Assembly (NCBI RefSeq): GCF_000447295.1
Contig: NZ_KE650771.1
Coordinates: forward strand, 2,374,469-2,438,468
Reading direction: 5' to 3'
From: Fischerella sp. PCC 9431
GTDB lineage: Bacteria > Cyanobacteriota > Cyanobacteriia > Cyanobacteriales > Nostocaceae
DNA: 64,000 bases
The notes beneath the pieces are model-generated. The model saw nothing but the letters and a program-made list of their open reading frames with translations. It was not told the DNA's origin and did no database searches. This document shows, piece after piece, positions 1 through 64,000 of the stretch. A program made the translations under genes and the position numbers. Within the stretch, counting starts at the first letter, position 1, and every line of letters begins with the position of its first letter.

Positions 1-860
1 ACTTGTTCTTCCCGTTCTTCGCTGACGGTGAGCGTAGCAATCACTATGTCTACTTGTCCTTTTTCTAGTAAAGCCCGTTCGGTGAAGCGTTTACCCTGAG
101 CAATCAAATCTTTTTTGCTGCGAAGACGAGTGACGTTGGAATCCGCAATTTTTTGTAACCACAGAGGTAAACCTAGCAACATCGGGTTTACTCCCACCTG
201 AGCATCTGGATTAAATTGCTTGAGAACAGCTCTACCTCTAGTGTGGGCTATGAACAAATTCCGCATCAAATCACCCACTGCTGACATTTGTTCTGACATG
301 GAAGCGCCACGAGGTAGCCCAGGAGGCATAAAATAAGACCGTTCCCACCAAGGTTTGACGTAGCCGTAAATTAATTGACTAGGTTCATTAAAAGTAATCC
401 AGTAACGGGCTAAATTACCTAGACGTTTGGCAACTTCTGTAGCATAACTAGCATAAATCGTGGGAAAATCCTTAGCAATCAGACCACCCCGTTTTTCTAC
501 ATGTAATGGATGAGTAAAGTGGTGTAGGGTGACAATCGGTTCCATACCATAGGAACGGATAGTTTCAATCACTTGGCGGTAGTGGTCAAAAGCTGAATCA
601 CTGAATTGTCCTGGTTCCGGTTCTAACCGCGACCAAGCAAGAGAAAAACGGAACATCTTGCAACCAAGAGACTTAGCTAGTGCAATATCTTCAGCATAGC
701 GGTTCCAAAAGTCTGTAGCCTGACCCCGTAGCGTCATAGCACGACGACGTTCCCAAACATCGCGAATATCTTCAAAATTGGCATCATAAGCTTCGCATTG
801 GTGGTCAGCAGAAGCAACACCAAACATAAATGATTCTGGAAATGGTGTAAGGTCGCTCAT
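1..860 (-). CDS. Glycoside hydrolase family 1 protein running into a solute-binding-like segment (partial)
   Basis: The ATG is at 860 and the reading frame is open to the left edge, so the C-terminus is missing. The first ~240 residues read as a GH1 (beta-glucosidase-type) TIM barrel: an N-terminal FMFGVASADHQCEAY segment replaces the usual FLWG.ATSA.Q.EG, and the acid/base motif TFNEP lies near residue 160. After the AHTRGRAVLKQF helix the sequence stops looking like GH1. About residues 255-286 read ALLEKGQVDIVIATLTVSEE, which is typical of family-3 amino-acid-type solute-binding proteins. The GH1 nucleophile motif (TENG) is not within the window. I infer a GH1 enzyme with an inserted or fused ligand-binding domain. 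The gene is the last of a co-directional minus-strand run and lies 163 bp after the hydrolase gene. Confidence 0.8.
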   Translation of the reverse strand, partial: MSDLTPFPESFMFGVASADHQCEAYDANFEDIRDVWERRRAMTLRGQATDFWNRYAEDIALAKSLGCKMFRFSLAWSRLEPEPGQFSDSAFDHYRQVIETIRSYGMEPIVTLHHFTHPLHVEKRGGLIAKDFPTIYASYATEVAKRLGNLARYWITFNEPSQLIYGYVKPWWERSYFMPPGLPRGASMSEQMSAVGDLMRNLFIAHTRGRAVLKQFNPDAQVGVNPMLLGLPLWLQKIADSNVTRLRSKKDLIAQGKRFTERALLEKGQVDIVIATLTVSEEREEQ

Positions 861-1023
861 TGTAAAACCTCCTTTTTGTAGTTGTTATGTAAATTGGGGA
901 TCGGGAACAAGGGAGAAAAGGGGGATCTACCTCTTTACGCGTCCTCTTCTATCTCCGCGTCACCGCGTCTTGGTGTCTCCGCGTCCTCTTCTGTTTTGTG
1001 CTGCGAATATTTTTGAAATAGTC

Positions 1024-2154
1024 TTATCCAGCTGCTACTGTGTTTTGATTCGTATATTTCGAGCGTTGCTGATTTAAAAATTGCAGCAATCTCGGAAAGA
1101 TATCGACGTGGACGTTTTTACCCATGAATACGTCTTGATGTCCATAACCAGGAAATACATGCAGTTCGTGTCTACCTCGGACAATTTGCTCAAGTCTTTG
1201 GTGACAGACAATATTAGAATCAGTAAATACATGATTGCGATCGCCAGTCATGAATAAAACAGGAGTTTCAATTTCTCTTGCATACTCAAAATAGTTATTT
1301 GGTAGGCGATCATATTTAGGATTATTTGGCTCAAACTTGACTGCTGTGTTATTGTTTTTCACCATTTTGCGGACATGGCGATAGTAATGTAACCCGTTTC
1401 CGCCATACAAATCACCGCCTCGACGATGGGTGACATCATGAAGATTTTCATGACTATACAATGCAGGCCAGCCAGTTCCCCACATTAAACTCAGCATATG
1501 GCAAGCTGGGACATCACATTCATGGTGAAATGCAGAAACAGCTTTAGAGAATATTTTGCCTTTTGTCAAACCTGGATCTTCACTCCAGCGTGGGTTTATA
1601 TAAGGAATTCCCAAGACATATTCCACCAAGAAAGGTGCAAAAGTTAATTTAACTTGCGACCAGTTAGGCACACGCGGAGTTAATGCCACACTATTAGCAA
1701 TCACGCTGGCAATACCCGTGACAGCTTTGGCAAATAGACTCATGACAAAGGATACAGAACCCAAACAATGACAGATCACATGGATACGGCGATCGCCTAT
1801 ATGTTCACGCATTTTGGCGATCGCGGCGGGATGATCAAACAGCGCAATATCATCCATGTTGTAGCGATGCATCTGCAAATTATACGAATGTCTATTACTC
1901 ATTCGATAATCTAAAGTCCAAACATCACCAAACCCGTTGTCCAACAAATACTGCACGAGATTGTAATGTTCAGGCATGATAAACATATCAGTTGATGTAG
2001 TCAAACCGTGAATGATCAAAACTACATCATCAGAAGTTGCACGTTGGAAGCGTAACATACTCAGTCCCAACATATCTTCTGTAGAAAAATGATGTGTAGA
2101 AACTTCTGCATTCTTCACACCTTTTAAAGTATAAAGTGGTATTTCACGTTTCAT
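1024..2154 (-). CDS. Alpha/beta hydrolase with Cys nucleophile, cholesterol-oxidase-associated type
   Basis: 376 aa with an alpha/beta-hydrolase core. An oxyanion strand VVLIIHGLT lies near residue 45 and a nucleophile elbow ICHCLGS near residue 125. A late acid follows in LFMTGDRN, and the His is in FPGYGHQD. In the elbow the position normally held by Ser is Cys (H-C-L-G). This form is known from hydrolases fused to or encoded beside GMC cholesterol oxidases in actinobacteria. The GMC enzyme is encoded upstream in the same run (4539-6869), which supports a shared pathway on a sterol- or terpenoid-like alcohol or ester. The substrate is unknown. No signal peptide is evident. Confidence 0.8.
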   Translation of the reverse strand: MKREIPLYTLKGVKNAEVSTHHFSTEDMLGLSMLRFQRATSDDVVLIIHGLTTSTDMFIMPEHYNLVQYLLDNGFGDVWTLDYRMSNRHSYNLQMHRYNMDDIALFDHPAAIAKMREHIGDRRIHVICHCLGSVSFVMSLFAKAVTGIASVIANSVALTPRVPNWSQVKLTFAPFLVEYVLGIPYINPRWSEDPGLTKGKIFSKAVSAFHHECDVPACHMLSLMWGTGWPALYSHENLHDVTHRRGGDLYGGNGLHYYRHVRKMVKNNNTAVKFEPNNPKYDRLPNNYFEYAREIETPVLFMTGDRNHVFTDSNIVCHQRLEQIVRGRHELHVFPGYGHQDVFMGKNVHVDIFPRLLQFLNQQRSKYTNQNTVAAG

Positions 2155-2251
2155 AAATTTACCTCAATATAAGTTTGTAGTGAGAGATGAAGCCCTCCAA
2201 ATTTCTCTAAAATTATGTTGTATTTCTTAATATTTATTATCGCTATAACCA

Positions 2252-3214
2252 CTAACCATTCATCATTTCCTGCAACCCCATTTCTCTTGTAACAATAGGT
2301 TTATAACCCAATTCCCATTTAATTTTAGAAATATTGTATTTTCTCGGCATAGCCACAAAAGAAATTTCAAAGCGAGAAAGAGGAGGTACGGTCTTAATAT
2401 TGAATAATTTCCAAATTGCTTCTACTAAACTTGCCAAAGTATTAACAACAAAGCTTGGTAAATTAGTATTTGGAGGATTAATCCCACTAATTTGGAAAAT
2501 TTGAGTAAAGTAATCTCTAACAGTTATGGGGTCATCATCTGTAACTATATATATTTCTTTATTCTCTCCTTTGACACAAGCTAAAGATATTGCTTCTACT
2601 AGGTTATCTACGTGAACTGTCTCAATTACACACTCACCGTTATCTATCCATAAAAATTGTCCATACTTAACTTTCTCAGCTAAAGTCTGGGGAGTTTTAT
2701 CACCCTTGCCCCAAATATAAGTAGGACGCAGGATCATGCATTTCATATCTGTAGAAAAGTTTATTATTTCCTCTTCAGCTAATTTTTTAGCTTTGCCATA
2801 GTAAGAATTCGGTTCTGCTGGATATGGGTATGTTTCATCTATATCAATTAAAGGAGAAACGTCTTGTAAAACTGATTCGGAACTAATATAGATGAATTTT
2901 TTCACATTCATCTGACTAGCACTAGTTAATAAGTTTTTTGTAGCCAGAGTCATTTCTTGATAAAACTTATCCCAGGAACCCCAAAATTCAACAGGTGCGG
3001 CACAATGAATCACAACATCTTGTCCTAACAGTTGTGCTTCCCACTCGCGAATATTATCTAAATTACCTTTAATAACTTTTGCACCTAACTGCTCAATTGT
3101 TTTTTGTGCAGAATCAGATCTAGCTAAAGCTGTAACATAGTTATGATCACTAATTAAACGTTTTATTAATCTCTTGCCAAGAAAACCTGAACCGCCTGTG
3201 ACAAAAATATTCAT
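2252..3214 (-). CDS. NAD(P)-dependent epimerase / 3-beta-hydroxysteroid dehydrogenase-like protein
   Basis: Extended short-chain dehydrogenase of 320 aa. The N-terminal Rossmann motif is FVTGGSGFLGKRL, and the catalytic Ser lies in IYISSESV. The Y-x-x-x-K pair is in SYYGKAKKLAEE near residue 140, and LRPTYIWGKGD follows, as in 3-beta-HSD/isomerase relatives. I place the start at the ATG at 3214; a TTG one codon upstream is possible. It is the third gene of the minus-strand run headed by the GMC oxidoreductase. Oxidation of a sterol- or terpenoid-type secondary alcohol fits the neighbours, but that substrate is inferred. Confidence 0.8.
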   Translation of the reverse strand: MNIFVTGGSGFLGKRLIKRLISDHNYVTALARSDSAQKTIEQLGAKVIKGNLDNIREWEAQLLGQDVVIHCAAPVEFWGSWDKFYQEMTLATKNLLTSASQMNVKKFIYISSESVLQDVSPLIDIDETYPYPAEPNSYYGKAKKLAEEEIINFSTDMKCMILRPTYIWGKGDKTPQTLAEKVKYGQFLWIDNGECVIETVHVDNLVEAISLACVKGENKEIYIVTDDDPITVRDYFTQIFQISGINPPNTNLPSFVVNTLASLVEAIWKLFNIKTVPPLSRFEISFVAMPRKYNISKIKWELGYKPIVTREMGLQEMMNG

Positions 3215-3385
3215 CAAGCACCTCGATTAGAAATATGTCACTGCTATACGCCCTTCTACCTACAATTCATAGGTAGTGATTTCCAGAAATGGTCAGTGGT
3301 TAGTGGTTTTTCATTGTTGTTGGATGTTGATTAACCATGCCCAATGCCCACTGCCCAACCCTCACATCTTTATAATTTTAAGGTG

Positions 3386-4450
3386 TCAAGCTACACAGAT
3401 GCCATACATAGGTAATAATTCGTGAATGATATAAAAATGATGTGCTTGTAAAGCATCGTGAAATAGTTTCCAATCGCTGGCTAAAAAGGTTGTGTGATAG
3501 GAAAAAATTTCGTTATCTCGGTCTATATCTGCTTCTGTACCCAAGGCTTGGTATTTCCAGGAATTTTTGCCTTTGGGGATATAGGTGACATATTCTTTAC
3601 CAAAACTAAATTTACCTTGAGCGATCGCTTCCAACCATTCTTTGTGTCTAAAATGACTTTTATTGACAGTAAGATTTTTGAGCATAGAAGCTATTGTATC
3701 CCGATCAGATTCTGGCAGTCCTGGTACATCTGCATCTGGATTGCCTGCTATATAACGTTGCATAGCTTTACACATATGCTCTGCTGCTTCTAGAAAATCT
3801 TTAGGATTATCTCTGGAAATTTTCTCACCTCGGCCATTGGTGTAACCCCAACGTAGGTAAGGTTTGTCTGGATGACTCAGAACTGCTCCGTGTCCCAGGG
3901 GTAAAGCTTCACTAACACAGTAGTTTTTGAGACGATCCATCAGACTGCGATCGGGATTACCATATTCATCAACCAGCTTTTTAGCTTCATTAACTCGATG
4001 ATTGACACCCGCAAAACCCTGGTGCGCCCAAGTATCTACATATACATGCATTGTTATCCCCAGGCGATGTAGTCCATAGATAGCATCACGGCGACGAATG
4101 CATTCGCTGACCATATCCTGAGCTATATAACTGTTGGGACGACAAATGAGCTTGTCAATAAAGCTACCTGTAAGATTATCCCCAACTTTTTTGCCACCAT
4201 TTCCAGGTAGAAAATGAAAGGGAATCCAAACGCGATGATTTGCTAGTTCCTTAAAATTACGGTAGTCAAGCATTTTGTGGGCTGAACTCATGCGGCTAAA
4301 CAGCGCACCGTTATCAAAACGGATAAGTCCGGCATTTGTGGCATCATCTACGTATTGAGCGCAATATGCAATGATACTAGCGGCTTGATGTTCAAATCCT
4401 GCTAGTCGTGCGACTACATAAGTAACACCATGATGAAAGTCGATTTGCAT
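3386..4450 (-). CDS. DUF6765 family protein
   Basis: 354 aa that begins with MQIDFHHGVTYVVARLAGF, a start I recognise from proteins labelled DUF6765. It is rich in His, Asp and Tyr. An HRLGITMHVYVDTWAHQGFA segment near residues 125-145 resembles the metal-binding HxxxD/H patterns of zinc-dependent phospholipase-C/HD-like folds. No signal peptide or membrane helix is seen. It lies between the GMC oxidoreductase and the dehydrogenase on the same strand, with short gaps of 88 and 171 bp. It is probably co-expressed and part of the same oxidation/hydrolysis set. The biochemical function is unknown. Confidence 0.75.
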   Translation of the reverse strand: MQIDFHHGVTYVVARLAGFEHQAASIIAYCAQYVDDATNAGLIRFDNGALFSRMSSAHKMLDYRNFKELANHRVWIPFHFLPGNGGKKVGDNLTGSFIDKLICRPNSYIAQDMVSECIRRRDAIYGLHRLGITMHVYVDTWAHQGFAGVNHRVNEAKKLVDEYGNPDRSLMDRLKNYCVSEALPLGHGAVLSHPDKPYLRWGYTNGRGEKISRDNPKDFLEAAEHMCKAMQRYIAGNPDADVPGLPESDRDTIASMLKNLTVNKSHFRHKEWLEAIAQGKFSFGKEYVTYIPKGKNSWKYQALGTEADIDRDNEIFSYHTTFLASDWKLFHDALQAHHFYIIHELLPMYGICVA

Positions 4451-4538
4451 ATATAGTTAATTGTTAATGGTTAGTAGTTTAGTTAGTAGTTCATTGTCAA
4501 ACACTACTAACCACTATCTACCAACCACTAACATTTTC

Positions 4539-6869
4539 TTAAACGTAAATTTTAGTTAAGGTACCAGCAAAGAAGCGACTAAAGCGGTCTATTGCTTGCA
4601 GTTGTTCCCAACGAGTTTTGGCATTAATGACTTTTAGGGTGGTCATTTGCTTAATGAAATCTACAGGTTGAATTTTGAGAATACCCTTACCAATCAAAGG
4701 ATTTTTGTTGCTGTCACCTTCATAAACAGTGACGTAGAGAGTGGTAGTGTCAGGCCAGATATCAAAGCCTGGATCATCATGGATTTGCTTAAAGCCTTCA
4801 AAATAGTAGATTTGCCCGTTTTCTGCGGTCATGTACATGCTGTAACACATTTTGCGGGTTAGGGGCTGATCTTCTGCTTCGATAAATAAGTTAAAATCAC
4901 CTTTGGTTACAGTTAGTGGATCTGGAGAAATTACTGGCGCTGTGACTGTACCAATGATTTTGGCAGGATGCTGAGGATCGTTGAGTAGTAAGTCTAAATC
5001 ATCAGCAATGACTGTCACGGTAAATTCTAGAGGTGAGACATCTTTTTTACCTTGTTCTGCTGCTTTTTGATAGTCATCTTTGATTTTGGTAGAGAAGAAA
5101 CCACGCATCTTTTCGGTGAACTGAATTCCAATTTTGGCTGTGGGTGTGGCGTTTGTTGGTGCTGGTAGAGAAGATAGATCATAGTTGATTGTCCAACCTC
5201 GATCTTTGGCCATTAAGGTGCAGCAACGTTCAGCTACAGCGCAAATAGTGAGTAGCGGGTTCACTCCTAATGTTCGAGGTATTACAGAACCATCAGCAAC
5301 GTACAAATTCTCATAAACATCTGTACCTTGTTGGCTAGAAAATACTTGTCCTTTGTGATTAACTACACCATGTTCCGCATCTTCTGCTAAAATACAGCCA
5401 CCCAAGGGATGGACGCTGATCAAGTCGTGACCAAAAACATTACTCCAAATCGGGTTAGGAATTTGCGTACCACCTAAAGGACGAGTTGCTTCTTCTAGGC
5501 GATCATTGACTCTTTGAAAGATGGGTTGTTTGCCTACGCCTTCCCATTCAATACTAAGACGATCATTTTCCAAGTACATTCGTCCGGCTGCATCATCATG
5601 AGTCATGACTAGGTAAGTCTGGGTGTTGCGGACTGCGCCTGTGTAAGCGCCGTGAGTTAAACTTTCTGCTTCTCTAAGTTTTTCTTGCAGGCGATCGCCT
5701 ATACCTTGATCGGTATCTTCACCCAAGATTTTACCAGCAGCAGCAAAGCTACTTGGCAGAATCGGAGCAAGTGCGCCAGGAATAGAACCTTCTTCGATCA
5801 CCATACCGTTGTCTAAAACGGGCTGTTGGCGCATATCTACAATCCCAGTAATGCAAGGTCCTACAGCTTCCTGTGCATTAGCAGGGCGATCGCCAAAGCC
5901 AATACCATTAACTACATGTTCGGTGTTGTATCCAAAAGCCAAGACATCGCCGTTACCTGTAAAATAGTGTCCTACCTGATCAGATACAGGCAAACCCTTA
6001 GCTTGAGAACGTAATAAAATCTCTGTAGACCCCAACGTACCCGCCGCCAGAATTACCATATCAGCACTGATAAACATTGTCGGCGCGTTGAATTTATCCT
6101 GTCCTGTGTTCATTAGTTGGTAGTGAACCAACCAACGATTTTCTTGTCGTTCTAAATAACGCACTGATACTTGCGTATATATCTCTGCACCATGATTCTT
6201 AGCATCGGGCAGATAATTCATCAGTACAGTATTTTTGGCTTTGTTATTACAACCAGAGACGCAATCACCACAGAGATTACAAGCTTTCTGTTCGACACCG
6301 ACGTGATTTACCCCATCCTTAAAAGTAACGTTAATCGGTGGTCTATAAAACTTCTCGTTCAAGTATTTAGCAGATTTCTCCAGGGCTTGCAATTTGTGTA
6401 TATGTGGCAAATTTTCTGGATAAGGAGTTGGTTTGAGCATTTCTTCGGCACGCCGATATCCTTCTGCCAATAAAGTATTTACATCATCACGTAATCCTTT
6501 CGGCCAACGGGTATCTGCAAAAACACGGGGTTCGGCTGGCAAAGAGACGTTAGCATTCACTAATGATGTGCCACCCAAACCACAACCTACGAAAACATTA
6601 ATATCTTTATTAATATGAAAATCATACAAACCTGTGCGTGAACCGATGCGTTTACCACTAGGTAAATCCACCTGCATTTCTTTGACAGCTTCTTTTGGTT
6701 GATTGGGATACTCACCAGGTTGAAACTCTTTACCTCTTTCGAGAACACACACCTGTTGTCCAGCACGGGCGAGGCGTGAAGCCGCAATTCCACCCCCATA
6801 TCCAGAACCAATTACTACTACTGTATAGTGATTTTTAATATTTTCAATAGGACTTGATAAACTAGTCAT
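4539..6869 (-). CDS. GMC family oxidoreductase, cholesterol-oxidase-like, with CxxCxxCxxxC cluster
   Basis: 776 aa FAD enzyme. The FAD-binding dinucleotide motif VVIGSGYGGGIAASRLARAG starts near residue 19 and is followed by VLERGKEF. A Cys cluster CNLCGDCVSGC lies near residue 195, as in actinobacterial-type GMC/cholesterol oxidases. The C-terminal GMC motif HPLGGC and VADGSVIPRTLGVNP are near residues 490-530. About 200 further residues resemble the extra domain of cholesterol oxidase relatives. It is the first gene of the run. No Tat or Sec signal is obvious, so a cytosolic or peripheral membrane location is likely. Oxidation of a hydroxyl on a sterol/hopanoid-like substrate is inferred from family and neighbours only. 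Confidence 0.88.
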   Translation of the reverse strand: MTSLSSPIENIKNHYTVVVIGSGYGGGIAASRLARAGQQVCVLERGKEFQPGEYPNQPKEAVKEMQVDLPSGKRIGSRTGLYDFHINKDINVFVGCGLGGTSLVNANVSLPAEPRVFADTRWPKGLRDDVNTLLAEGYRRAEEMLKPTPYPENLPHIHKLQALEKSAKYLNEKFYRPPINVTFKDGVNHVGVEQKACNLCGDCVSGCNNKAKNTVLMNYLPDAKNHGAEIYTQVSVRYLERQENRWLVHYQLMNTGQDKFNAPTMFISADMVILAAGTLGSTEILLRSQAKGLPVSDQVGHYFTGNGDVLAFGYNTEHVVNGIGFGDRPANAQEAVGPCITGIVDMRQQPVLDNGMVIEEGSIPGALAPILPSSFAAAGKILGEDTDQGIGDRLQEKLREAESLTHGAYTGAVRNTQTYLVMTHDDAAGRMYLENDRLSIEWEGVGKQPIFQRVNDRLEEATRPLGGTQIPNPIWSNVFGHDLISVHPLGGCILAEDAEHGVVNHKGQVFSSQQGTDVYENLYVADGSVIPRTLGVNPLLTICAVAERCCTLMAKDRGWTINYDLSSLPAPTNATPTAKIGIQFTEKMRGFFSTKIKDDYQKAAEQGKKDVSPLEFTVTVIADDLDLLLNDPQHPAKIIGTVTAPVISPDPLTVTKGDFNLFIEAEDQPLTRKMCYSMYMTAENGQIYYFEGFKQIHDDPGFDIWPDTTTLYVTVYEGDSNKNPLIGKGILKIQPVDFIKQMTTLKVINAKTRWEQLQAIDRFSRFFAGTLTKIYV

Positions 6870-7557
6870 ACTATGTATTCCTTGGCACAGCGAAATTTAC
6901 TACATCAGCTCCAACAAAGACATAACGAAACCAACAATCTGTGAAACGTAATTTGAGATTGCTGGGTTATGTTGTACTTCAACAACATAAAAAGCGGTTC
7001 CGCAAAATTTGCAAATATACATATTTACGTGAACAAAAATAAATTGCATTTACGACATGGCAAATTAATACTCAGTTGCTTTTACAGCAGGGAACGGGGA
7101 ACTCTTAACGGGGAACAGGTTTGAAAGTCTCTTGGTATATGGCTTTGTTTTTAAAATTTGTACCTCATTTACCTGAAATCTGCTGTAGATAAAAAAGCAC
7201 AGACACACGCTGGGAGATAGAAGATCACCTAACACATTTAACTATGGATGTATAGTTGTTGTCTATTTAACTCAGTTTTAGGAACATTAGTTCTTAATAG
7301 CTAGATAAATTATTACCTATAAGATTGAGCTAATAGCTTTAATCATAAGGTTTTGGGAGTGTATGTTAAAACTAAAAGCTAGTTTTAATCAATTCAGTTT
7401 CAGTATAAATATAAACAAGTATAGTCAAGATAAATTTAAGTATTTCTTTACGAAAACCAAACAAAACTAAATTTCTACTATTTCACTTTAAATATCAAAA
7501 TTTATAAAAATTACCTCTCCTTAATGAGGAGAAGGGGTGAGGTTTGTTGTGATAGAG
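6870..7557. other. Intergenic region upstream of the GMC run
   Basis: 688 bp, AT-rich, without a convincing ORF. The part next to 6870 should hold the promoter of the GMC-led run. Small hairpins such as AGCGGTTCCGC (about 6992) are visible, but no recognisable operator or RNA family. Confidence 0.5.
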
Positions 7558-8469
7558 TTATGAAAATTCACTAATAAATGGTGAGATTGCCTTCACAAAT
7601 TCAGCTGTGGATTCGTAGGGTAAAACATTGCGACCAGGAATTTTGATTCCACGACCTTGAGGTAAAGCTGCAAGATAATCAGATAACCATGCATCTGGTT
7701 CGATTTTTTTACCTTCTTTGGCAATACTCGATATATTTTCACCTAAAACTACTAATGTTGGTTGATTGATTGCAGCGATCGCACTACTATAGTCCTTTAA
7801 CCAGAATCCGGCTAAAAATGAAAAAACAGCATAGCGACTAGTAGTATTTTCTGCACCTAAGCGCAAAGTATTTAACCATTCTGAATCAACATCTTCTTGG
7901 GAATCAAAAAGTTGTTTGGTTGAGAAATCACGCAGAAATTTTTCTCGGCGAGCATAGCGATAAAAAACCTTACCAAAAGGCGAATTTAACAGATTCCAAA
8001 TCAATTTTGCTTGCCATTTTGGTAATTCTTTTGTAATCAATGGCCAAGCTGGCGGAGATGCTAATACTAATCCTGCTACTAAATTTGGTTCTTTGTTAAC
8101 TAATTCAATTGCAACTGGAAATAAAGCTCCTTGGACTACAACAATTACAGGTTTTTGGACAACTGTTTGCAAAAAGTATTGTAATTGTTCTGCCCAATCA
8201 ATCGGATGATAAGCAATATGAGGCTGATCACTTTCACCGCAACCTAGCAAATCAGGATTATAAATTATATTGGGCTGTTGTTGATGTTCCCATTCATGAC
8301 AAAATCTTTGCCAAAATTGCCGTGACAAACCCACACCAATCGGATGAATTAATAGCAAAGGTGTAGCATTCGCTGGGGAATGAGTCGGTTGATGAACTGT
8401 GTAAGCACAACGGTAATTTTGCCAGGTGTAAAACTGGGTAGTAAATTCTGTTTGCTGTTGAGTAGTCAT
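7558..8469 (-). CDS. Alpha/beta-hydrolase-fold protein lacking the nucleophile Ser
   Basis: 303 aa with an alpha/beta-hydrolase fold. HPIGVGLSRQFW is the oxyanion-loop region near residue 42, and NPDLLGCGESDQP is the typical strand-4 loop. The nucleophile-elbow position reads VVVQGALFP instead of G-x-S-x-G. The catalytic Ser is therefore absent, and the protein is probably not a classical esterase. I recall cyanobacterial and plastid relatives with a similar elbow, so this may be a family trait rather than damage. It lies 21 bp downstream of the SDR gene on the same strand, so co-transcription is likely. Confidence 0.78.
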   Translation of the reverse strand: MTTQQQTEFTTQFYTWQNYRCAYTVHQPTHSPANATPLLLIHPIGVGLSRQFWQRFCHEWEHQQQPNIIYNPDLLGCGESDQPHIAYHPIDWAEQLQYFLQTVVQKPVIVVVQGALFPVAIELVNKEPNLVAGLVLASPPAWPLITKELPKWQAKLIWNLLNSPFGKVFYRYARREKFLRDFSTKQLFDSQEDVDSEWLNTLRLGAENTTSRYAVFSFLAGFWLKDYSSAIAAINQPTLVVLGENISSIAKEGKKIEPDAWLSDYLAALPQGRGIKIPGRNVLPYESTAEFVKAISPFISEFS

Positions 8470-8490
8470 GAGATTTTATGGCTTTAATAA

Positions 8491-9318
8491 TCAGCTAAAA
8501 ATCATCTGGGGATGAATAAACTCGTATCCTGCTGCTTTGATTTTTTGATTTGATATCTTGGCATTATATGGGCGCTTACTATTTAAGGAAGAATCCCATG
8601 CAACTTTCGGTAGATTGTGTATTTCACACACACGGTCAGATACTTCTCTAGTTGTTAAATCATCATTATCAACAAGATTGTAAATTCCTTGCAAACGATG
8701 ACGACGGGCAAACTCTATAGCAGCAGCAATATCATCAAGATGAATCCAATTTGCTGGTTCTTCACCATTTCCAGGACGAGTTGTACCAGCAATTCGGCTA
8801 TATATTTTTACTAATTCTCGATCAGGACCATAAATTCCTCCCAAACGTAAGATACACACACACAGATGCTCACTAGATGCTGCAAGTAATTCTTGCTCGG
8901 TTTTATAAAGAATTTCACCACTAGGAGTTGTAGGTGCAACTTGTGTTTCTTCATCTACTAATGCACCATTTTGTTCACCATATACAGAACAACTACTGGT
9001 ATATATTAGTTGTTGAATACTAGGAATTTGCTTGAGAACTGAAACTAATGTCTGAGCTGTTTCTAAATAAGTTTCTTCATAGGTATTAGGGCCTTTTGCA
9101 CCAACACTCAAAAGGACAACATCTTGATTTTTTAAAACCGATTTCAAATTATCTGCATCGTTACCGTTTACTACTACAACTCGTTGGGCGATAGTTTCGA
9201 GTTCTGCAACTCGTTCCGGAGTAGTTGTGGTTGCAGTCACAATAAAACTCCGTTCTTGCTGCCAAAATTTAGCAACTTTAGAACCTACGTAACCACAACC
9301 AATGATTGTTATATTCAT
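8491..9318 (-). CDS. NAD-dependent epimerase/dehydratase family protein (YeeZ-like SDR)
   Basis: 275 aa atypical SDR. The Rossmann motif ITIIGCGYVGSKVAKFW is at the N-terminus; TSSCSVYGEQ and ILRLGGIYGPDREL are typical of the YeeZ-like group. The usual catalytic YxxxK is degenerate (YKTEQELL). The ATG at 9318 is the only good start. It is co-directional with the downstream pseudo-hydrolase. The substrate is unknown. Confidence 0.8.
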   Translation of the reverse strand: MNITIIGCGYVGSKVAKFWQQERSFIVTATTTTPERVAELETIAQRVVVVNGNDADNLKSVLKNQDVVLLSVGAKGPNTYEETYLETAQTLVSVLKQIPSIQQLIYTSSCSVYGEQNGALVDEETQVAPTTPSGEILYKTEQELLAASSEHLCVCILRLGGIYGPDRELVKIYSRIAGTTRPGNGEEPANWIHLDDIAAAIEFARRHRLQGIYNLVDNDDLTTREVSDRVCEIHNLPKVAWDSSLNSKRPYNAKISNQKIKAAGYEFIHPQMIFS

Positions 9319-9412
9319 GATATTTTCGTTTTGTCATTTGTTGGTTGTTGGTTGTTGATTGTTGTTTGTTGCTTATTCCAGCAATCACCAACAACTAACC
9401 ACCAACATCTTA

Positions 9413-10288
9413 TCAGTCGTGAACATTGCCATCGGGCATGATCGCACCACTGAGGTTAGCACCAATCAGTTTTACAAGTAAGCGATCGCCAGAACGAACA
9501 CGCGCTCCTGTCAAGTCAGCACCGCGCAAATCAGCACCACTCAAGTCAGCACCAATCAAGTTAGCATTCCGGAGGTTGGCTTCTCGCAAATCTGCCAAAA
9601 GTAAGTTGGCTCTAAACAAATTGGCTTCAGATAAATCCGCACCTCTGAGGATGACTTTATGCATAAAAGTATCACTAAGATTAGCACCACTCAAGTTGGC
9701 GTAACTCATGTTTCTGCTGGATAAGTCTTTATTGCTTAAGTTAGCGCTGCTAAAATCTTGACCACTCAAGTCTGGGTTTTGCTTGGGTGGTTCGTAGTTT
9801 GGTGATTGAGGATTGGTTGAAGTATAGGTAGTTTTTGTTTCTGGCTTTTTCGGTGAGGGTGGTGATTGATCAGATTGGTGAGATTGATGTGTTTGATGAG
9901 ATTGATGAGATTGTTGAGATTGTTGAGATTGGTGAGATTGGTGAGATTGATTAGGTGAATAGGATTGATGGGTTTGATGGGTTTGATGGGTTTGATGGGT
10001 TTGATAAGTTTGATGAGTTTGACGGGGTTGACGGGGTTGACGGGGTTGATAGGAGTGATGAGAATGATGGGGAATTTGATGCTTGGTTTTGAGAGAGCGT
10101 AATTGTTCTCTAGCCTCGTTAAGTTGTTGTAACTTTTTTAGCGCCTTGTCTCTTAGACGCTGGTTATCTAAAGGTATGCGATCGGGATGCCAAATAAAAG
10201 CCAAATCTTTGTAAGCCTGGTTCACTTCCTCTAAAGTTGCTCCAGGCTCCAACTCTAATACCCGATAATACCGCTCCAGCTCTCTCAT
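9413..10288 (-). CDS. J-domain protein with His/Gln/Ser/Thr linker and pentapeptide repeats
   Basis: 291 aa in three parts. Residues ~1-66 form a J domain (YYRVLELEPGATLEEVNQAY, with HPD in WHPDR). Residues ~70-160 are a low-complexity linker built from HQ(T/S) tripeptides, encoded by a 9-bp-type DNA repeat (9880-10040). Residues ~175-285 hold A(D/N)LxxA pentapeptide repeats such as ANLSG and ADLRE. J domains recruit DnaK. Pentapeptide repeats form a right-handed beta helix used for protein contacts. The linker length probably varies between strains because its DNA repeats can slip. Specific partners are unknown. Confidence 0.85.
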   Translation of the reverse strand: MRELERYYRVLELEPGATLEEVNQAYKDLAFIWHPDRIPLDNQRLRDKALKKLQQLNEAREQLRSLKTKHQIPHHSHHSYQPRQPRQPRQTHQTYQTHQTHQTHQTHQSYSPNQSHQSHQSQQSQQSHQSHQTHQSHQSDQSPPSPKKPETKTTYTSTNPQSPNYEPPKQNPDLSGQDFSSANLSNKDLSSRNMSYANLSGANLSDTFMHKVILRGADLSEANLFRANLLLADLREANLRNANLIGADLSGADLRGADLTGARVRSGDRLLVKLIGANLSGAIMPDGNVHD

Positions 10289-10813
10289 AAGACGTATTGG
10301 TGATAATCAACTTAATTATGAGTGATGCAACCTACTATCAGCTAAATTCTTTATCTATTGTTTCTACTATTGGGAATATTTCAGCTAAAGTTCGCAGTTT
10401 TTCCGTTGCCTTTGCTACGGTTACAGCAATATGTTATTGCTCTGCTCTGATAGGATTGTCTAAAAATTGTAACAATTGTTTTAGCTACTCAACTGGATAA
10501 TAAATTTTTTGTAATGCCTGATTTAGCTGCATCACACGCTTAATAGTTAGGTTTTTACGTAAGCTTACTTGTTTTAAATAAGAAAACAGTAACTTTTAAT
10601 ACAGGATATCAAACTATTACTTTTTTGTTGGTTGGTTGTAGATCCCCAACTAACAAAAAAGTCCGGGATCTGAACACCTGCAATCAATCAAAATCAATGT
10701 GCTGAAGTACCATTTCCTAGATCAAGAGGGAAAATCTCCAAACCCTCGTTACGATTGAACCTGGTACGAGAATAAGAGCCAGAAGTTCTTGCTGACAATG
10801 ACAAATATATAAT
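10289..10813. other. Intergenic region with an inverted repeat
   Basis: About 525 bp with no well-supported gene. An imperfect inverted repeat at about 10618-10664 (ACTTTTTTGTT ... AACAAAAAAGT plus TTGG/CCAA) can form a long hairpin and may end the minus- or plus-strand transcripts from either side. A 67-codon ORF on the plus strand (10297-10500) was not accepted. Confidence 0.4.
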
Positions 10814-11341
10814 TTATCGACCACTTAAACGTTGTCCCATAGCTCGTAAATATGCCCTGACTGGAATCTGATAAATTTCAATTAAAAGCCAAACAATAAT
10901 TGTGAAATGTGAGATAAAAGTCAATACTGTCCAAATGTATGGAACCCAAGACAAAGGAGCATATGGATGTGGTGGAAAAATATAAGCAACTGTTCCAATT
11001 AAAGCAGTAGGCAGCAGTATAAAAGCGATCGCAGCCACTACATAACTCCAACCAAATTCTACCCCTTCTAAATGAGCTTCTGTCCAGTTAAAGCCATTCC
11101 AACGCCAAATTAAAGGAGGTTGTCTCGAAGGTAAAACTAACTGCTGTTGTTCTAAATTTACAGTGAAAATCTGATGGCAAAAATCACAAGACATTGCTTC
11201 CATCAATGGCATATTGCTAATTTTGCCAACATGACAAACAGGACATGAATAGACTCCTTTATAGTCAAATGATGTCGCTAAAATGTTGGTTTTGGATCTA
11301 GGCATAATACAATCACTAGAATTTAGTCGAAAATTTTTCAA
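10814..11341 (-). CDS. Small membrane protein with N-terminal zinc-ribbon-like motif
   Basis: 175 aa. Two Cys pairs, YSCPVCHVG and MSCDFCHQIF, near residues 31-60 resemble a zinc ribbon. Two hydrophobic helices follow (about residues 97-120 and 133-158), then a short basic tail. I do not recognise a named family; it looks like a conserved cyanobacterial hypothetical. An internal ATG at 11305 (MPRSKTN) is an alternative start, and neither start has a clear ribosome-binding site. It stands alone on the minus strand. Confidence 0.65.
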   Translation of the reverse strand: MKNFRLNSSDCIMPRSKTNILATSFDYKGVYSCPVCHVGKISNMPLMEAMSCDFCHQIFTVNLEQQQLVLPSRQPPLIWRWNGFNWTEAHLEGVEFGWSYVVAAIAFILLPTALIGTVAYIFPPHPYAPLSWVPYIWTVLTFISHFTIIVWLLIEIYQIPVRAYLRAMGQRLSGR

Positions 11342-11754
11342 AATAGTTAGTTTTTGGTTGTTTTTGGCTATTAATTATTTCGCTCTACTAGCTACTGTTT
11401 ACATCAAAAGCCTTGCAATCGTATCCATCATCAATTATCACCATTAACTACTAATTATTAACCATTTAATATAGCTAATTGCTGTTAAGATATGTTGGCA
11501 CATTAACACAAGCATCTTTATTGATCAGAGGGATATGTATAATAACAATTTGCTTAACATGTAAATCAAGATGTAGTCTTAAATCCCTGCTTTGTAATGA
11601 GTCTATCGTTTTTTTGAGAATTGTGGGGTCTTCTACTTTATTCTCTACATTTGACTTACATAGCTAAAAAAATAGATATTCTATACTTCTCTATTCTCAC
11701 TTTCTCTCTCAATATTTGCATTTTCTTATACTTCTGACTTTTTCCCCAAAGGTA
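11342..11754. other. Intergenic region before the aroF leader
   Basis: About 410 bp of AT-rich sequence separating the membrane-protein gene from the aroF promoter. No convincing coding sequence or structured element is seen. Confidence 0.4.
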
Positions 11755-11783
11755 TTGACTATACTCAAATCGTCTGTTATGTT
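11755..11783 (+). promoter_or_regulatory. Sigma-70-type promoter for the aroF leader
   Basis: The -35 box TTGACT (11755-11760) and -10 box TATGTT (11778-11783) are separated by exactly 17 nt. The predicted start near 11790 leaves about 40 nt before the first leader-peptide ATG. The call rests on the match to consensus and on its position ahead of the attenuators. Confidence 0.7.
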
Positions 11784-11830
11784 CTTGGATATAGGTCTAA
11801 ATTAATTTTTTCAAGAAAGCACCTCGCGTT

Positions 11831-11887
11831 ATGTTTAGCAATAACTTCTACTTTTACTATTGGTTTAGGGTGGTTCACCGGGAGTGA
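11831..11887 (+). CDS. Aromatic leader peptide 1 of aroF (18 aa)
   Basis: The ORF reads MFSNNFYFYYWFRVVHRE and stops with TGA. Seven consecutive codons (11846-11866) encode Phe, Tyr, Phe, Tyr, Tyr, Trp, Phe, with another Phe at codon 2. Such a run is expected only in a ribosome-stalling leader that senses charged tRNAs for aromatic amino acids. It is followed at once by a two-state hairpin set and a terminator (11872-11951), and the target downstream is DAHP synthase. The ribosome-binding site is weak (AAGAAAG-like, about 12 nt upstream). The peptide itself probably has no function after translation. Confidence 0.85.
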   Translation: MFSNNFYFYYWFRVVHRE

Positions 11888-11951
11888 ATTAAGTTTCCTC
11901 ATGGAAACCGCCCGGTGAACCGCAGAGCGAACTCTGCGGTTTTTGTTTTTT
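11872..11951 (+). terminator. Attenuator 1: antiterminator and intrinsic terminator
   Basis: Arm 1, GGTTCACCGGG (11872-11882), overlaps the last codons of leader 1 and pairs perfectly with CCCGGTGAACC (11911-11921). A terminator follows: AACCGCAGAG (11918-11927), loop CGAA, CTCTGCGGTT, ending in a T-rich run to 11951. The two structures share AACC (11918-11921), so forming arm 1:2 weakens the terminator. A ribosome at the leader stop (11885) would cover arm 1 and let the terminator form. Stalling on the aromatic codons would leave arm 1 free. Confidence 0.8.
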
Positions 11952-11969
11952 AAGGAGAATTCCATCGTC

Positions 11970-12029
11970 ATGACTTACTTCGGTAGCTGGTTTTACTTTT
12001 ATTTTTGGCCCAGAATAAGTTCCGGGTAA
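11970..12029 (+). CDS. Aromatic leader peptide 2 of aroF (19 aa)
   Basis: The ORF reads MTYFGSWFYFYFWPRISSG and ends with TAA. It has seven consecutive aromatic codons (11988-12008: Trp, Phe, Tyr, Phe, Tyr, Phe, Trp) after an earlier Tyr-Phe pair. A ribosome-binding site AAGGAG lies at 11952-11957, right after terminator 1. Leader 2 is thus reached only by transcripts that read through the first attenuator. The two peptides share their design but not their sequence. That suggests either an old duplication under selection for aromatic content only, or independent origin. Confidence 0.88.
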   Translation: MTYFGSWFYFYFWPRISSG

Positions 12030-12091
12030 AGTGTCATGTCGATGAAACGTCAGCACCCGGAACTTAACCAAGGTTCCGGGTTTTTTGTTTT
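12017..12091 (+). terminator. Attenuator 2: mutually exclusive antiterminator and terminator
   Basis: Arm 1, AAGTTCCGGGT (12017-12027), overlaps the last codons of leader 2. It pairs perfectly with arm 2, ACCCGGAACTT (12055-12065). Arm 2 also forms the 5' side of the terminator: CCCGGAAC (12056-12063) with GTTCCGGG (12073-12080), followed by TTTTTTGTTTT. The structures exclude each other. A ribosome that finishes the leader masks arm 1, giving termination. A ribosome stalled in the aromatic run frees arm 1, giving read-through into aroF. Confidence 0.88.
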
Positions 12092-12165
12092 CTGTTGTTT
12101 GTTGTTTAGAACAACCATCAACCATTCACTACCACCATTATTCTATTTTTAAGGAGAATAAAAAG

Positions 12166-13041
12166 ATGATCAATGCCAAATTAGCAGTCAAACCTCATCC
12201 CCAGCACCAAAGCATTGTGAAAATTTCCGAAACAGTTGCTTTTGGTGGTCAGGAAGTAGTAATCATTGGGGGACCTTGCACAGTTGAAAGCGCCGAACAA
12301 ATGGAGATTGTCGCCCACAAGCTATCTACTGCATCTGTACAAGCATTGCGTGGCGGTGTCTACAAACCCCGCACTTCTCCCTACGCTTTTCAGGGGATGG
12401 GAGAGGAGGGACTAAAAATTTTAGCAGGAGTCCGATCGCATTACAATCTCCCAGTTGTCACCGAAGTCATGTCAATTTCTCAAATCGAAGCGATCGCCAC
12501 CCACGTTGATATGCTACAAGTAGGTAGCCGCAATATGCAAAACTTTGATTTACTCAAAGCCTTGGGAAAAGCCGGTAAACCCATTCTCCTCAAACGTGGT
12601 TTAGCTGCAACCATTGAAGAATTTGTCATGGCAGCCGAATATATTTTAAGTCACGGCAACCCAGATGTTGTGCTGTGTGAACGCGGTATCCGCAGTTTCG
12701 ATAACTATACGCGCAACGTCTTGGATTTAGCAGCAGTAGCAGCACTCAAGCAAATTACCCACTTACCCGTGATTGTAGATCCTTCCCATGCAGTCGGTAA
12801 ACGGGAATTAGTCGCACCCGTCGCCAAAGCTGCTGTTGCTTGTGGTGCAGATGGTTTAATTATTGAATGTCACCCAGAACCAGAAAAATCTGTTTCCGAC
12901 GCCCGTCAAGCTTTGTCTTTAGAAGAGATGGCGGATTTAGTTGAAAGTTTAAAACCAGTAGCAGCAGCAGTTGGCAGAAAAATATCAGAAGAATTGGGGG
13001 TAGGTTTAGCACCTACCCCTCTTTCTTTATCTGCGGCTTAG
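12166..13041 (+). CDS. aroF: 3-deoxy-7-phosphoheptulonate (DAHP) synthase, type I-beta
   Basis: 291 aa enzyme joining phosphoenolpyruvate and erythrose 4-phosphate, the first step of the shikimate pathway to Phe, Tyr and Trp. Motifs: [51 protein letters not shown] and [14 protein letters not shown]. The protein has the I-beta/KDO8P-synthase-like core without an N-terminal ACT-like regulatory domain. Feedback inhibition through such a domain is therefore not expected, which fits regulation by attenuation. I use the ATG at 12166, preceded by AAGGAG at 12151. The same frame is open upstream to 12085, but that stretch overlaps the second terminator. The gene is monocistronic as seen here. Confidence 0.95.
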
Positions 13042-13062
13042 ATTTCAGCTGATTTTGAATCG

Positions 13063-13202
13063 AGACGCGATAAATCAAGACGCGATGAATCAAGACGCGA
13101 TGAATCAAAACGCGATGAATCAAAACGCGATGAATCAAAACGCGATGAATCAAGACGCGATAAATCAAAACGCGATAAATCAAGACGCGATTCATCGCGT
13201 CT
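13063..13202. repeat. 15-bp tandem array grown from a dispersed palindrome
   Basis: Eight full units of A(G/A)ACGCGAT(G/A)AATCA lie at 13063-13182. A ninth half-unit then closes as the hairpin AGACGCGA-TTCA-TCGCGTCT (13183-13202). The hairpin is the same GACGCGAT...ATCGCGTC palindrome found at 19935, 21849 and 56340 and elsewhere. The array looks like amplification of its left arm. It lies just after aroF and may act as its terminator. Confidence 0.85.
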
Positions 13203-13482
13203 CTACAATTGACCTGCATTACGAATGTATCGCGTTACATTGCGAATGCAGCCGTCTTTAGGTTTTATTTAACCAGATTTCCGGCAATTTCTGGGTATAA
13301 TCCCTTATCCTGACGATTTTATCGGTTTTTTGAGAAAAAATGGTAGCGGTGCGATCGCATCCTACATCCGCATCAGTTATCGAGGATCTACTTTTGCCAG
13401 TTTTTGCTCTCTACCTGTCAGGGTTTGCGATAAATCCTGGTTAGACTCCTTATCATAATATACGTACTGAAGAGCCGTAATT

Positions 13483-14844
13483 ATGAGTTATGAACATGAC
13501 ATATTTATCAGTCACGCAAGTGAAGATAAATATTTTGTCAGACCACTAGCTGAGAAATTGCAAAACAAAGGGTATCGTGTTTGGTATGATGAATTTTCTT
13601 TGACAGTAGGAGACAACTTAAGTGAGTCAATTAATAAAGGACTCTCAGAATCCAGGTTTGGAATAATTGTCATCAGCCCTAATTTCATGAGCAAGTCATG
13701 GCCAAAGTCTGAGTTAGAAGGGCTTGTGCAGAAGGAAATAAACTTTGGAAAAGTAATACTGCCAATTTGGCATAATGTTTCATATCAGAAAGTTTTTGAA
13801 TTTTCTCCTATTATTGCTGGCAAACTTGCATCCAATACTTCCAAAGGGCTTAATAAAGTTGTTGAGGATATTATTGCAGCACTTATAAAAGCAGGCGTAA
13901 AAAGTAATTATATAAATAAGCCACAAGAAAATCCTTCCTTAGAATTGCCAACATTTGATTTCCAAACAGTGAAATTATCTGTACAAAGGGATTCTTCTGG
14001 AAAATCTATAATTAAAAGTAATTCTTACAACAATAAAGCTAGTTATTTTGTAGAGGATTTGGGGTTTGGTGTCAAACTAGAGATGGTTGAGATTCCTGGT
14101 GGTACATTTTTGATGGGCGCTTATGAGAATGAGGAAAAAAGCAGGGATTCTGAACGCCCCGTACATCATGTAACAGTCTCAACCTTCTTTATGGGGAAAT
14201 ATGCCATCACTCAAGAACAATGGGATAGAGTTGTCAATTCTTGTCCTCCAGTCAATAGAGAGTTAAAACCCAGACCATCTCGCTTCAAGGGTAATGACCG
14301 TCTTCCTGTAGAGTGTGTTTCTTGGTATGATGCAGTAGAATTTTGCGCTAGGTTTTCCCAAATAACAGGTCGTAATTATCGACTACCCAGTGAAGCAGAA
14401 TGGGAATATGCATGTCGTGCAGGTACGACGACTCCTTTTTACTTTGGCGATACAATCACAGATCAGGTAGCAAATTATGATGCTACCTATATTTACGGTA
14501 ACGGTTCCAAGGGAAATTTTAGAGAGCAAACAACGCCAGTAGGAAGCTTTCCGCCCAATTATTTTGGACTTTACGATATGCACGGAAACTTATTGGAATG
14601 GTGTCTCGACGATTGGCATCATAACTATGAAGGTGCGCCTACAGATGGTATTCCTTGGTTTGATAATAATGATGATCTTTGTCAAAAACAAGGAAATGCC
14701 TTACTGCGGGGCGGTTCCTGGGTCAATATTCCTGAAGGCTGTCGTTCGACGTCCCGTTACGATAACGTTAGGGCGGAGCGCGGCAACCTCGACAATCTTT
14801 TTGGTTTTCGTGTTGTCTGTGGGATCGAGAGGTCTTTTTTGTAG
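13483..14844 (+). CDS. TIR domain - FGE/SUMF1 (C-type-lectin-fold) fusion; probable DGR variable protein
   Basis: 453 aa. An N-terminal TIR domain (about 1-140) contains HDIFISHASEDK, YRVWYDEFSLTVGDNL and ISPNFMSKSWPKSEL. The conserved Glu of NAD-hydrolysing TIRs would lie in the SWPKSELEGL segment. A linker leads to a formylglycine-generating-enzyme-like domain (about 195-450): EMVEIPGGTFLMG, RLPSEAEWEYACRAGT, DMHGNLLEWC. The end, LLRGGSWVN...GFRVVC, matches the variable tip of cyanobacterial diversity-generating-retroelement targets (14701-14820). TIR fusions commonly act in signalling or antiviral immunity, so a diversified sensor driving a TIR effector is a reasonable inference. No reverse transcriptase or template repeat is in the window. 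Confidence 0.88.
   Translation: MSYEHDIFISHASEDKYFVRPLAEKLQNKGYRVWYDEFSLTVGDNLSESINKGLSESRFGIIVISPNFMSKSWPKSELEGLVQKEINFGKVILPIWHNVSYQKVFEFSPIIAGKLASNTSKGLNKVVEDIIAALIKAGVKSNYINKPQENPSLELPTFDFQTVKLSVQRDSSGKSIIKSNSYNNKASYFVEDLGFGVKLEMVEIPGGTFLMGAYENEEKSRDSERPVHHVTVSTFFMGKYAITQEQWDRVVNSCPPVNRELKPRPSRFKGNDRLPVECVSWYDAVEFCARFSQITGRNYRLPSEAEWEYACRAGTTTPFYFGDTITDQVANYDATYIYGNGSKGNFREQTTPVGSFPPNYFGLYDMHGNLLEWCLDDWHHNYEGAPTDGIPWFDNNDDLCQKQGNALLRGGSWVNIPEGCRSTSRYDNVRAERGNLDNLFGFRVVCGIERSFL
14701..14820 (+). other. Candidate DGR variable region (VR)
   Basis: Within the FGE domain, codons at positions that usually vary are all of the form NNY: GTC, AAT, ATT, GGC, TCC, TAC, GAT, AAC, GTT, GGC, AAC, CTC, GAC, AAT and CTT. 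This is what adenine mutagenesis of AAY template codons yields. They alternate with fixed blocks (GGCGGTTCCTGG, TGTCGTTCG, AGGGCGGAGCGC, GGTTTTCGTGTTGTCTGT). A hairpin TCCGCC-TGAC-GGCGGA follows at 14894-14909, either a terminator or the DNA hairpin often found 3' of DGR targets. The call rests on pattern only. Confidence 0.6.
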
Positions 14845-15287
14845 CCCTTTATCCTTTATTCCTCTTGCCCTTTATACTTGTTTTTTTCTCTTTTCCGCCT
14901 GACGGCGGATCGAATTTTTTGAGACAATATTTAAGATTGATAAAATAAAATGAAATAATTGTTGGTAATCTAGAAGACTTATGATTGTATTTAATGGTAC
15001 GTTTTAATTATCAAAGTATTGCCGAAAATTCATAAAGTTATCTGCCGAAATAGTTGCGGTATATAGAGACGTGCCAATAGCGCTATAGCGCATGGCTTCG
15101 CTAAGGCACGTCTCTACAGGGTTTAAATGTGAATCGATTTGTCTTATCCGAATCGTATTGACCAACAACCAACCAACAAACAAAAAAAAGGGATAGGCGG
15201 AGCGCCTACCCCAAGGCAATAGCCTTAGAAAACCTAGCTATAGCTTAAGCCTTTCTTTAGTGGTTTTTGGTAAATTCTCAGTAAAGA
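14845..15287. other. Intergenic region with dispersed palindrome
   Basis: 443 bp between the convergent TIR-FGE and ahcY genes. It contains a palindromic repeat at 15065-15115 with perfect 11-bp arms, AGAGACGTGCC and GGCACGTCTCT, flanking an inner imperfect hairpin. This is one of the dispersed (A)GAGACG...CGTCTCT elements of this genome. No coding sequence is supported. Confidence 0.6.
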
Positions 15288-17153
<1,866 letters not shown>

Positions 17154-18806
17154 TTGCGCTCTCGATTCGTAGCGATCGCTTTCTCTTCAATAGTCGTAAC
17201 TGTTGGAGTAATGCCACAAGCTACAGCGCAGATTCCTTTTATACCCAACCTACAACCCCCGAATCTGCGGAGTAGTGACTCAGACAACAGAACAGTTACA
17301 GGTTGGATTTATTTGGATGGTAGGCGTTTATTTCAGATTACCGCACCCAGGGCGAATATTACGGAGCGTTTAGAGGATATCCAGCAAAATGTCAATCAAA
17401 TCAGCCAAAATTACTTTCAAAATCCTGACGCCAATTTGAATGTACAGGTTCAGACTGAAAACGGATTGCCAGTAATTTATGTCAATGATCGACAGTTAAT
17501 GACTATTACTGACCAAGATGCCAGACTGCGACAGGTAGATCGTTTAACCTTAGCCAATCAAATTTCCCAAAACTTACAAGAACAATTAAAACGAGCAAAA
17601 CAAGAGCGAGAACCAGAGTTTTTGCTTCGTCAGGGTGCAATTACTGTTGGATGTGGACTTACTATTCTTGCCATCAGTTGGGGACTAACTCAGTGGAAAA
17701 AACGCTCACAAAGGAATTCAGTTAAACAACAACTAGCTGCTGCTACCGCTTCACCAACAGCTAAACCGATTACGTTGCAATTAAATCAACAGCAGCAAGG
17801 TCATATTCGAGAAGTCCAGAAACGACTGCATCAGATCGCCCAAGTTGGAATTTGGGGAGGTGGAGGTTTGTTTGTCTTGGGCTTATTTCCCTACACGCGA
17901 TCGCTCCAGTTGGGAATTTTTCTAGGTTTGCAAATTCCTGTGAAATTAGGAATTGTAGCAATTGGAACATATGTAGTTGTGCGTCTAACTTATTTAGTTA
18001 TCGATCGTTTCGCTTCTGCTTTTATTAGCAGTAGCGCTTTACTAACTCCAGAAACTTCTGAACGTCTCCAACTACGAGTTTCTACTATTTCTGGCGTAAC
18101 AAAAAGCATTGTCACTATTATTTGGTTGGGTGTAGGCGTTTTATCTGCACTGCTGTTATTAGGTATAGATATCGTTCCTTTGCTAGCAGGTGCAGGTTTA
18201 GTTGGTGTGGCTGTATCTCTCGCTTCCCAAAACTTGATCAAAGATGCGATTAACGGCTTCTTGATCATCCTAGAAGATCAGTACGCTTTAGGTGATGTGA
18301 TTTCTGTGGGCGATGTGGGAGGTTTAGTTGAAAATCTCAATCTGCGGATGACCCAAGTTCGAGATGCAGAAGGGCGCTTAATCACCATTCCCAATAGTGA
18401 AATAAAGATTGTCGCCAATCTCTCTAGTCGTTGGTCACGCGCTGATTTAACAGTTCCAGTCGCTTACCAAACTGATATTGACGAAGCTTTGGATTTAATT
18501 AAGAAAGTCGCCTTAGACATGGATAACGACTCAGAATGGCAACACAAAATTGTGGAAACACCCCAAGTTTTGGGAATCGAGAACTTTGGCGATCGCGGTT
18601 TATTAATCCGTATCTGGATTAAAACCCAACCACTCAAACAATGGGATGTAGCACGAGAATTTCGCCGCCGTCTCAAAATTGCCCTCGACCATGCTGGAAT
18701 TTCGATTCCTGTTCCTCAACAAGCCATCTGGGTTAATGATGCTCAAATGCTAGTTAGTTCAGACTTTAAAGTCAAGGAGCAAGAGTCAACAGTTAATGGT
18801 CATTAG
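17154..18806 (+). CDS. Mechanosensitive ion channel family protein (MscS-type)
   Basis: 550 aa. The start is TTG at 17154, fixed by AAGGAGG at 17141-17147. An N-terminal signal peptide (about 1-25, ending ATAQ) precedes a periplasmic domain of about 130 residues. Membrane helices follow at about 160-180, 225-250, 255-285 and 310-340. The MscS pore helix and beta domain come next, with GLVGVAVSLASQNLIKDAIN near residue 350 and GDVGGLVENLNLRMTQVRD near 385. These channels open on membrane tension to release solutes during hypo-osmotic shock. The extra periplasmic N-terminus is common in cyanobacterial homologues. Confidence 0.93.
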   Translation: MRSRFVAIAFSSIVVTVGVMPQATAQIPFIPNLQPPNLRSSDSDNRTVTGWIYLDGRRLFQITAPRANITERLEDIQQNVNQISQNYFQNPDANLNVQVQTENGLPVIYVNDRQLMTITDQDARLRQVDRLTLANQISQNLQEQLKRAKQEREPEFLLRQGAITVGCGLTILAISWGLTQWKKRSQRNSVKQQLAAATASPTAKPITLQLNQQQQGHIREVQKRLHQIAQVGIWGGGGLFVLGLFPYTRSLQLGIFLGLQIPVKLGIVAIGTYVVVRLTYLVIDRFASAFISSSALLTPETSERLQLRVSTISGVTKSIVTIIWLGVGVLSALLLLGIDIVPLLAGAGLVGVAVSLASQNLIKDAINGFLIILEDQYALGDVISVGDVGGLVENLNLRMTQVRDAEGRLITIPNSEIKIVANLSSRWSRADLTVPVAYQTDIDEALDLIKKVALDMDNDSEWQHKIVETPQVLGIENFGDRGLLIRIWIKTQPLKQWDVAREFRRRLKIALDHAGISIPVPQQAIWVNDAQMLVSSDFKVKEQESTVNGH

Positions 18807-19128
18807 ACCTCTTGCACGAATGCAAAAGGCCTAATATTTCCTCTTTGTGTCTTAGTGTCTTGGTGTTTCAATAATTATTTTTTCACCACATAGACGCGCT
18901 AGCGGCTACTTGCAGAAGCCACTCCGTGTCTACCGTTCCGGTAGACACTAAGACGCCAATAAATTTTCATTTCCCTCTCTTTTTAGTACAAATATACTAT
19001 AATAAAAGAGGATTCACGATGTGAAATGCGGAAAGGATAAAGGGGTAAGTACATCATCTCTTTACCTTTTCCTTTTCACGTTTTCTCAGACTAGACAGCT
19101 TTTTGGAGATGGATCAAGGTTTGCCACT
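18807..19128. other. Intergenic region
   Basis: 322 bp. It holds a decayed palindromic-repeat stretch (about 18894-18955: ACGCGCTAGCGG..., TCTACCGTTCCGGTAGAC). The AT-rich TATACTATAATA at about 18995 could supply a -10 box for the small downstream ORF. Confidence 0.4.
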
Positions 19129-19383
19129 ATGATTAAGCACTACATCCTCAGCCTCAATCCAACTGCTAAACATGACTGGGATCGGTGTATTTTACGCGAT
19201 CCACTAACAGCCAAACGCCCTGATCTTGCCAAACTAGTGACTGATGCTGTTGGTGCTGACACAGGTAGCTATTTGGTAAGTGTGAATATCGAAGTCAAAA
19301 TTTTAGAACAAGCAGCTGTACCTTACGCTGAACAATTATCTTTGAATATTAGTGAAAAGTCACAATTAAGAGATGCAGCATAG
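19129..19383 (+). CDS. Small hypothetical protein (84 aa)
   Basis: The ORF starts MIKHYILSLNPTAKHDWD and ends ISEKSQLRDAA. It is acidic-neutral with no membrane segment or known motif. The frame is open further upstream to a GTG at 19021. The stretch between is repeat-like and compositionally unlike a protein, so I use the ATG at 19129, although no good ribosome-binding site is close. I do not recognise the family. It could be spurious. Confidence 0.4.
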   Translation: MIKHYILSLNPTAKHDWDRCILRDPLTAKRPDLAKLVTDAVGADTGSYLVSVNIEVKILEQAAVPYAEQLSLNISEKSQLRDAA

Positions 19384-19434
19384 TAATAATTAAAAAGCAC
19401 AAATTTTTTTCGTAGTCAGTAGCTTTAGCTCTGA

Positions 19435-19476
19435 TGCATAATTTTATGAGACGATCAACCCTCATAAAATTATGCA
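19435..19476. repeat. Perfect 16-bp inverted repeat
   Basis: The arms TGCATAATTTTATGAG (19435-19450) and CTCATAAAATTATGCA (19461-19476) enclose a 10-nt loop. The hairpin lies between the small ORF at 19129 and the convergent PatS-like ORF. It has no strong T-run on either side, so it is a weak terminator candidate or a small mobile-element remnant. Confidence 0.75.
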
Positions 19477-19605
19477 TTCGGTTCACAAAAAATTTTGGGG
19501 AGGTAGTCAAGACTGTAGTCTTCAACTAACTAATATTGGTTATCAAAATCTGTTTTTTGTTAACAGAAAATATCTTAAATTCATCCCAACATTGATAGTT
19601 TTTCC

Positions 19606-19674
19606 TTACCTGCCACTACCACGCCCATCACTATCGATGTTAGTAATATGCCATCCAAAAGCTTGAAATTTCAT
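19606..19674 (-). CDS. patS: PatS-like heterocyst-inhibitor peptide (22 aa, C-terminal RGSGR)
   Basis: The ORF starts MKFQAFGWH, continues ITNIDSD and ends in GRGSGR followed by TAA. The C-terminal pentapeptide RGSGR is exactly the active motif of PatS, which binds HetR and blocks heterocyst differentiation in neighbouring cells. Known PatS is 13-17 aa, so 22 aa is slightly long. There is no hydrophobic N-terminus, which argues against PatX. A good ribosome-binding site (TAGGGAG) ends about 6 nt before the ATG, and an in-frame stop precedes it. It lies downstream of argJ on the same strand across an 814-bp gap rich in repeats. Identity rests on motif and ribosome-binding site, not on alignment. 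Confidence 0.78.
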   Translation of the reverse strand: MKFQAFGWHITNIDSDGRGSGR

Positions 19675-20100
19675 AAGATGCTCCCTAATGATCTATCTAC
19701 TCCCATCTACAAAAAACAGTGAGAATAACAGGATCAGTTTGCTAGCATCTGGCATTTTGGCAGAAAACGAACTTAGAGGCTTTTTTTAGCTATATATTAA
19801 CTATTATTCCAATACACTAATTTTGATATATTTGTAGTAGGGGCTTTAGCCCTTATTTACTACGAAGTTTCTTGTCCGCGAAATCCCAATACGGTTCGGT
19901 TAAGAATTTTTCGTCATAATTTTGGGGTTTTACCAGACGCGATAAATCGCGTCTCTGGCGTATTTAAATATCAACTGGTTTGTCTTATCCGAACCATATT
20001 GCGCGAGATCCCAAATGTTCAAACAATTTGCCTGCGATTTCAATCGCAGTCTTATAGCTAAAGTCTGCTTTAAGCAGACTATCTGATTTATTAGAATCGA

Positions 20101-20260
20101 TAAATCAGGTTTCTGAGTTTTAAATCAGGTTTCTGAGTTTTAAATCAGGTTTCTGAGTTTTAAATCAGGTTTCTGAGTTTTAAATCAAGTTTCTGAGTTT
20201 TAAATCAAGTTTCTGAGTTTTAAATCAAGTTTCTGAGTTTTAAATCAAGTTTCTAAGTTT
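20101..20260. repeat. Eight-unit 20-bp tandem array
   Basis: Eight in-phase units of TAAATCA(G/A)GTTTCTGAGTTT occupy 20101-20260. The first four read CAGG and the last four CAAG; the eighth has CTAAG. Each unit holds TCAG-GTTT-CTGA dyad symmetry and a TTTTAAAT tract. The period is close to two helical turns, so the A/T tracts are phased. Confidence 0.92.
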
Positions 20261-20407
20261 TAAATTAGCTTCACAGGTCATAAAACAGATTTTTAGCTCA
20301 AAAATCTAGATCAAATCTTGTCAATCTCTTATTTTCATCAAATATCACTAGAATTATTTTCAATACTGCTTCAGAAGGTAAATGTATTGATATTGACATC
20401 TTAAACC

Positions 20408-20438
20408 TGTAGAGACGTTGCAGTGCAACGTCTCTACA
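20408..20438. repeat. Palindrome with 15-bp arms
   Basis: TGTAGAGACGTTGCA and TGCAACGTCTCTACA flank a single G. It is a member of the GAGACG...CGTCTC palindrome family, 50 bp past the argJ stop. It could form an RNA hairpin at the end of the argJ transcript. Confidence 0.8.
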
Positions 20439-20488
20439 TCGCAAAATAATGCCTATTCCCCGTTAAGAGTTCCCTGTTCCTTTTAAGC

Positions 20489-21730
20489 TCAAGTCGTATA
20501 CTCGGCGTTTATCTTCACGTAGTCATAACTTAAATCACAACCCCAAGCTTTACTGGAACCATGACCATTGCCTATACTTACAGAAATTAATACGGTATCT
20601 TCTTTAAGATAAGCACCCCCAGCAGCTTTTTGCAGATATTCACTTGCTGCTTTCCTGTCAAAAGCTAGGGGTTGACCGTTGTCGATCATTAAAAAATTCC
20701 CTAACTGAATTTTCAGATTTTCTTGTTCAAACGGTACGCCAGCACGTCCCGCGGCCGCCGCAATCCGTCCCCAGTTAGGATCGCGTCCAAAAATCGCAGA
20801 TTTGACTAAAGAAGAACCAGCAATAGTTTTGGCAATTTGACGTGCTGCTTGTTCATCCTGGGCGCCACTTACTTGTACTTCCACCAAACAAGTTGCACCT
20901 TCGCCATCACGGGCGATCGCTTTTGCTAAATGCTGACACACTGCTGTTAACATCGCTTCTAATTTTTCAGCTTCGTGTCCCATTTCGGTAATTGCTGGGG
21001 TGCGAGATTCACCATTGGCGAGGGCGATCAAGCTATCGTTAGTACTAGTATCACCATCAACGGTAATCGCATTAAAACTTCGATCAGCAGCCCTACTCAA
21101 CATTTGCTGCCAAAGATGGGGGGAAACGGCTGCATCACAAGTAACAAATGCCAGCATAGTAGCCATATTCGGATGAATCATCCCCGAACCTTTGGCAATA
21201 CCACCAATTCTGACTGGGCGATCGCTGATGGTTGTTTCTAGAGCGATTGATTTTGGTACTAAATCTGTAGTAATGATCGCACCTGCGGCAGCATCGGAAC
21301 CAGTTTCAGATAGTGCTGCTACTAGTTGGGGAATCCCAGCTTTGAGTTTATCCATTGGTATACGCTGACCAATTACCCCAGTCGAAGCCAGTAGGATCGA
21401 ATCGCTGCGGAGATTTAAAGCTTGAGCGATCGCCATCGCCGATTCTAGCGCGTCTAACCAACCTGGCTCACCTGTGGCAGCATTTGCCTGTCCGGCGTTG
21501 CAAAGAATGGCACGGGCGTTATGCTTGGCTTGCAGATGTTGGCGACAATAATCTACACATGCTGCTCTTACTTGAGAAGTTGTAAATACCCCAGCTGCGA
21601 TCGCTTCTACATCTGACACTATCAACGCCAAATCTGGCAATCCTGAAGGTTTCAATCCCGCCTTAATCCCAGATGCCCGAAATCCTCTCGGTGCAGTCAC
21701 ACCACCAGTAATCTCATGCCAGTCTGCCAT
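20489..21730 (-). CDS. argJ: Bifunctional ornithine acetyltransferase / N-acetylglutamate synthase
   Basis: 413 aa. ArgJ transfers the acetyl group from N-acetylornithine to glutamate in cyclic arginine biosynthesis. The self-cleavage site is the Thr in [10 protein letters not shown] near residue 190, which yields alpha and beta chains. Other motifs are [18 protein letters not shown] at the N-terminus, TTDLVPK, and [19 protein letters not shown]. The length is usual for the family. It lies downstream of the small-RNA array on the same strand, about 155 bp from the last small-RNA terminator. Confidence 0.97.
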
Positions 21731-21885
21731 GATTTCCCCCTTGCAACTATTACTCGGCTGACTGGCGATTATACCAAGTATTAGTCCTTTGTCATTTGTT
21801 ATTTGTTATTTGTTATTTGTCCAAAATCAATAAATCACGACCAATGACAGACGCGATTTATCGCGTCTCTACTAAAGCAATAACA

Positions 21886-21940
21886 AAAAAAATAGAGAGC
21901 CACTTGGGCAGCTCTCCAGATCATCAGGGTGCATCTACAT
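21886..21940 (-). ncRNA. Tandem small RNA, copy A
   Basis: Predicted RNA of ~55 nt starting near 21940. It has its own promoter (-35 TTGCCC at 21968-21973, 16-nt spacer, -10 TATATT at 21946-21951) and ends in a GGAGAGC...GCTCTC hairpin with a U-rich tail. The body, from AGATGCACCCTGATGATCT to the hairpin, is almost identical in all three copies. Upstream promoter sequence is also conserved. I do not recognise the family with certainty. Confidence 0.7.
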
Positions 21941-21945
21941 AACAC

Positions 21946-21973
21946 AATATATCATTACCGGGGTGTGGGGCAA
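21946..21973 (-). promoter_or_regulatory. Promoter of small RNA copy A
   Basis: TTGCCC - 16 nt - TATATT on the minus strand. The spacer and both boxes keep their arrangement in copies B (22157-22184) and C (22393-22420). Confidence 0.65.
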
Positions 21974-22096
21974 TACACCTTAATTAACTTCTTTTGTTTT
22001 TGCTTAAATAACTGTATGTAAAAAAGGTGATAAGAAAAAACCAGGAAAGATAGTTTTTGTTGCTAGCTGCTTAATCATACTGCGATCGCAACACAT

Positions 22097-22151
22097 AAAA
22101 AAAAAGAGAGCCTTTTGGGCAGCTCTCCAGATCATCAGGGTGCATCTACAT
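22097..22151 (-). ncRNA. Tandem small RNA, copy B
   Basis: Second copy: -35 TTGCCC (22179-22184), 16-nt spacer, -10 TATACT (22157-22162), start near 22151. The body is the same, and the terminator hairpin GAGAGC...GCTCTC is followed by eight or more U. The loop differs from copy A (CCCAAAAGG rather than CCCAAGTGG), so hairpin variation is tolerated. It lies 211 nt from copy A. Confidence 0.72.
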
Positions 22152-22156
22152 AACAG

Positions 22157-22184
22157 AGTATATCATTTTTGGGGTGTGGGGCAA
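22157..22184 (-). promoter_or_regulatory. Promoter of small RNA copy B
   Basis: TTGCCC - 16 nt - TATACT on the minus strand, directly upstream of copy B. Confidence 0.65.
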
Positions 22185-22332
22185 TACCCCTTATCTAGTT
22201 TTTTATCAAGTTTTCCTGAAAAAGCTCCGTGAATGCACTAATGGGGAGAACTACAGTGCGTTTTGCTATTTTAATTCTTCAAAGATACGCAGTAAATAAC
22301 CTGAGTAAAAATTCATCAAAGAAAAATTCCCC

Positions 22333-22387
22333 AAAAAAAGAGAGAGCCACTTGGGTAGCTCTCCAGATCATCAGGGTGCATCTAACT
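22333..22387 (-). ncRNA. Tandem small RNA, copy C
   Basis: Third and outermost copy: -35 TTGCCC (22415-22420), 16-nt spacer, -10 TATACT (22393-22398), start near 22387. The AGATGCACCCTGATGATCT core is unchanged; the hairpin is GGAGAGCTACCC...GGCTCTCTC with a U-run. It is 236 nt from copy B and lies downstream of gatB. Confidence 0.7.
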
Positions 22388-22392
22388 AGCAC

Positions 22393-22420
22393 AGTATAGC
22401 ATTATTGGCATGAGGGGCAA
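22393..22420 (-). promoter_or_regulatory. Promoter of small RNA copy C
   Basis: TTGCCC - 16 nt - TATACT on the minus strand, directly upstream of copy C. Confidence 0.62.
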
Positions 22421-22442
22421 CACCCCTTTTTGAAAATTTTTT

Positions 22443-22652
22443 TGGGATTGGGGATTGGGGATTGGGGAAAGGGGAAAGGGGATTGGGGAAAGGGGAAAGG
22501 GGATTGGGGATTGGGGAAAGACTTATTAAATAATTCTCCCTTGTCCCCGATCCCTGTTCCCCGATCCCTGTTCCCCGATCCCTGTTCCCCGATCCCTGTT
22601 CCCCGATCCCTGTTCCCCGATCCCTGTTCCCCGATCCCCTTTCCCCGATCCC
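22443..22652. repeat. Heptad and 14-bp tandem repeats
   Basis: GGGGATT/GGGGAAA heptads run at 22443-22520. Six units of the 14-mer GATCCCTGTTCCCC lie at 22549-22632, followed by related degenerate units. They lie between the gatB stop and small RNA copy C and are STRR-type and non-coding. Confidence 0.88.
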
Positions 22653-22657
22653 CGATA

Positions 22658-24133
22658 TTACCCATTCAACTTCTTCTCTACCAATTGGTTAGTTAGCTTG
22701 GGGTCGGCGCGTTTGTTGGTCTTTTTCAGGACTTGTCCGACGAAGAAACCTTTGAGATTGACGTTACCGTTGCGGTACTTCTCTAATTCTTTGGGATTTG
22801 CAGCAATCACTTCATCAATGATCGGTTCGAGGACGCTGGGGTCACTGATTAATTCTTGACCTGCAAATGCTTTTTCGGGAGAAACACCACTCAGCAAATC
22901 GGGCAATTTTTGTTTGGCTTGGGCGTTGCTAATTTTACCTTTTTCAATTCGACTGATGACGTCGGCGAGATTGGCGGGAGTGAGGGCGATTTCGGTGATG
23001 CTGAGTTTATTTTTGTTGAGGTAAGCAGCAATATCTTGAGTAATCCAGTTAGCAGTGGCTTTGGGGTTAGCACCGAGAGCGATCGCACTTTCAAAATACT
23101 CAGCAGTCGGACGTTCCTCGGTTAAAACTCGCGCATCATAGGTTGAAAGACCTAACTCATCTTCGTAGCGATGGCGTTTTTCGGCGGGGAGTTCTGGTAA
23201 TTCAGATCGCCATGTGAGTAATTGTTCGTCTGATACTTCAATTGGTGCTAAATCTGGTTCCGGGAAATAGCGATAATCGCTAGAACCTTCTTTAGTCCGC
23301 ATACTAATTGTGCGTTGAGCGCCTTCTTCCCACAAGCGGGTTTCTTGAATAATGCGTTCACCTGCTTCTATGGCTGCAATTTGGCGTTCGATTTCGTATT
23401 CAATCGCCTTTTGGATGGCGTTGAACGAGTTCATATTTTTAATTTCTACTTTCGTACCAAATTTTTCTTGACCAACCGGACGCACAGAAATATTTACATC
23501 ACAGCGCAGTGAACCTTCTTGCATATTGCCATCACTGACACCGAGATAACGCATGATCCGGCGTAACTCTTGGGCGTATTCCGCAGCTTCTTGTCCAGAA
23601 CGTAAATCTGGTTCTGAGACAATTTCTACCAACGGTACACCAGCACGGTTGTAGTCTACCAAAGAATAGGACGAACCAGACAGGCGATCGCTACCTGCGT
23701 GTACTAATTTTCCTGCATCTTCTTCCATGTGCAGACGAGTAATGCCAATTTTTTTCCGGACAGGATTACCATCTGCATCTACCAACTCAATTTCTAACCA
23801 ACCATGTTCGGCAATGGGTAGATCATATTGAGAAATTTGATAATTTTTAGGAAGGTCAGGATAAAAATATTGTTTGCGATCAAACTTGCTATATTCGGCG
23901 ATTTGACAATTCAACGCCAAACCTGCTTTGACGGCGTATTCTAGAACCTTTTCGTTAAGTACAGGTAATACACCAGGCAAACCCATACAAACGGGGTCAA
24001 TATTAGTATTAGGATCAGCCCCGAATTCTGTAGAACTAGAAGAGAAAATTTTAGTTCTGGTACTTAGCTGACAATGGGTTTCTAGGCCAATAATCGCTTC
24101 ATACTCTGTTTTTACAGTCGTAGCAGCAGTCAT
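22658..24133 (-). CDS. gatB: Asp-tRNA(Asn)/Glu-tRNA(Gln) amidotransferase subunit B
   Basis: 491 aa, full length. GatB activates the misacylated Glu or Asp on tRNA for amidation by GatA-derived ammonia. Motifs include IGLETHCQLSTRTKIFS, DPVCMGLPGVLPVLN, FDRKQYFYPDLPKNYQISQY, HMEEDAGKL, DYNRAGVPLVEIVSEPD and RCDVNISVRP. A C-terminal YqeY-like tail domain ends GFFVGQVLKKTNKRADPK. Cyanobacteria rely on GatCAB for Gln-tRNA. The gene is separate from gatA and gatC here, as is usual. Confidence 0.97.
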   Translation of the reverse strand: MTAATTVKTEYEAIIGLETHCQLSTRTKIFSSSSTEFGADPNTNIDPVCMGLPGVLPVLNEKVLEYAVKAGLALNCQIAEYSKFDRKQYFYPDLPKNYQISQYDLPIAEHGWLEIELVDADGNPVRKKIGITRLHMEEDAGKLVHAGSDRLSGSSYSLVDYNRAGVPLVEIVSEPDLRSGQEAAEYAQELRRIMRYLGVSDGNMQEGSLRCDVNISVRPVGQEKFGTKVEIKNMNSFNAIQKAIEYEIERQIAAIEAGERIIQETRLWEEGAQRTISMRTKEGSSDYRYFPEPDLAPIEVSDEQLLTWRSELPELPAEKRHRYEDELGLSTYDARVLTEERPTAEYFESAIALGANPKATANWITQDIAAYLNKNKLSITEIALTPANLADVISRIEKGKISNAQAKQKLPDLLSGVSPEKAFAGQELISDPSVLEPIIDEVIAANPKELEKYRNGNVNLKGFFVGQVLKKTNKRADPKLTNQLVEKKLNG

Positions 24134-24270
24134 AAAAACACAAATTATGGTTAATGCTCGTTCAGGCTACTATTTTAGACTGGGATGGACTGTGTCTGAA
24201 TACGGTTTTTCGGTAGAGCAAAGCGTACTTCAGGAATGCGATTTGATTTACAACTGATAACTGAAAAAAT

Positions 24271-24828
24271 CTAATCCAACTCTCGCCGTCCTTCCAAAGC
24301 CCGCGCTAGCGTCACCTCGTCAGCATACTCTAAATCACCACCGACTGGTAAACCAAAGGCAATCCGTGTCACTTTGGTAAATGGCTTGAGTAACTGACCA
24401 ATGTATAGTGTCGTTGTCTCTCCTTCTACACTCGGACTAATTGCTAAAATGACTTCTTTGGGTTGTTGTTGACTAACTCGCCGCACCAAAGGTTGAACTG
24501 TTAATTGCTCTGGGCCGATACCATCAATTGGAGAAATTACTCCACCCAAGACATGATATTTACCTTTGTACTCTCTAGTTTTTTCTAAAGCAATTACATC
24601 ACGGGAGTCTGCCACTATACAAATAGTAGTATTGTCTCGACTAGGATTGCGGCAGATTTCACAAACAGGTTCAGCAGAAAGGTGAAAACACTCTTTACAC
24701 AAACCAATTTGCTTTTTGGCTTCAATCAAAGCTTGTGCTAAAGCTTCTACTTCTGCTTCTGGACGTTTCAAAATGTGCAACGCCAGTCTTTGGGCGGTTT
24801 TTGGCCCGACTCCAGGTAAGCGTTGCAA
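24271..24828 (-). CDS. recR: Recombination mediator RecR (start codon uncertain)
   Basis: RecR acts with RecF/RecO to load RecA at gaps. Visible parts: helix-hairpin-helix [15 protein letters not shown], four-Cys zinc finger CKECF...CEIC, and Toprim domain ([37 protein letters not shown]). The range given starts at a TTG (24828). Homology clearly continues upstream as [14 protein letters not shown], in frame back to a stop at 24886-24888, but that part contains no ATG, GTG or TTG. A GGAG lies a few nt before ACT-ACG-GTT-TAC, so the true start may be a non-canonical codon near 24867-24870. Confidence 0.9.
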
Positions 24829-25013
24829 TTGTTCTATTAGGCGTGCTAAAGGACGTGCGTAAACCGTAGTTCTATCTCCAGTATATTAGTACCATTACTA
24901 TAATGGCATTCTGAAAAATTTTTGCGGAAATTTCCATCCAAATCAGGAATTCTCGTAGGTGGGCGTGTAGCTCTAATTATAAGCACGCAGAGATCATTAA
25001 GAGGAGATTGACT

Positions 25014-25484
25014 ATGGCAGCTCAAGTTTGTGAGAGACTAATCTTTAATGGCGAAATAATCCCAATGAAATTTCGCCTGCAATTGCTTGAGCCAAAGCCT
25101 AAAGTGATGAAGTTAAATTATCAAGATATAAATATAGATAATGACAGCCCCTTAACGTTCTCAACAACTTGCTGGCGATTCCAAATCGGAACTTGGGAAA
25201 TTAAAAATGGTCAATTATATCTAGTTGATGTATTTGGTCTTTACAAAATGCTTGGTAAAGCTGCAATTCCTGCTAACTGGTTCAGTGGGGTGATCAAAAT
25301 TCCTCAAGGAAAGCTACTTCGTTATGTTCACATGGGTTTTGGTTCTGTGTATGAACAAGAAATTCATGTACAAATTAAGAACGGAAAAGTCATTCAGTCT
25401 CGTGCTATTCATAACTTACAACCTAGTTGCAATAGCCTTGATGACTGTGAGAACTTGTATGATCATGGTGACAATGGATGGTAA
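25014..25484 (+). CDS. Conserved hypothetical protein (156 aa)
   Basis: The ATG at 25014 follows GAGGAG (25001-25006) with 7-nt spacing, which fixes the start. The protein is soluble and rich in beta-type residues, with LTFSTTCWRFQIGTWEIKNGQLYLVDVFGLY mid-protein and an acidic C-terminus ending DDCENLYDHGDNGW. I do not recognise a family. A strong inverted repeat 23 bp after the stop (25507-25538) probably ends the transcript. It is monocistronic. Confidence 0.7.
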   Translation: MAAQVCERLIFNGEIIPMKFRLQLLEPKPKVMKLNYQDINIDNDSPLTFSTTCWRFQIGTWEIKNGQLYLVDVFGLYKMLGKAAIPANWFSGVIKIPQGKLLRYVHMGFGSVYEQEIHVQIKNGKVIQSRAIHNLQPSCNSLDDCENLYDHGDNGW

Positions 25485-25506
25485 GAAGTTTGTGCATTGT
25501 ACACCA

Positions 25507-25538
25507 AAATCTGCACTGTGTAAACTCAGTGCAGATTT
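25507..25538 (+). terminator. Inverted repeat, probable terminator
   Basis: AAATCTGCACTG and CAGTGCAGATTT are perfect 12-bp arms with an 8-nt loop. There is only a short T-stretch after the hairpin. It lies between convergent genes and may serve both. Confidence 0.6.
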
Positions 25539-25575
25539 AATGCCTTGTTTGGAACTACGTGATCTCAGCAGACAG

Positions 25576-25974
25576 TTAACGTCGAACGGGGTTAGAAATA
25601 TCTTTACCTGCGTCTACTGCGCTATCTTTTACTTGATTTGTGGTTCTCTTAGCACCTTCTACATAACCTGAACCAAAATCTCTAAAAGCTTCGGCGGAAT
25701 CTTCGCCAATTCTCTTGAGTCTTTCACCAGGATTACCTTTTACTTCCTCAGCTTCTCTCTGCCATTCGCCTGTTGTTCTTGGTCTTTGAGTATCATTCAG
25801 ATGGGCGCGATCGCGAACTTCCCTACCCAAAGCTTTATTGTCACCGGGAGTGATGTAGGTATTGGTGGTTAGCAGCAGAACACCAAGCATCACAACAGCC
25901 AAAAAACGCTTAACTTGGAGTCCCTTCAACAAAGAACTGACACGAGCGATCGTATTAGAAATCAAATTGATCAT
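25576..25974 (-). CDS. Small membrane-anchored hydrophilic protein
   Basis: 132 aa. An N-terminal basic segment and one hydrophobic helix (about residues 22-42, RFLAVVMLGVLLLTTNTY) anchor a charged tail with no Cys. The C-terminal ~85 residues are hydrophilic and look helical (EEVKGNPGERLKRIGEDSAE, GYVEGAKRTTNQVKDSAVDA), somewhat like stress-associated LEA-type repeats. It looks like a conserved Nostocales hypothetical, and its function is unknown. The start is the ATG at 25974. Confidence 0.68.
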   Translation of the reverse strand: MINLISNTIARVSSLLKGLQVKRFLAVVMLGVLLLTTNTYITPGDNKALGREVRDRAHLNDTQRPRTTGEWQREAEEVKGNPGERLKRIGEDSAEAFRDFGSGYVEGAKRTTNQVKDSAVDAGKDISNPVRR

Positions 25975-26504
25975 GACTATACTCCGTGAATTAATTTTTC
26001 ATAGTTTTGAGATAGCTACAATTGGCTCACTCCAAATTCAACTAATACTGTCATAAACTGAACTTAGCTTCTAAGTGCAATTAGCTAATTAATTGGAGCT
26101 ACAGGTTAGTGATGCATACTAATAAAAACCAACCTATTTCCGAACCAAGAGAGTTTTTTGAACACAAATACAAGACTAACTTTCAAAAAATAATTATCCC
26201 TCTAACGAAAGTCAGAGCTTGGTAATGAAAAATGATGGTGATTCTAACTCTGATAAATACGTGGTTTTTCCTGGTATCTGTAACTATCTATAATTCCTGG
26301 AGGACAAGAAACGAAATCTACAACCTCCTTGCGGTAAATTTATAGTGACCATCCAACCTCATCTGTGATTTCACGTCATCTGATGCTATTTACTTGAGAT
26401 AATTCCAGATTTTGAATTTTTGTATCTTTACAAGTAATACCCAGACTGTTTGCTGGAGATACAAATAGTAGCAATCCGATATATAAGTGACATATGGGGT
26501 ATCA
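25975..26504. other. Intergenic region between divergent genes
   Basis: About 530 bp containing the promoters of the membrane protein (leftward) and the zinc protease (rightward). GTGACATATGGGG immediately precedes the protease start. No repeat family, RNA or convincing gene is seen. Confidence 0.45.
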
Positions 26505-27101
26505 ATGAAAATGTGGAAAGCACTTTATACCGCTCTCTTCAGTATTGGGTATGTACTAATTTCCGCACCAACTAAAGCACAAGAAATGTCTCCGCAAGCA
26601 GTTGTAGATGGAGTCTATAGAGGAATTCAACATATTCATGGCTATGAAGCAACGCCTAGATTAATTTGGAATATTTCCCCAGGTACAGTTGGTCGTTGCG
26701 GTTATATTGACGGTAGCCAATATTGCCCACGTAACCATACCATATATATTACGAGACAAGATATTTATATGGCATACCAGTATGGAGATAGCGCTCTTGC
26801 TTATTTGATCGCTCATGAGTATGCTCATGCTATGCAAACTGCTTTTGGATTTCAATCTAGAGTGACACCCATATCAGAATTGCAAGCTGATTGTTTAGCT
26901 GGAGTTTATATCGGATTGATCCCCAATGTTGTTTTTGACAATCAAGACATTTCGGAGATTGCTTCTTTTGCTTATCATATTGGAGACTATGCATGGTGGA
27001 GTAGACATCATCATGGAACCCCCAAGCAGCGTTTGCAAGCTGTGGTGATTGGCTTGAGAGGTTCAACTAATGGTAAAGGTGTTGTTGCTTGTCGTTTGTA
27101 G
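26505..27101 (+). CDS. Secreted zinc metallopeptidase-like protein
   Basis: About 198 aa. A signal peptide (about 1-26, ending PTKAQ) is followed by a domain with the zinc-protease motif LIAHEYAHAMQ (HExxH). The downstream ELQADCLAG supplies a third ligand, as in neutral zinc metallopeptidases of the YpfJ type. A Cys pair, GRCGYIDGSQYCP, could form a disulfide in the periplasm. I use the ATG at 26505; the ATG at 26511 and the GTG at 26487 are alternatives. The substrate is unknown. The downstream gene is convergent. Confidence 0.78.
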   Translation: MKMWKALYTALFSIGYVLISAPTKAQEMSPQAVVDGVYRGIQHIHGYEATPRLIWNISPGTVGRCGYIDGSQYCPRNHTIYITRQDIYMAYQYGDSALAYLIAHEYAHAMQTAFGFQSRVTPISELQADCLAGVYIGLIPNVVFDNQDISEIASFAYHIGDYAWWSRHHHGTPKQRLQAVVIGLRGSTNGKGVVACRL

Positions 27102-27119
27102 TAATAATTTTTATCCGTT

Positions 27120-27971
27120 TTATTTGTCTGTAGATGTAACAAAGTTAGACTTGATTAATTCTTCTTTTCCAGCTTGACTAATGGCAAAATTGACAAATTC
27201 TTGCACAGGCTTTGCAGGTGATTTTTTGCTCGTAATTCCAATTAGCCTGACCATTTTATATTTATTATTTTTGATATTTTTAATGCTAGGTTCTACACCA
27301 TTCAGGCTGAGGCGGTTCACTGATATATTGTTGGAAATCGCATAGGCTAGCGAAAAAGCACCTATACTATAAGGTGTATTTTCGATGGCAGTAATTACTT
27401 CGCTTTCATTACGCAGAACTATTGCTTCTGAGGAAATTTTCAGGTCTTCACCAAGATAATATTTACGCAATAAATTCTTAGCAGGCTCTTTTTCTGATCT
27501 ATCTAAAACAACAATTTTAGCATCAGATGCACCTAGTTCTTTCCAGTTTTTAATCTTACCACTGTATATTCCTTTTAGTTGCTCTGTACTTACATTCAGA
27601 ATATTGCTGACACTGGGATGAGTGGCAACTAAAAGAGCATCTTTTGCTAGCAAGTAATATTCTAATTTGCCTTCTTTTTCCTCTGGCTTCAATTCTCGAC
27701 TCAGAGTTCCAATATCTAACAATCCGTCTTTAACACTTGCAATACTTACTTCTGATTTAGTAGGTGTAAGGATGGAAACTTTAGTATTAGGATTTTTTGC
27801 TTCGTAAGCACTAGTTAACACCTTTAATGCTGGATAAACGCTACTGTAACCAGAAATTTTAATTTCTTGCTGTGGTTGATTGGATATATTACCATTAGGA
27901 TTGATGGTATAGCTAATAATTACTACAAGCACTACTGTGAGTGTAATTAAAAATATTTTTTTATTTTTCAT
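27120..27971 (-). CDS. PstS-like phosphate-type solute-binding protein
   Basis: 283 aa. An N-terminal hydrophobic helix (residues 5-22) acts as signal or anchor. The body follows the PstS-type pattern: ISGYSSVYPALKVLTSAYEA, SKGxx-like loop KSEVSIASVKDGLLDIGTLSR, LKGIYSGKIKNWKELG and YSIGAFSLAYA. The usual GS(S/T) at the first binding loop is replaced by GYSS. Substrate binding may thus differ from orthophosphate, or the protein may be a sensor-type paralogue. No pst permease genes are nearby. Confidence 0.8.
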   Translation of the reverse strand: MKNKKIFLITLTVVLVVIISYTINPNGNISNQPQQEIKISGYSSVYPALKVLTSAYEAKNPNTKVSILTPTKSEVSIASVKDGLLDIGTLSRELKPEEKEGKLEYYLLAKDALLVATHPSVSNILNVSTEQLKGIYSGKIKNWKELGASDAKIVVLDRSEKEPAKNLLRKYYLGEDLKISSEAIVLRNESEVITAIENTPYSIGAFSLAYAISNNISVNRLSLNGVEPSIKNIKNNKYKMVRLIGITSKKSPAKPVQEFVNFAISQAGKEELIKSNFVTSTDK

Positions 27972-28064
27972 GTCTTGTTTCCTGTGTCAATAAAATCAAA
28001 TTCCAACTATACCGATAAAATAGGAAAATCCAAATAACAAAAAATTACTTTCTTTATTAAGTTT

Positions 28065-28121
28065 GTAGTGAGGACTTTAGTCCTTATTTTTTTGTATTCT
28101 GAGGACTAAAGTCCTCACTAC
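28065..28121. repeat. Inverted repeat with 20-bp arms, dispersed family
   Basis: GTAGTGAGGACTTTAGTCCT (28065-28084) and its exact complement at 28102-28121 enclose 17 nt. The same GTAGTGAGGACTAAAGTCCT sequence recurs at about 39009, and a diverged form (GTAGTAGGGGCTTTAGCCC) at about 19832. Confidence 0.85.
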
Positions 28122-28171
28122 GAACAGAAAAAATTAGAATTGGATATAACACCTGCGTATGTTATAAACTG

Positions 28172-28942
28172 ATGAATCAATTATTAACAGCAAACGAAGT
28201 TCGACAACTTTGTCGTCTTGGAAAATATCAAGCCCCAACTCCCGGACTTGCATCTGGATACGTGCAGGCTAATTTAGTCATCTTACCTAAGTCTGTTGCT
28301 TTTGACTTTATGTTGTTCTGTCATCGCAACCCCAAACCTTGTCCGTTGTTGGATGTCACGGAAGTTGGAAATCCTGAACCCTCTATGATTGCGCCTGGTG
28401 CTGATATTCGATCAGATTTACCTCGTTACCATGTGTTTCGTGATGGTGAGCTTGTAGAAGAAGTGACTGATATTAGAGAATTGTGGCGTGATGATTTTGT
28501 TGGCTTTTTAATTGGTTGTTCGTTTTCCTTTGAAGCAGCGCTGTTGAGTGCGGGTGTACCTGTGAGACATATCGAGGAAGGCAAAAATGTACCAATGTAT
28601 AAAACTAGCCTAAATTGTATCTCGGCTGGGGTATTTTCTGGGCCTTTAGTAGTTTCTATGCGTCCTTTATCACCTGCTGATGCTATTCGTGCGGTACAAA
28701 TTACCAGTCGTTTTCCAAAATCGCATGGTGCGCCAGTACATTTGGGTGATCCGAGCGCGATCGCGATCGCAAATATCAACTCTCCTGATTTTGGTGATCC
28801 TGTTACCATTCGCAAAGGCGAAATTCCTGTATTCTGGGCTTGTGGTGTGACGACGCAAACAGCAATAATTCAAGCAAAACCAGAGATAGCAATCACTCAT
28901 GCTCCTGGACATATGTTGATCACCGATATCAAAGATGAATGA
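28172..28942 (+). CDS. DUF1445 / YcsI-type protein, N-terminal half of a split D-glutamate cyclase
   Basis: 256 aa, the putative hydro-lyase family DUF1445 (YcsI). Conserved blocks: [76 protein letters not shown] and [12 protein letters not shown]. In vertebrate mitochondrial D-glutamate cyclase (DGLUCY) this domain is followed by a DUF4392 domain. Here the DUF4392 gene follows, overlapping by 8 bp. The pair probably converts D-glutamate to 5-oxo-D-proline. That activity is inferred from domain order. Confidence 0.87.
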
Positions 28943-29903
28943 ATCTTCTATCAAAATGGGAGAAACGCTAAAGATTAAAGACAAAGAAATCATCAATAAA
29001 ATTGCTCAACTAGAATCTATTTGTGGGCAAGATGTTGGTAGAGGAATTCAGCCTCTAGTGGAAGCAACTAGGGGAGGACTACTAAAAACTGCTCGTTCGA
29101 TCGCAGAACATCCAAAGCCTCATGTGGCAATTATTACAGGTTTTTTTCTCCCTTATGGTAATCCGCCTGCACCCGAAACTGATGGACCGATTGGCTGTGC
29201 GTTGTTAGCAGCAGGTTTAATGAGGGCGGGTATATCTGTAAGAATTGTTACCGACTCTTTTTGTTTTCGTATCGTCAAAATCGCAGTACAAGCAGCTGGA
29301 GTTACTGCTGAAATTCCCTTTGATATTGTGCCAATAGAGGCGACAACAAATCAGCAAGCGGTGTCTTCATTGTTGAATCTGTGGGAATCTTTAGAAACAC
29401 CTATTTCTCATCTTATTTCTATCGAAAGACCAGGCCCTAGTTATGATGGTATTGTCCGCAATATGCGAGGACAAGATATCACGGCTTATACTGCACCTCT
29501 ACATCTTTTATTTGCAGCAAAAAACATCATTACAGTAGGAATTGGTGATGGCGGAAATGAGTTAGGAATGGGCAATATTCCTAAAGATATAATTCGTCAA
29601 CATATTCAGCATGGCGAAAAAATTGCTTGTATTGTTAATTGTAATTATTTAATAGTTTGTGGTGTATCTAATTGGGGAGCCACTGGTTTATTAAGTGCTT
29701 TATCTTTACTTCGTCCTGATTGGAAATCAGCAATTATTTCTGGGTTAAATTCCGAAGTAGAGTTTTATATTTTGGAATCAATTGTGAAGCATGGGCCTGC
29801 AATTGATGGAATTAAAAGAGTCCCAAGTCTTTCTGTTGATAATTTACCCTTTGAATATCATGCCCACATGATGAAAATTGTGACTCAATTAATAAATTAT
29901 TAG
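28935..29903 (+). CDS. DUF4392 protein, C-terminal half of a split D-glutamate cyclase
   Basis: 322 aa. Motifs: [21 protein letters not shown] near residue 68, [20 protein letters not shown] near 175, [16 protein letters not shown] near 200 and [11 protein letters not shown] near 235, all typical of DUF4392/glutamate cyclase. The ATG at 28935 lies inside the end of the DUF1445 gene, so the two are translationally coupled. The products likely form one D-glutamate cyclase that salvages or clears D-Glu from peptidoglycan turnover. Confidence 0.87.
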
Positions 29904-29948
29904 ACGCGATTATACTCTTACGAGAGACGCGATTAATTGCGTCTCTAC
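29903..29948. repeat. Dispersed GACGCGAT palindromic element
   Basis: AGACGCGATTATACTC...GAGAGACGCGATTAATTGCGTCTCTAC lies directly after the DUF4392 stop. Its right half is the palindrome AGACGCGATTAATTGCGTCT. The same family occurs at 13183, 19935, 21849 and 56340. Confidence 0.75.
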
Positions 29949-29991
29949 AATGGTCATAATTTTTAATTGTTTTGTCCCCAATTCCATTACC

Positions 29992-30852
29992 TCAACTTTT
30001 GATTTTTTCCCACTCTGCTAATATCCTTTCTCCTTCGCGACACAGTATTTCATGGAATTGACCGTTACTAGCTAATAATCCACCCCACTGATTAATATCT
30101 CCGGTGTTGTATTGCAACGGTTTACTATCAAAGTGAGTGAACTGACCACCTGCTTCTGTTAAGATTAATTCCGGTGCAGCCATGTCCCAATCTTTGGGTG
30201 CAGATTTACCAGAAAGAGAAATATAAATATCCGCCTGTTGTTCTACAATAGTTGAAATTTTACAGCCGACACTACCGACAGCTTTTTGATTTTGGCAAGG
30301 TAAATTTTGTAACAAATATTCGAGTCTGTCGTTGCGATGGGAACGACTGACAACTAGGGTTAAATCTTCAATGCGTTCTCGTGAGGATACTTTTAAAGGC
30401 GTAGTTTGGCGATCGCGAGTTTCTACAAATGCTCCGCCTCCTTTAATCGCATAGTATAATTTTTCTTCCTCTGGAACTACTACCACTGCTAATATTGGAC
30501 GATGTTCCTGCACTAGCGCAAGGTGAATGGCATACTCGCCAGTCTTCTCGATAAAATCTCGTGTGCCATCTAAAGGATCAATGATCCATGACCATTGAGA
30601 AGTTGGGTGTTTGATTTGTTCTTCTTGATAAGTTTCTTCGCTAATATAGGCAAAATCTTCATTCCCCAACGCTGCTTGCAATTTTTCCAAAATGAAGCGA
30701 TTGACAGCTAAATCAGCAGCAGTTACAGGATCACTATCTTTATACTGTACGTCTAAATTTTTATGCGTTCCATTATAGTAAGTCCGCAGTATATCTGCTG
30801 CACCCCAACCAACAGAACGAGTGAGTTCAAGTATTTGTTTTAAGTCTGGCAT
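29992..30852 (-). CDS. cysQ: 3'(2'),5'-bisphosphate nucleotidase, inositol monophosphatase family
   Basis: 286 aa, Mg-dependent, lithium-sensitive phosphatase type. Motifs: VTAADLAVN, YISEETYQ (metal Glu), WIIDPLDGTRDFI and KDWDMAAPELILTEAGG. CysQ hydrolyses 3'-phosphoadenosine 5'-phosphate, the by-product of sulfate reduction and sulfation. The TRDFI form and overall length fit CysQ better than inositol monophosphatase. It follows the PfkB-type kinase gene on the same strand with 48 bp between them. Confidence 0.88.
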   Translation of the reverse strand: MPDLKQILELTRSVGWGAADILRTYYNGTHKNLDVQYKDSDPVTAADLAVNRFILEKLQAALGNEDFAYISEETYQEEQIKHPTSQWSWIIDPLDGTRDFIEKTGEYAIHLALVQEHRPILAVVVVPEEEKLYYAIKGGGAFVETRDRQTTPLKVSSRERIEDLTLVVSRSHRNDRLEYLLQNLPCQNQKAVGSVGCKISTIVEQQADIYISLSGKSAPKDWDMAAPELILTEAGGQFTHFDSKPLQYNTGDINQWGGLLASNGQFHEILCREGERILAEWEKIKS

Positions 30853-30900
30853 TAATTTTTCCTATATTTTTTGGGGTTTGACATTCTCTCCTAAACCCTA

Positions 30901-31782
30901 TCATTGAAAAGATTCCATCCAGCGACGTGTGCCAAAAAATTCACAGGAAAAAGCAGCTATTTTCGCTGCTGATGTTAGTGCATCAAGGAAATTTTCTCGC
31001 AATACGTAATGACAAAAAGCACCGTGGAAAATATCTCCAGCCCCCAGTGTATCAACAGCAGCAGTTTTTGGCACATCTATCAAGCCACTTACACCCGTTT
31101 CCTGGATGAAATATTTAACTGGTTTTTCACCATGAGTAATAGCGATGTGAGGAATACCAAGTTGACGCAGATAGTTAAATACTTCTTCCTCAGTTTGGCA
31201 ATTGGGAGGATGAAAATTAGCAGAACAAATGGCGTAATCTACAAAAGGTAAAAGTTTGTCAAAACCAGGTTTCCAACTACCACCATCCACCACAACAGGA
31301 ATATTATTAGCTTTTGCTGTTTGAGCTATTTCTATTCCTACTGTCATTTGATGTCCATCAATGAGGACAATATCAATATTTTGTAAAATATCTGCTGGGA
31401 TAGCTTCGGTATTAGCTTGAGTTTTGACAGCATTAATCGAGACTACCGCTCGTTCGCCACTGGCTTGGGTGACAATAATAGAAGAAACTGGCGGTGGATT
31501 GGTTGTGGTGAGATCAAGATCAGTGATTTCTATTTGATATTTTTGTAAGTCTTCACGAATTAACTGTGTCATCGGGTGAGAACCCACTATACCCAATAAT
31601 CTAGAGACGCGCCACGGCGCGTCTCTACAAGATAAATAGCTAAAAGCAACAGCAGCATTGGTAGCAGGACCACCTGCGGCAACAGTATAATCAGCAGCAA
31701 CTATTTTTTGATTGTTTTGAGGGGGAAATTGAGCAAGGTAAATTAGATCGAGGGTTACTAAACCTATAAATAAGGCTGTCAT
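30901..31782 (-). CDS. PfkB-family carbohydrate kinase with repeat-derived insertion
   Basis: 293 aa. The N-terminal GLVTLDLIYLAQFPPQNNQK and AAGGPATNAAVAFSYL motifs and the C-terminal DTLGAGDIFHGAFC (catalytic Asp, anion hole) define a PfkB/ribokinase-family sugar kinase. Between AFSYL and LLGIVGSHPMTQL about ten residues (CRDAPWRVSR) are encoded by the genome-wide AGAGACGCGCC/GGCGCGTCTCT palindrome (31603-31626). The insertion keeps the frame and sits in a surface turn after the substrate-lid region. Sugar specificity is unknown. It is probably co-transcribed with cysQ. Confidence 0.87.
   Translation of the reverse strand: MTALFIGLVTLDLIYLAQFPPQNNQKIVAADYTVAAGGPATNAAVAFSYLSCRDAPWRVSRLLGIVGSHPMTQLIREDLQKYQIEITDLDLTTTNPPPVSSIIVTQASGERAVVSINAVKTQANTEAIPADILQNIDIVLIDGHQMTVGIEIAQTAKANNIPVVVDGGSWKPGFDKLLPFVDYAICSANFHPPNCQTEEEVFNYLRQLGIPHIAITHGEKPVKYFIQETGVSGLIDVPKTAAVDTLGAGDIFHGAFCHYVLRENFLDALTSAAKIAAFSCEFFGTRRWMESFQ
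31603..31626. repeat. Dispersed palindrome inside a coding region
   Basis: AGAGACGCGCC and GGCGCGTCTCT, perfect 11-bp arms with a 2-nt loop, lie within the PfkB-type kinase gene and are translated as part of it. Confidence 0.9.
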
Positions 31783-31828
31783 TTGTTATTTATTATTTGT
31801 TCCAATCAACTACCAACAAAGTCCTTTC

Positions 31829-32680
31829 ATGCAAACTGATCCAAAACCAGGAATACTCTACATTGTCGCTACACCCATTGGCAATTTGGAAGATATGACT
31901 TTCCGGGGAGTGCGAATTTTACAAATGGTGGATCTGATTGCGGCTGAAGATACACGCCATACGGGGAAGTTGCTACAACATTTTCAGATCAAGACACCAC
32001 AAATTAGTTACCACGAACATAATCGTAATAGCCGTATCCCAGAATTAGTACAGCAGCTGGGCGAAGGTAAAGCGATCGCTTTGGTAACAGATGCGGGTAT
32101 GCCTAGTATTTCTGATCCTGGGTTTGAATTAGTTAAAGCCTGTATTGATGCTCAAATCTCTGTAGTACCAATTCCCGGTGCGAATGCTGCAATTACGGCA
32201 TTAAGTGCAGCAGGATTACCAACCGATAAGTTTGTGTTTGAAGGATTTTTACCTGCGAAAACTCAAGGACGACGAGAACATTTAGAATTTTTGAAGACAG
32301 AACCCCGGACTTTAATTTTCTACGAATCTCCCCACCGTTTGCGAGATACTTTACAAGATTTAGCAGATATTTTTGGCAGCGATCGCCAAATCGTGTTAGC
32401 GCGAGAGTTAACTAAATTGTATGAGGAATTCTGGCGGGGAACCCTAGCACAGGCGCTTGCTGATTGTGGCAAAAAGGAACCCCAAGGGGAATACACTTTA
32501 GTTGTAGCAGGAAGCCCACCCACTCAATTAGTGCTATCGGATGTAGAATTAAAAGCTGAATTAACAAAACTCATTGTACAGGGAATGTCGCGATCGCAAG
32601 CTAGCCGAGAGTTAGCAAAAGCAACTTCGCTACCCCGCCGTCACCTTTATCAACTAGCTCTTGCTATAGAGATTAGTTAG
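31829..32680 (+). CDS. rsmI: 16S rRNA (cytidine(1402)-2'-O)-methyltransferase
   Basis: 283 aa SAM-dependent tetrapyrrole-methylase-fold enzyme that 2'-O-methylates C1402 of 16S rRNA. Motifs: LYIVATPIGNLEDMTFRGV, AAEDTRHTGKLL, ALVTDAGMPSISDPGFELV, PIPGANAAITALSAAGLP, FLPAKTQGRR and FYESPHRL. It has full family length and the C-terminal SRSQASRELAKATSLPRRHLY helix pair. It is divergent from the kinase gene with only 46 bp between starts. Confidence 0.97.
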   Translation: MQTDPKPGILYIVATPIGNLEDMTFRGVRILQMVDLIAAEDTRHTGKLLQHFQIKTPQISYHEHNRNSRIPELVQQLGEGKAIALVTDAGMPSISDPGFELVKACIDAQISVVPIPGANAAITALSAAGLPTDKFVFEGFLPAKTQGRREHLEFLKTEPRTLIFYESPHRLRDTLQDLADIFGSDRQIVLARELTKLYEEFWRGTLAQALADCGKKEPQGEYTLVVAGSPPTQLVLSDVELKAELTKLIVQGMSRSQASRELAKATSLPRRHLYQLALAIEIS

Positions 32681-32870
32681 AGAAAGGGGAACTCTTAAAG
32701 GGGAACAGGGAGACAAGAGGGACTTATCAGTTATGAGTTATTCAGTTATCAGTTATCAAATTAAACTGGTCACTGTTAACTGTTAACTGTTAACTGATTC
32801 ATGCCCAATTCCCAATTCCCAATAGCCATTACAATGGGATAAATATTGATAATGAGAATGAGGACAAAGA

Positions 32871-33050
32871 ATGACCCAGGTGGTTTTAGGAGAAAATGAA
32901 GGAATAGAGTCAGCTCTGCGGCGCTTTAAGCGCCAGGTTTCCAAAGCTGGCATTTTAGCTGATGTGAAGTACCATCGGCATTTTGAAACACCTTTAGAAA
33001 AACGCAAACGCAAAGCAGTGGCTGCTAGACGTAAGCGGCGTTTTAAATAG
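32871..33050 (+). CDS. rpsU: 30S ribosomal protein S21
   Basis: 59 aa, small and basic: [20 protein letters not shown] at the start and [17 protein letters not shown] at the end. This is the S21 pattern, with the conserved FKRQV and K(Y/E)HRHFE blocks. S21 sits near the anti-Shine-Dalgarno region of 16S rRNA and helps initiation. The start ATG at 32871 follows GAGGA at a suitable distance. It is not preceded by the RNA-binding-protein gene often linked to rpsU in cyanobacteria. Confidence 0.95.
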
Positions 33051-33380
33051 AAAATCGGCACTGACGTTGCTTGACAAGATTAATGTTAAAACAGCTACAG
33101 AGCCTCCGTTATCTTTTTGAAAAAAAAATAAGCAAGAAGAACCACCCCTGAAATAGGGGTGTAAACTAATAGACTTGCCAAGTTACGGAGCGCGCCGAGT
33201 GTCCGATCGCGGTTAGATGGAGCAAGCTGCATTGTGCTGCCCATCAACCCAACTATCAAACAAGAGAAAAAAGACTGTGTTTCGCACAGTCACATATTTT
33301 TTTAACTAACTAATTAATCAATATTCTTAAGTTTGATTTTAGAAAAATCAGTTAGCCCACGCTGTGCCTTGCTTCAAAAA
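33051..33380. other. Structured non-coding region downstream of rpsU
   Basis: 330 bp without an ORF but with several strong pairings: CTCCGT (33104) with ACGGAG (about 33183), the CACCCC-TGAAATA-GGGGTG hairpin (about 33142-33161), and GATGG...CCATC around 33215-33245. A TTGACA at 33071-33076 could start a plus-strand RNA ending at the 33267-33303 hairpin. I cannot assign a known RNA family. Confidence 0.4.
33267..33303. terminator. Bidirectional intrinsic terminator
   Basis: GACTGTG (33273-33279), loop TTTCG, CACAGTC (33285-33291). On the minus strand it is followed at once by six U, which suits the xisH-xisI transcript. On the plus strand a T-run begins 4-5 nt after the stem. Confidence 0.75.
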
Positions 33381-33716
33381 TTAAGCCGCAGAAAAATCAG
33401 TAAATTGGCGCTGTTCAGGACGAATAAAGCCTAACACGATATCTTCTTTAGCCACTCCCAAATCCAGTAAATCCTGAGTTATACCCCTTTCCGTTCCATC
33501 CCATTCAATCCATACCCGACCATCAAAGATCCGCAGATGAAATGCCACAGCATGAACTCTACCTGTTCTGTCCCAACCTGTATCCATCAATAAATAATTA
33601 TCAGATTCTCTGTCACAAATAGGTAGACTTTCAATTTTTCCATGACTTGGTTGATATTGAGCGTGCTTTTTAACAACACTTTCAATGATTTGTCTGTATT
33701 TTTCTAATTTATCCAT
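33381..33716 (-). CDS. xisI: XisI-type fdxN element excision controlling factor
   Basis: 111 aa, recognised as XisI by the N-terminus MDKLEKYRQIIESVVKKHA, LLMDTGWDRTGRVHAVAFHL, RIFDGRVWIEWDGTERGI and LGVAKEDIVLGFIRPEQR. XisI and XisH were defined as factors needed with XisF for excision of the fdxN element during heterocyst development. Many copies occur in cyanobacterial genomes far from any excision element. It overlaps xisH by 13 bp, so the two are translationally coupled. No fdxN gene or recombinase is in the window. Confidence 0.92.
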   Translation of the reverse strand: MDKLEKYRQIIESVVKKHAQYQPSHGKIESLPICDRESDNYLLMDTGWDRTGRVHAVAFHLRIFDGRVWIEWDGTERGITQDLLDLGVAKEDIVLGFIRPEQRQFTDFSAA

Positions 33717-34120
33717 TGCACAATTACCTCTTGATTTGGGTCGAAAATCAGATAATTAATCTGTTGGTCACTTAAAATATCTTGAATAGCTGGTTTTTTA
33801 AAAAAATCTGTGTGAACAGTTTCCGTAATTGCTAAATATAACTTATGTTCTGGATTAGTTCGTCTCAATACACTGAGATAAATATTATATTCTCCCAAGG
33901 TCTTTTCTAACTCAGTGATTAAAGAAGGACTGTTAAAAACCTTTATTTCAATTACAATTTTTTCATGATTTTTTTCAGCAGCGAATAATTTTTCTGCTCC
34001 TAAATCTGCATATAAACGTAAGCCTTTATATTCTAATGTAAACGGGTCATCAGTAATCACCCATCCATCTTTGATTAAAGCATTTTTGACCTCATTATGA
34101 TACAAATCGTACTGTGGCAT
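33704..34120 (-). CDS. xisH: XisH-type fdxN element excision controlling factor
   Basis: 138 aa, matching XisH: YHNEVKNALIKDGWVITDDP, YADLGAEKLFAAEKNHEKIVIEIK, YNIYLSVLRRTNPEHKLYLA and DQQINYLIFDPNQEVIVQWI. Asp in YADLGAE and E-x-K in IEIKVF form the core of a PD-(D/E)xK nuclease-like fold, so a DNA-acting role is plausible (inference). It is first in the xisH-xisI pair. The tight overlap and orphan location resemble a two-component selfish or defence pair as much as an excision factor. Confidence 0.92.
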   Translation of the reverse strand: MPQYDLYHNEVKNALIKDGWVITDDPFTLEYKGLRLYADLGAEKLFAAEKNHEKIVIEIKVFNSPSLITELEKTLGEYNIYLSVLRRTNPEHKLYLAITETVHTDFFKKPAIQDILSDQQINYLIFDPNQEVIVQWIN

Positions 34121-34193
34121 CTATTAACTAAAACAAAAAAGAACTTTCAGGAATTTATAGATAAAGCATCACTTTACTGATGGCGAACTGAAG

Positions 34194-34847
34194 TTACTTC
34201 ACATTATTAGGCTCAGGATAGATAAGACCATTGCTGTTACAACGGTTCATCGCTTTTTCTACTCCTTGTTTGAGGCATAATTCTACGCATTCACAGACAA
34301 AGTTTAATACCTCAGAAACAAACTTAGTTTCAGTAGCCGAAAACTTTCCCAACACATAAGACACAGTATTTTCCTCATTGCCGTTAATACCATTTTTAGG
34401 TCTACCAATACCGATACGTAGGCGAGGAAAATTTTGTGTTCCCAAGTGTGCGATCGCGCTTTTCATTCCGTTATGTCCGCCAGCAGAACCAGACAACCGC
34501 AAACGAGTTTTTCCAAGGGGTAAATCCATCTCATCATAAATAACTAACACAGACTCAGGCGGTAACTTATACCAACTCGTGACGGCTTGGATAGCCTGTC
34601 CAGAGCGATTCATATAAGTGAGTGGTTTCAGCAAACGGATTTTATCTTTTGTTGGTGCGATACCTTCACCGTACTCACCTTGAAACTTGCGATTTTCAGC
34701 CAGAGGAATCTGCCAAGAACGAGATAGAACATCTAAAGCAGCAAAACCAATATTATGGCGTGTTTGATCATACTTTGGTTCTGGATTCCCCAACCCCACA
34801 ATTAATTGGGGAATCACCAAAGTTGTTTTGGCAGTAGCTTCTGTCAT
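34194..34847 (-). CDS. pth: Peptidyl-tRNA hydrolase
   Basis: 217 aa from the ATG at 34847; a TTG four codons upstream is possible. Pth frees tRNA from peptidyl-tRNA dropped by ribosomes. Motifs: IVGLGNPEPKYDQTRHNIGF (catalytic His), LLKPLTYMNRSGQA, VIYDEMDLPLGKTRLR, GSAGGHNGMKSAIAHLGTQ and FPRLRIGIGRP. The C-terminus is slightly extended (CLKQGVEKAMNRCNSNGLIY). It is downstream of tatA on the same strand. Confidence 0.96.
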   Translation of the reverse strand: MTEATAKTTLVIPQLIVGLGNPEPKYDQTRHNIGFAALDVLSRSWQIPLAENRKFQGEYGEGIAPTKDKIRLLKPLTYMNRSGQAIQAVTSWYKLPPESVLVIYDEMDLPLGKTRLRLSGSAGGHNGMKSAIAHLGTQNFPRLRIGIGRPKNGINGNEENTVSYVLGKFSATETKFVSEVLNFVCECVELCLKQGVEKAMNRCNSNGLIYPEPNNVK

Positions 34848-34940
34848 TGGAAGTATCAAGTATGAACTCTAAAATGAGCAAACAGTAAACAGTTATTAAC
34901 TGATAACTGGTAACTGTTAACTGGTAACTGATAACCGGCT

Positions 34941-35189
34941 TTACGCTTCTTCTTTTTTAGGCGCTTCTAATTGTTTCGGTTCGAGTTCCGCAGTAGTTTT
35001 GACAGCTGCTTCTATCTGGGCGGCTTCTTTTTGAAACTCATTTTGAAATTCCTTAGAAGCATCTTGGAAACCGCGAATCGCCTTTCCCATACTCCGACCA
35101 ATTTCTGGCAACTTCTTCGGGCCAAATATTAATAGCGCCACAACCATAATTACAGCCATTTCCGGTAGACCAATACCAAATACGTTCAT
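34941..35189 (-). CDS. tatA: Twin-arginine translocase subunit TatA/E
   Basis: 82 aa. One membrane helix (about 3-20) is followed by the hinge FGPKKLPEIGRSMGKAIRGF and an amphipathic helix. The acidic/Glu-rich tail ends APKKEEA. TatA oligomers form the passage for folded proteins, for example Rieske and other cofactor proteins, across cyanobacterial membranes. It lies between psbH and pth, an arrangement I recall from other cyanobacteria. Confidence 0.94.
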   Translation of the reverse strand: MNVFGIGLPEMAVIMVVALLIFGPKKLPEIGRSMGKAIRGFQDASKEFQNEFQKEAAQIEAAVKTTAELEPKQLEAPKKEEA

Positions 35190-35324
35190 TTGTGCTTTCT
35201 CCTCTAAGTTGAAGAACCCAAAGTCCTACAGATTTAGTTTAAGTCAAGTGTCAACAGTCCAGTGTCAATGGTCAAGTCTCAAAAACACTTGGACTACAGA
35301 CTATTGAACGATACTTCTTTGATG

Positions 35325-35407
35325 GTACACAGCAAGCAGATTTATCTGTGGAGCTAATCCAAAATCGTTCGACTGAGCGCTCACGACGAAGTCCAAAATC
35401 CAAAATA
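35325..35407 (-). repeat. Dispersed ~83-bp repeat, copy 1
   Basis: The reverse complement (TTTTGGACTTCGTCGTGAG, CAGTCGAACGATTTTGGATT, CACAGATAAATCTGCTTGCT) closely matches 59068-59150 on the plus strand. No coding capacity. Both copies contain ATTTTGGATTTTGGACTTCG-like ends. Confidence 0.75.
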
Positions 35408-35430
35408 TAATGACTCCCCGTAGCGGTGAC

Positions 35431-35453
35431 AAAAAAACCCGGACTAACCGGGT
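35431..35453 (-). terminator. Intrinsic terminator of psbH
   Basis: On the minus strand ACCCGG-TTAGT-CCGGGT is followed by seven T. It lies about 42 nt past the psbH stop. Confidence 0.85.
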
Positions 35454-35494
35454 ACGGAAGCGTAAAGCTTATGTATCAGTTAATAGACAAAGCT

Positions 35495-35683
35495 CTACCA
35501 ACCAACTCTGACATCTTGGATAATAATTGACTTGTTATAAAGTTGCAGAATAATCAGCAGAAACACGAAAAACAGGCCCATAAAAACAGCCATCACAGGG
35601 GTAGTACCCCAACCTGGGGCAACTTTACCGTATTCAGAGTTCAAGGGTCTGAGGATATCTCCTAACCGCGTCCGTTGTGCCAT
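35495..35683 (-). CDS. psbH: Photosystem II protein H
   Basis: 62 aa single-helix subunit of photosystem [28 protein letters not shown] is the conserved stromal N-terminus, the membrane helix spans about 29-49, and the end is [13 protein letters not shown]. The cyanobacterial form lacks the plant phosphorylated Thr extension. It stabilises bicarbonate and QB binding near CP47. It is divergent from psbN (86 bp between starts), as in other cyanobacteria. Confidence 0.97.
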
Positions 35684-35768
35684 ATCTCACCTTAAGATAG
35701 TTGCCAAAGCATTTTTTAATCTTCTGTAATATTCTATAAGAATAGCACTCATAATCCATCCCTAAATT

Positions 35769-35900
35769 ATGGAACCCGCAACAGTTCTTAGCATTTCCGT
35801 TGGTGCAGTTGTGATCGTCATCACAGCACTGTCTATTTACACTGCTTTTGGACCACCCTCTAAGCAATTGAGCGATCCCTTTGAGGATCATGAAGATTAG
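35769..35900 (+). CDS. psbN: PSII assembly protein PsbN
   Basis: 43 aa: begins MEPATVLSISVGAVVIVITA and ends SKQLSDPFEDHED. There is one N-terminal membrane helix followed by YTAFGPPSKQL, the conserved PsbN motif. PsbN is not a structural PSII subunit but an assembly factor. It is encoded opposite psbH in the usual psbN-psbH divergent pair. Confidence 0.97.
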   Translation: MEPATVLSISVGAVVIVITALSIYTAFGPPSKQLSDPFEDHED

Positions 35901-36069
35901 ACAGAAAATAAAATGTTAGGGGTAAATGGGTTTGTAGTAAGCACTTAAGTGCTTAGTTAAGTAGAATTGTAGACTGGGTTGAGGCTTTGCGTTCGCCCTT
36001 GACATTCCCTCTTACCTCTTTCCTTTTTAGGGTCTCCAGGAATAAATTTAATTTTGTCCAATTACTTAG

Positions 36070-36894
36070 CTAAATCCATTCCCCAGGATCTACCTGATAG
36101 TAACTTTGCAATAACTCATACAATCCCGGATGCATTTTGAACAACTGTTGCGGCTTTTCAAAAAACGTCTCAGTCGCGACAGCGAAAAACTCTGCGGGAT
36201 TAGTCGCACCATAACTATTCAAGACATTTTTGATACCTCTTTGCACATCATTGCAGAGTTGTTGATATGCTTGTGTCATCACCCTAGACCAAATAGGATA
36301 ATCTGATTTTTGTGCCAAAATCGGCACACCCTGCGCTTTACCTTCCTCTTGATCTAACTGGTGAGCAAATTCATGCAAAATAACGTTATGTCCATCACTC
36401 CAGTTGCGAGTGTCATGTTGCACCTGTTCCCAAGATAATACTACTTGGTCGCGACTCCAGGACTCACCCAATCTTGCTATACGCCTTTCTTCCACAACAT
36501 ATTCACTAGTTACGACGGTTTCGTTGACAAAATAGGCGCTGGGATAAATTAAAATCGAACGTAGTTTGGGAAAATATTCGCCGCGTTCATTCAGCAACAG
36601 TAGACATGCGACAGCAGCAATAATTAACTTCATTTCTTCTGTCACGTCCAATCCTTGACACCCAATGAATTGTTTTTCTGCTAAAAATACTTGCACATGT
36701 CCTTGTAGGCGTCTGCGTTCATCGGGAGAAAGACGGGTGTAAATGGGAAGATTATTTTCAATAATAGAGTTCCAAAGTGGAGGAAAAAGACGTTTTTTAA
36801 GACGATTTCTTAGTTTTTTGCTTATAATAGGACTGATTAAAATTCCAGTGATAATTAAACCAATTATAAGTAAAACAATAATAGTTTGAATCAT
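36070..36894 (-). CDS. M90/MtfA-like zinc metallopeptidase
   Basis: 274 aa. An N-terminal membrane helix (about 3-24) is followed by an MtfA-type domain (zinc-dependent peptidase). The HExxH motif is in NVILHEFAHQLDQEEG near residue 175, with a downstream ATNPAEFFAVATETFFEKP helix providing the third ligand region. E. coli MtfA regulates PtsG via Mlc, but here only the protease fold carries over. The membrane anchor is common in cyanobacterial homologues. The function is unknown. Confidence 0.85.
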   Translation of the reverse strand: MIQTIIVLLIIGLIITGILISPIISKKLRNRLKKRLFPPLWNSIIENNLPIYTRLSPDERRRLQGHVQVFLAEKQFIGCQGLDVTEEMKLIIAAVACLLLLNERGEYFPKLRSILIYPSAYFVNETVVTSEYVVEERRIARLGESWSRDQVVLSWEQVQHDTRNWSDGHNVILHEFAHQLDQEEGKAQGVPILAQKSDYPIWSRVMTQAYQQLCNDVQRGIKNVLNSYGATNPAEFFAVATETFFEKPQQLFKMHPGLYELLQSYYQVDPGEWI

Positions 36895-36965
36895 TGTTTT
36901 TTAGTTTGCTATTTACCCGTAGTGAAAGTATCAGGAACTATTGCTCCTGATGCGGTATTACAAAA

Positions 36966-37676
36966 CTATCCTGCTAAATTACTCATCAACAATCTATTTT
37001 CTTGAGTACATAAAATCTCAAAAATTTCCATTATGAAATCTATAAGTTCTTGATCATTCAATTCTCTACGCGATCGCTTGCCATATTTCTGTTGTAAATA
37101 CCGTCTTCCCTGTTCTGGGTTCCAGCCTAATTGTTTTAAATAAGTATCAGTTTGCGCTATAATGATTCCTCTTATATCAGTATTGGCGGCATTTTCAGGC
37201 TTTTGAAGCTGATTAATTTTCTGACTAACTTTTTGTTCTAAAGATAGCAAGTCAATTTCGTTATGTTCGTCCCAATTAATCTTGATAGCTTGATAAGTTA
37301 TTGGATTATAAATAGTACAAAAGACAACTTTTTTGTCTCCGGGGGAAACTACAATTGTCAATGGCTGATGTAGTTGTTCACTCGTGAGAATATCCAAAGA
37401 TAGCAATAAGGTTTTAGAAAAGTAAGAGTCTCTGCCAGAACGGATAATATAAGGTTGTTCCGCTAAAATATGCAAATCTGTTTTTTCTGTTTCTCCATAT
37501 GTCGTTTCAACTTTTTTATTACATTCTATCTTTGTAATTACTCCAGTCAAAGCTTTGTCATAAATTGGAATATGTCTCTGTTCTTCAGAAAGCATATACC
37601 AACAGTGATCCGCTTCTCTACTCACAAAAACATATTGAGGTTTTGGTACGCTTCCAAATCCTAGTTTAATTTCCAT
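36966..37676 (-). CDS. Conserved hypothetical protein (236 aa)
   Basis: Soluble protein starting MEIKLGFGSVPKPQYVFVS. Its C-terminal helix pair, YLKQLGWNPEQGRRYLQQKYGKRSRRELNDQELIDF, is a module I recall at the ends of several cyanobacterial hypothetical proteins. It may be a small DNA- or protein-binding tail. The N-terminal part is beta-rich with no recognised catalytic motif. It lies 71 bp upstream of the MtfA-like gene on the same strand, so they may be co-transcribed. Confidence 0.65.
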   Translation of the reverse strand: MEIKLGFGSVPKPQYVFVSREADHCWYMLSEEQRHIPIYDKALTGVITKIECNKKVETTYGETEKTDLHILAEQPYIIRSGRDSYFSKTLLLSLDILTSEQLHQPLTIVVSPGDKKVVFCTIYNPITYQAIKINWDEHNEIDLLSLEQKVSQKINQLQKPENAANTDIRGIIIAQTDTYLKQLGWNPEQGRRYLQQKYGKRSRRELNDQELIDFIMEIFEILCTQENRLLMSNLAG

Positions 37677-38043
37677 ATTGCCTCTGTATGATGTGATTTA
37701 GTGATTTACCAACGGGTTTTACAGATGCTTCTGCAAAATCAAGAGTTTGGTTAAATATATAGTTCCCTGATACAGAGAGTAGTTATTTATCGGTAGCAAA
37801 ATAAATTCACATTGAACTAGGTGCGAGAAGCAAGCTACGCAATTGCGAACGAAATTGGAAATTAATTCATTCAGGGTACAAGTTAAGGATCTGCTCTCTC
37901 AGTTTTCTTCATATTTTGTACTAATTTTTCGTACCGCCAAGAAATTTATTTCTTGGCTGATAGCGAAACTCAGATAGATCTGACTAGGAAAGTCTTTAAG
38001 AAAACTTTGCTATATAAGGCTTATAAAATGTGCTGGTTAGGAG
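37677..38043. other. Intergenic region with near-perfect palindrome
   Basis: 367 bp. It contains GCCAAGAAAT-TT-ATTTCTTGGC at 37936-37957, a 22-bp palindrome that could be an RNA hairpin or an operator. No coding sequence is seen. The region should hold the promoter of the 236-aa hypothetical gene. Confidence 0.5.
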
Positions 38044-38940
38044 TTATACACAATTTTGTAACCAATCCACAATCTGTGAATTCACCACATCCGGTACTTC
38101 ATCATGGGGACAATGTCCAGCGCCAGGAATAGGGACGATTTTAATATTTTTACCATTCTCACGCGCTTGTTCGTAGATTCTAGCACCCGTGATTGGTGTC
38201 CAAGGATCATCAGCACCCCAAATTACAAGCAGGGGATGTTGGACTTTCGGTAATAGTTCTTCCGGTCTGGGGCCAGGAGGTGCAGTAAGGATAGATGCAA
38301 AAACTTTTTGCGCTCCTGGGTCACATGATGGTGTATGAAGCATATCTACCAATTCATCAGTGACGGCTTGGCGATCGCGATAAACTTGGTAGAGAGTCCG
38401 GCGAATTTGATGTTTTTGCCGAATGCGGTTAAATACAAATTTTCCTGTTATCGGATGACCAACCAATTTATTAAAAGCAGACATCACAACTCGTAGCGGT
38501 GGGTTCAATTCGTAGGGACGATGACTCAAACCCCCCGCAGAGTTAATCAACACCCCACCCGCAACAATGTCTGGATGTTCCGCCAATACCATCAAGCTTA
38601 AAAGTGCGCCGATAGAGTTACCAATAAATATGGCTGGTTGGTTAATATGTGCTGTCCAAAAATCTTTAAGTAGTTCCACCCATACTTCTACTGTATAATC
38701 AATGGCTGCTTTTTCAGAACCACCAAATCCCAATAAATCAAGAGCAAATACTTGATAACCAGCATCGGCTAAAACGGGGATATTTTTTCGCCAATGGCCG
38801 ATACAAGCACCAAAACCATGAACCAAAACCAGGGGTTTGCCTGTACCTACGACAGTATATTGAATTTTGTAGCCTTGCCAAGTCCAAATGTGTTGTTCAA
38901 AAGTGGCTGTTGTCGGTAGCTGCTGAGTATTTACAGTCAT
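38044..38940 (-). CDS. Alpha/beta fold hydrolase (Ser-His-Asp type)
   Basis: 298 aa. LVLVHGFGACIGHWRKNIPVLA is the oxyanion loop near residue 40, the nucleophile elbow FIGNSIGALLSL lies near residue 108, the Asp is in VIWGADDPWTP, and the His in IPGAGHCPHDE. The triad is complete, unlike the protein at 7558-8469. It looks like the conserved cyanobacterial/plastid hydrolase group. The substrate is unknown. It is monocistronic. Confidence 0.88.
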   Translation of the reverse strand: MTVNTQQLPTTATFEQHIWTWQGYKIQYTVVGTGKPLVLVHGFGACIGHWRKNIPVLADAGYQVFALDLLGFGGSEKAAIDYTVEVWVELLKDFWTAHINQPAIFIGNSIGALLSLMVLAEHPDIVAGGVLINSAGGLSHRPYELNPPLRVVMSAFNKLVGHPITGKFVFNRIRQKHQIRRTLYQVYRDRQAVTDELVDMLHTPSCDPGAQKVFASILTAPPGPRPEELLPKVQHPLLVIWGADDPWTPITGARIYEQARENGKNIKIVPIPGAGHCPHDEVPDVVNSQIVDWLQNCV

Positions 38941-39194
38941 TATTAAGATTAATAAAGCTTTTCTTTATATCATAATTGGTTCTGGGTATTTAGGTTGATG
39001 CAAAGTTCGTAGTGAGGACTAAAGTCCTCATTCATCACTATTTTTAGGGCTGAAGGTGCTGACTACAAAATCTGCATACATTGTATTGTGAACCACTAGG
39101 TTGCGATATTTAGCAAATAACTTGTGCGATTAATTTCTATGCCTATTTCTGAAATTCAAGTTAAAGTTTTAATTTATAATAAGAAACACAAGCT

Positions 39195-39474
39195 TTAAAT
39201 ACTCAATTGCCAAGTTTTAATTTTAGCATCTCTGCCGCCACTAGCAATCATTTTACCGTTGGAACTAAAAGCAACAGACCTTACTCCACCTGAATGTCGT
39301 TGATTCTAAAAGACCTTTATCTATTGAACAACGTAAACTGTCTCCCAGCGTTAAAGTAAACTCATTGTACCAAACACGATAGCCTTTTTGTCTTAACTTA
39401 TTAGCAATTTTTCTGACAAAAATCTCTTTATCTTCACTTGCATGGCTGACAAACACATCATATAAATGGCTCAT
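39195..39474 (-). pseudogene. Remnant of a TIR-WD40 gene with internal deletion
   Basis: The 5' part (start 39474, with AGGA just upstream) encodes the first ~57 residues of a TIR domain: YDVFVSHASEDKE, YRVWYNEFTLTLGDSL, SIDKGLLES. It then joins, out of frame near 39305, to the end of a WD40 repeat read in another frame: RHSGGVRSVAFSSNGKMIAS, then GGRDAKIKTWQLSI and a stop at 39195. The middle of the gene is gone. The surviving TIR part is close to that of the intact TIR-FGE protein at 13483. Confidence 0.82.
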
Positions 39475-39559
39475 CAAAACTCCTGATTGATTTGAATTTA
39501 TAGTAATTAATAAATACTTTAATACATAGCTAAATTATAGAAATAGCTGATAGCTAAAA

Positions 39560-40477
39560 ATGGACTTACCGTTGGTTTATCACTCAGATTATATTGCGCC
39601 ATTACCTGAAGGACATCGTTTTCCGATGCCTAAATTTCAGCAACTCTACGAATTATTACTGGCTGATGGTGTGGCGCATTCCTGCCAATTTTATATCCCT
39701 GAACGTCCTCCACAGGAATTAATAGAATTAGTTCACACACCAGAATATGTTCAAGCTTATTGTGAAGGAACCCTAGACTCAAAAGCCCAACGACGGATCG
39801 GATTACCTTGGAGTCCGGCGCTAGTCAATCGTACCTGTGTGGCGGTAGGTGGTACGATACTGACTGCCAAGTTAGCACTGAGTTACGGTTTAGCTTGCAA
39901 TACTGCTGGCGGTACTCATCATGCTTTTCCTAGTTATGGTTCTGGTTTTTGCATTTTCAATGATTTGGCGATCGCCTCTCGTGTTTTGCAAAAACTAGGA
40001 CTAGTCCAAAATATTCTTATTGTAGATTTGGATGTGCATCAAGGAGATGGAACAGCATTTGTTTTCCAAAATGATGACAGTGTTTTTACGTTTTCCATGC
40101 ACTGCGAAGTTAATTTTCCCGGTACTAAGCAAAAAAGTGATTTGGATGTCCCGCTTCCCATTGGCATGGAAGATGATGAATATCTACAAACTTTAGCAGC
40201 TTATTTACCAGATTTGTTATCTCAAGTAAAGCCAGACTTAATTTTCTATGATGCAGGTGTAGATCCTCATGTAGGCGATCGCTTGGGAAAATTAGCCTTG
40301 ACTGACACTGGCATTTATCGTCGGGAAATGCAAGTTTTAAGTACTTGTATTGCTGCTGGATATCCCATCGCTTGCGTCATTGGCGGTGGTTACGCCGATG
40401 ATCTCAAATCTCTCGTCTATCGTCATTCTCTTGTGCATCGGGCTGCAAGCGAAGTCTATCGCCATTTTCATCTTTAA
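39560..40477 (+). CDS. Histone deacetylase family protein
   Basis: 305 aa, arginase/deacetylase-fold zinc hydrolase. Motifs: GGTHHAFPSYGSGFCIFNDLA (tandem His and substrate pocket), ILIVDLDVHQGDGTAFVFQ (zinc Asp-His), FYDAGVDPHVGDRLGKL (second zinc Asp) and IGGGYADD. Bacterial members deacetylate small molecules, polyamines or acetyl-lysine; the substrate here is not known. The ATG at 39560 is the only early start. gshA follows on the same strand after a repeat-filled 218-bp gap. Confidence 0.92.
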   Translation: MDLPLVYHSDYIAPLPEGHRFPMPKFQQLYELLLADGVAHSCQFYIPERPPQELIELVHTPEYVQAYCEGTLDSKAQRRIGLPWSPALVNRTCVAVGGTILTAKLALSYGLACNTAGGTHHAFPSYGSGFCIFNDLAIASRVLQKLGLVQNILIVDLDVHQGDGTAFVFQNDDSVFTFSMHCEVNFPGTKQKSDLDVPLPIGMEDDEYLQTLAAYLPDLLSQVKPDLIFYDAGVDPHVGDRLGKLALTDTGIYRREMQVLSTCIAAGYPIACVIGGGYADDLKSLVYRHSLVHRAASEVYRHFHL

Positions 40478-40486
40478 TTATCAGGG

Positions 40487-40620
40487 ATTGGGGAGCGGGG
40501 ATTGGGGATTGGGAAGAGACTTGTTAAATAATTCTCCCTTGTCCCCCTTGTCCCCCTTGTCCCCAATCCCTTTTCCCCAATCCCTGATCCCCTTTCCCCG
40601 ATCCTCTATTCCCCAACTCT
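40487..40620. repeat. STRR-type heptad and nonamer repeats
   Basis: GGGGATT units followed by (TTGTCCCCC)n and CCCC(A/T)ATCCC... degenerate units lie between the deacetylase-family gene and gshA. Non-coding. Confidence 0.8.
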
Positions 40621-40695
40621 CCCCAAAGAACAATGCAGAAAATCGTCTATTTGGATACAATTTAGAAGTAAGGAGAGCCGAGGAGAAAGATTAAA

Positions 40696-41832
40696 GTGCT
40701 ATTAAAAGGCTTTGAGATAGAGATGTACACTGGCACGGCTAGTGGTGAAATCGTCGGTCTCTCTGATCAAATTACTGCGTCTTTGGATGGATACGTCAGA
40801 GAGCCAGATAGCAGGAATGTAGAGTATATTACTGCACCCAGCCATAATTATGACCAGTTATTGTGCGCCATCTTACGTCCTCGGCTGAAATTGCGAGAGT
40901 ATCTCCAGCAATTAGGTGACTATACTCTGATTCCGGGTAGCACTTTGTCTTTGGGTGGTAGCGATCGCTTTTTTCGTTCTGACCCTCAAAATCCTTATCA
41001 TACTTATATCGAGCAAACCTACGGCACAAAAGTAGTTACCGCTAGCGTTCATATTAATATTGGCATTGATGATCCAGAATTACTGATGCGTGCTTGTCGG
41101 TTGATTCGGCTAGAAGCACCATTATTTTTGGCTTTGAGTGCTTCTTCTCCTTTTTTAGAGGGGAAAGCAAGCGGCTATCATTCTACTCGTTGGGGTGTAT
41201 TCCCACAAACACCCGCCCATGTCCCGTTATTTAGTAGTCATAGCGATCATATTCAGTGGGTAGAACAGCAACTAGCAGACGGAACAATGCAGAATGTTCG
41301 TCACTTGTGGGTATCGGTACGACCAAATGGCGATCGCCGTCCTTATGATTTAAATCGTCTAGAATTGCGAATTTGCGATTTAGTGACAGACCCCATTTCC
41401 TTATTAGCGATTACCGCTTTATTGGAAGCACGTCTTTTACAACTGATCGCAAACCCCCAGCTTGATCCTTTAACTCAAAGTACTTTTTCTCCAGAGGAAC
41501 TTATATCTTTAACTGCTACCAACGAAATAGCAGCAGCTACTTCTAGTCTTGATGCCCAACTGGTACATTGGCAAGATGGCAGAACTATTACTGCTAGAAA
41601 TTGGATTACTGAACTTTATCAACAAGTGTGGTCAATAGCGAAACAACATGGCTTTAGTTGTTTCCTTTCACCTTTACAGAGAATTCTCCGCGAGGGTAAT
41701 GAAGCCCAACAGTGGTTGCAACTTCATGCTGTTGGTTTTGACGCTAAAACCACAATCATTCAAGCTGTTCGCGCAACACAAGAACGTGAAGTAGAACTAG
41801 AAGATAAATTATGTGTCTCCTCAGTGGCGTAA
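40696..41832 (+). CDS. gshA: Glutamate-cysteine ligase, cyanobacterial type
   Basis: 378 aa from GTG at 40696, with an AGGAGA-type ribosome-binding site upstream. It catalyses ATP-dependent gamma-glutamylcysteine formation, the first step of glutathione synthesis. Motifs of the cyanobacterial GshA group: LLKGFEIEMYTG, EPDSRNVEYITAPS, LIPGSTLSLGG, ASVHINIGIDDPE, LSASSPFLEGKASGYHSTRW and NRLELRICDLV. It connects functionally with the glutathione S-transferase at 53590, although not as an operon. A terminator-like hairpin lies at 42094. Confidence 0.93.
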   Translation: MLLKGFEIEMYTGTASGEIVGLSDQITASLDGYVREPDSRNVEYITAPSHNYDQLLCAILRPRLKLREYLQQLGDYTLIPGSTLSLGGSDRFFRSDPQNPYHTYIEQTYGTKVVTASVHINIGIDDPELLMRACRLIRLEAPLFLALSASSPFLEGKASGYHSTRWGVFPQTPAHVPLFSSHSDHIQWVEQQLADGTMQNVRHLWVSVRPNGDRRPYDLNRLELRICDLVTDPISLLAITALLEARLLQLIANPQLDPLTQSTFSPEELISLTATNEIAAATSSLDAQLVHWQDGRTITARNWITELYQQVWSIAKQHGFSCFLSPLQRILREGNEAQQWLQLHAVGFDAKTTIIQAVRATQEREVELEDKLCVSSVA

Positions 41833-42255
41833 CAAGTCATTCGATTTCGGATTTTAGATTTTGGATTTTGAGTTTTGAATGACCAATCATTCCTTGATGG
41901 TACAGGCCCCCGGATTGATCCGTGGTGTTAATGCAAAATCCTGTTAGAGGATGATTCGTCGAAAAAACCAAAGTCTTAAGAGGGGTTTGACACCCCATCC
42001 CTAACTTCCAGGAATTTGATAAACTCTCCAGAGACGCAGTCAACTGCCTTGGGGTAGAGAAAATTATTTATTGGGAAAATAAGATTTTAACCACTCTCAG
42101 AGAAAATTCTGAGGGATTTCTTTGTTTTGTTTTAAATTTCTAATCAATTGTGATAGTTTGATATTTATTAACAAAAGCTATAAGAAGCCTCTATCAACAG
42201 ATAGATTTGAAAATTTTTATACTTTACGTTTAAAAATACTGTAAAGCTGGGAAAA
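41833..42255. other. Intergenic region between gshA and trmL
   Basis: About 420 bp. It has a GGGGT-TTGAC-ACCCC hairpin (about 41976-41990) and a GC-rich patch at 41900-42010 unlike its AT-rich surroundings, perhaps a decayed mobile element. The terminator candidate at 42094-42135 also lies here. No ORF is supported. Confidence 0.4.
42094..42135 (+). terminator. Probable terminator downstream of gshA
   Basis: CTCTCAGA / TCTGAGGG (with G-T pairs) encloses a 6-nt loop and is followed by ATTTCTTTGTTTTGTTTT. Confidence 0.6.
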
Positions 42256-42717
42256 ATGCCTCAGGTAGTTCTAGTTAATCCCCTTATACCGCCGAATACA
42301 GGTAATATTGCTCGTACTTGTGCTGCCACAGGTACAGAACTACACTTGGTTGGGCCTTTGGGATTTGAAATTAGCGATCGCTATCTTAAAAGAGCCGGTT
42401 TAGATTACTGGCCTCATGTCAAACTGCATTATCACGAGTCTTTAGAAGCCTTGAAAACCTTACATCAGCAAAGGGGAGGAAGATGGCTAGGATTCAGTGT
42501 GCGTGGTAGTTATAACTATGCCAAATTTCAATTTCAAGCAGATGACTGGCTGCTGTTCGGTAGTGAAACTACAGGTTTACCACCAGAAGTAATTGAGATT
42601 TGTGATTCTACTCTCTACATTCCCATGAGTCAATCTCAAGTTCGCAGTTTGAATCTTTCTGTGAGTGTTGCTGTAGGCTTGTTTGAAGCGTATCGCCAGT
42701 TGGGTCATTTAGAATGA
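42256..42717 (+). CDS. trmL: tRNA (cytidine(34)-2'-O)-methyltransferase
   Basis: 153 aa SPOUT methyltransferase of the TrmL/YibK group. Motifs: VVLVNPLIPPNTGNIARTCA, LHLVGPLGFEISDRYLKRAGLDYW, LLFGSETTGLP and IPMSQSQVRSLNLSVSVAVGLFE, which form the deep trefoil knot. It modifies the wobble base of tRNA-Leu isoacceptors. It has full family length and is monocistronic. Confidence 0.96.
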   Translation: MPQVVLVNPLIPPNTGNIARTCAATGTELHLVGPLGFEISDRYLKRAGLDYWPHVKLHYHESLEALKTLHQQRGGRWLGFSVRGSYNYAKFQFQADDWLLFGSETTGLPPEVIEICDSTLYIPMSQSQVRSLNLSVSVAVGLFEAYRQLGHLE

Positions 42718-43489
42718 ATTACAGAATACAAGGAGTATATAAATTTACAGTTTAAGTGGATATACTTTTAGGTAAATAAGCTCTTAATGTATCTAGGTAA
42801 ATAACGTAGATAAAATTTTCCTTTAATTGAGTTAGATAAACAGTACAATAATATACTTAAATCTTAAAGACTTCGTAAACTCTAGATAATAATACCTAGA
42901 AAAGTAGATAATCATATATAAGAAATTTGTATATAGCAAAAGATAGAATTACTGAATCGAACGATAGATTTTTGTAAACTCTATTTTTTGAGCGTGAGGA
43001 ACAAAAATCACTAAACTATGTCATATCAACCATTTGAGCAACTTTGGAAACCATTCATTTGGTTGTAAGAGTATGAAGGAGCGTAAACATGCCTATGAGC
43101 TGATACGGTTGTGTTTTGGGGAATAATCAACTTACAGTCTCATGTTGAGATGACGGATTGAGCGAAAAACCTTTGAAGATAATTGAAAGATATCTATGAA
43201 ACGGTAGTTTGCTCTTTCAACCAGCCCTGACAGTAAGTTTTGAAACAACTACAAGGAGCAAGACGTTGTACGTTATGAGCAGTGATCAGACAAGCAAGCA
43301 AAAAATAAAATTTTCACTAAATTTTAAAAATGTGAACTTGTCTAAATTAAAGAAGCAAGTTAATCTTGCCTAAGTATCTCTGTTCAGTGTGATCTTGCTT
43401 TGTTGTTTGACGTGATCTAAATCATTGACTAGTACCCGGCTCTAAATTGTCGAGGTTAGTTAAGCGCTAGTGTTCATAGGAGGTCGTCT
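42718..43489. other. Long upstream region of the LysM/M23 peptidase gene
   Basis: 772 bp without a convincing gene; AT-rich at first, more structured after 43000. Cell-wall peptidase genes in some bacteria are preceded by c-di-AMP (ydaO) riboswitches. I looked for the conserved ydaO blocks and did not find them. The long leader is therefore noted but unexplained. Confidence 0.4.
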
Positions 43490-45778
43490 TTGAAACGAGC
43501 ATTGAAAAAGAGAGAGAAGGCTGTGTTAGAAAACACCCAAAGCGAGGAAGTACCGGTGGAACAACAGAATCCAGTTAACTCACGTATTCACCGTCTAGTA
43601 CCAACAAAAGCCGCCATGATTGGTTTGGCAATCTCAATGGGAGCGACTAGCCTTTTGGTGACTCGACAAAGCGATCAAGCCTTGGCAGCAGAACCAGTAG
43701 GCAATCAAAACACAGCCTCAAGTCTTCCTGCTGCGGCCAATGGGGAATTAAAAGTTGCTCGTATAAATCATTTCAACTCTGAGACGGGATCATCGGTAAG
43801 TCAGCCAGAAAATCCTGTTTTGGTTGAACCAACAGCAATTTCACAGGCGTCTGGGCTGAGAGCAAAATGGCAGGTTGTCACAAACGGCATCTCTGTGCCA
43901 TCTCATACACCAGTTGTGGTGCCAACCAAGGCAAACAAGCTGAGTATTATTAGTGAAAAAAATAATACACAAATTGACACTACTAGAACATTATCAAATA
44001 GTTATGGAGTAATCCAAAATCAAGCTCCATCTTTATCCCTTGCTGCTCAAGCGCAAACAGTGGCAGAAAACAGTGCAGTTAGCAGCGAAGTAAATGCCCA
44101 ACTCAAAGCGCAGCAGGAATTTGCACTATACCGCTTACAAGAGAAATCAGACCGTTTAAGAGCCAGTCTGGCACAAATAAGAACTCAGAGAACTAGCGAA
44201 TTACCCAAGGTAGCTGTAAATCAAGCTGAATCAACGACAGGTAGCATTAGTAACACTTCTACACTACATTCCCAAACTAGAAGTGATGCAAGCCAAACTA
44301 GCCTCGTGTCTAGATTGAAGCAGCACAAAAATGCGGTAAATACAGCCACCGCCACACCAACAGTTGTCACACCAACAGCTACAACCCCAGTTATCACACC
44401 TAGCATTACAGCAGCAAAAGTTGCGACTCCATCGGCTAGTGCTAGCTATGAAGTCAAGCCAGGAGATACGTTAGCTGCGATCGCACGCGTTCATGGTACA
44501 TCAGTATCAGAATTAGTGAAGGCGAATCGTCTTAATAATCCCAATCAACTAAAAATTAATCAAAAGCTCAATATTCCTTCCACTGAAGCAAGCAAAGCTA
44601 CCATCCCAGCATCAGTAGCGATTAATTCCAGTGCTTTTGAATTGAGTCATAATTCCAAATTTACCAATACAAAGCATAATTCAGAAATTGTTAATTCCAG
44701 CAATTCTGTAATAGAGTCATCATCTTTAAACAATCAAATTCCAGCCAATAATAATTCTACTGATTCGACAGCAAATACAGCTACCACAGAAAATGCTTAT
44801 GGCATGGGGGGTGATAGTCCTATACCCACTGCATTTACTGAAATGCAGTTGGCTAGAAGACAAGATACCACCAAATCAAAAAATGCCAAAAATACAAATC
44901 CACGTCTCGACAGCTTAAAAGCGGAAATTGAGAAATTACGAGCAAAATACCGCGCTCAACAGTCTGGTAGTACAGTTGTGGCAGAAGAAGTAAGCAATAA
45001 CAGTGATGCTGTACAAATTCCAGTTGCTCAACCAAATAATGTTGCCATACCAATTAAGGTTTCCAGACCTTCTGGCAACGTAGTAGTACCCACATCCACT
45101 GTTAAGGCTAATCAGCTACCAGTATCAATCCCTGTTCCTCAACCAAAGGGATCAACCTACAGTGTGCAGCCGGCTAATTCCTCATTCCGCTCTAACAGAC
45201 AGAATAATGAGCCAGTCAATCCAGAATTTGTTGCTAATCAAAGTAAAAAAGTAGCAACACCTGGTATAGGTGGAGATTTACCTCAGTCTTTTAATGCCAA
45301 ACGCGGAACTCAAGTTTCTCCAGAATTGCCACCATTAGCGGCAGTTGATACATACTTGCCCAAACCAATTGAAGAAATCACCCCTACATCTAAAGGCTAT
45401 ATTTGGCCCGCTAAAGGAGTCCTCACCTCTGGCTATGGTTGGCGTTGGGGACGGATGCACAAAGGAATTGACATTGCTAATGGTACTGGTACACCGATTT
45501 ATGCTTCCTCCGGTGGCGTTGTAGAAAAAGCCGGTTGGAATAACGGTGGTTACGGTAACGTTGTAGATATCCGTCATACTGATGGCAGTTTGACTCGTTA
45601 CGGTCACAACAGCAAAGTTTTGGTACGGGTAGGTCAACAAGTCAACCAAGGTGAAATGATTGCTGAAATGGGTAGCACTGGCTTTAGCACAGGCCCACAT
45701 AGCCACTTTGAAATCCATCCATCTGGTAAAGGCGCAGTCAATCCGATGGCTTTCTTGCCACCACAACAACGCATATAG
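43490..45778 (+). CDS. LysM domain / M23 peptidoglycan endopeptidase
   Basis: 762 aa from TTG at 43490, fixed by AGGAGG six nt upstream. The N-terminal cytoplasmic basic stretch leads to a helix around residues 41-62 (MIGLAISMGATSLLVTR), acting as signal or anchor. A long Ser/Thr/Asn/Gln-rich region contains one LysM at about 319-362 (YEVKPGDTLAAIARVHGTS). The C-terminal M23 domain (about 640-760) has HKGIDIA and GPHSHFEIHP zinc motifs. It probably hydrolyses septal peptidoglycan cross-links, or is an envelope factor needed for cell separation or septal junctions in filaments (inference). Confidence 0.92.
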   Translation: MKRALKKREKAVLENTQSEEVPVEQQNPVNSRIHRLVPTKAAMIGLAISMGATSLLVTRQSDQALAAEPVGNQNTASSLPAAANGELKVARINHFNSETGSSVSQPENPVLVEPTAISQASGLRAKWQVVTNGISVPSHTPVVVPTKANKLSIISEKNNTQIDTTRTLSNSYGVIQNQAPSLSLAAQAQTVAENSAVSSEVNAQLKAQQEFALYRLQEKSDRLRASLAQIRTQRTSELPKVAVNQAESTTGSISNTSTLHSQTRSDASQTSLVSRLKQHKNAVNTATATPTVVTPTATTPVITPSITAAKVATPSASASYEVKPGDTLAAIARVHGTSVSELVKANRLNNPNQLKINQKLNIPSTEASKATIPASVAINSSAFELSHNSKFTNTKHNSEIVNSSNSVIESSSLNNQIPANNNSTDSTANTATTENAYGMGGDSPIPTAFTEMQLARRQDTTKSKNAKNTNPRLDSLKAEIEKLRAKYRAQQSGSTVVAEEVSNNSDAVQIPVAQPNNVAIPIKVSRPSGNVVVPTSTVKANQLPVSIPVPQPKGSTYSVQPANSSFRSNRQNNEPVNPEFVANQSKKVATPGIGGDLPQSFNAKRGTQVSPELPPLAAVDTYLPKPIEEITPTSKGYIWPAKGVLTSGYGWRWGRMHKGIDIANGTGTPIYASSGGVVEKAGWNNGGYGNVVDIRHTDGSLTRYGHNSKVLVRVGQQVNQGEMIAEMGSTGFSTGPHSHFEIHPSGKGAVNPMAFLPPQQRI

Positions 45779-45942
45779 TTTTTGTCTGCTAGTAAATTAC
45801 CCACACTGGTTTGGAATACCAAGCACAGTGTGGGTTATCAAGTTTTAACATATGATCGACAAAAAAATTAAAATTTCTAGGTATGTAAGACTAGCCATTA
45901 CACAACTAGTATGCTATATTTAGAAATCGGTGAGAAAAGTTT

Positions 45943-46016
45943 GGCTCAGTAGCTCAGTAGGTTAGAGCGGGGGACTCATAAGCCCTAGGTCGTGTGTTCG
46001 AATCACACCTGAGCCA
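45943..46016 (+). tRNA. tRNA-Met(CAU) or tRNA-Ile(CAU)
   Basis: 74 nt cloverleaf: acceptor GGCTCAG / CTGAGCC, D arm GCTC...GAGC, anticodon loop CTCATAA, T arm GTGTG-TTCGAAT-CACAC. The discriminator is A and CCA is not encoded. The anticodon CAU fits elongator Met or lysidine-modified Ile2; I cannot separate them by eye. The anticodon stem has an A-G mismatch at its loop end (31-39). Its 3' end abuts the stop codon of the convergent debranching-enzyme gene. Confidence 0.88.
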
Positions 46017-48218
46017 TTAATTGCGAAGATGACGGATGACCTCAGCAACAGACCAAGCTTGAGCGATCGCCCCTCTAGATGTGTGAGGCGGATCACCATC
46101 AAAAATTTCCGAAATTGAGCCAAGACAGCCGTCAGCCAGAAAATGTTCTAATAGAGGTTCCCACTCAAAAGGTAGCGGTTCTCTACCATAAAAACGTTTC
46201 CAAGCCCGAATAAACGGGCCAATGAGCCAGCACCAAACAGTACCTTGATGGTAAGAGCGATCGCGCTGTTGTGGATGACCTACGTATTTACCGATAAATT
46301 CTCGATCAGTTGGATCAAGAGTACGCAGACCATAAGGTGTGAGTAAGCGTTCAGTAGCCACCTGCAATATCTGACGCCCCTGTTGGATAGAAAACGCACA
46401 GTGGTTGAGGGAAAGCGCAATCACAGCATTAGGGCGAACTTGAGAATTACGGCGATCATCCGGTTCTATAGTGTCGTATAAGTATCCTAGCTGGGAATTC
46501 CAGAACTGTTGGAGTGAGTCTTTGACTTGTTGGGCTTGCTGAGCATAACGTCGAGCCTGTTTTGCAAAACGACTTGTTTCGGCGACAAATTCTTGCTCAC
46601 TCAAAATTTCTGCCCATCGAGAAGCCCAACATAAAGCTGAGTACCACAAAGCGTTGACCTCTACTGGCTTACCACGACGGGGTGTGACTGCTTGTCCATC
46701 AATCACTGCATCCATCCAAGTTAAGGCTACACCACGGGCATCCCAACCAATCAGTCCATCGGTAGCATCAACTTGAATGTTGTAGCGTGTACCACCAATA
46801 AAGGCTTTATAAATTTGCTGTACCACTGAGTATTGTTCTGCGAGAAACAGCCAGTCTTGTGTTGCTTCTAAATATAGTCCTAAGCTTTCAATCCACCATA
46901 AAGCCGTATCAATACTATTGTAAACAGGTTCACTTTCCAGACTCGGAAACATATTGGGGATCAGACCGTGGCGACAGTAACCTCCAAGACTCTGTATTAG
47001 TGCTTTTGCCAAGTCAAATCGCTGAGTCAGCAACGCTATACCTGGTAAAGCAATCAAGGTATCACGTCCACGATCATTGAACCAATGATAACCAGCTATG
47101 AAAGTAGGTTCATGATTAGAGGTTCGCAAAACAACAAACTGATCGCTTGCTTTTAGTAATTGCTGCCAAAGAGGGTACTGGACACTAGGAAAATCATTTT
47201 TCAAGTTTATCAAGTCCCTAGTTTCTAATTCCCTATTATTAGCCCCTTTTTCATTCCATCCAAATAACAAAGACAGTCGTTCTTGTTCGTCCTCAACAAC
47301 TTCTCCAAAGATCTCATCACTCAAAGAACTTTGTAAAAGATCGGGAAAACCCACCTTTGCTTCTAGAGTAACTACATCCCCTGGTGCAAGCTTAACTGTT
47401 AAATAACCAGGACTATACAGATTTTCGCGATCGCTCAATCCTCGCCTTGTTTCCTCTGGTAAATGGTAACTCCAATACCAAAATCCATCTGGTTGGTAAC
47501 TGCCTTGTGTCCAACGCAAATGCCAAGGTGTACCAAACTCTCCTGAGTTAATTGCTTGAAAACAGACTTGTCTTTGTCCTAGCAATTGCGAGAACTGTAA
47601 CTGTGGAGTGGCTTTTTGCTGGTTGTGAAAATCGCGATCGCTAATCAATAATCGTAGCCTCAAAATGGCCTCATCCCCACCCTCATAACGATATTGAATT
47701 AAAAGGCGATGACACAATTGGGATTGGGCATTGGGGAGCCAGTGCGTTGCGGAGGTTCCCTCCGTTGTAGCACCTGGCGTCATTGGGCATTGGGCATTGG
47801 TTATTCTCCCCGCACCCTGCACCCTGCTCCCTGCTCCTTTACTTCCTTGTCCCCCTTGTCCCCTTTGTCCTCCTTGTCCCCAACCATGAGGCATCACCAA
47901 CTGCCTAGTTAGCTGCCAGTTATCTTGACTCCACACCCATTTGGGAACTGGATTAATATCAAAATGATGTAACAGTTCGTAACCTGTTGGATCTATCTGA
48001 CCACTACCCCAAAAATTTGTCCCTAATGCTATAACTTGCTTTGGTAATTCCAAACTAGCTTCCAGATGCGAAAACAGTAGAGTACGCCCAGAAGGTGAAT
48101 TAGTCGCAGCAAACAACCAACCATGATAAGTTCGAGTGCGGACATCAGAAACCGTACCACTGGCAAAACTTCCCAAGCCATTTGTAAGCAACCATTCTCT
48201 TGTATCTAAATCGACCAT
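46017..48218 (-). CDS. Amylo-alpha-1,6-glucosidase (glycogen debranching enzyme) with repeat-derived insertion
   Basis: 733 aa. The N-terminal domain begins with EWLLTNGLGSFASGTVSDVRTRTYHGWL, typical of the bacterial/archaeal GDE type. The C-terminal (alpha/alpha)6 catalytic barrel has YHWFNDRGRDTLIALPG, DTALWWIESLG and HQGTVWCWLIGPF. It removes alpha-1,6 branches during glycogen breakdown and pairs functionally with glgC in this window. Between LVMPHGWG and QLCHRLLIQYRYEGG about 55 residues (GQGGQRGQGGQ..., THWLPNAQSQ) are encoded by intergenic-type repeats (47717-47882). They are in frame and probably form a surface loop. Confidence 0.9.
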   Translation of the reverse strand: MVDLDTREWLLTNGLGSFASGTVSDVRTRTYHGWLFAATNSPSGRTLLFSHLEASLELPKQVIALGTNFWGSGQIDPTGYELLHHFDINPVPKWVWSQDNWQLTRQLVMPHGWGQGGQRGQGGQGSKGAGSRVQGAGRITNAQCPMTPGATTEGTSATHWLPNAQSQLCHRLLIQYRYEGGDEAILRLRLLISDRDFHNQQKATPQLQFSQLLGQRQVCFQAINSGEFGTPWHLRWTQGSYQPDGFWYWSYHLPEETRRGLSDRENLYSPGYLTVKLAPGDVVTLEAKVGFPDLLQSSLSDEIFGEVVEDEQERLSLLFGWNEKGANNRELETRDLINLKNDFPSVQYPLWQQLLKASDQFVVLRTSNHEPTFIAGYHWFNDRGRDTLIALPGIALLTQRFDLAKALIQSLGGYCRHGLIPNMFPSLESEPVYNSIDTALWWIESLGLYLEATQDWLFLAEQYSVVQQIYKAFIGGTRYNIQVDATDGLIGWDARGVALTWMDAVIDGQAVTPRRGKPVEVNALWYSALCWASRWAEILSEQEFVAETSRFAKQARRYAQQAQQVKDSLQQFWNSQLGYLYDTIEPDDRRNSQVRPNAVIALSLNHCAFSIQQGRQILQVATERLLTPYGLRTLDPTDREFIGKYVGHPQQRDRSYHQGTVWCWLIGPFIRAWKRFYGREPLPFEWEPLLEHFLADGCLGSISEIFDGDPPHTSRGAIAQAWSVAEVIRHLRN
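47717..47882. repeat. Intergenic-type repeats inside a coding region
   Basis: CATTGGG, CACCCTG/CTCCCTG and CTTGTCCCC-type units, otherwise seen between genes (for example 40540, 55690), lie within the debranching-enzyme gene. They are translated as a Gly/Gln-rich and low-complexity stretch of about 55 codons. Confidence 0.88.
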
Positions 48219-48425
48219 TTGCTACTCAAAATCGTTATGAGTATGATATAGTTGTAACAGTTCGTAATTAAGCTGTCAGGGCGTAAGCAGGTAAGTATTA
48301 CCCATACACCCAAAATGAGCGGGCAGTTAGTACTTAGCCAACCCAAAATTGCAGGGTATTGGTTGGGAAAGAATGGCGTAGGTTAGAGGGTAAATAATGC
48401 CCCTGATACTAGGTTCTTTTCCAAA

Positions 48426-48446
48426 CCGCCAAAGTTTGTTTGGCGG
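48426..48446 (+). promoter_or_regulatory. 5'-UTR hairpin of the peroxiredoxin gene
   Basis: CCGCCAAA-GTTTG-TTTGGCGG lies 38 nt before the start codon. It could stabilise the mRNA or control translation. It has no T-run, so it is not a terminator. Confidence 0.55.
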
Positions 48447-48484
48447 ACTACTAGACGAAAATAATTTCCAAGGAGAATTAGTAT

Positions 48485-49084
48485 ATGTCTACAGAAGGAT
48501 GCCTCCGTGTTGGTCAATCAGCTCCCGACTTTACAGCAACTGCTGTGGTAGATCAAGAATTCAAAACAATAAAACTTTCCGATTATCGCGGTAAGTATGT
48601 TGTTTTGTTTTTCTATCCCTTAGACTTTACCTTTGTCTGTCCTACAGAAATCACAGCTTTTAGCGATCGCTACGAAGAATTTAAAAAGATTAACACAGAA
48701 ATACTAGGTGTGTCTGTTGATAGCGAATTTTCACACTTAGCATGGATTCAGAGCGATCGCAAGTCTGGAGGTGTTGGTGATCTCAACTATCCTCTTGTAT
48801 CCGACATTAAAAAAGAGATTAGCAGCGCTTACAACGTCCTTGACCCAGCCGCCGGCATAGCTTTGCGAGGTTTGTTTATCATTGACAAAGATGGTGTCAT
48901 CCAACACGCGACCATCAACAACCTCGCCTTTGGTCGTAACGTAGATGAAACTCTGCGGACACTGCAAGCTATTCAGTACGTGCAGTCTCACCCAGATGAA
49001 GTTTGTCCTGCTGGTTGGCAGCCTGGTGATCAAACAATGGTTCCTGATCCTGTCAAGTCTAAAGTTTACTTTGCTGCTGTTTAA
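48485..49084 (+). CDS. 2-Cys peroxiredoxin
   Basis: 199 aa AhpC/TSA peroxiredoxin that reduces H2O2 and alkyl hydroperoxides using thioredoxin. The peroxidatic Cys is in [15 protein letters not shown] near residue 53 and the resolving Cys in [11 protein letters not shown] near 175. The C-terminal extension matches typical 2-Cys enzymes, and a YF-like motif is in KVYFAAV. The start ATG at 48485 has AAGGAG upstream. It lies near other thiol-redox genes (50461, 53590). Confidence 0.96.
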
Positions 49085-49231
49085 TCAACGGCATCTCCCT
49101 AACAAACAATTTGAAACTCGGAATAATCTATTCCGGCTGAGATTGGCATTAGGCTTATCGCCTAGCCAATCTATCTAATGCAAGATGTCACATCTGTCTC
49201 AGAAGTTGAATTGACCACAGAGATACATATA

Positions 49232-50362
49232 GGACTCCGATTTGATTTTTGAAAAAGAATACGAGAAAATACTGATGGATAAATCTGTCTAACAGCGAAC
49301 AATGACTAATCAGGATCAGCAAGAAGCGATCGCCGAACTGCAAGAATTTATAGCTCTAGGTTCAAATGTGCGTGAGGTAAGGAAAGCACTAGCAGTCAAG
49401 CTGATTTATCAAGGCTACCGATATGAAGAAATTCAAACAATTTTAGATGTGTCTGTGGGTTCGATAACTGCCTGGAAGCAAGGCTATGAGAGTAATGGAA
49501 TAAAGGGATTGCGCTTAAATCACAAGGGAAGAAAGAGTTACTTAAGTAACGAACAAAAAGTTGAAGTACTCAGTTGGCTACAAACGAAGAATTGCTGGGA
49601 GCTTGGGGAACTAGAGTATAAGCTAGCATTTGATTATGACGTGATTTATGAGTCAAAACAAAGTTACTATGATTTGTTTGATGCAGCAGGAATTAGTTGG
49701 AAGAAAACAACGAAACTAAATCCAAAATCAGACCCAGAGGCTGTTGCGGAAAAAAAAAAGAAATCGAAATATTATTGGCTAGCCACCGAGAAGAAATAGA
49801 AGCAGGGAAACTTAGAGTATTTCTCATTGACGAGTGTCATTTAATGTGGGGAGACTTGAATGGCTATATATGGGGGAGAACTGATGAAGAAATTATCGTC
49901 CCAGTAGTTAACGAACGTCAAAAACAGACCTACTACGGTGCTGTTGACTATCTCAAAGGGGAATTGATACTTAAACAATACGACGGAGGTAACTCAGAAA
50001 ATACTCTTAATTATCTACAATATTTACTTGAACAGTCTCCCGAACAACGGTTGTTGATTCTTTGGGATGGTGCTACTTATCACCGTTCACAAGAAATTCG
50101 AGCTTTTTTGGATGAGGTAAATCAAGGTTTGCCAACCGAGCAATGGAGAATACACTGCGTTCGTTTTGCTCCTAATTGCCCGTCACAAAATCCAATTGAA
50201 GATATTTGGTTACAAGCTAAAACTTGGGTCAGACGTTTTTGTGCATTGGTTCCTTCATTCTCCCATTTAAAGTGGATGTTTGAATGGTTTATTGGACACA
50301 CAACATTTGATTTTGACAGTCTTCAGATGTACGGAGTTTTTTCAGAAATCAAATAGGATTCC
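49232..50362 (+). mobile_element. IS630-family insertion sequence (1,131 bp)
   Basis: Terminal inverted repeats GGACTCCGATTTGATTTTTG (left) and GGAATCCTATTTGATTTCTG (right end, complemented) match at 17 of 20 positions. The element is flanked by TA on both sides (49230-49231 and 50363-50364), the expected IS630/Tc1 target duplication. It contains one transposase gene in two frames. It is inserted upstream of the 50461 gene. A duplicate of the target region at 53418 lacks it and gives the empty site. Confidence 0.88.
49302..50356 (+). CDS. IS630-family transposase, two frames joined by a -1 frameshift
   Basis: Frame 1 (49302-49799) encodes the helix-turn-helix N-terminus: LIYQGYRYEEIQTILDVSVG and HKGRKSYLSNEQ. 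Frame 2 continues to 50356 with the DDE catalytic core: FLIDECHLMWG (D), ILWDGATYHRS (D), NCPSQNPIEDIWLQAK (E). The classic slippery heptamer A-AAA-AAG lies at 49754-49760 within a run of ten A. A -1 slip there yields one fused transposase, a known IS630 strategy. Both catalytic parts look intact, so the element may be active. Confidence 0.87.
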
Positions 50363-50460
50363 TATATATTGCACACAGATATAAATTAATCGGTGGCATT
50401 TTGTATTTTTTCTGTGGTTTATTTGTGTAATAGCTTTGATATTTTTATTGAGGATAAATT

Positions 50461-51000
50461 ATGTTAATTTCAACTGATTTTAGTGGTTTACTTAATGAGC
50501 GTTTTTTCCGTAATTTTTTACCTATTCCAGCAGCTAATGAAATACCATTAGGATTTTTAACTCCAGATTTTCAACTGCCAGATATAACCAATAACACTTT
50601 AATTAAATTATCAAATTACAGAAATAAGCAACCAGTGTTACTTGCTTTTACTCGGATTTTTACAGAAAAACAATATTGTCCCTTTTGCTATCCTCACATC
50701 AAAGCCTTGAATGAAAACTACGAGCAATTTCAAAATCGAGGCATAGAAATTTTGATGATTACTAGTACTGACGAACGACAAAGCCAAATAGTTGTGAAAG
50801 ATTTAGGCTTAAAGATGCCGTTACTGAGTGATCCGACTTGCCGGGTGTTTCGCACTTATAATGTTGGGCAAGCATTAGGAGCGCCTTTACCAGCACAATT
50901 TGTTTTAGATCAAGAAGGTAGACTTCGTTATAAGCATTTGTTTTCTTTCTTAGACCACAATGCGAGTATAGAAACATTGCTCAAGCAATATAATGGTTAA
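50461..51000 (+). CDS. AhpC/TSA-family redoxin protein
   Basis: 179 aa thioredoxin-fold protein. LGFLTPDFQLPDITNNTLIKLSNY is the typical N-terminal strand; the active-site region FTRIFTEKQYCPFCYPHI holds a CxxC. The latter half, GLKMPLLSDPTCRVFRTYNV and LPAQFVLDQEGRLRYKH, is typical of AhpC/TSA proteins. It is distinct from the 2-Cys enzyme at 48485. Its upstream region was split from older sequence by the IS630 element. A truncated duplicate lies at 53418-53530. Confidence 0.85.
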   Translation: MLISTDFSGLLNERFFRNFLPIPAANEIPLGFLTPDFQLPDITNNTLIKLSNYRNKQPVLLAFTRIFTEKQYCPFCYPHIKALNENYEQFQNRGIEILMITSTDERQSQIVVKDLGLKMPLLSDPTCRVFRTYNVGQALGAPLPAQFVLDQEGRLRYKHLFSFLDHNASIETLLKQYNG

Positions 51001-51003
51001 TTG

Positions 51004-52605
51004 TCAATGAGCCATTGGTACTTTTTTCCCACCTGCCCCTTTGCCCAAAAACAACAGCAATGGCAGTGAACACAAGAAAATCAGACCAACAATACGGAAG
51101 ATATCAGCATAGGATAAAACCGCAACTTGGGTATTGATAGTTTGTTGTAAGGTAGCAAGGGCTTGTTGATGGGCAGTTACTGCATCATAGCCACGACTTT
51201 GAAACAGATTGGTGAGCAAATCAAGTCGTTGATTGGTTTCAGGGTCATAGGGACTCAGTTTTGACAACAGTATTGATCTGTGGAAAGCTTGTCTTTGTTC
51301 TAGCACTGTTGTAATAATGGCAATGCCAATACTGCTACCCAATTGACGAGTGAGATTATAGAAGCCAGATCCAGCAGATACTATTTCTTTGGGTAATGAA
51401 CCCAACGTAGCTAAACTCAGTGGCAAGAACATCAGCACTGTTGCGACTCCACGCCATACCAAGGGCAAAAATAAATCGTCCGCTCCTGTTTGGGGTGTGA
51501 TACTAGCTAGAGAAAACATGGTGAGAGTTGTGCCAATTGCCCCAGTAGCAATTAGCAATCGGGCATCAACTCGAGTGGAAATTTTGCCCAATATAACCAT
51601 TGTTACTGCTGATGCTAATGCTCCAGGAGCCAATAATAATCCTGTCTTAGTTGCCGAAAATCCTAAGACACTTTGGGTAAATAGCGGTACAGCAAATAAT
51701 GCGCCATAAAGTCCCATACCCAAAATACCGGAGTAAATACTACCAGCTGCGAGAGAGCGGTAACGCAATACTCGTAACTCCACAGCCGGAGTCTTGGTTG
51801 TCAGCTCCCGCCAAATAAACAGAACAAGTCCGATCGCTCCCGTTGCTGCAAGAGTAGCAATAAACCCAGATTCAAACCAGCCGTCACTTTCGCCTTCTTC
51901 TAAAAATGTCTGTAAACTCCCGGCGGTAATAGTTAAGAGCAAGATACCTAACCAATCTACTCTCTGGCTCCTTTGTTTACGTTTTGCTGGCTCGGCACGT
52001 AAAAAGAGTAATGCCATTGCTACTGCTAGGATACCAACGGGTAAATTAATGAAGAAAATCCAGCGCCAGCCTAGAGTATCGGTCAAATAGCCACCCAGAG
52101 TAGGGCCGATTGCTGGCCCAGCAATTACACCTACTCCAAAGATTGACTGAGCAATACCTTGCTCTGCGGGTGGAAATGTCTCAAACAGAATTGCTTGAGC
52201 TTTAGCAAGTAACCCACCACCACACAATCCCTGAAGAATACGAGCAATCACCAGCATGGGCAAGTTGACAGACAAACCACACAAAACAGAGGCGAGGGTG
52301 AATCCTGCCATTGAGAAAATAAAATAGTTTTTCTTGCCAAAATAATCCCCTAACCAGGCAGACAGGGGAATCAAAATTACGTTAGCGATGCCGTAACTGG
52401 TTACAACCCAGCCGACTTCACTTACAGTTGCTCCTATGGTTGCCTGAATATCAGGTAAAGCAACGTTGACGATACTAGTGTCAATGACTTCCAGAATAGC
52501 TCCGAGTGCAGCTGTCAGCGCGATCGCCCACTTCAAAGGCCCTTGTACATAGCCAGACTGCATATTAGATTTTGACTGAGATAAACGATGAGAGTTTGTA
52601 GCCAT
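51004..52605 (-). CDS. DHA2-family MFS drug efflux transporter (EmrB-like)
   Basis: 533 aa with 14 predicted membrane helices. DTSIVNVALPDIQATIG (motif D1 region), LSAWLGDYFGKK (motif A), RILQGLCGGGLL (motif B) and GPAIGPTLGGYL (motif C, antiporter) are all present. It exports hydrophobic compounds with proton exchange. It lies directly downstream (2 bp) of a TetR gene on the same strand, so the two form an operon under TetR control. Confidence 0.94.
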   Translation of the reverse strand: MATNSHRLSQSKSNMQSGYVQGPLKWAIALTAALGAILEVIDTSIVNVALPDIQATIGATVSEVGWVVTSYGIANVILIPLSAWLGDYFGKKNYFIFSMAGFTLASVLCGLSVNLPMLVIARILQGLCGGGLLAKAQAILFETFPPAEQGIAQSIFGVGVIAGPAIGPTLGGYLTDTLGWRWIFFINLPVGILAVAMALLFLRAEPAKRKQRSQRVDWLGILLLTITAGSLQTFLEEGESDGWFESGFIATLAATGAIGLVLFIWRELTTKTPAVELRVLRYRSLAAGSIYSGILGMGLYGALFAVPLFTQSVLGFSATKTGLLLAPGALASAVTMVILGKISTRVDARLLIATGAIGTTLTMFSLASITPQTGADDLFLPLVWRGVATVLMFLPLSLATLGSLPKEIVSAGSGFYNLTRQLGSSIGIAIITTVLEQRQAFHRSILLSKLSPYDPETNQRLDLLTNLFQSRGYDAVTAHQQALATLQQTINTQVAVLSYADIFRIVGLIFLCSLPLLLFLGKGAGGKKVPMAH

Positions 52606-52607
52606 TC

Positions 52608-53231
52608 TTATTGCATGTTTATATTGGCTGCCAATGGGCTAATGCCGCGAACAAATAAATCAACGCAATCTTCAATGTAGCGATCGCGACTATAGCCTTG
52701 GGGGATGGGTGCAGCATGACGACGTAACATCCCCGAAAGCAGCATACCAGTGAACAGATCTACTGCTAGTGGTAAATCAACATCTGGGTGGACATCTCCT
52801 CGTTTCACGCCAGCTTGCAAATACACGACAAGTTTTTCACGCAGCGATAGCCCCGCTTGTTGAAAGACTCGCAATGCCTCTTGCGGATGTCGTTGTGCCT
52901 CACCAATGAACATCCGCACCAAGGCTTCATGCTCTTCCAACATATTGTTATAGAGCCATGCATAGTGCAGTAGGTCACATCGCAAATCTTGAGTCCATTC
53001 CTGTTGGTTGGCAAGCGCTTCTAACTGCAATGCTGTAACATATTCGGCAACGGCACTGAGGAGCTGCTCTTTATTCTCAAAATGACGAAAGAGGGTGACT
53101 TCGCTTACCCCAGCAATACGAGCAATCTCGCGGGTTGTGGCACCGATAATTCCTTCGGTGGACATAACCGTAATTGCTGCTTTAATTAAGCGATCGCGTG
53201 TTTTTGCAATTCTCGGTTTTGAGTCATTCAT
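52608..53231 (-). CDS. TetR/AcrR family transcriptional regulator
   Basis: 207 aa from the ATG at 53231. The N-terminal HTH is RDRLIKAAITVMSTEGIIGA, TTREIARIAGVSEVTLFRHF and ENKEQLLSAV; a ligand-binding helical domain follows. The frame is open 18 codons upstream, but those would encode a hydrophobic start and overlap the putative operator (53234-53247). The shorter start is therefore chosen. It is predicted to repress itself and the efflux pump until an effector binds. Confidence 0.9.
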   Translation of the reverse strand: MNDSKPRIAKTRDRLIKAAITVMSTEGIIGATTREIARIAGVSEVTLFRHFENKEQLLSAVAEYVTALQLEALANQQEWTQDLRCDLLHYAWLYNNMLEEHEALVRMFIGEAQRHPQEALRVFQQAGLSLREKLVVYLQAGVKRGDVHPDVDLPLAVDLFTGMLLSGMLRRHAAPIPQGYSRDRYIEDCVDLFVRGISPLAANINMQ

Positions 53232-53233
53232 TT

Positions 53234-53247
53234 TACTTATGTAAGTA
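53234..53247 (-). promoter_or_regulatory. Putative TetR-family operator
   Basis: TACTTA-TG-TAAGTA, a perfect 6-bp dyad, lies immediately before the regulator start codon, a common position for an autoregulatory operator. Confidence 0.5.
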
Positions 53248-53417
53248 CTTGCTAACATTATTGTGAATATAAAAATTAGCGTCAATACTTCTGTGGTTTG
53301 AGGTGTTCTAAAATTTCTACCTTGTAAAGCAAAAATCCCATCCGATAAGCGCGATGGAATTTATCATCAGTAATTAGGTTGATCAGATGTTGTTGGGGAG
53401 CAGTGAAGTAACCGCAA

Positions 53418-53530
53418 ATATACATAATATGCACACCGATATAAATGAATCCGTGGCATTCTTTATAAACATTTGTTTTCTTTCCTAGACCACAATGCTA
53501 GTGTATAAAAATTGCTAGAGCAATATAATG
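53418..53530 (+). pseudogene. Truncated duplicate of the 50461 redoxin gene region
   Basis: 53418-53466 (ATATGCACACCGATATAAAT, CCGTGGCATTCTTTATA) matches sequence just upstream of the 50461 gene. 53467-53530 (CATTTGTTTTCTTTCCTAGA, CCACAATGCTAGTGTATA, GAGCAATATAATG) matches the 3' end of that gene (50931-50995). About 525 bp of the gene are missing. The left part also shows the site without the IS630 insertion. Confidence 0.85.
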
Positions 53531-53589
53531 CAATAGCTCAAAGCTAATATTAAAAATAAACAATTAGCTAATAGCAAAAATAATTTTCT

Positions 53590-54264
53590 ATGCTCACGCT
53601 TTATCACCAAACGCTTTCAGCCAATTCTCGTCGTGTCTGGATAGTATTATTAGAGAAACAACTTGAGTTTGAATTAGTAGAATTAAGACTAGATGGTGAT
53701 CATTTACAACCAGAATTTTTAGCACTAAATCCATTCCACCACATACCAGTTTTGGTAGAGGATGACTTTAAGGTGGTGGAATCATTGGCAATTTTAGATT
53801 ATTTAGAAGCAAAATACCCCACCCCAGCAATGCTACCCAAAGACCCCAAAGCTTTGGCTAAGGTACGTATGGTGGAAATGGTAACAGTTAATGAATTCAT
53901 TCCTGCAATGACACCTTTAATCAATCGGATGATGGGCTTTGCTGGTGGTGATGACCTACAAAAAATAGAAGCGGCAAACGAGAAAATAGCTACAGTACTG
54001 AAATTTTTTGAAAACTTGTTAGGTCATCATTCTTATTTTGGTGGTGAACTATTGAGTCTAGGAGATATTGTCGTCGGCTGTGCAGTGCCTATTTTGCCGA
54101 TATTAGGTTTTTCTCTCAGTGACAACCCAAAATTAAGTGCATGGGTAGAAAGCTTAATGCAACGTCCGGCTTGGCAAACCACCAATCCCACCCCAGAAGC
54201 GATTGAAGTGTTTAAATCTCGTATGCAAGCTTTAATGGCACAGTATCAATCTGAGAAGAGTTAG
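53590..54264 (+). CDS. Glutathione S-transferase family protein
   Basis: 224 aa. The N-terminal thioredoxin-like domain has LYHQTLSANSRRVWIVLLEK (catalytic Ser region), NPFHHIPVLVEDD (cis-Pro) and VVESLAILDYLEAKYP (glutathione gamma-Glu contact); a helical C-terminal domain follows. It conjugates glutathione to electrophiles or acts as a peroxidase. It pairs biochemically with gshA at 40696. It lies in the thiol-redox region with the peroxiredoxins and efflux pump. Confidence 0.92.
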   Translation: MLTLYHQTLSANSRRVWIVLLEKQLEFELVELRLDGDHLQPEFLALNPFHHIPVLVEDDFKVVESLAILDYLEAKYPTPAMLPKDPKALAKVRMVEMVTVNEFIPAMTPLINRMMGFAGGDDLQKIEAANEKIATVLKFFENLLGHHSYFGGELLSLGDIVVGCAVPILPILGFSLSDNPKLSAWVESLMQRPAWQTTNPTPEAIEVFKSRMQALMAQYQSEKS

Positions 54265-54333
54265 TAGTTACTAGTAACCAAATAACTACTAACTATTCCC
54301 AATCCAAAATCTAAAATCCAAAATCCAAAATTG

Positions 54334-55344
54334 TTACAGCCTAATATTTTGCAAATTACTGCGGGGGTTATAAGTACGAATAGTGCGGATTTTTTCATAA
54401 TACTCCCGCTCTTGTTGACTGATATCTCTGGGAGTGGCGATCACAATTTTTACTAACTGATCACTACGTCCACTCTTGGGTTGCGGCCACCCTTTACCAC
54501 GTAAACGTAGGGATTGACCAGAACGCACTCCCGCAGGTAGCTTGACATTCACACTACCATCTGGAGTCGGTACTTCTATAGAAGCTCCCAGAACCGCTTC
54601 ATCTGGGGTAATTGGCACTTCGCACACCAAGTTATCACCTTCAAACTGGAAGAAGGGATGAGACTGAAGCTCGACTTTTAAGTACAAATCACCTCGCTGT
54701 TGCGTCAGAGGACTGATTTGACCTTTACCACGCACCCGCAGACGAGTACCAGGTTTTGCACCGGCTGGAATGCGGACATCAATAGTTTCGTTACCAAGAT
54801 TAAAGCGCTTTTGCACACCATGAAACGCTTCAGAAAAAGTTAAAGAAATGATGGCTTCGCTATCTTGAGGTGTGCCTACACCACCAACATCCTGGAAACC
54901 AAAATCACTGTAACCACTATAACCAGCATAACCACCAGGTCCAGCACCAGTAGAAGTGCGGTAGCTATAGGATTGTCTAGCGCCACGACCACCCCCGCCA
55001 CCGAAGCGTCCTAATAATTCATTGATGAAATCATCAAAACTGCCATATTGACTAAAGTCAAAGCCACCCATATCAACGCCAGCACCGCCACCAGGGAAAC
55101 CTTGACCAACTTGTTTCCAATATTGACCAAATTGATCATATTTTTGCCGTTTCTCTGGATCTGACAAAACCTCATACGCTTCATTAATTTCTTTGAAGCG
55201 TGCTTCTGCCTGTTTATTACCAGGGTTAACGTCGGGATGATATTTGCGGGCTAATTTCCGAAAAGCTTGTTTAATTTCATCTGCACTGGCAGTTTTATTA
55301 ACTCCCAAAACTGCATAATAATCTTTAAAATCGGTTGTAGCCAT
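54334..55344 (-). CDS. DnaJ C-terminal domain chaperone (CbpA-like type II Hsp40)
   Basis: 336 aa. The J domain (about 1-75) is [20 protein letters not shown] with HPD in [10 protein letters not shown] Gly/Phe-rich linker (about 85-155) follows, then the two beta-barrel C-terminal substrate domains ([37 protein letters not shown]). The Cys-rich zinc finger of DnaJ is absent, so it is a CbpA/DnaJ2-type co-chaperone of DnaK. It is monocistronic. Confidence 0.93.
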
Positions 55345-55787
55345 CTACTAATACTCCTCTAGTATTTAACTTTATGTTTTTTTGTAAAATAAGGGGTTCG
55401 GTATCCTACACCAGGTAGAACTTTAAATATAATGACTCTGATTTTAAATTAACAAACCTTAAATAGATTCGAGTTCGGTTGTTGCTGATAATGTGAGGGC
55501 AATTTCCGTACTTTATGAGGGATAAGGGATAGGGGATCGGGCATCGGGGATCGGGAATTGGGAAGAGACTAGTAGTACACCAAGGCAATTTTGCCGAGTG
55601 TAAATATTCTCCGCGTCCCCGTGTCACTGAGTCTCCGCGTCAGTCTCCACCCGTCAATTTTGGGTTGGTCGAGTACTAGTTAAATAATTCTCCCTTGTCT
55701 GCCTTGTCTCCCCACACTCCACAACATTTCCCACACTTCCTACGCTCCCTTTTCCCCTTTCCCCTTTCCCCGATCCCTGATCCCCGA
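55345..55787. other. Repeat-rich intergenic region
   Basis: 443 bp. It contains GGGGATCGGG-type repeats (about 55527-55563), an imperfect inverted pair around 55568-55680 (ACTAGTAGTACACC... and ...TCGAGTACTAGT), and CTTGTCTCCC/CCCCTTTCCC repeats up to the kinase gene. No gene is supported. Confidence 0.6.
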
Positions 55788-56243
55788 TCAATACCAAATC
55801 AAGTAATCTAATCCTTCTTCTAAACTGGGAGGAGCATCGCGTAATTGACGATACATGCGAAATATCACCTCTTCTGGTACTTGGCGTTTCCGCCTTTGAT
55901 TGCGTGCTAAACATAGCCAAACAGGAGTTTTGACCCAAATCCCAGTAATGTGAGTAAAACCAATATCACGAGCTAAGGTAATAACTTCACGGCGATGGCG
56001 TCGTTGAGCGTTGGTAGCGTCATAAATTACTGCACTATCCGTAGCGATCGCCTTTTGAAATTGCCGCTTAGTTTCTTGCCAAATCAGCAACCAAGCTCCT
56101 TGAATTGCTTCATCACCAAACAATTGCCCCCGGATGGCGTCAGTGGAAACCAGTTGCATCTGGGGACATTGAGTCACTAATTGCTTTGCCAAGGTTGACT
56201 TACCACTACCAGGAAGACCAATTAGTAAGAAGAATTTTGTCAT
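55788..56243 (-). CDS. P-loop ATPase / small kinase (polynucleotide-kinase-like)
   Basis: 151 aa from the ATG at 56243. Walker A is in FLLIGLPGSGKSTLAKQL, followed by VSTDAIRGQLFGD and VIYDATNAQRRHRREVI (Walker-B-like), then WLCLARNQRRKRQVPEE as a lid. This is the AAA_33/zeta-toxin-like kinase group that phosphorylates small molecules or RNA ends. The substrate is unknown and no antitoxin gene is adjacent. Confidence 0.82.
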   Translation of the reverse strand: MTKFFLLIGLPGSGKSTLAKQLVTQCPQMQLVSTDAIRGQLFGDEAIQGAWLLIWQETKRQFQKAIATDSAVIYDATNAQRRHRREVITLARDIGFTHITGIWVKTPVWLCLARNQRRKRQVPEEVIFRMYRQLRDAPPSLEEGLDYLIWY

Positions 56244-56305
56244 TAGTTTTTTGTCTCTAGTCATTAGTCATTTGTCCTTTGACCAATGACTAATGACTAT
56301 GTGTA

Positions 56306-56385
56306 CAGACGCGTAGATGCTCGTAAGAGCGAGAGTATAATCGCGTATTGTACAGACGCGATGTTCCTCGCGTCTCTACTAATAA
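56306..56385. repeat. Dispersed GACGCG palindromic elements
   Basis: ACAGACGCGTAGATGCTCGTAAGAGCGAGAG... and AGACGCGATGTTCCTCGCGTCTCTAC fill the gap between the kinase and glgC, just past the glgC stop. A hairpin from these may end the glgC transcript. Confidence 0.75.
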
Positions 56386-57675
56386 CTAAATTATCGTTCC
56401 ATCAGGAATGACGGCATTTTTCAGCACAACAACAATGCCACTACGGATGTAGAAACCTTGACTTTCACGCTCGGCTTCTTGGACATTATCTTTGTTAATG
56501 ATTTGTACATCACAACCAATGTGAGTATTTTTGTCAATGATAGCGCGGCGAATGATTGTGTTAGCACCGATACCTAAAGGTATGCTACGATGCTCACAAT
56601 CAGACTGGCGTTCAGCAAATGGCTGATACATGTCTGCACCCATAATCATAGAGTCTTGAATGACGCAGCCAGATTCAATCCGCGATCGCACTCCTAACAC
56701 CGAGTTTTCAACCCGGCAGTTTTTGAGAATACTACCTTCGCTAATGATTGATTGGGTGACATGGCAATCTAACAATTTGCTGGGAGGTAAATAACGAGCG
56801 CGAGTGTAAATCGGCGCTTGTTCATCATAGAAACTAAAGGGTGGACGGGGTTGTTGAGTTAAAGCCAGATTCGCATTATAAAATGCTTCAATTGTTCCAA
56901 TGTCTTCCCAGTAATCATTGAATAGGTAAGCTTGAATGTTGTAATCGCTGCTAGCGTCAGGAATAATCTCTTTGCCAAAATCAGTCCTTTCGGCAGCTTC
57001 TTTCAACAACTTGGTCAAAACATCTTTTTTAAAGATATAGATTCCCATTGAGGCAATGTATGGTTGCTGTTCGGCTTCTTCTTTGTTTAAGCCTAAAACA
57101 GTAGTATCAACCTCCATTTTTTTTAAGGCTTCGCCTTTGGGCTTTTCACTGAAGTCAATAACCCTACCCGATTGGTCGATTTTCATCAAACCAAAGTCTG
57201 AGGCGCGACGTTCATCGATTGGTATCACTGAAAGGGTAATATCTGCCCCAGTTTCCCGATGACGTTGGATAAACTGACGGTAATCCATGCGATACAAATG
57301 ATCGCCTGATAAAATCAAATATTCATCTACATCCCACTCTTCAAACAGCCATAGATATTGACGAACCGCATCGGCTGTACCTTGGAACCAACTGAGGTTT
57401 TCTGGTGTTTGCTGTGCAGCTAGGACTTCAACAAATCCTTCAGTAAAACCAGCAAAGCTGTATGTACGAGCAATATGGCGATTCAGAGAAGCCGAGTTGA
57501 ATTGTGTCAGGACGTATATTTTGAAAATTTCAGAATTTATACAATTACTGACAGGGATATCTATCAACCGATACTTACCTGCCAATGGCACCGCTGGTTT
57601 AGCACGTAGTTTGGTGAGCGGATAAAGGCGGGTTCCTGCACCGCCACCGAGAATGATTGCTAAAACTTTTTTCAC
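56386..57675 (-). CDS. glgC: Glucose-1-phosphate adenylyltransferase (ADP-glucose pyrophosphorylase)
   Basis: 429 aa from GTG at 57675. It makes ADP-glucose for glycogen synthesis and is allosterically activated by 3-phosphoglycerate in cyanobacteria. Motifs: [57 protein letters not shown] (glucose-1-P Lys), and the C-terminal left-handed beta helix with activator Lys in [18 protein letters not shown]. It has full length. It links with the debranching enzyme at 46017. Confidence 0.98.
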
Positions 57676-57841
57676 AAGTTTGCTCCCGACTGCCTTTCAA
57701 CTCTCAACTACAGTTTAGGACTGTATGCGGCAGCTGGTAAGGGGGGATCGAAAACAAAGTTTAGTTAAGTTTTCGGAATGCTGCCGAAGAAAAATGGTAT
57801 TACCATTTGTTACAAAACGAAATTGGATGTATCAATTAATA

Positions 57842-58153
57842 TTAATATTTGTTAACACTAATACTCTTTAGCCTTGACTGTCCATCTACCAAACGCAACT
57901 TTTGCGAGAGTTTCAGATACTGTACCCAAGGTTGTTCTGAAAGTTTAGCAATTTCATTTAGAGATAAGGTAGCCGAAAATACGTCTTTAACTTCAGTGAA
58001 TCCACTTAATCCGAGATTTTTTAAAATAGTTGCTGCATTAGAAATATCTGTCCCTGGTTGGGTATGGATAAAAACCACTAAACTATGTTCATCTGGATCT
58101 TGGACTTGATTGAGCGTCATTGCAAGGGCGGCGTCTAGCTTCTTATAGTTCAT
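57842..58153 (-). CDS. Small hypothetical protein, inhibitor-I9-like
   Basis: 103 aa, MNYKKLDAALAMTLNQVQDP... The arrangement SLVVFIHTQPGTDISNAATI, FTEVKDVFSATLSLNEIAKL and PWVQYLKLSQKLRLV resembles the beta-alpha-beta-beta-alpha-beta pattern of subtilisin propeptide/inhibitor I9 domains (inference). There is no signal peptide and no neighbouring protease. The start ATG at 58153 is the only early one. Confidence 0.65.
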   Translation of the reverse strand: MNYKKLDAALAMTLNQVQDPDEHSLVVFIHTQPGTDISNAATILKNLGLSGFTEVKDVFSATLSLNEIAKLSEQPWVQYLKLSQKLRLVDGQSRLKSISVNKY

Positions 58154-58421
58154 CTCAAAATCTCCCGTTACATCATATTGGGTAAAAGAAAAAGGTTAAA
58201 GGAATTATTCTTCTTCTTTTCCGTTGCTGTTCAGCTTTTTCTCGTTTATGAATGTATTGATTATTTAAGTCTATTTATTCTGACTAAAGGCAGGATAAAA
58301 TTAACCTGCTCTAAAGGTAAACTATCAGATTTCTAAGTTTGATTCGCCTATCCTTGTATAGAGTTGAATGTATACTTTTCTATAACTAATTAAAGATTTA
58401 GGTATTCATCGGCCTTATTTA

Positions 58422-59003
58422 TTAATATCGCCCTACTTTCCACAAATAACTAGAAATAATATTTGTGAAGACATGAGCAATAATTGGCACTAACAAATTA
58501 CCACTGAGGAGAGCGCTATATCCCAATATTAGTCCAACAATACTTGCCCAAATCACATACGGCCATTGTTGGGAACCACTTAAATGCAAAACTCCAAAAC
58601 AAAGACTGGATACGATGACAGCAGCATCATCTAATCCAAAAGCTGGCAACATGACACCACGAAATAATAATTCTTCACTCAATCCTGGTAATAATCCCAG
58701 CCAAATTAAATCAGGTAAAGCTAGGGGTTTTAGAACTATCTCTAAATAATAATTAGCACTTTTGCGATAAGGAGGCCAAAGTTGATAAGCTAAACCACTC
58801 AAACCAGTAATACTCAAGCCTAAACCTACACCCAACAGTAAATCTCTTGAATTCCACGTTAAAGGCATCAGGGTAAAACTGCCAAAATATAACCATACTT
58901 TGGCAATAATCCATAAAACTACAGCAGTCACTCCCATCGCCACCAGTACTTGGGTGCGTGTTAGATATGATGTTTCTGGCTCTTGTTTTTCTGGTTGAGT
59001 CAT
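58422..59003 (-). CDS. CPBP family intramembrane metalloprotease
   Basis: 193 aa from the ATG at 59003 (MTQPEKQEP). The open frame continues 20 codons upstream, but that part is encoded by ATTTTAGATTTTGG repeats and is rejected. About five membrane helices. The CAAX/CPBP motifs are LSEELLFRGVMLPAFG (EExxxR), CFGVLHLSG (second motif, His) and IIAHVFTNIISSYLW (third His/Asn). The substrate is unknown; plastid and cyanobacterial members include SCO4-like proteins. Confidence 0.88.
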   Translation of the reverse strand: MTQPEKQEPETSYLTRTQVLVAMGVTAVVLWIIAKVWLYFGSFTLMPLTWNSRDLLLGVGLGLSITGLSGLAYQLWPPYRKSANYYLEIVLKPLALPDLIWLGLLPGLSEELLFRGVMLPAFGLDDAAVIVSSLCFGVLHLSGSQQWPYVIWASIVGLILGYSALLSGNLLVPIIAHVFTNIISSYLWKVGRY

Positions 59004-59067
59004 CCGATTTTGGATTTTAGATTTTAGATTTTGGATTGACGCTACGGATAAATCCGAGGACATGAGG

Positions 59068-59150
59068 ATTTTAGATTTTGGACTTCGTCGTGAGGCGTTC
59101 AGTCGAACGATTTTGGATTTACTTCACAGACAAATCTTCTTGCTCTGTAC
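59068..59150 (+). repeat. Dispersed ~83-bp repeat, copy 2
   Basis: Matches the complement of 35325-35407. It lies upstream of the CPBP gene and before a CAGTTAT tandem run (59194-59228, about five units). Confidence 0.75.
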
Positions 59151-59236
59151 CCTGCTTGGAATTATTGGTCACGGAATTAGGGAAGTGTAATTCAGTTATC
59201 AGTTATCAGTTATCAGTTATCAGTTATCAAATTTTA

Positions 59237-60322
59237 TTACTTACTGTTAACTGTTAACTGTTCACTGATTAAACAACGCAATGGCAAGATATCAGGACTA
59301 AGGGCGTAGGGGTTAATGCCTGCTTTATGGGCAACTAATAGGCCTACTGCTTCTAAATATGAGTTTACCTCTACTGATTTTATCCCTAAAGGTTGGGGAG
59401 GAACTTGAAGCAGAGTATGATTTTCTCGAACTGTGACTATCAGCGATCGCGTTTGGCTGAGATTTAGTAAGGCGCTACTGCCACATGCGCTTGCTGGTAC
59501 AATCACGGCGTCTACTTGATTAGCCCAAATATCTGTTGGTTGAGGTATTTGCTTAGTCTCCCTCACAATAAATTGAGGGGCGCGGCTTAAACCAACAAGA
59601 ACACATGGTAAGAAAGTATAACCTAATTCTTCGGCAGCTGAACGAGGAGATAAATCAGGATCAAGGGATGGAGGTAAAAAAGCTGGTGCATGGGCGCAAG
59701 GAATCTGAAACTGGCGCACTACCAAATGACTAATCACAGCTTCAGCCCCAGCAATGGGATCTACGCCTTTGCCATGACGGTAGTTTTGATCTGCTTGTTC
59801 ATTAATCTCATCGGGGAAACGAGCCACAACGGCGATCGCTTCTGCACCAGCTTTGTTAATTAATATTTCTGCTGCCCGTAGTAAACTATCTGGATTACCA
59901 ATAGTTCCCCAACTTGCACCAGACTCAGATGTACGTAGTTCTACGTTAAGCGGTGCATCTGTGACTACATAATCTGTTAAAGACAATCCTAAAGTTGCCC
60001 TAGCTGCATCGGCTGCTTGTAAATGTCGCAGGCGCAGTTCTGTTTCTATGCCTTGGTCTAAAAGCAAACCAATTCGATTTTGATGAACAGGACGCAAACC
60101 CCAGCATCCAGCAGCAAATTTGTCAAGCCCATAACCTTCAACGTAGAAAGCATTAGGAAGATTCCAATATAAAGTCGCACCATTCATGACATTGGGATGA
60201 GTGATTAAGCGATCGCAAACCTGAGCGATAGTTTTGGCAACAGGTAATGCATCGCCTGCATAACCACCAATCGCTGCGCCAATGCCAGTAGGTACTATTA
60301 AAACAGCAGTGTATGGACGCAC
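59237..60322 (-). CDS. DUF3326 domain-containing protein
   Basis: 361 aa from GTG at 60322 (MRPYTAVLIVPTGIGAAIGG). It is recognised as the cyanobacterial/plant DUF3326 family by GYAGDALPVAKTIAQVCDRL, THPNVMNGATLYW, GYGLDKFAAGCWGL and IVPASACGSSALLNL. Conserved His, Cys and Asp residues suggest an enzyme, but no activity is known to me. It is monocistronic; a MITE lies just upstream of its start. Confidence 0.88.
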   Translation of the reverse strand: MRPYTAVLIVPTGIGAAIGGYAGDALPVAKTIAQVCDRLITHPNVMNGATLYWNLPNAFYVEGYGLDKFAAGCWGLRPVHQNRIGLLLDQGIETELRLRHLQAADAARATLGLSLTDYVVTDAPLNVELRTSESGASWGTIGNPDSLLRAAEILINKAGAEAIAVVARFPDEINEQADQNYRHGKGVDPIAGAEAVISHLVVRQFQIPCAHAPAFLPPSLDPDLSPRSAAEELGYTFLPCVLVGLSRAPQFIVRETKQIPQPTDIWANQVDAVIVPASACGSSALLNLSQTRSLIVTVRENHTLLQVPPQPLGIKSVEVNSYLEAVGLLVAHKAGINPYALSPDILPLRCLISEQLTVNSK

Positions 60323-60361
60323 AAATAATCAAAAATTAAAAGTTGAAAAGTAAATGTTAGG

Positions 60362-60473
60362 GTAGTGGCGTGGCAAGCTTAAAATAGTGCATTAGATTTT
60401 TAGTTTTTTGGTGAAGACAGAGGCTACTACGAACTTTTTCTATTGCACTATTTTAGCCTTGCCACGCCACTAC
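60362..60473. mobile_element. MITE-like element with ~34-bp terminal inverted repeats
   Basis: The left end GTAGTGGCGTGGCAAGCTTA (continuing AAATAGTGCATTAGA) and the right end, complemented, GTAGTGGCGTGGCAAGGCTA (continuing AAATAGTGCAATAGA), differ at about three positions. The ~42-bp centre has no ORF. The outermost TA on each side could belong to a target duplication. No matching transposase is in the window. Confidence 0.85.
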
Positions 60474-60526
60474 AGTGACTACAGTGAGTTTGTTTTTAAT
60501 TTATAAATAACCTTAGCCATCAATAA

Positions 60527-60703
60527 TTAACCATCAGTAGTGACGACAGCTTCCACAGTTGCTTTTTGTTGTGGAACATCCACAGAAGTAATCGCCCAAC
60601 GTAAAGGTTCACCTTGTTTTTTGAGTTCTGCTGCAATGGTTTTTTCTAATTCTGTAGGAGTTTCTTGGAGGTTAATTTCTGCGGTAATAAAATGAGTAGT
60701 CAT
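60527..60703 (-). CDS. Small conserved protein downstream of ferredoxin (58 aa)
   Basis: MTTHFITAEINLQETPTELE at the start, and QGEPLRWAITSVDVPQQKAT before the end VEAVVTTDG. It is a small alpha/beta protein without Cys or membrane segments, 77 bp downstream of the ferredoxin gene on the same strand, so probably co-expressed. I do not know its function. Codon usage and the clear ATG support it as a real gene. Confidence 0.72.
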   Translation of the reverse strand: MTTHFITAEINLQETPTELEKTIAAELKKQGEPLRWAITSVDVPQQKATVEAVVTTDG

Positions 60704-60780
60704 TGTATTTGTTGATTTTTAGTGATAAATGGTTAATAGTTAGTGGTTAATAGAAAACAATTAACTACTAACTATTAATA

Positions 60781-61095
60781 TTATTTCCCAAATTGTAATT
60801 GATAAACAGTATCTTCTTTTTCTGTGGCAATTTTTAAATCAGAACGAGGATAGGCAACACAAAGTAAGACGTAACCTTGTTTTTGCAGTTCTGGACTAAC
60901 GCCCATGCCATCAGTTTGATCTACTGTACCGGAAATAATTTGACCAGCGCAAGTTGTGCAAACGCCTGCATGACAAGAACTAGGTAATTCTAACTCCTGT
61001 GCATCTGCAACCGATAAGATTGTTTGATCTTCAGGAACTTGTAAGGTATGAGTTTTGCCTTGATGTTGAATTTCAACGGTGTAAGTCTTAGACAT
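60781..61095 (-). CDS. Plant-type [2Fe-2S] ferredoxin
   Basis: 104 aa. The cluster ligands are in SCHAGVCTTCAG (C-x4-C-x2-C) plus the distal Cys in YVLLCVAYP. TYTVEIQHQGKTHTLQVPED is the usual N-terminal beta hairpin. It differs from the main photosynthetic PetF in its SSCHAGVC loop (PetF has SCRAGAC) and its longer C-terminus (DTVYQLQFGK). It is therefore likely one of the minor FdC-like or specialised ferredoxins. The redox partner is unknown. Confidence 0.92.
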   Translation of the reverse strand: MSKTYTVEIQHQGKTHTLQVPEDQTILSVADAQELELPSSCHAGVCTTCAGQIISGTVDQTDGMGVSPELQKQGYVLLCVAYPRSDLKIATEKEDTVYQLQFGK

Positions 61096-61175
61096 ATACT
61101 ATTAAAGATGCGATACAACAGACAAATTTATTATTTTATCTGAATTAGTTAAAAATATTGCAGACATTAAATAAA

Positions 61176-61260
61176 CTTTGGATTTTGCTTAGGTTGGGGG
61201 ATTTTACCAGAGTTTTATAATAAACACAGAGAATTAGTTAAATTTGCTTAGTTATATATG
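61176..61260 (+). repeat. Direct repeat flanking TIR-GUN4 gene, left copy
   Basis: Starts CTTTGGATTTTGCTTAGGTT and ends AATTTGCTTAGTTATATATG. It aligns over ~85 bp with 62481-62566 on the same strand, with scattered differences. Confidence 0.8.
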
Positions 61261-61353
61261 CGCGATCGCACTGTATTCAAAACCGTATCTGTAAGTCTGT
61301 CTTTCGGCATTCTAAAGGCTTTGGCGACTATTGCGGGTGTGGGAAAATAATGA

Positions 61354-62391
61354 GTGGAACAGTTTGATGTGTTTCTGGCTCACAATAGTTTGGACAAGCC
61401 TGAAGTTCAATACATTGCAGCAGAATTGAGACGGCGTAATTTAGAACCGTGGATAGACGATGAACAAATTCCACCAGGAAGACCATTTCAAGATGAAATC
61501 CAACAGGCAATTCCTCTAGTCAAATCTGCTGCTATCTTTATTGGTGTGCGTGGTTTAGGACTATGGCAAAGTTGGGAATTGAGATCCTTAATTAATCAGT
61601 GTGTTAAAAGAAATATTCCTATCATTCCTGTTTTGCTTCCTGGTGTTTATCAACTTCCTGAGAACTTAATTTTCTTGCAAGAATTTAGATGGGTGTGTTT
61701 TTCTCAGAGCATTAATGATGCTCGTGCGTTAGATTTATTGGAATGGGGTATTACTGGGTTAAAGCCAAAGCCACAGCCCACAAATACGTCAAATCAACAA
61801 TCAGTAAATAACGTAAATCAGCTCAATCAAATAGATGACCTAGCCTCAGAAAAAGGCATAGACTACACCAGACTGCGCGACTTACTAGCAGCCAAAAACT
61901 GGAAAGAAGCCGACAAAGAAACCTATCGAGTGATGATTCAGGCTGTAGAGGAGAAAGAGAGCAAATGGTTCACATGGTTCACATTAGTAGAGAAGAAAGA
62001 TAGCAAATATTTCACAATAAGCGAACTCTTAGATTTTCCTTACTCTGATTTATGCACAATTGACCGCTTGTGGCTAAAATACAGCAGTGGACACTTTGGC
62101 TTCAGTGTCCAGAAGGAAATTTACTTGAGCGTTGGTGCTAAAGCTGATGGCAACTATTACAAAGAAGCCTGGAAAAAGTTTGGCGATCGCGTAGGATGGA
62201 GAGTGAATAGTTGTTGGATAGATTATAGTGACGTAACTTTTGATGCCTCATCCTCTAAAGGACACATCCCTCGTTATTATTCATTATTTGTGCGGCGCTT
62301 CGTCCGGCGGACTAGGGGGGTTGGGGCGTGGGAGGAGGTAGATTGGGGAGCAGTGTATCTCTTCTCTCGCATCGAGACTTGTAAACTGTAA
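61354..62391 (+). CDS. TIR domain - GUN4 domain fusion protein
   Basis: 345 aa from GTG at 61354. The overlapping ATG two codons earlier is in another frame and stops at once. The N-terminal TIR domain (about 1-135) reads FDVFLAHNSLDKPEVQYIAA, LEPWIDDEQIPPGRPFQDEI and WQSWELRSLINQCVKR. A linker leads to a GUN4 domain (about 165-345): DYTRLRDLLAAKNWKEADKE, DRLWLKYSSGHFGFSVQKEI, WKKFGDRVGWR and a FSRIETCKL end. GUN4 binds porphyrins. In fusions like this it is thought to sense a tetrapyrrole or serve as an adaptor, with TIR as effector (inference). A near-repeat VRRFVRR/TRG stretch interrupts the late GUN4 part. Confidence 0.88.
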   Translation: MEQFDVFLAHNSLDKPEVQYIAAELRRRNLEPWIDDEQIPPGRPFQDEIQQAIPLVKSAAIFIGVRGLGLWQSWELRSLINQCVKRNIPIIPVLLPGVYQLPENLIFLQEFRWVCFSQSINDARALDLLEWGITGLKPKPQPTNTSNQQSVNNVNQLNQIDDLASEKGIDYTRLRDLLAAKNWKEADKETYRVMIQAVEEKESKWFTWFTLVEKKDSKYFTISELLDFPYSDLCTIDRLWLKYSSGHFGFSVQKEIYLSVGAKADGNYYKEAWKKFGDRVGWRVNSCWIDYSDVTFDASSSKGHIPRYYSLFVRRFVRRTRGVGAWEEVDWGAVYLFSRIETCKL

Positions 62392-62480
62392 CACGCCCTG
62401 ACGGGAAGTCAAAACATTTTGATTGATAAATCGAGGGTGCGATCGCTGAATATAATCAAGAATTTTATAGAACATCGGGG

Positions 62481-62566
62481 CTTTGATTTTGCTTGCGTTG
62501 GGGGCTTTTACCAGAGTTCTATTAATCATTACAAAAAAATTAATTGAATTTGCTTAGTTATATATG
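62481..62566 (+). repeat. Direct repeat flanking TIR-GUN4 gene, right copy
   Basis: CTTTGATTTTGCTTGCGTTG through TTTGCTTAGTTATATATG; partner of 61176-61260. It runs directly into the psbC terminator. Confidence 0.8.
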
Positions 62567-62599
62567 AAAAAGCTCCTGTTTTTACACAGGAGCCTTTTA
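62566..62599 (-). terminator. Intrinsic terminator of psbC
   Basis: On the minus strand GCTCCTGT-6 nt-ACAGGAGC is followed by TTTTTC. It lies about 35 nt past the psbC stop. Confidence 0.85.
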
Positions 62600-62631
62600 A
62601 TTATTGATTGTCAGTGATGAAACTTTAAAAC

Positions 62632-64000
62632 CTAGTCAAGGTCGTTCATGAACAATACTGGTTCAGTTTCACGGTCAATACCTTTCTCGAAACCACCAGC
62701 AGCAGCACGGGCGCGACCAGCGTGCCATAAGTGACCGACTAAGAAGAAGAAAGCTAATACGAAGTGAGATGTTGCCAACCAAGCGCGGGGGTTGACGTAG
62801 TTAAAGGAGTTAGGCTCGGTAATAACCCCACCCACGGAATTGATAGAACCGTTGGGAGCGTGGGTCATGTACTCAGATGCACGACGAATTTGCCAAGGTT
62901 GTACGTCGTTTTTGATCTTGTCGAGATCCAAACCGTTAGGACCACGTAGAGGCTCTAACCAAGGACCACGGAAATCCCAGAAGCGCATGGTTTCACCACC
63001 GAAGATGATTTCACCAGAAGGAGAGCGCATCAGGTATTTACCTAGACCGGTAGGACCTTGAGCGGATGCAACGTTAGCACCGAGTTTTTGGTCACGAACC
63101 AAGAAGATGAAGGATTGAGCTTGAGATGCTTCAGCGTTGGTTGGGCCATAGAACTCGCTAGGATAAGCGGTGTTGTTGAACCAAACAAAGCAAGAAGCGA
63201 TGAAGCCCATGAGGGACAAAGCGCCCAAGCTGTAGGAAAGATAAGCCTCACCAGACCAGATGAAAGCGCGACGCGCCCAACCAAAAGGCTTGGTGAAAAT
63301 ATGCCAGATACCACCAGCAATACAAATCAAACCGATCCAGATGTGACCACCGATGATGTCTTCCATGTTGTCAACACCAACGATCCAGCCTTCGCCACCA
63401 AAGGGAGAGCTAGCCAGATAGCCGAAGATCACAGCTGGGTTCAATGTTGGGTTGGTAATCACACGAACATCACCACCACCGGGCGCCCAGGTATCATAGA
63501 CACCACCGAAGAACATTGCTTTCAGCACCAACAATAAAGCACCAACTCCTAAAAGAATTAGGTGGAAGCCGATGATGTTGGTCATCTTGTTCTTGTCTTT
63601 CCAGTCGTAACCAAAGAAAGAGGAGTACTCTTCTAATACTTCTGGACCACGGATTGCGTGATAGATTCCGCCAAAACCTAAAACGGCAGAGGAAATCAAG
63701 TGTAGTACACCGACTACAAAATAGGGATAGGTGTCTATAATTTCACCACCAGCGCCAACTCCCCATCCAAGAGTTGCCAAGTGAGGTAGTAGGATAAAAC
63801 CTTGTTCGTACAAAGGCTTTTCAGGGACAAAGTGAGCGACCTCGAATAAGGTCATTGCACCAGCCCAGAAGACGATCAAACCGGCGTGAGCAACGTGTGC
63901 GCCCAGTAATTTACCGGAGAGGTTAATGAGACGGGCGTTACCAGCCCACCAGGCAAATCCGGTGGTGTCTTGGTCACGTCCACCTCCCAAAACGCTAGGT
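62632..64000 (-). CDS. psbC: Photosystem II CP43 chlorophyll protein (5' end outside window)
   Basis: About 456 residues are visible, open to the right edge; upstream residues read [18 protein letters not shown], so only the short N-terminus is missing. Six membrane helices with chlorophyll His ligands ([54 protein letters not shown]). The large lumenal loop has [20 protein letters not shown]; its Glu and the Arg after it contact the Mn4CaO5 cluster. The end VLFMNDLD differs slightly from the common VLSMPDLD. psbD is expected just beyond 64000, overlapping as usual. Confidence 0.97.

Follow-up and report, generated by a model that had tools for sequence, protein, structure and literature searches.

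Two leader peptides rich in aromatic codons, arranged in tandem upstream of aroF, suggest serial transcription attenuation in cyanobacteria

The aroF gene for DAHP synthase in the window analysed here (a stretch of 64,000 nucleotides from a cyanobacterial genome of 7.17 Mb) is preceded by two complete leader-peptide gates, each composed of a short ORF with a run of aromatic codons, an antiterminator and an intrinsic terminator. We consider it very probable that these act as two ribosome-mediated transcription attenuators in series, which would control aroF through the supply of aromatic aminoacyl-tRNAs. At the level of the sequence, comparison with related genomes establishes the ORFs, the pairing arms and the terminators, shows that they are conserved and covary, and links them to this aroF, and constrained folding supports the assignment of which ribosome stall opens which gate.

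Organization of the aroF leader

The elements of the leader, with the evidence for each one in brackets, are the following.

11755-11783, plus strand: promoter, sigma-70-like, TTGACT, 17 nt and TATGTT, with an extended -10 TG (9 of 12 matches)
11831-11887, plus strand: leader peptide 1 (LP1), MFSNNFYFYYWFRVVHRE followed by a stop codon, without a Shine-Dalgarno sequence (aromatic run at 11846-11866)
11870-11882, plus strand: antiterminator 1 arm A1, GTGGTTCACCGGG, within the final LP1 codons (pairing and covariation)
11893-11908, plus strand: small hairpin between the LP1 stop and arm B1, GTTTCC-TCAT-GGAAAC (fold)
11911-11923, plus strand: antiterminator 1 arm B1, CCCGGTGAACCGC, sharing 7 nt with the 5' arm of terminator 1 (pairing)
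11917-11951, plus strand: intrinsic terminator 1, stem-loop 11917-11942 and U tract (terminator scan; pairing in the alignment)
11952-11957, plus strand: Shine-Dalgarno sequence of LP2, AAGGAG, immediately 3' of the terminator 1 U tract (sequence)
11963-12044, plus strand: possible start:spacer helix, 11963-11974 with 12033-12044 (fold)
11970-12029, plus strand: leader peptide 2 (LP2), MTYFGSWFYFYFWPRISSG followed by a stop codon (aromatic run at 11988-12008)
12017-12027, plus strand: antiterminator 2 arm A2, AAGTTCCGGGT, within the final LP2 codons (pairing and covariation)
12055-12065, plus strand: arm B2, ACCCGGAACTT, whose partner is either A2 (antiterminator) or 12071-12081 (terminator) (pairing)
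12055-12090, plus strand: intrinsic terminator 2, stem-loop 12055-12081 and U tract (terminator scan; covariation)
12166-13041, plus strand: aroF, DAHP synthase of 291 aa without PF18152, with the Shine-Dalgarno sequence AAGGAG at 12151-12156 (sequence, Pfam)

The seven consecutive aromatic codons read F-Y-F-Y-Y-W-F in LP1 and W-F-Y-F-Y-F-W in LP2; as all three aromatic residues are encoded in each run, the two gates would be expected to sense the same signals. In each gate, an antiterminator pairing of 11 to 13 bp joins the last codons of the leader to the 5' arm of the terminator and competes with the latter, the two terminator stem-loops having 11 bp each before their U tracts; arm B2 corresponds to the entire 5' arm of terminator 2. 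The initial annotation of this DNA had described two leader ORFs with seven aromatic codons each, both with an antiterminator and a terminator, in front of aroF, and this layout was confirmed from the sequence. The pairing that it had placed over the end of LP1 corresponds to A1 with B1, and the separate ribosome-binding site that it had proposed for LP2 is the AAGGAG listed above.

Within a 2.1-kb region, five terminator-like sites were detected on both strands, compared to 1.6 ± 1.2 in shuffled sequences, and the leader folded better than 100 out of 100 shuffles (z = -6.16). Among the ORFs of 8 to 40 aa on both strands of the 64-kb window, LP1 and LP2 were the only ones with aromatic residues at 7/7 codons, and one further small ORF reached 6/7. 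Ten 64-kb first-order Markov controls contained one 7/7 ORF in total, with zero or one ORF of at least 6/7 in each.

A promoter in front of both leaders had been claimed as well. The match taken alone stands at chance level in the window (5 promoter-type matches against an expectation of 4.9); comparable sites nevertheless precede most LP1s: the best site upstream of 141 LP1s scored at least 9 in 114 of them, compared to 15/141 after letter shuffling, and in 98 of these 114 sites the -35 element was located 71-90 nt 5' of LP1. TTGAC and TGnTA were prominent in an alignment of 67 rows, with some of these (L148 and L149, for example) lacking them. As one conserved promoter site was found, a single transcript is proposed. 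Regarding translation, the LP1 of the window is without a recognisable Shine-Dalgarno sequence, as are 141 of 142 LP1s overall, and therefore LP1 translation must be SD-independent. SD-like motifs were detected upstream of 80 of 147 LP2 rows, two of which are misassigned LP1s, and an SD was present at 142 of 152 aroF starts.

Other features were noted in the window. A 15-bp repeat, TGAATCAAGACGCGA, is present in nine copies directly 3' of aroF (13056-13191), and the protein encoded downstream of this gene (13483-14844) carries a TIR domain in fusion with an FGE-sulfatase domain. On the minus strand, 9413-10288 encodes a DnaJ-domain protein with pentapeptide repeats, whose coding region contains a 9-bp repeat array (9864-10069). 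Rfam models detected an IsrR antisense RNA at 63417-63603 (178 bits) and, as a borderline match, the Plastid-psbN 5' UTR model at 35582-35642 (51.3 vs. a cut-off of 50).

Conservation of the tandem leader in cyanobacteria

A protein scan with AroF across 84,980 species, with one genome per species, gave 507 relatives, the best 80 of which, where named, belonged mostly to Nostoc and other filamentous cyanobacteria. In the order of the host, this AroF type was found in 63 of 195 sampled genomes, at 67-100% identity and with a clear gap to the paralogs (around 50%), and at least one leader was present in all 63. Seven genomes from four families outside this order had both leaders.

For the comparison of upstream regions, 160 loci were reduced to 157 distinct sequences after removal of three duplicates, and to 151 usable ones after leaving out the paralogs L002 and L003, three loci with less than 300 nt upstream (L016, L023 and L051) and one that read as N. 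Both leaders were present in 144 of these 151 regions, 139 being called by script and five (L025, L092, L137, L152 and L155) by eye, with a median distance from LP1 to LP2 of 141 nt (132-240, n = 139). The remaining seven had one leader, which was LP2 in six (L081, L119, L124, L127, L141 and L144) and LP1 in one (L140). Conservation of the aromatic runs and stems in related genomes had been set beforehand as a point on which the proposal could fail; both were found to be conserved. The single-gate genomes of families f8, f9 and f29 have family mates with both gates, and the simplest reading of this distribution would be that the tandem is ancestral and that single gates represent losses. Individual leaders deviate from the common form: the LP2 of L155 lacks the usual stop and that of L081 the usual start codon, whereas in L092 and L137 LP1 retains its aromatic run with a stop codon placed before arm A1. 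These last two LP1s constitute a natural test of the ribosome travel needed for masking arm A1.

The core columns of the LP1 run were aromatic in 137, 138, 141, 140 and 142 of 142 rows, and those of LP2 in 132, 136, 128, 137, 140, 133 and 140 of the 140 rows that could be anchored; a single Gly/Ser column, aromatic in 21/140, interrupts the LP2 run in the alignment. Where a codon differed from the commonest one it was still aromatic in 94 of 106 cases in LP1 (four columns) and in 183 of 217 in LP2 (six columns), the rows being related in both, compared to two aromatic outcomes among the nine single changes of TTT or TAT. The LP1 codons located 5' of the run were far more variable than the run itself. 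The comparative data argue that the aromatic codons, as well as the stems analysed below, are under selection.

Covariation of the antiterminator and terminator stems

A scan of the 90 nt following the LP stop codon detected a terminator in 128 of 142 LP1 regions and in 117 of 147 LP2 regions (absent in 14 and 30, respectively). The antiterminator pairing was found in 127/128 and 108/117 of these, compared to 0.20 and 0.15 when the arm region was shuffled. Two alignments were prepared, A1 with 61 of 68 diverse LP1 regions (from 128 usable) and A3 with 50 of 58 diverse LP2 regions (from 117 usable, including the two misassigned LP1s), and the rows left out by hand were mostly divergent or of unusual length. 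Without hand selection, the antiterminator counts led to the same conclusion, both for LP1 (68 and 128 rows) and for LP2 (56 and 115 rows).

In the diverse subset, antiterminator 1 was paired in 94.9% of the cells, with 6 of its 11 pairs covarying and 26 cells changed on both sides, compared to 4.3 in shuffles; for all 128 usable rows these values were 96.0% and 47 vs. 6.8. Antiterminator 2 was paired in 93.2% of the cells in the diverse subset (24 double-sided cells vs. 7.4) and in 90.7% over 115 rows (36 vs. 13.8). Its number of pair types was not above that of the shuffles (314 of 500 were as high), and sliding the partner by +2 gave 22 double-sided cells with 26% pairing. Terminator 1 was paired in 99.8% of the cells and is mostly invariant, which makes covariation little informative there, and terminator 2 was paired in 94.1%, with double-sided changes in 22 cells (7.3 in shuffles). 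The small hairpin at 11893-11908 had 82.9% paired cells and 14 double-sided changes (vs. 6.0), and the start:spacer helix of gate 2 had 64.4% paired cells and 41 double-sided changes (vs. 27.8), with 61.3% pairing when slid by -3.

The antiterminator counts refer to structures named by us and not to structures chosen by RNAalifold. When applied to alignment A1, RNAalifold did not choose the antiterminator but drew the terminator plus a short local hairpin over arm A1, with one covarying pair. This is expected if the two states alternate, yet it provides no independent support for the antiterminator.

Folding of the leaders with a masking ribosome

Each leader was folded with a ribosome-sized mask, using a transcript ending at arm B as the co-transcriptional case and P > 0.5 as the threshold. 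The gate 1 antiterminator formed in 125 of 128 leaders without a ribosome, in 127-128 of 128 when the ribosome was stalled at one of aromatic codons 1 to 4, in 109/128 with a stall on the fifth and in 20/107 with a stall on the sixth, where the ribosome already masks arm A1. For gate 2 the antiterminator formed in 68 of 115 leaders without a ribosome and in 109 of 115 when a ribosome was placed at the start; stalls at codons 1 to 4 gave 97-106 leaders, and a stall on the seventh 53/110. With the ribosome at the stop codon no leader formed it (0/128 for gate 1, 0/115 for gate 2), with the same result for three footprint edges. When the ribosome was stalled at the earliest codon for the residue in short supply (Phe, Tyr or Trp), both gates opened in most leaders, although the Trp stall was weaker in gate 1 (mean of 0.59-0.87 depending on the footprint edge). 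The earlier proposal that the switch responds to any aromatic shortage is in agreement with these data, the evidence for it being the codon make-up and the constrained folding.

When the full-length leaders were considered at equilibrium, the terminator probability increased by more than 0.5 from the first-codon stall to the stop codon in 71 of 128 gate 1 leaders and in 38 of 115 gate 2 leaders. In gate 1 of the window the increase was only from 0.45 to 0.73, and gate 2 mostly favoured the terminator even with a stall (means of 0.68-0.97). The folding of both states, which the initial annotation had suggested as a check, gave a clear co-transcriptional switch but a weaker one at full-length equilibrium, and the model therefore depends on the antiterminator forming ahead of the terminator.

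The trp attenuator closes when its leader is not translated. Unlike it, gate 1 has no evident device with this function: no protector pairing of the 1:2 type was apparent, the antiterminator being formed in the 125 of 128 untranslated leaders mentioned above, and the gate looks open in these folds. For gate 2, the start:spacer helix could possibly shut the gate when LP2 is untranslated, as weakly suggested by the fold, by the double-sided changes described above and by the lower antiterminator count without a ribosome than with one at the start.

Association of the leader with a single aroF type

Two covariance models, R1 from alignment A4 (46 rows) and R2 from alignment A5 (41 rows), were used to score first-look candidates (150 in the genome of the window and, under strict filters, 13 from each genome of the phylum), a scope within which weak gates elsewhere may be missed. 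In its own genome, R1 matched LP1 and, weakly, LP2 (E = 0.008), which leaves a duplication origin of the gates possible, and R2 matched LP2 only. Across 292 genomes of the phylum, R1 had matches in 29, with 28 of them upstream of this aroF (positions compared by eye) and the 29th, L190 (G094), beside a decayed aroF. Matches of R2 were found in 32, 28 of them upstream of this aroF; the other four were weak matches (E about 5e-4) in small genomes of a distant family and were rejected, L219 and L220 having no aromatic leader at the match. An aroF ortholog was detected in 29 of the 292 genomes at the cut-off used, 27 being matched by both models, one by R1 only and one by R2 only. At least 14 of the 29 R1-positive genomes and at least 9 of the 28 ortholog R2-positive genomes had contributed training rows, and therefore the weight of this result rests on the absence of matches elsewhere.

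In L190, an LP1-like ORF occupies 1489-1545 of the reversed locus and the neighbouring gene, compared by eye, is the neighbour found in the window. From its sequence context, we read this LP1 gate as a relic of the system after gene loss. In the genome of the window, the paralogs L002 and L003 had neither an aromatic leader nor a match to R1 or R2, and no convincing leader of this kind was found before the trpE-like genes or pheA. A short ORF with some aromatic codons, MIVRRLKFFWKLY (L224:1379-1420), is located around 70 nt before the pheA-like gene of this genome, but is too weak for a leader peptide.

By Pfam, AroF has the DAHP synthase domain PF00793 and is without the ferredoxin-like regulatory domain PF18152, in accordance with the earlier remark that the enzyme lacks an obvious regulatory domain. 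Its closest solved sequence is 1vs1, a DAHP synthase of 276 residues, and we take the aroF product to be a class I-beta DAHP synthase. PF18152 is present in paralog L003 and absent in paralog L002, which adjoins a trpE-like gene. The suggestion that the leader replaces allosteric control is favoured by the absence of PF18152 from AroF, but the link is not one-to-one, as L002 is also without this domain and yet has no leader. It is plausible, as judged from domain content, that attenuation stands in for allostery in this AroF. In Chlorogloeopsis, three DAHP synthase homologs have been described to differ in their response to UV (PMC7693272).

Proposed mechanism and alternative explanations

According to the proposed model, one transcript would start near 11790, both peptides would be translated from it and the signal sensed would probably be the charging of tRNA-Phe, tRNA-Tyr and tRNA-Trp. 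With a full supply of charged aromatic tRNAs, the ribosome would reach the LP1 stop codon and cover arm A1, leaving arm B1 to terminator 1, so that the RNA polymerase would halt near 11950. Under a shortage of Phe, Tyr or Trp, a ribosome stalled in the LP1 aromatic run would leave arm A1 free, and A1:B1 would form before the 3' arm of terminator 1 exists, allowing the polymerase to continue. A second, identical test would take place at LP2, with A2:B2 competing with terminator 2 and an end near 12090, in such a way that aroF would be reached only by the RNAs that pass both gates. From this series wiring it would follow, as had been proposed, that the two gates multiply repression; gate 2 might also shut if LP2 is untranslated, as modelled from its fold.

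Taken together, these elements could form an ancient double lock, a reading that we put forward tentatively and hold as a little less probable than not. The lock would be an AND gate in series with unequal weights for the same three amino acids. Gate 1 would meet Tyr and Phe first, respond less well to Trp and stay open when untranslated, whereas gate 2 would usually meet Trp first and tend to close when untranslated, and together they would distinguish aromatic starvation from a general translational failure and would take the place of allosteric control in an enzyme without the regulatory domain.

Other explanations have to be weighed against serial attenuation. The leader peptides could be small trans-acting proteins and the hairpins ordinary terminators of two tiny transcription units, as the position of the LP2 Shine-Dalgarno directly after terminator 1 would allow and as the trans-acting trp leader peptide peTrpL of Sinorhizobium exemplifies (PMC7298713). 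However, the variability of the LP1 codons before the aromatic run, the covariation of the A arms with B arms that lie beyond the ORF and the tie of the leader pair to one gene argue against this, and we regard it as very unlikely. A metabolite riboswitch or a T-box, with the aromatic ORFs as incidental, appears less probable still: any type of attenuator would account for a pair of mutually exclusive stems upstream of a biosynthetic gene, but no Rfam family reached its gathering score here (the best match of the Rfam covariance models in 11700-12170 had 19.7 bits vs. a gathering score of 55), the parts conserved by eye are the aromatic codons, the arms and the terminators, with lower conservation elsewhere, and an aromatic run precedes each of two different stem sequences.

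That only one gate is regulatory at present, the other being a relic read through by the polymerase, would fit with the seven single-gate versions among 151 and with the weakness of the gate 2 antiterminator at equilibrium. Nonetheless, we consider this unlikely, because the other 144 regions keep both gates and the aromatic codons, antiterminator and terminator of each one are supported separately. Finally, the two minus-strand ORFs that overlap the leader, 11777-11971 and 11889-12125, are open and have ATG starts, but it is hardly conceivable that they are real genes: of 139 regions, one had an antisense ORF with an ATG start and 70 aa or more spanning the leader, on which basis the longer ORF was rejected as a gene, the other one having 64 aa.

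Comparison with known systems

Serial ribosome-mediated attenuation of aroF has partial precedents. Leader-peptide attenuation of aroF is in itself not new, being known from Corynebacterium and predicted in Acholeplasma. The initial annotation knew of no tandem Phe+Tyr+Trp pair on aroF in cyanobacteria, and in the open-access literature searched here no report of such an element in cyanobacteria was found. A term search in the main text of a genome-wide terminator survey (PMC2965389) gave no hits for cyanobacteria, aroF or aromatic. Three aspects of the aroF leader appear to be new: two gates for the same signal conserved in tandem, their occurrence in cyanobacteria, and their association with a DAHP synthase that has no ferredoxin-like domain. 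As many cyanobacterial families retain two same-signal gates side by side, the question of why two are placed in series becomes testable, with the single-gate relatives as controls. If the model is true, ribosome-mediated attenuation would extend to oxygenic phototrophs; it points to transcript-level control of the entry into the shikimate pathway, of relevance for engineering aromatic products in cyanobacteria.

The classical leader-peptide attenuators are those of E. coli trp, pheA and pheST (PMC11802643), which share with the aroF leader an ORF with control codons, mutually exclusive antiterminator and terminator, and a terminator placed before the biosynthetic gene. Unlike them, the leader described here is cyanobacterial and has two full gates in series, with the three aromatic residues mixed in each one. 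The aroR-aroF system of Corynebacterium glutamicum also has a leader peptide with aromatic codons upstream of a DAHP synthase gene, but with one gate and a Phe-Tyr-Phe sequence only, and is described as responding to limitation of Phe and not of Tyr (PMC11802643, PMC4046766). In Acholeplasma, the predicted uORFC-13-1 combines a uORF with Phe codons and a terminator upstream of aroF, though as one gate, listed with 24 representatives from Acholeplasma and environmental sequences only (PMC8632094).

Amino acid attenuators are normally single, according to the report on the Salmonella mgtCBR operon, whose tandem attenuators mgtM and mgtP sense two signals, ATP and proline tRNA, and were presented by its authors as a singular case of attenuators in tandem that answer to different signals (PMC3641672). 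Both leaders have two short ORFs with an attenuation-like switch each, and one of the mgtCBR gates senses charged proline tRNA. In contrast to what is expected for the aroF leader, the mgtCBR gates sense different signals and the gene controlled is not biosynthetic for the amino acid sensed (PMC3641672), whereas the comparative sequence data presented here argue that the aroF leader is a deeply conserved same-signal tandem attenuator.
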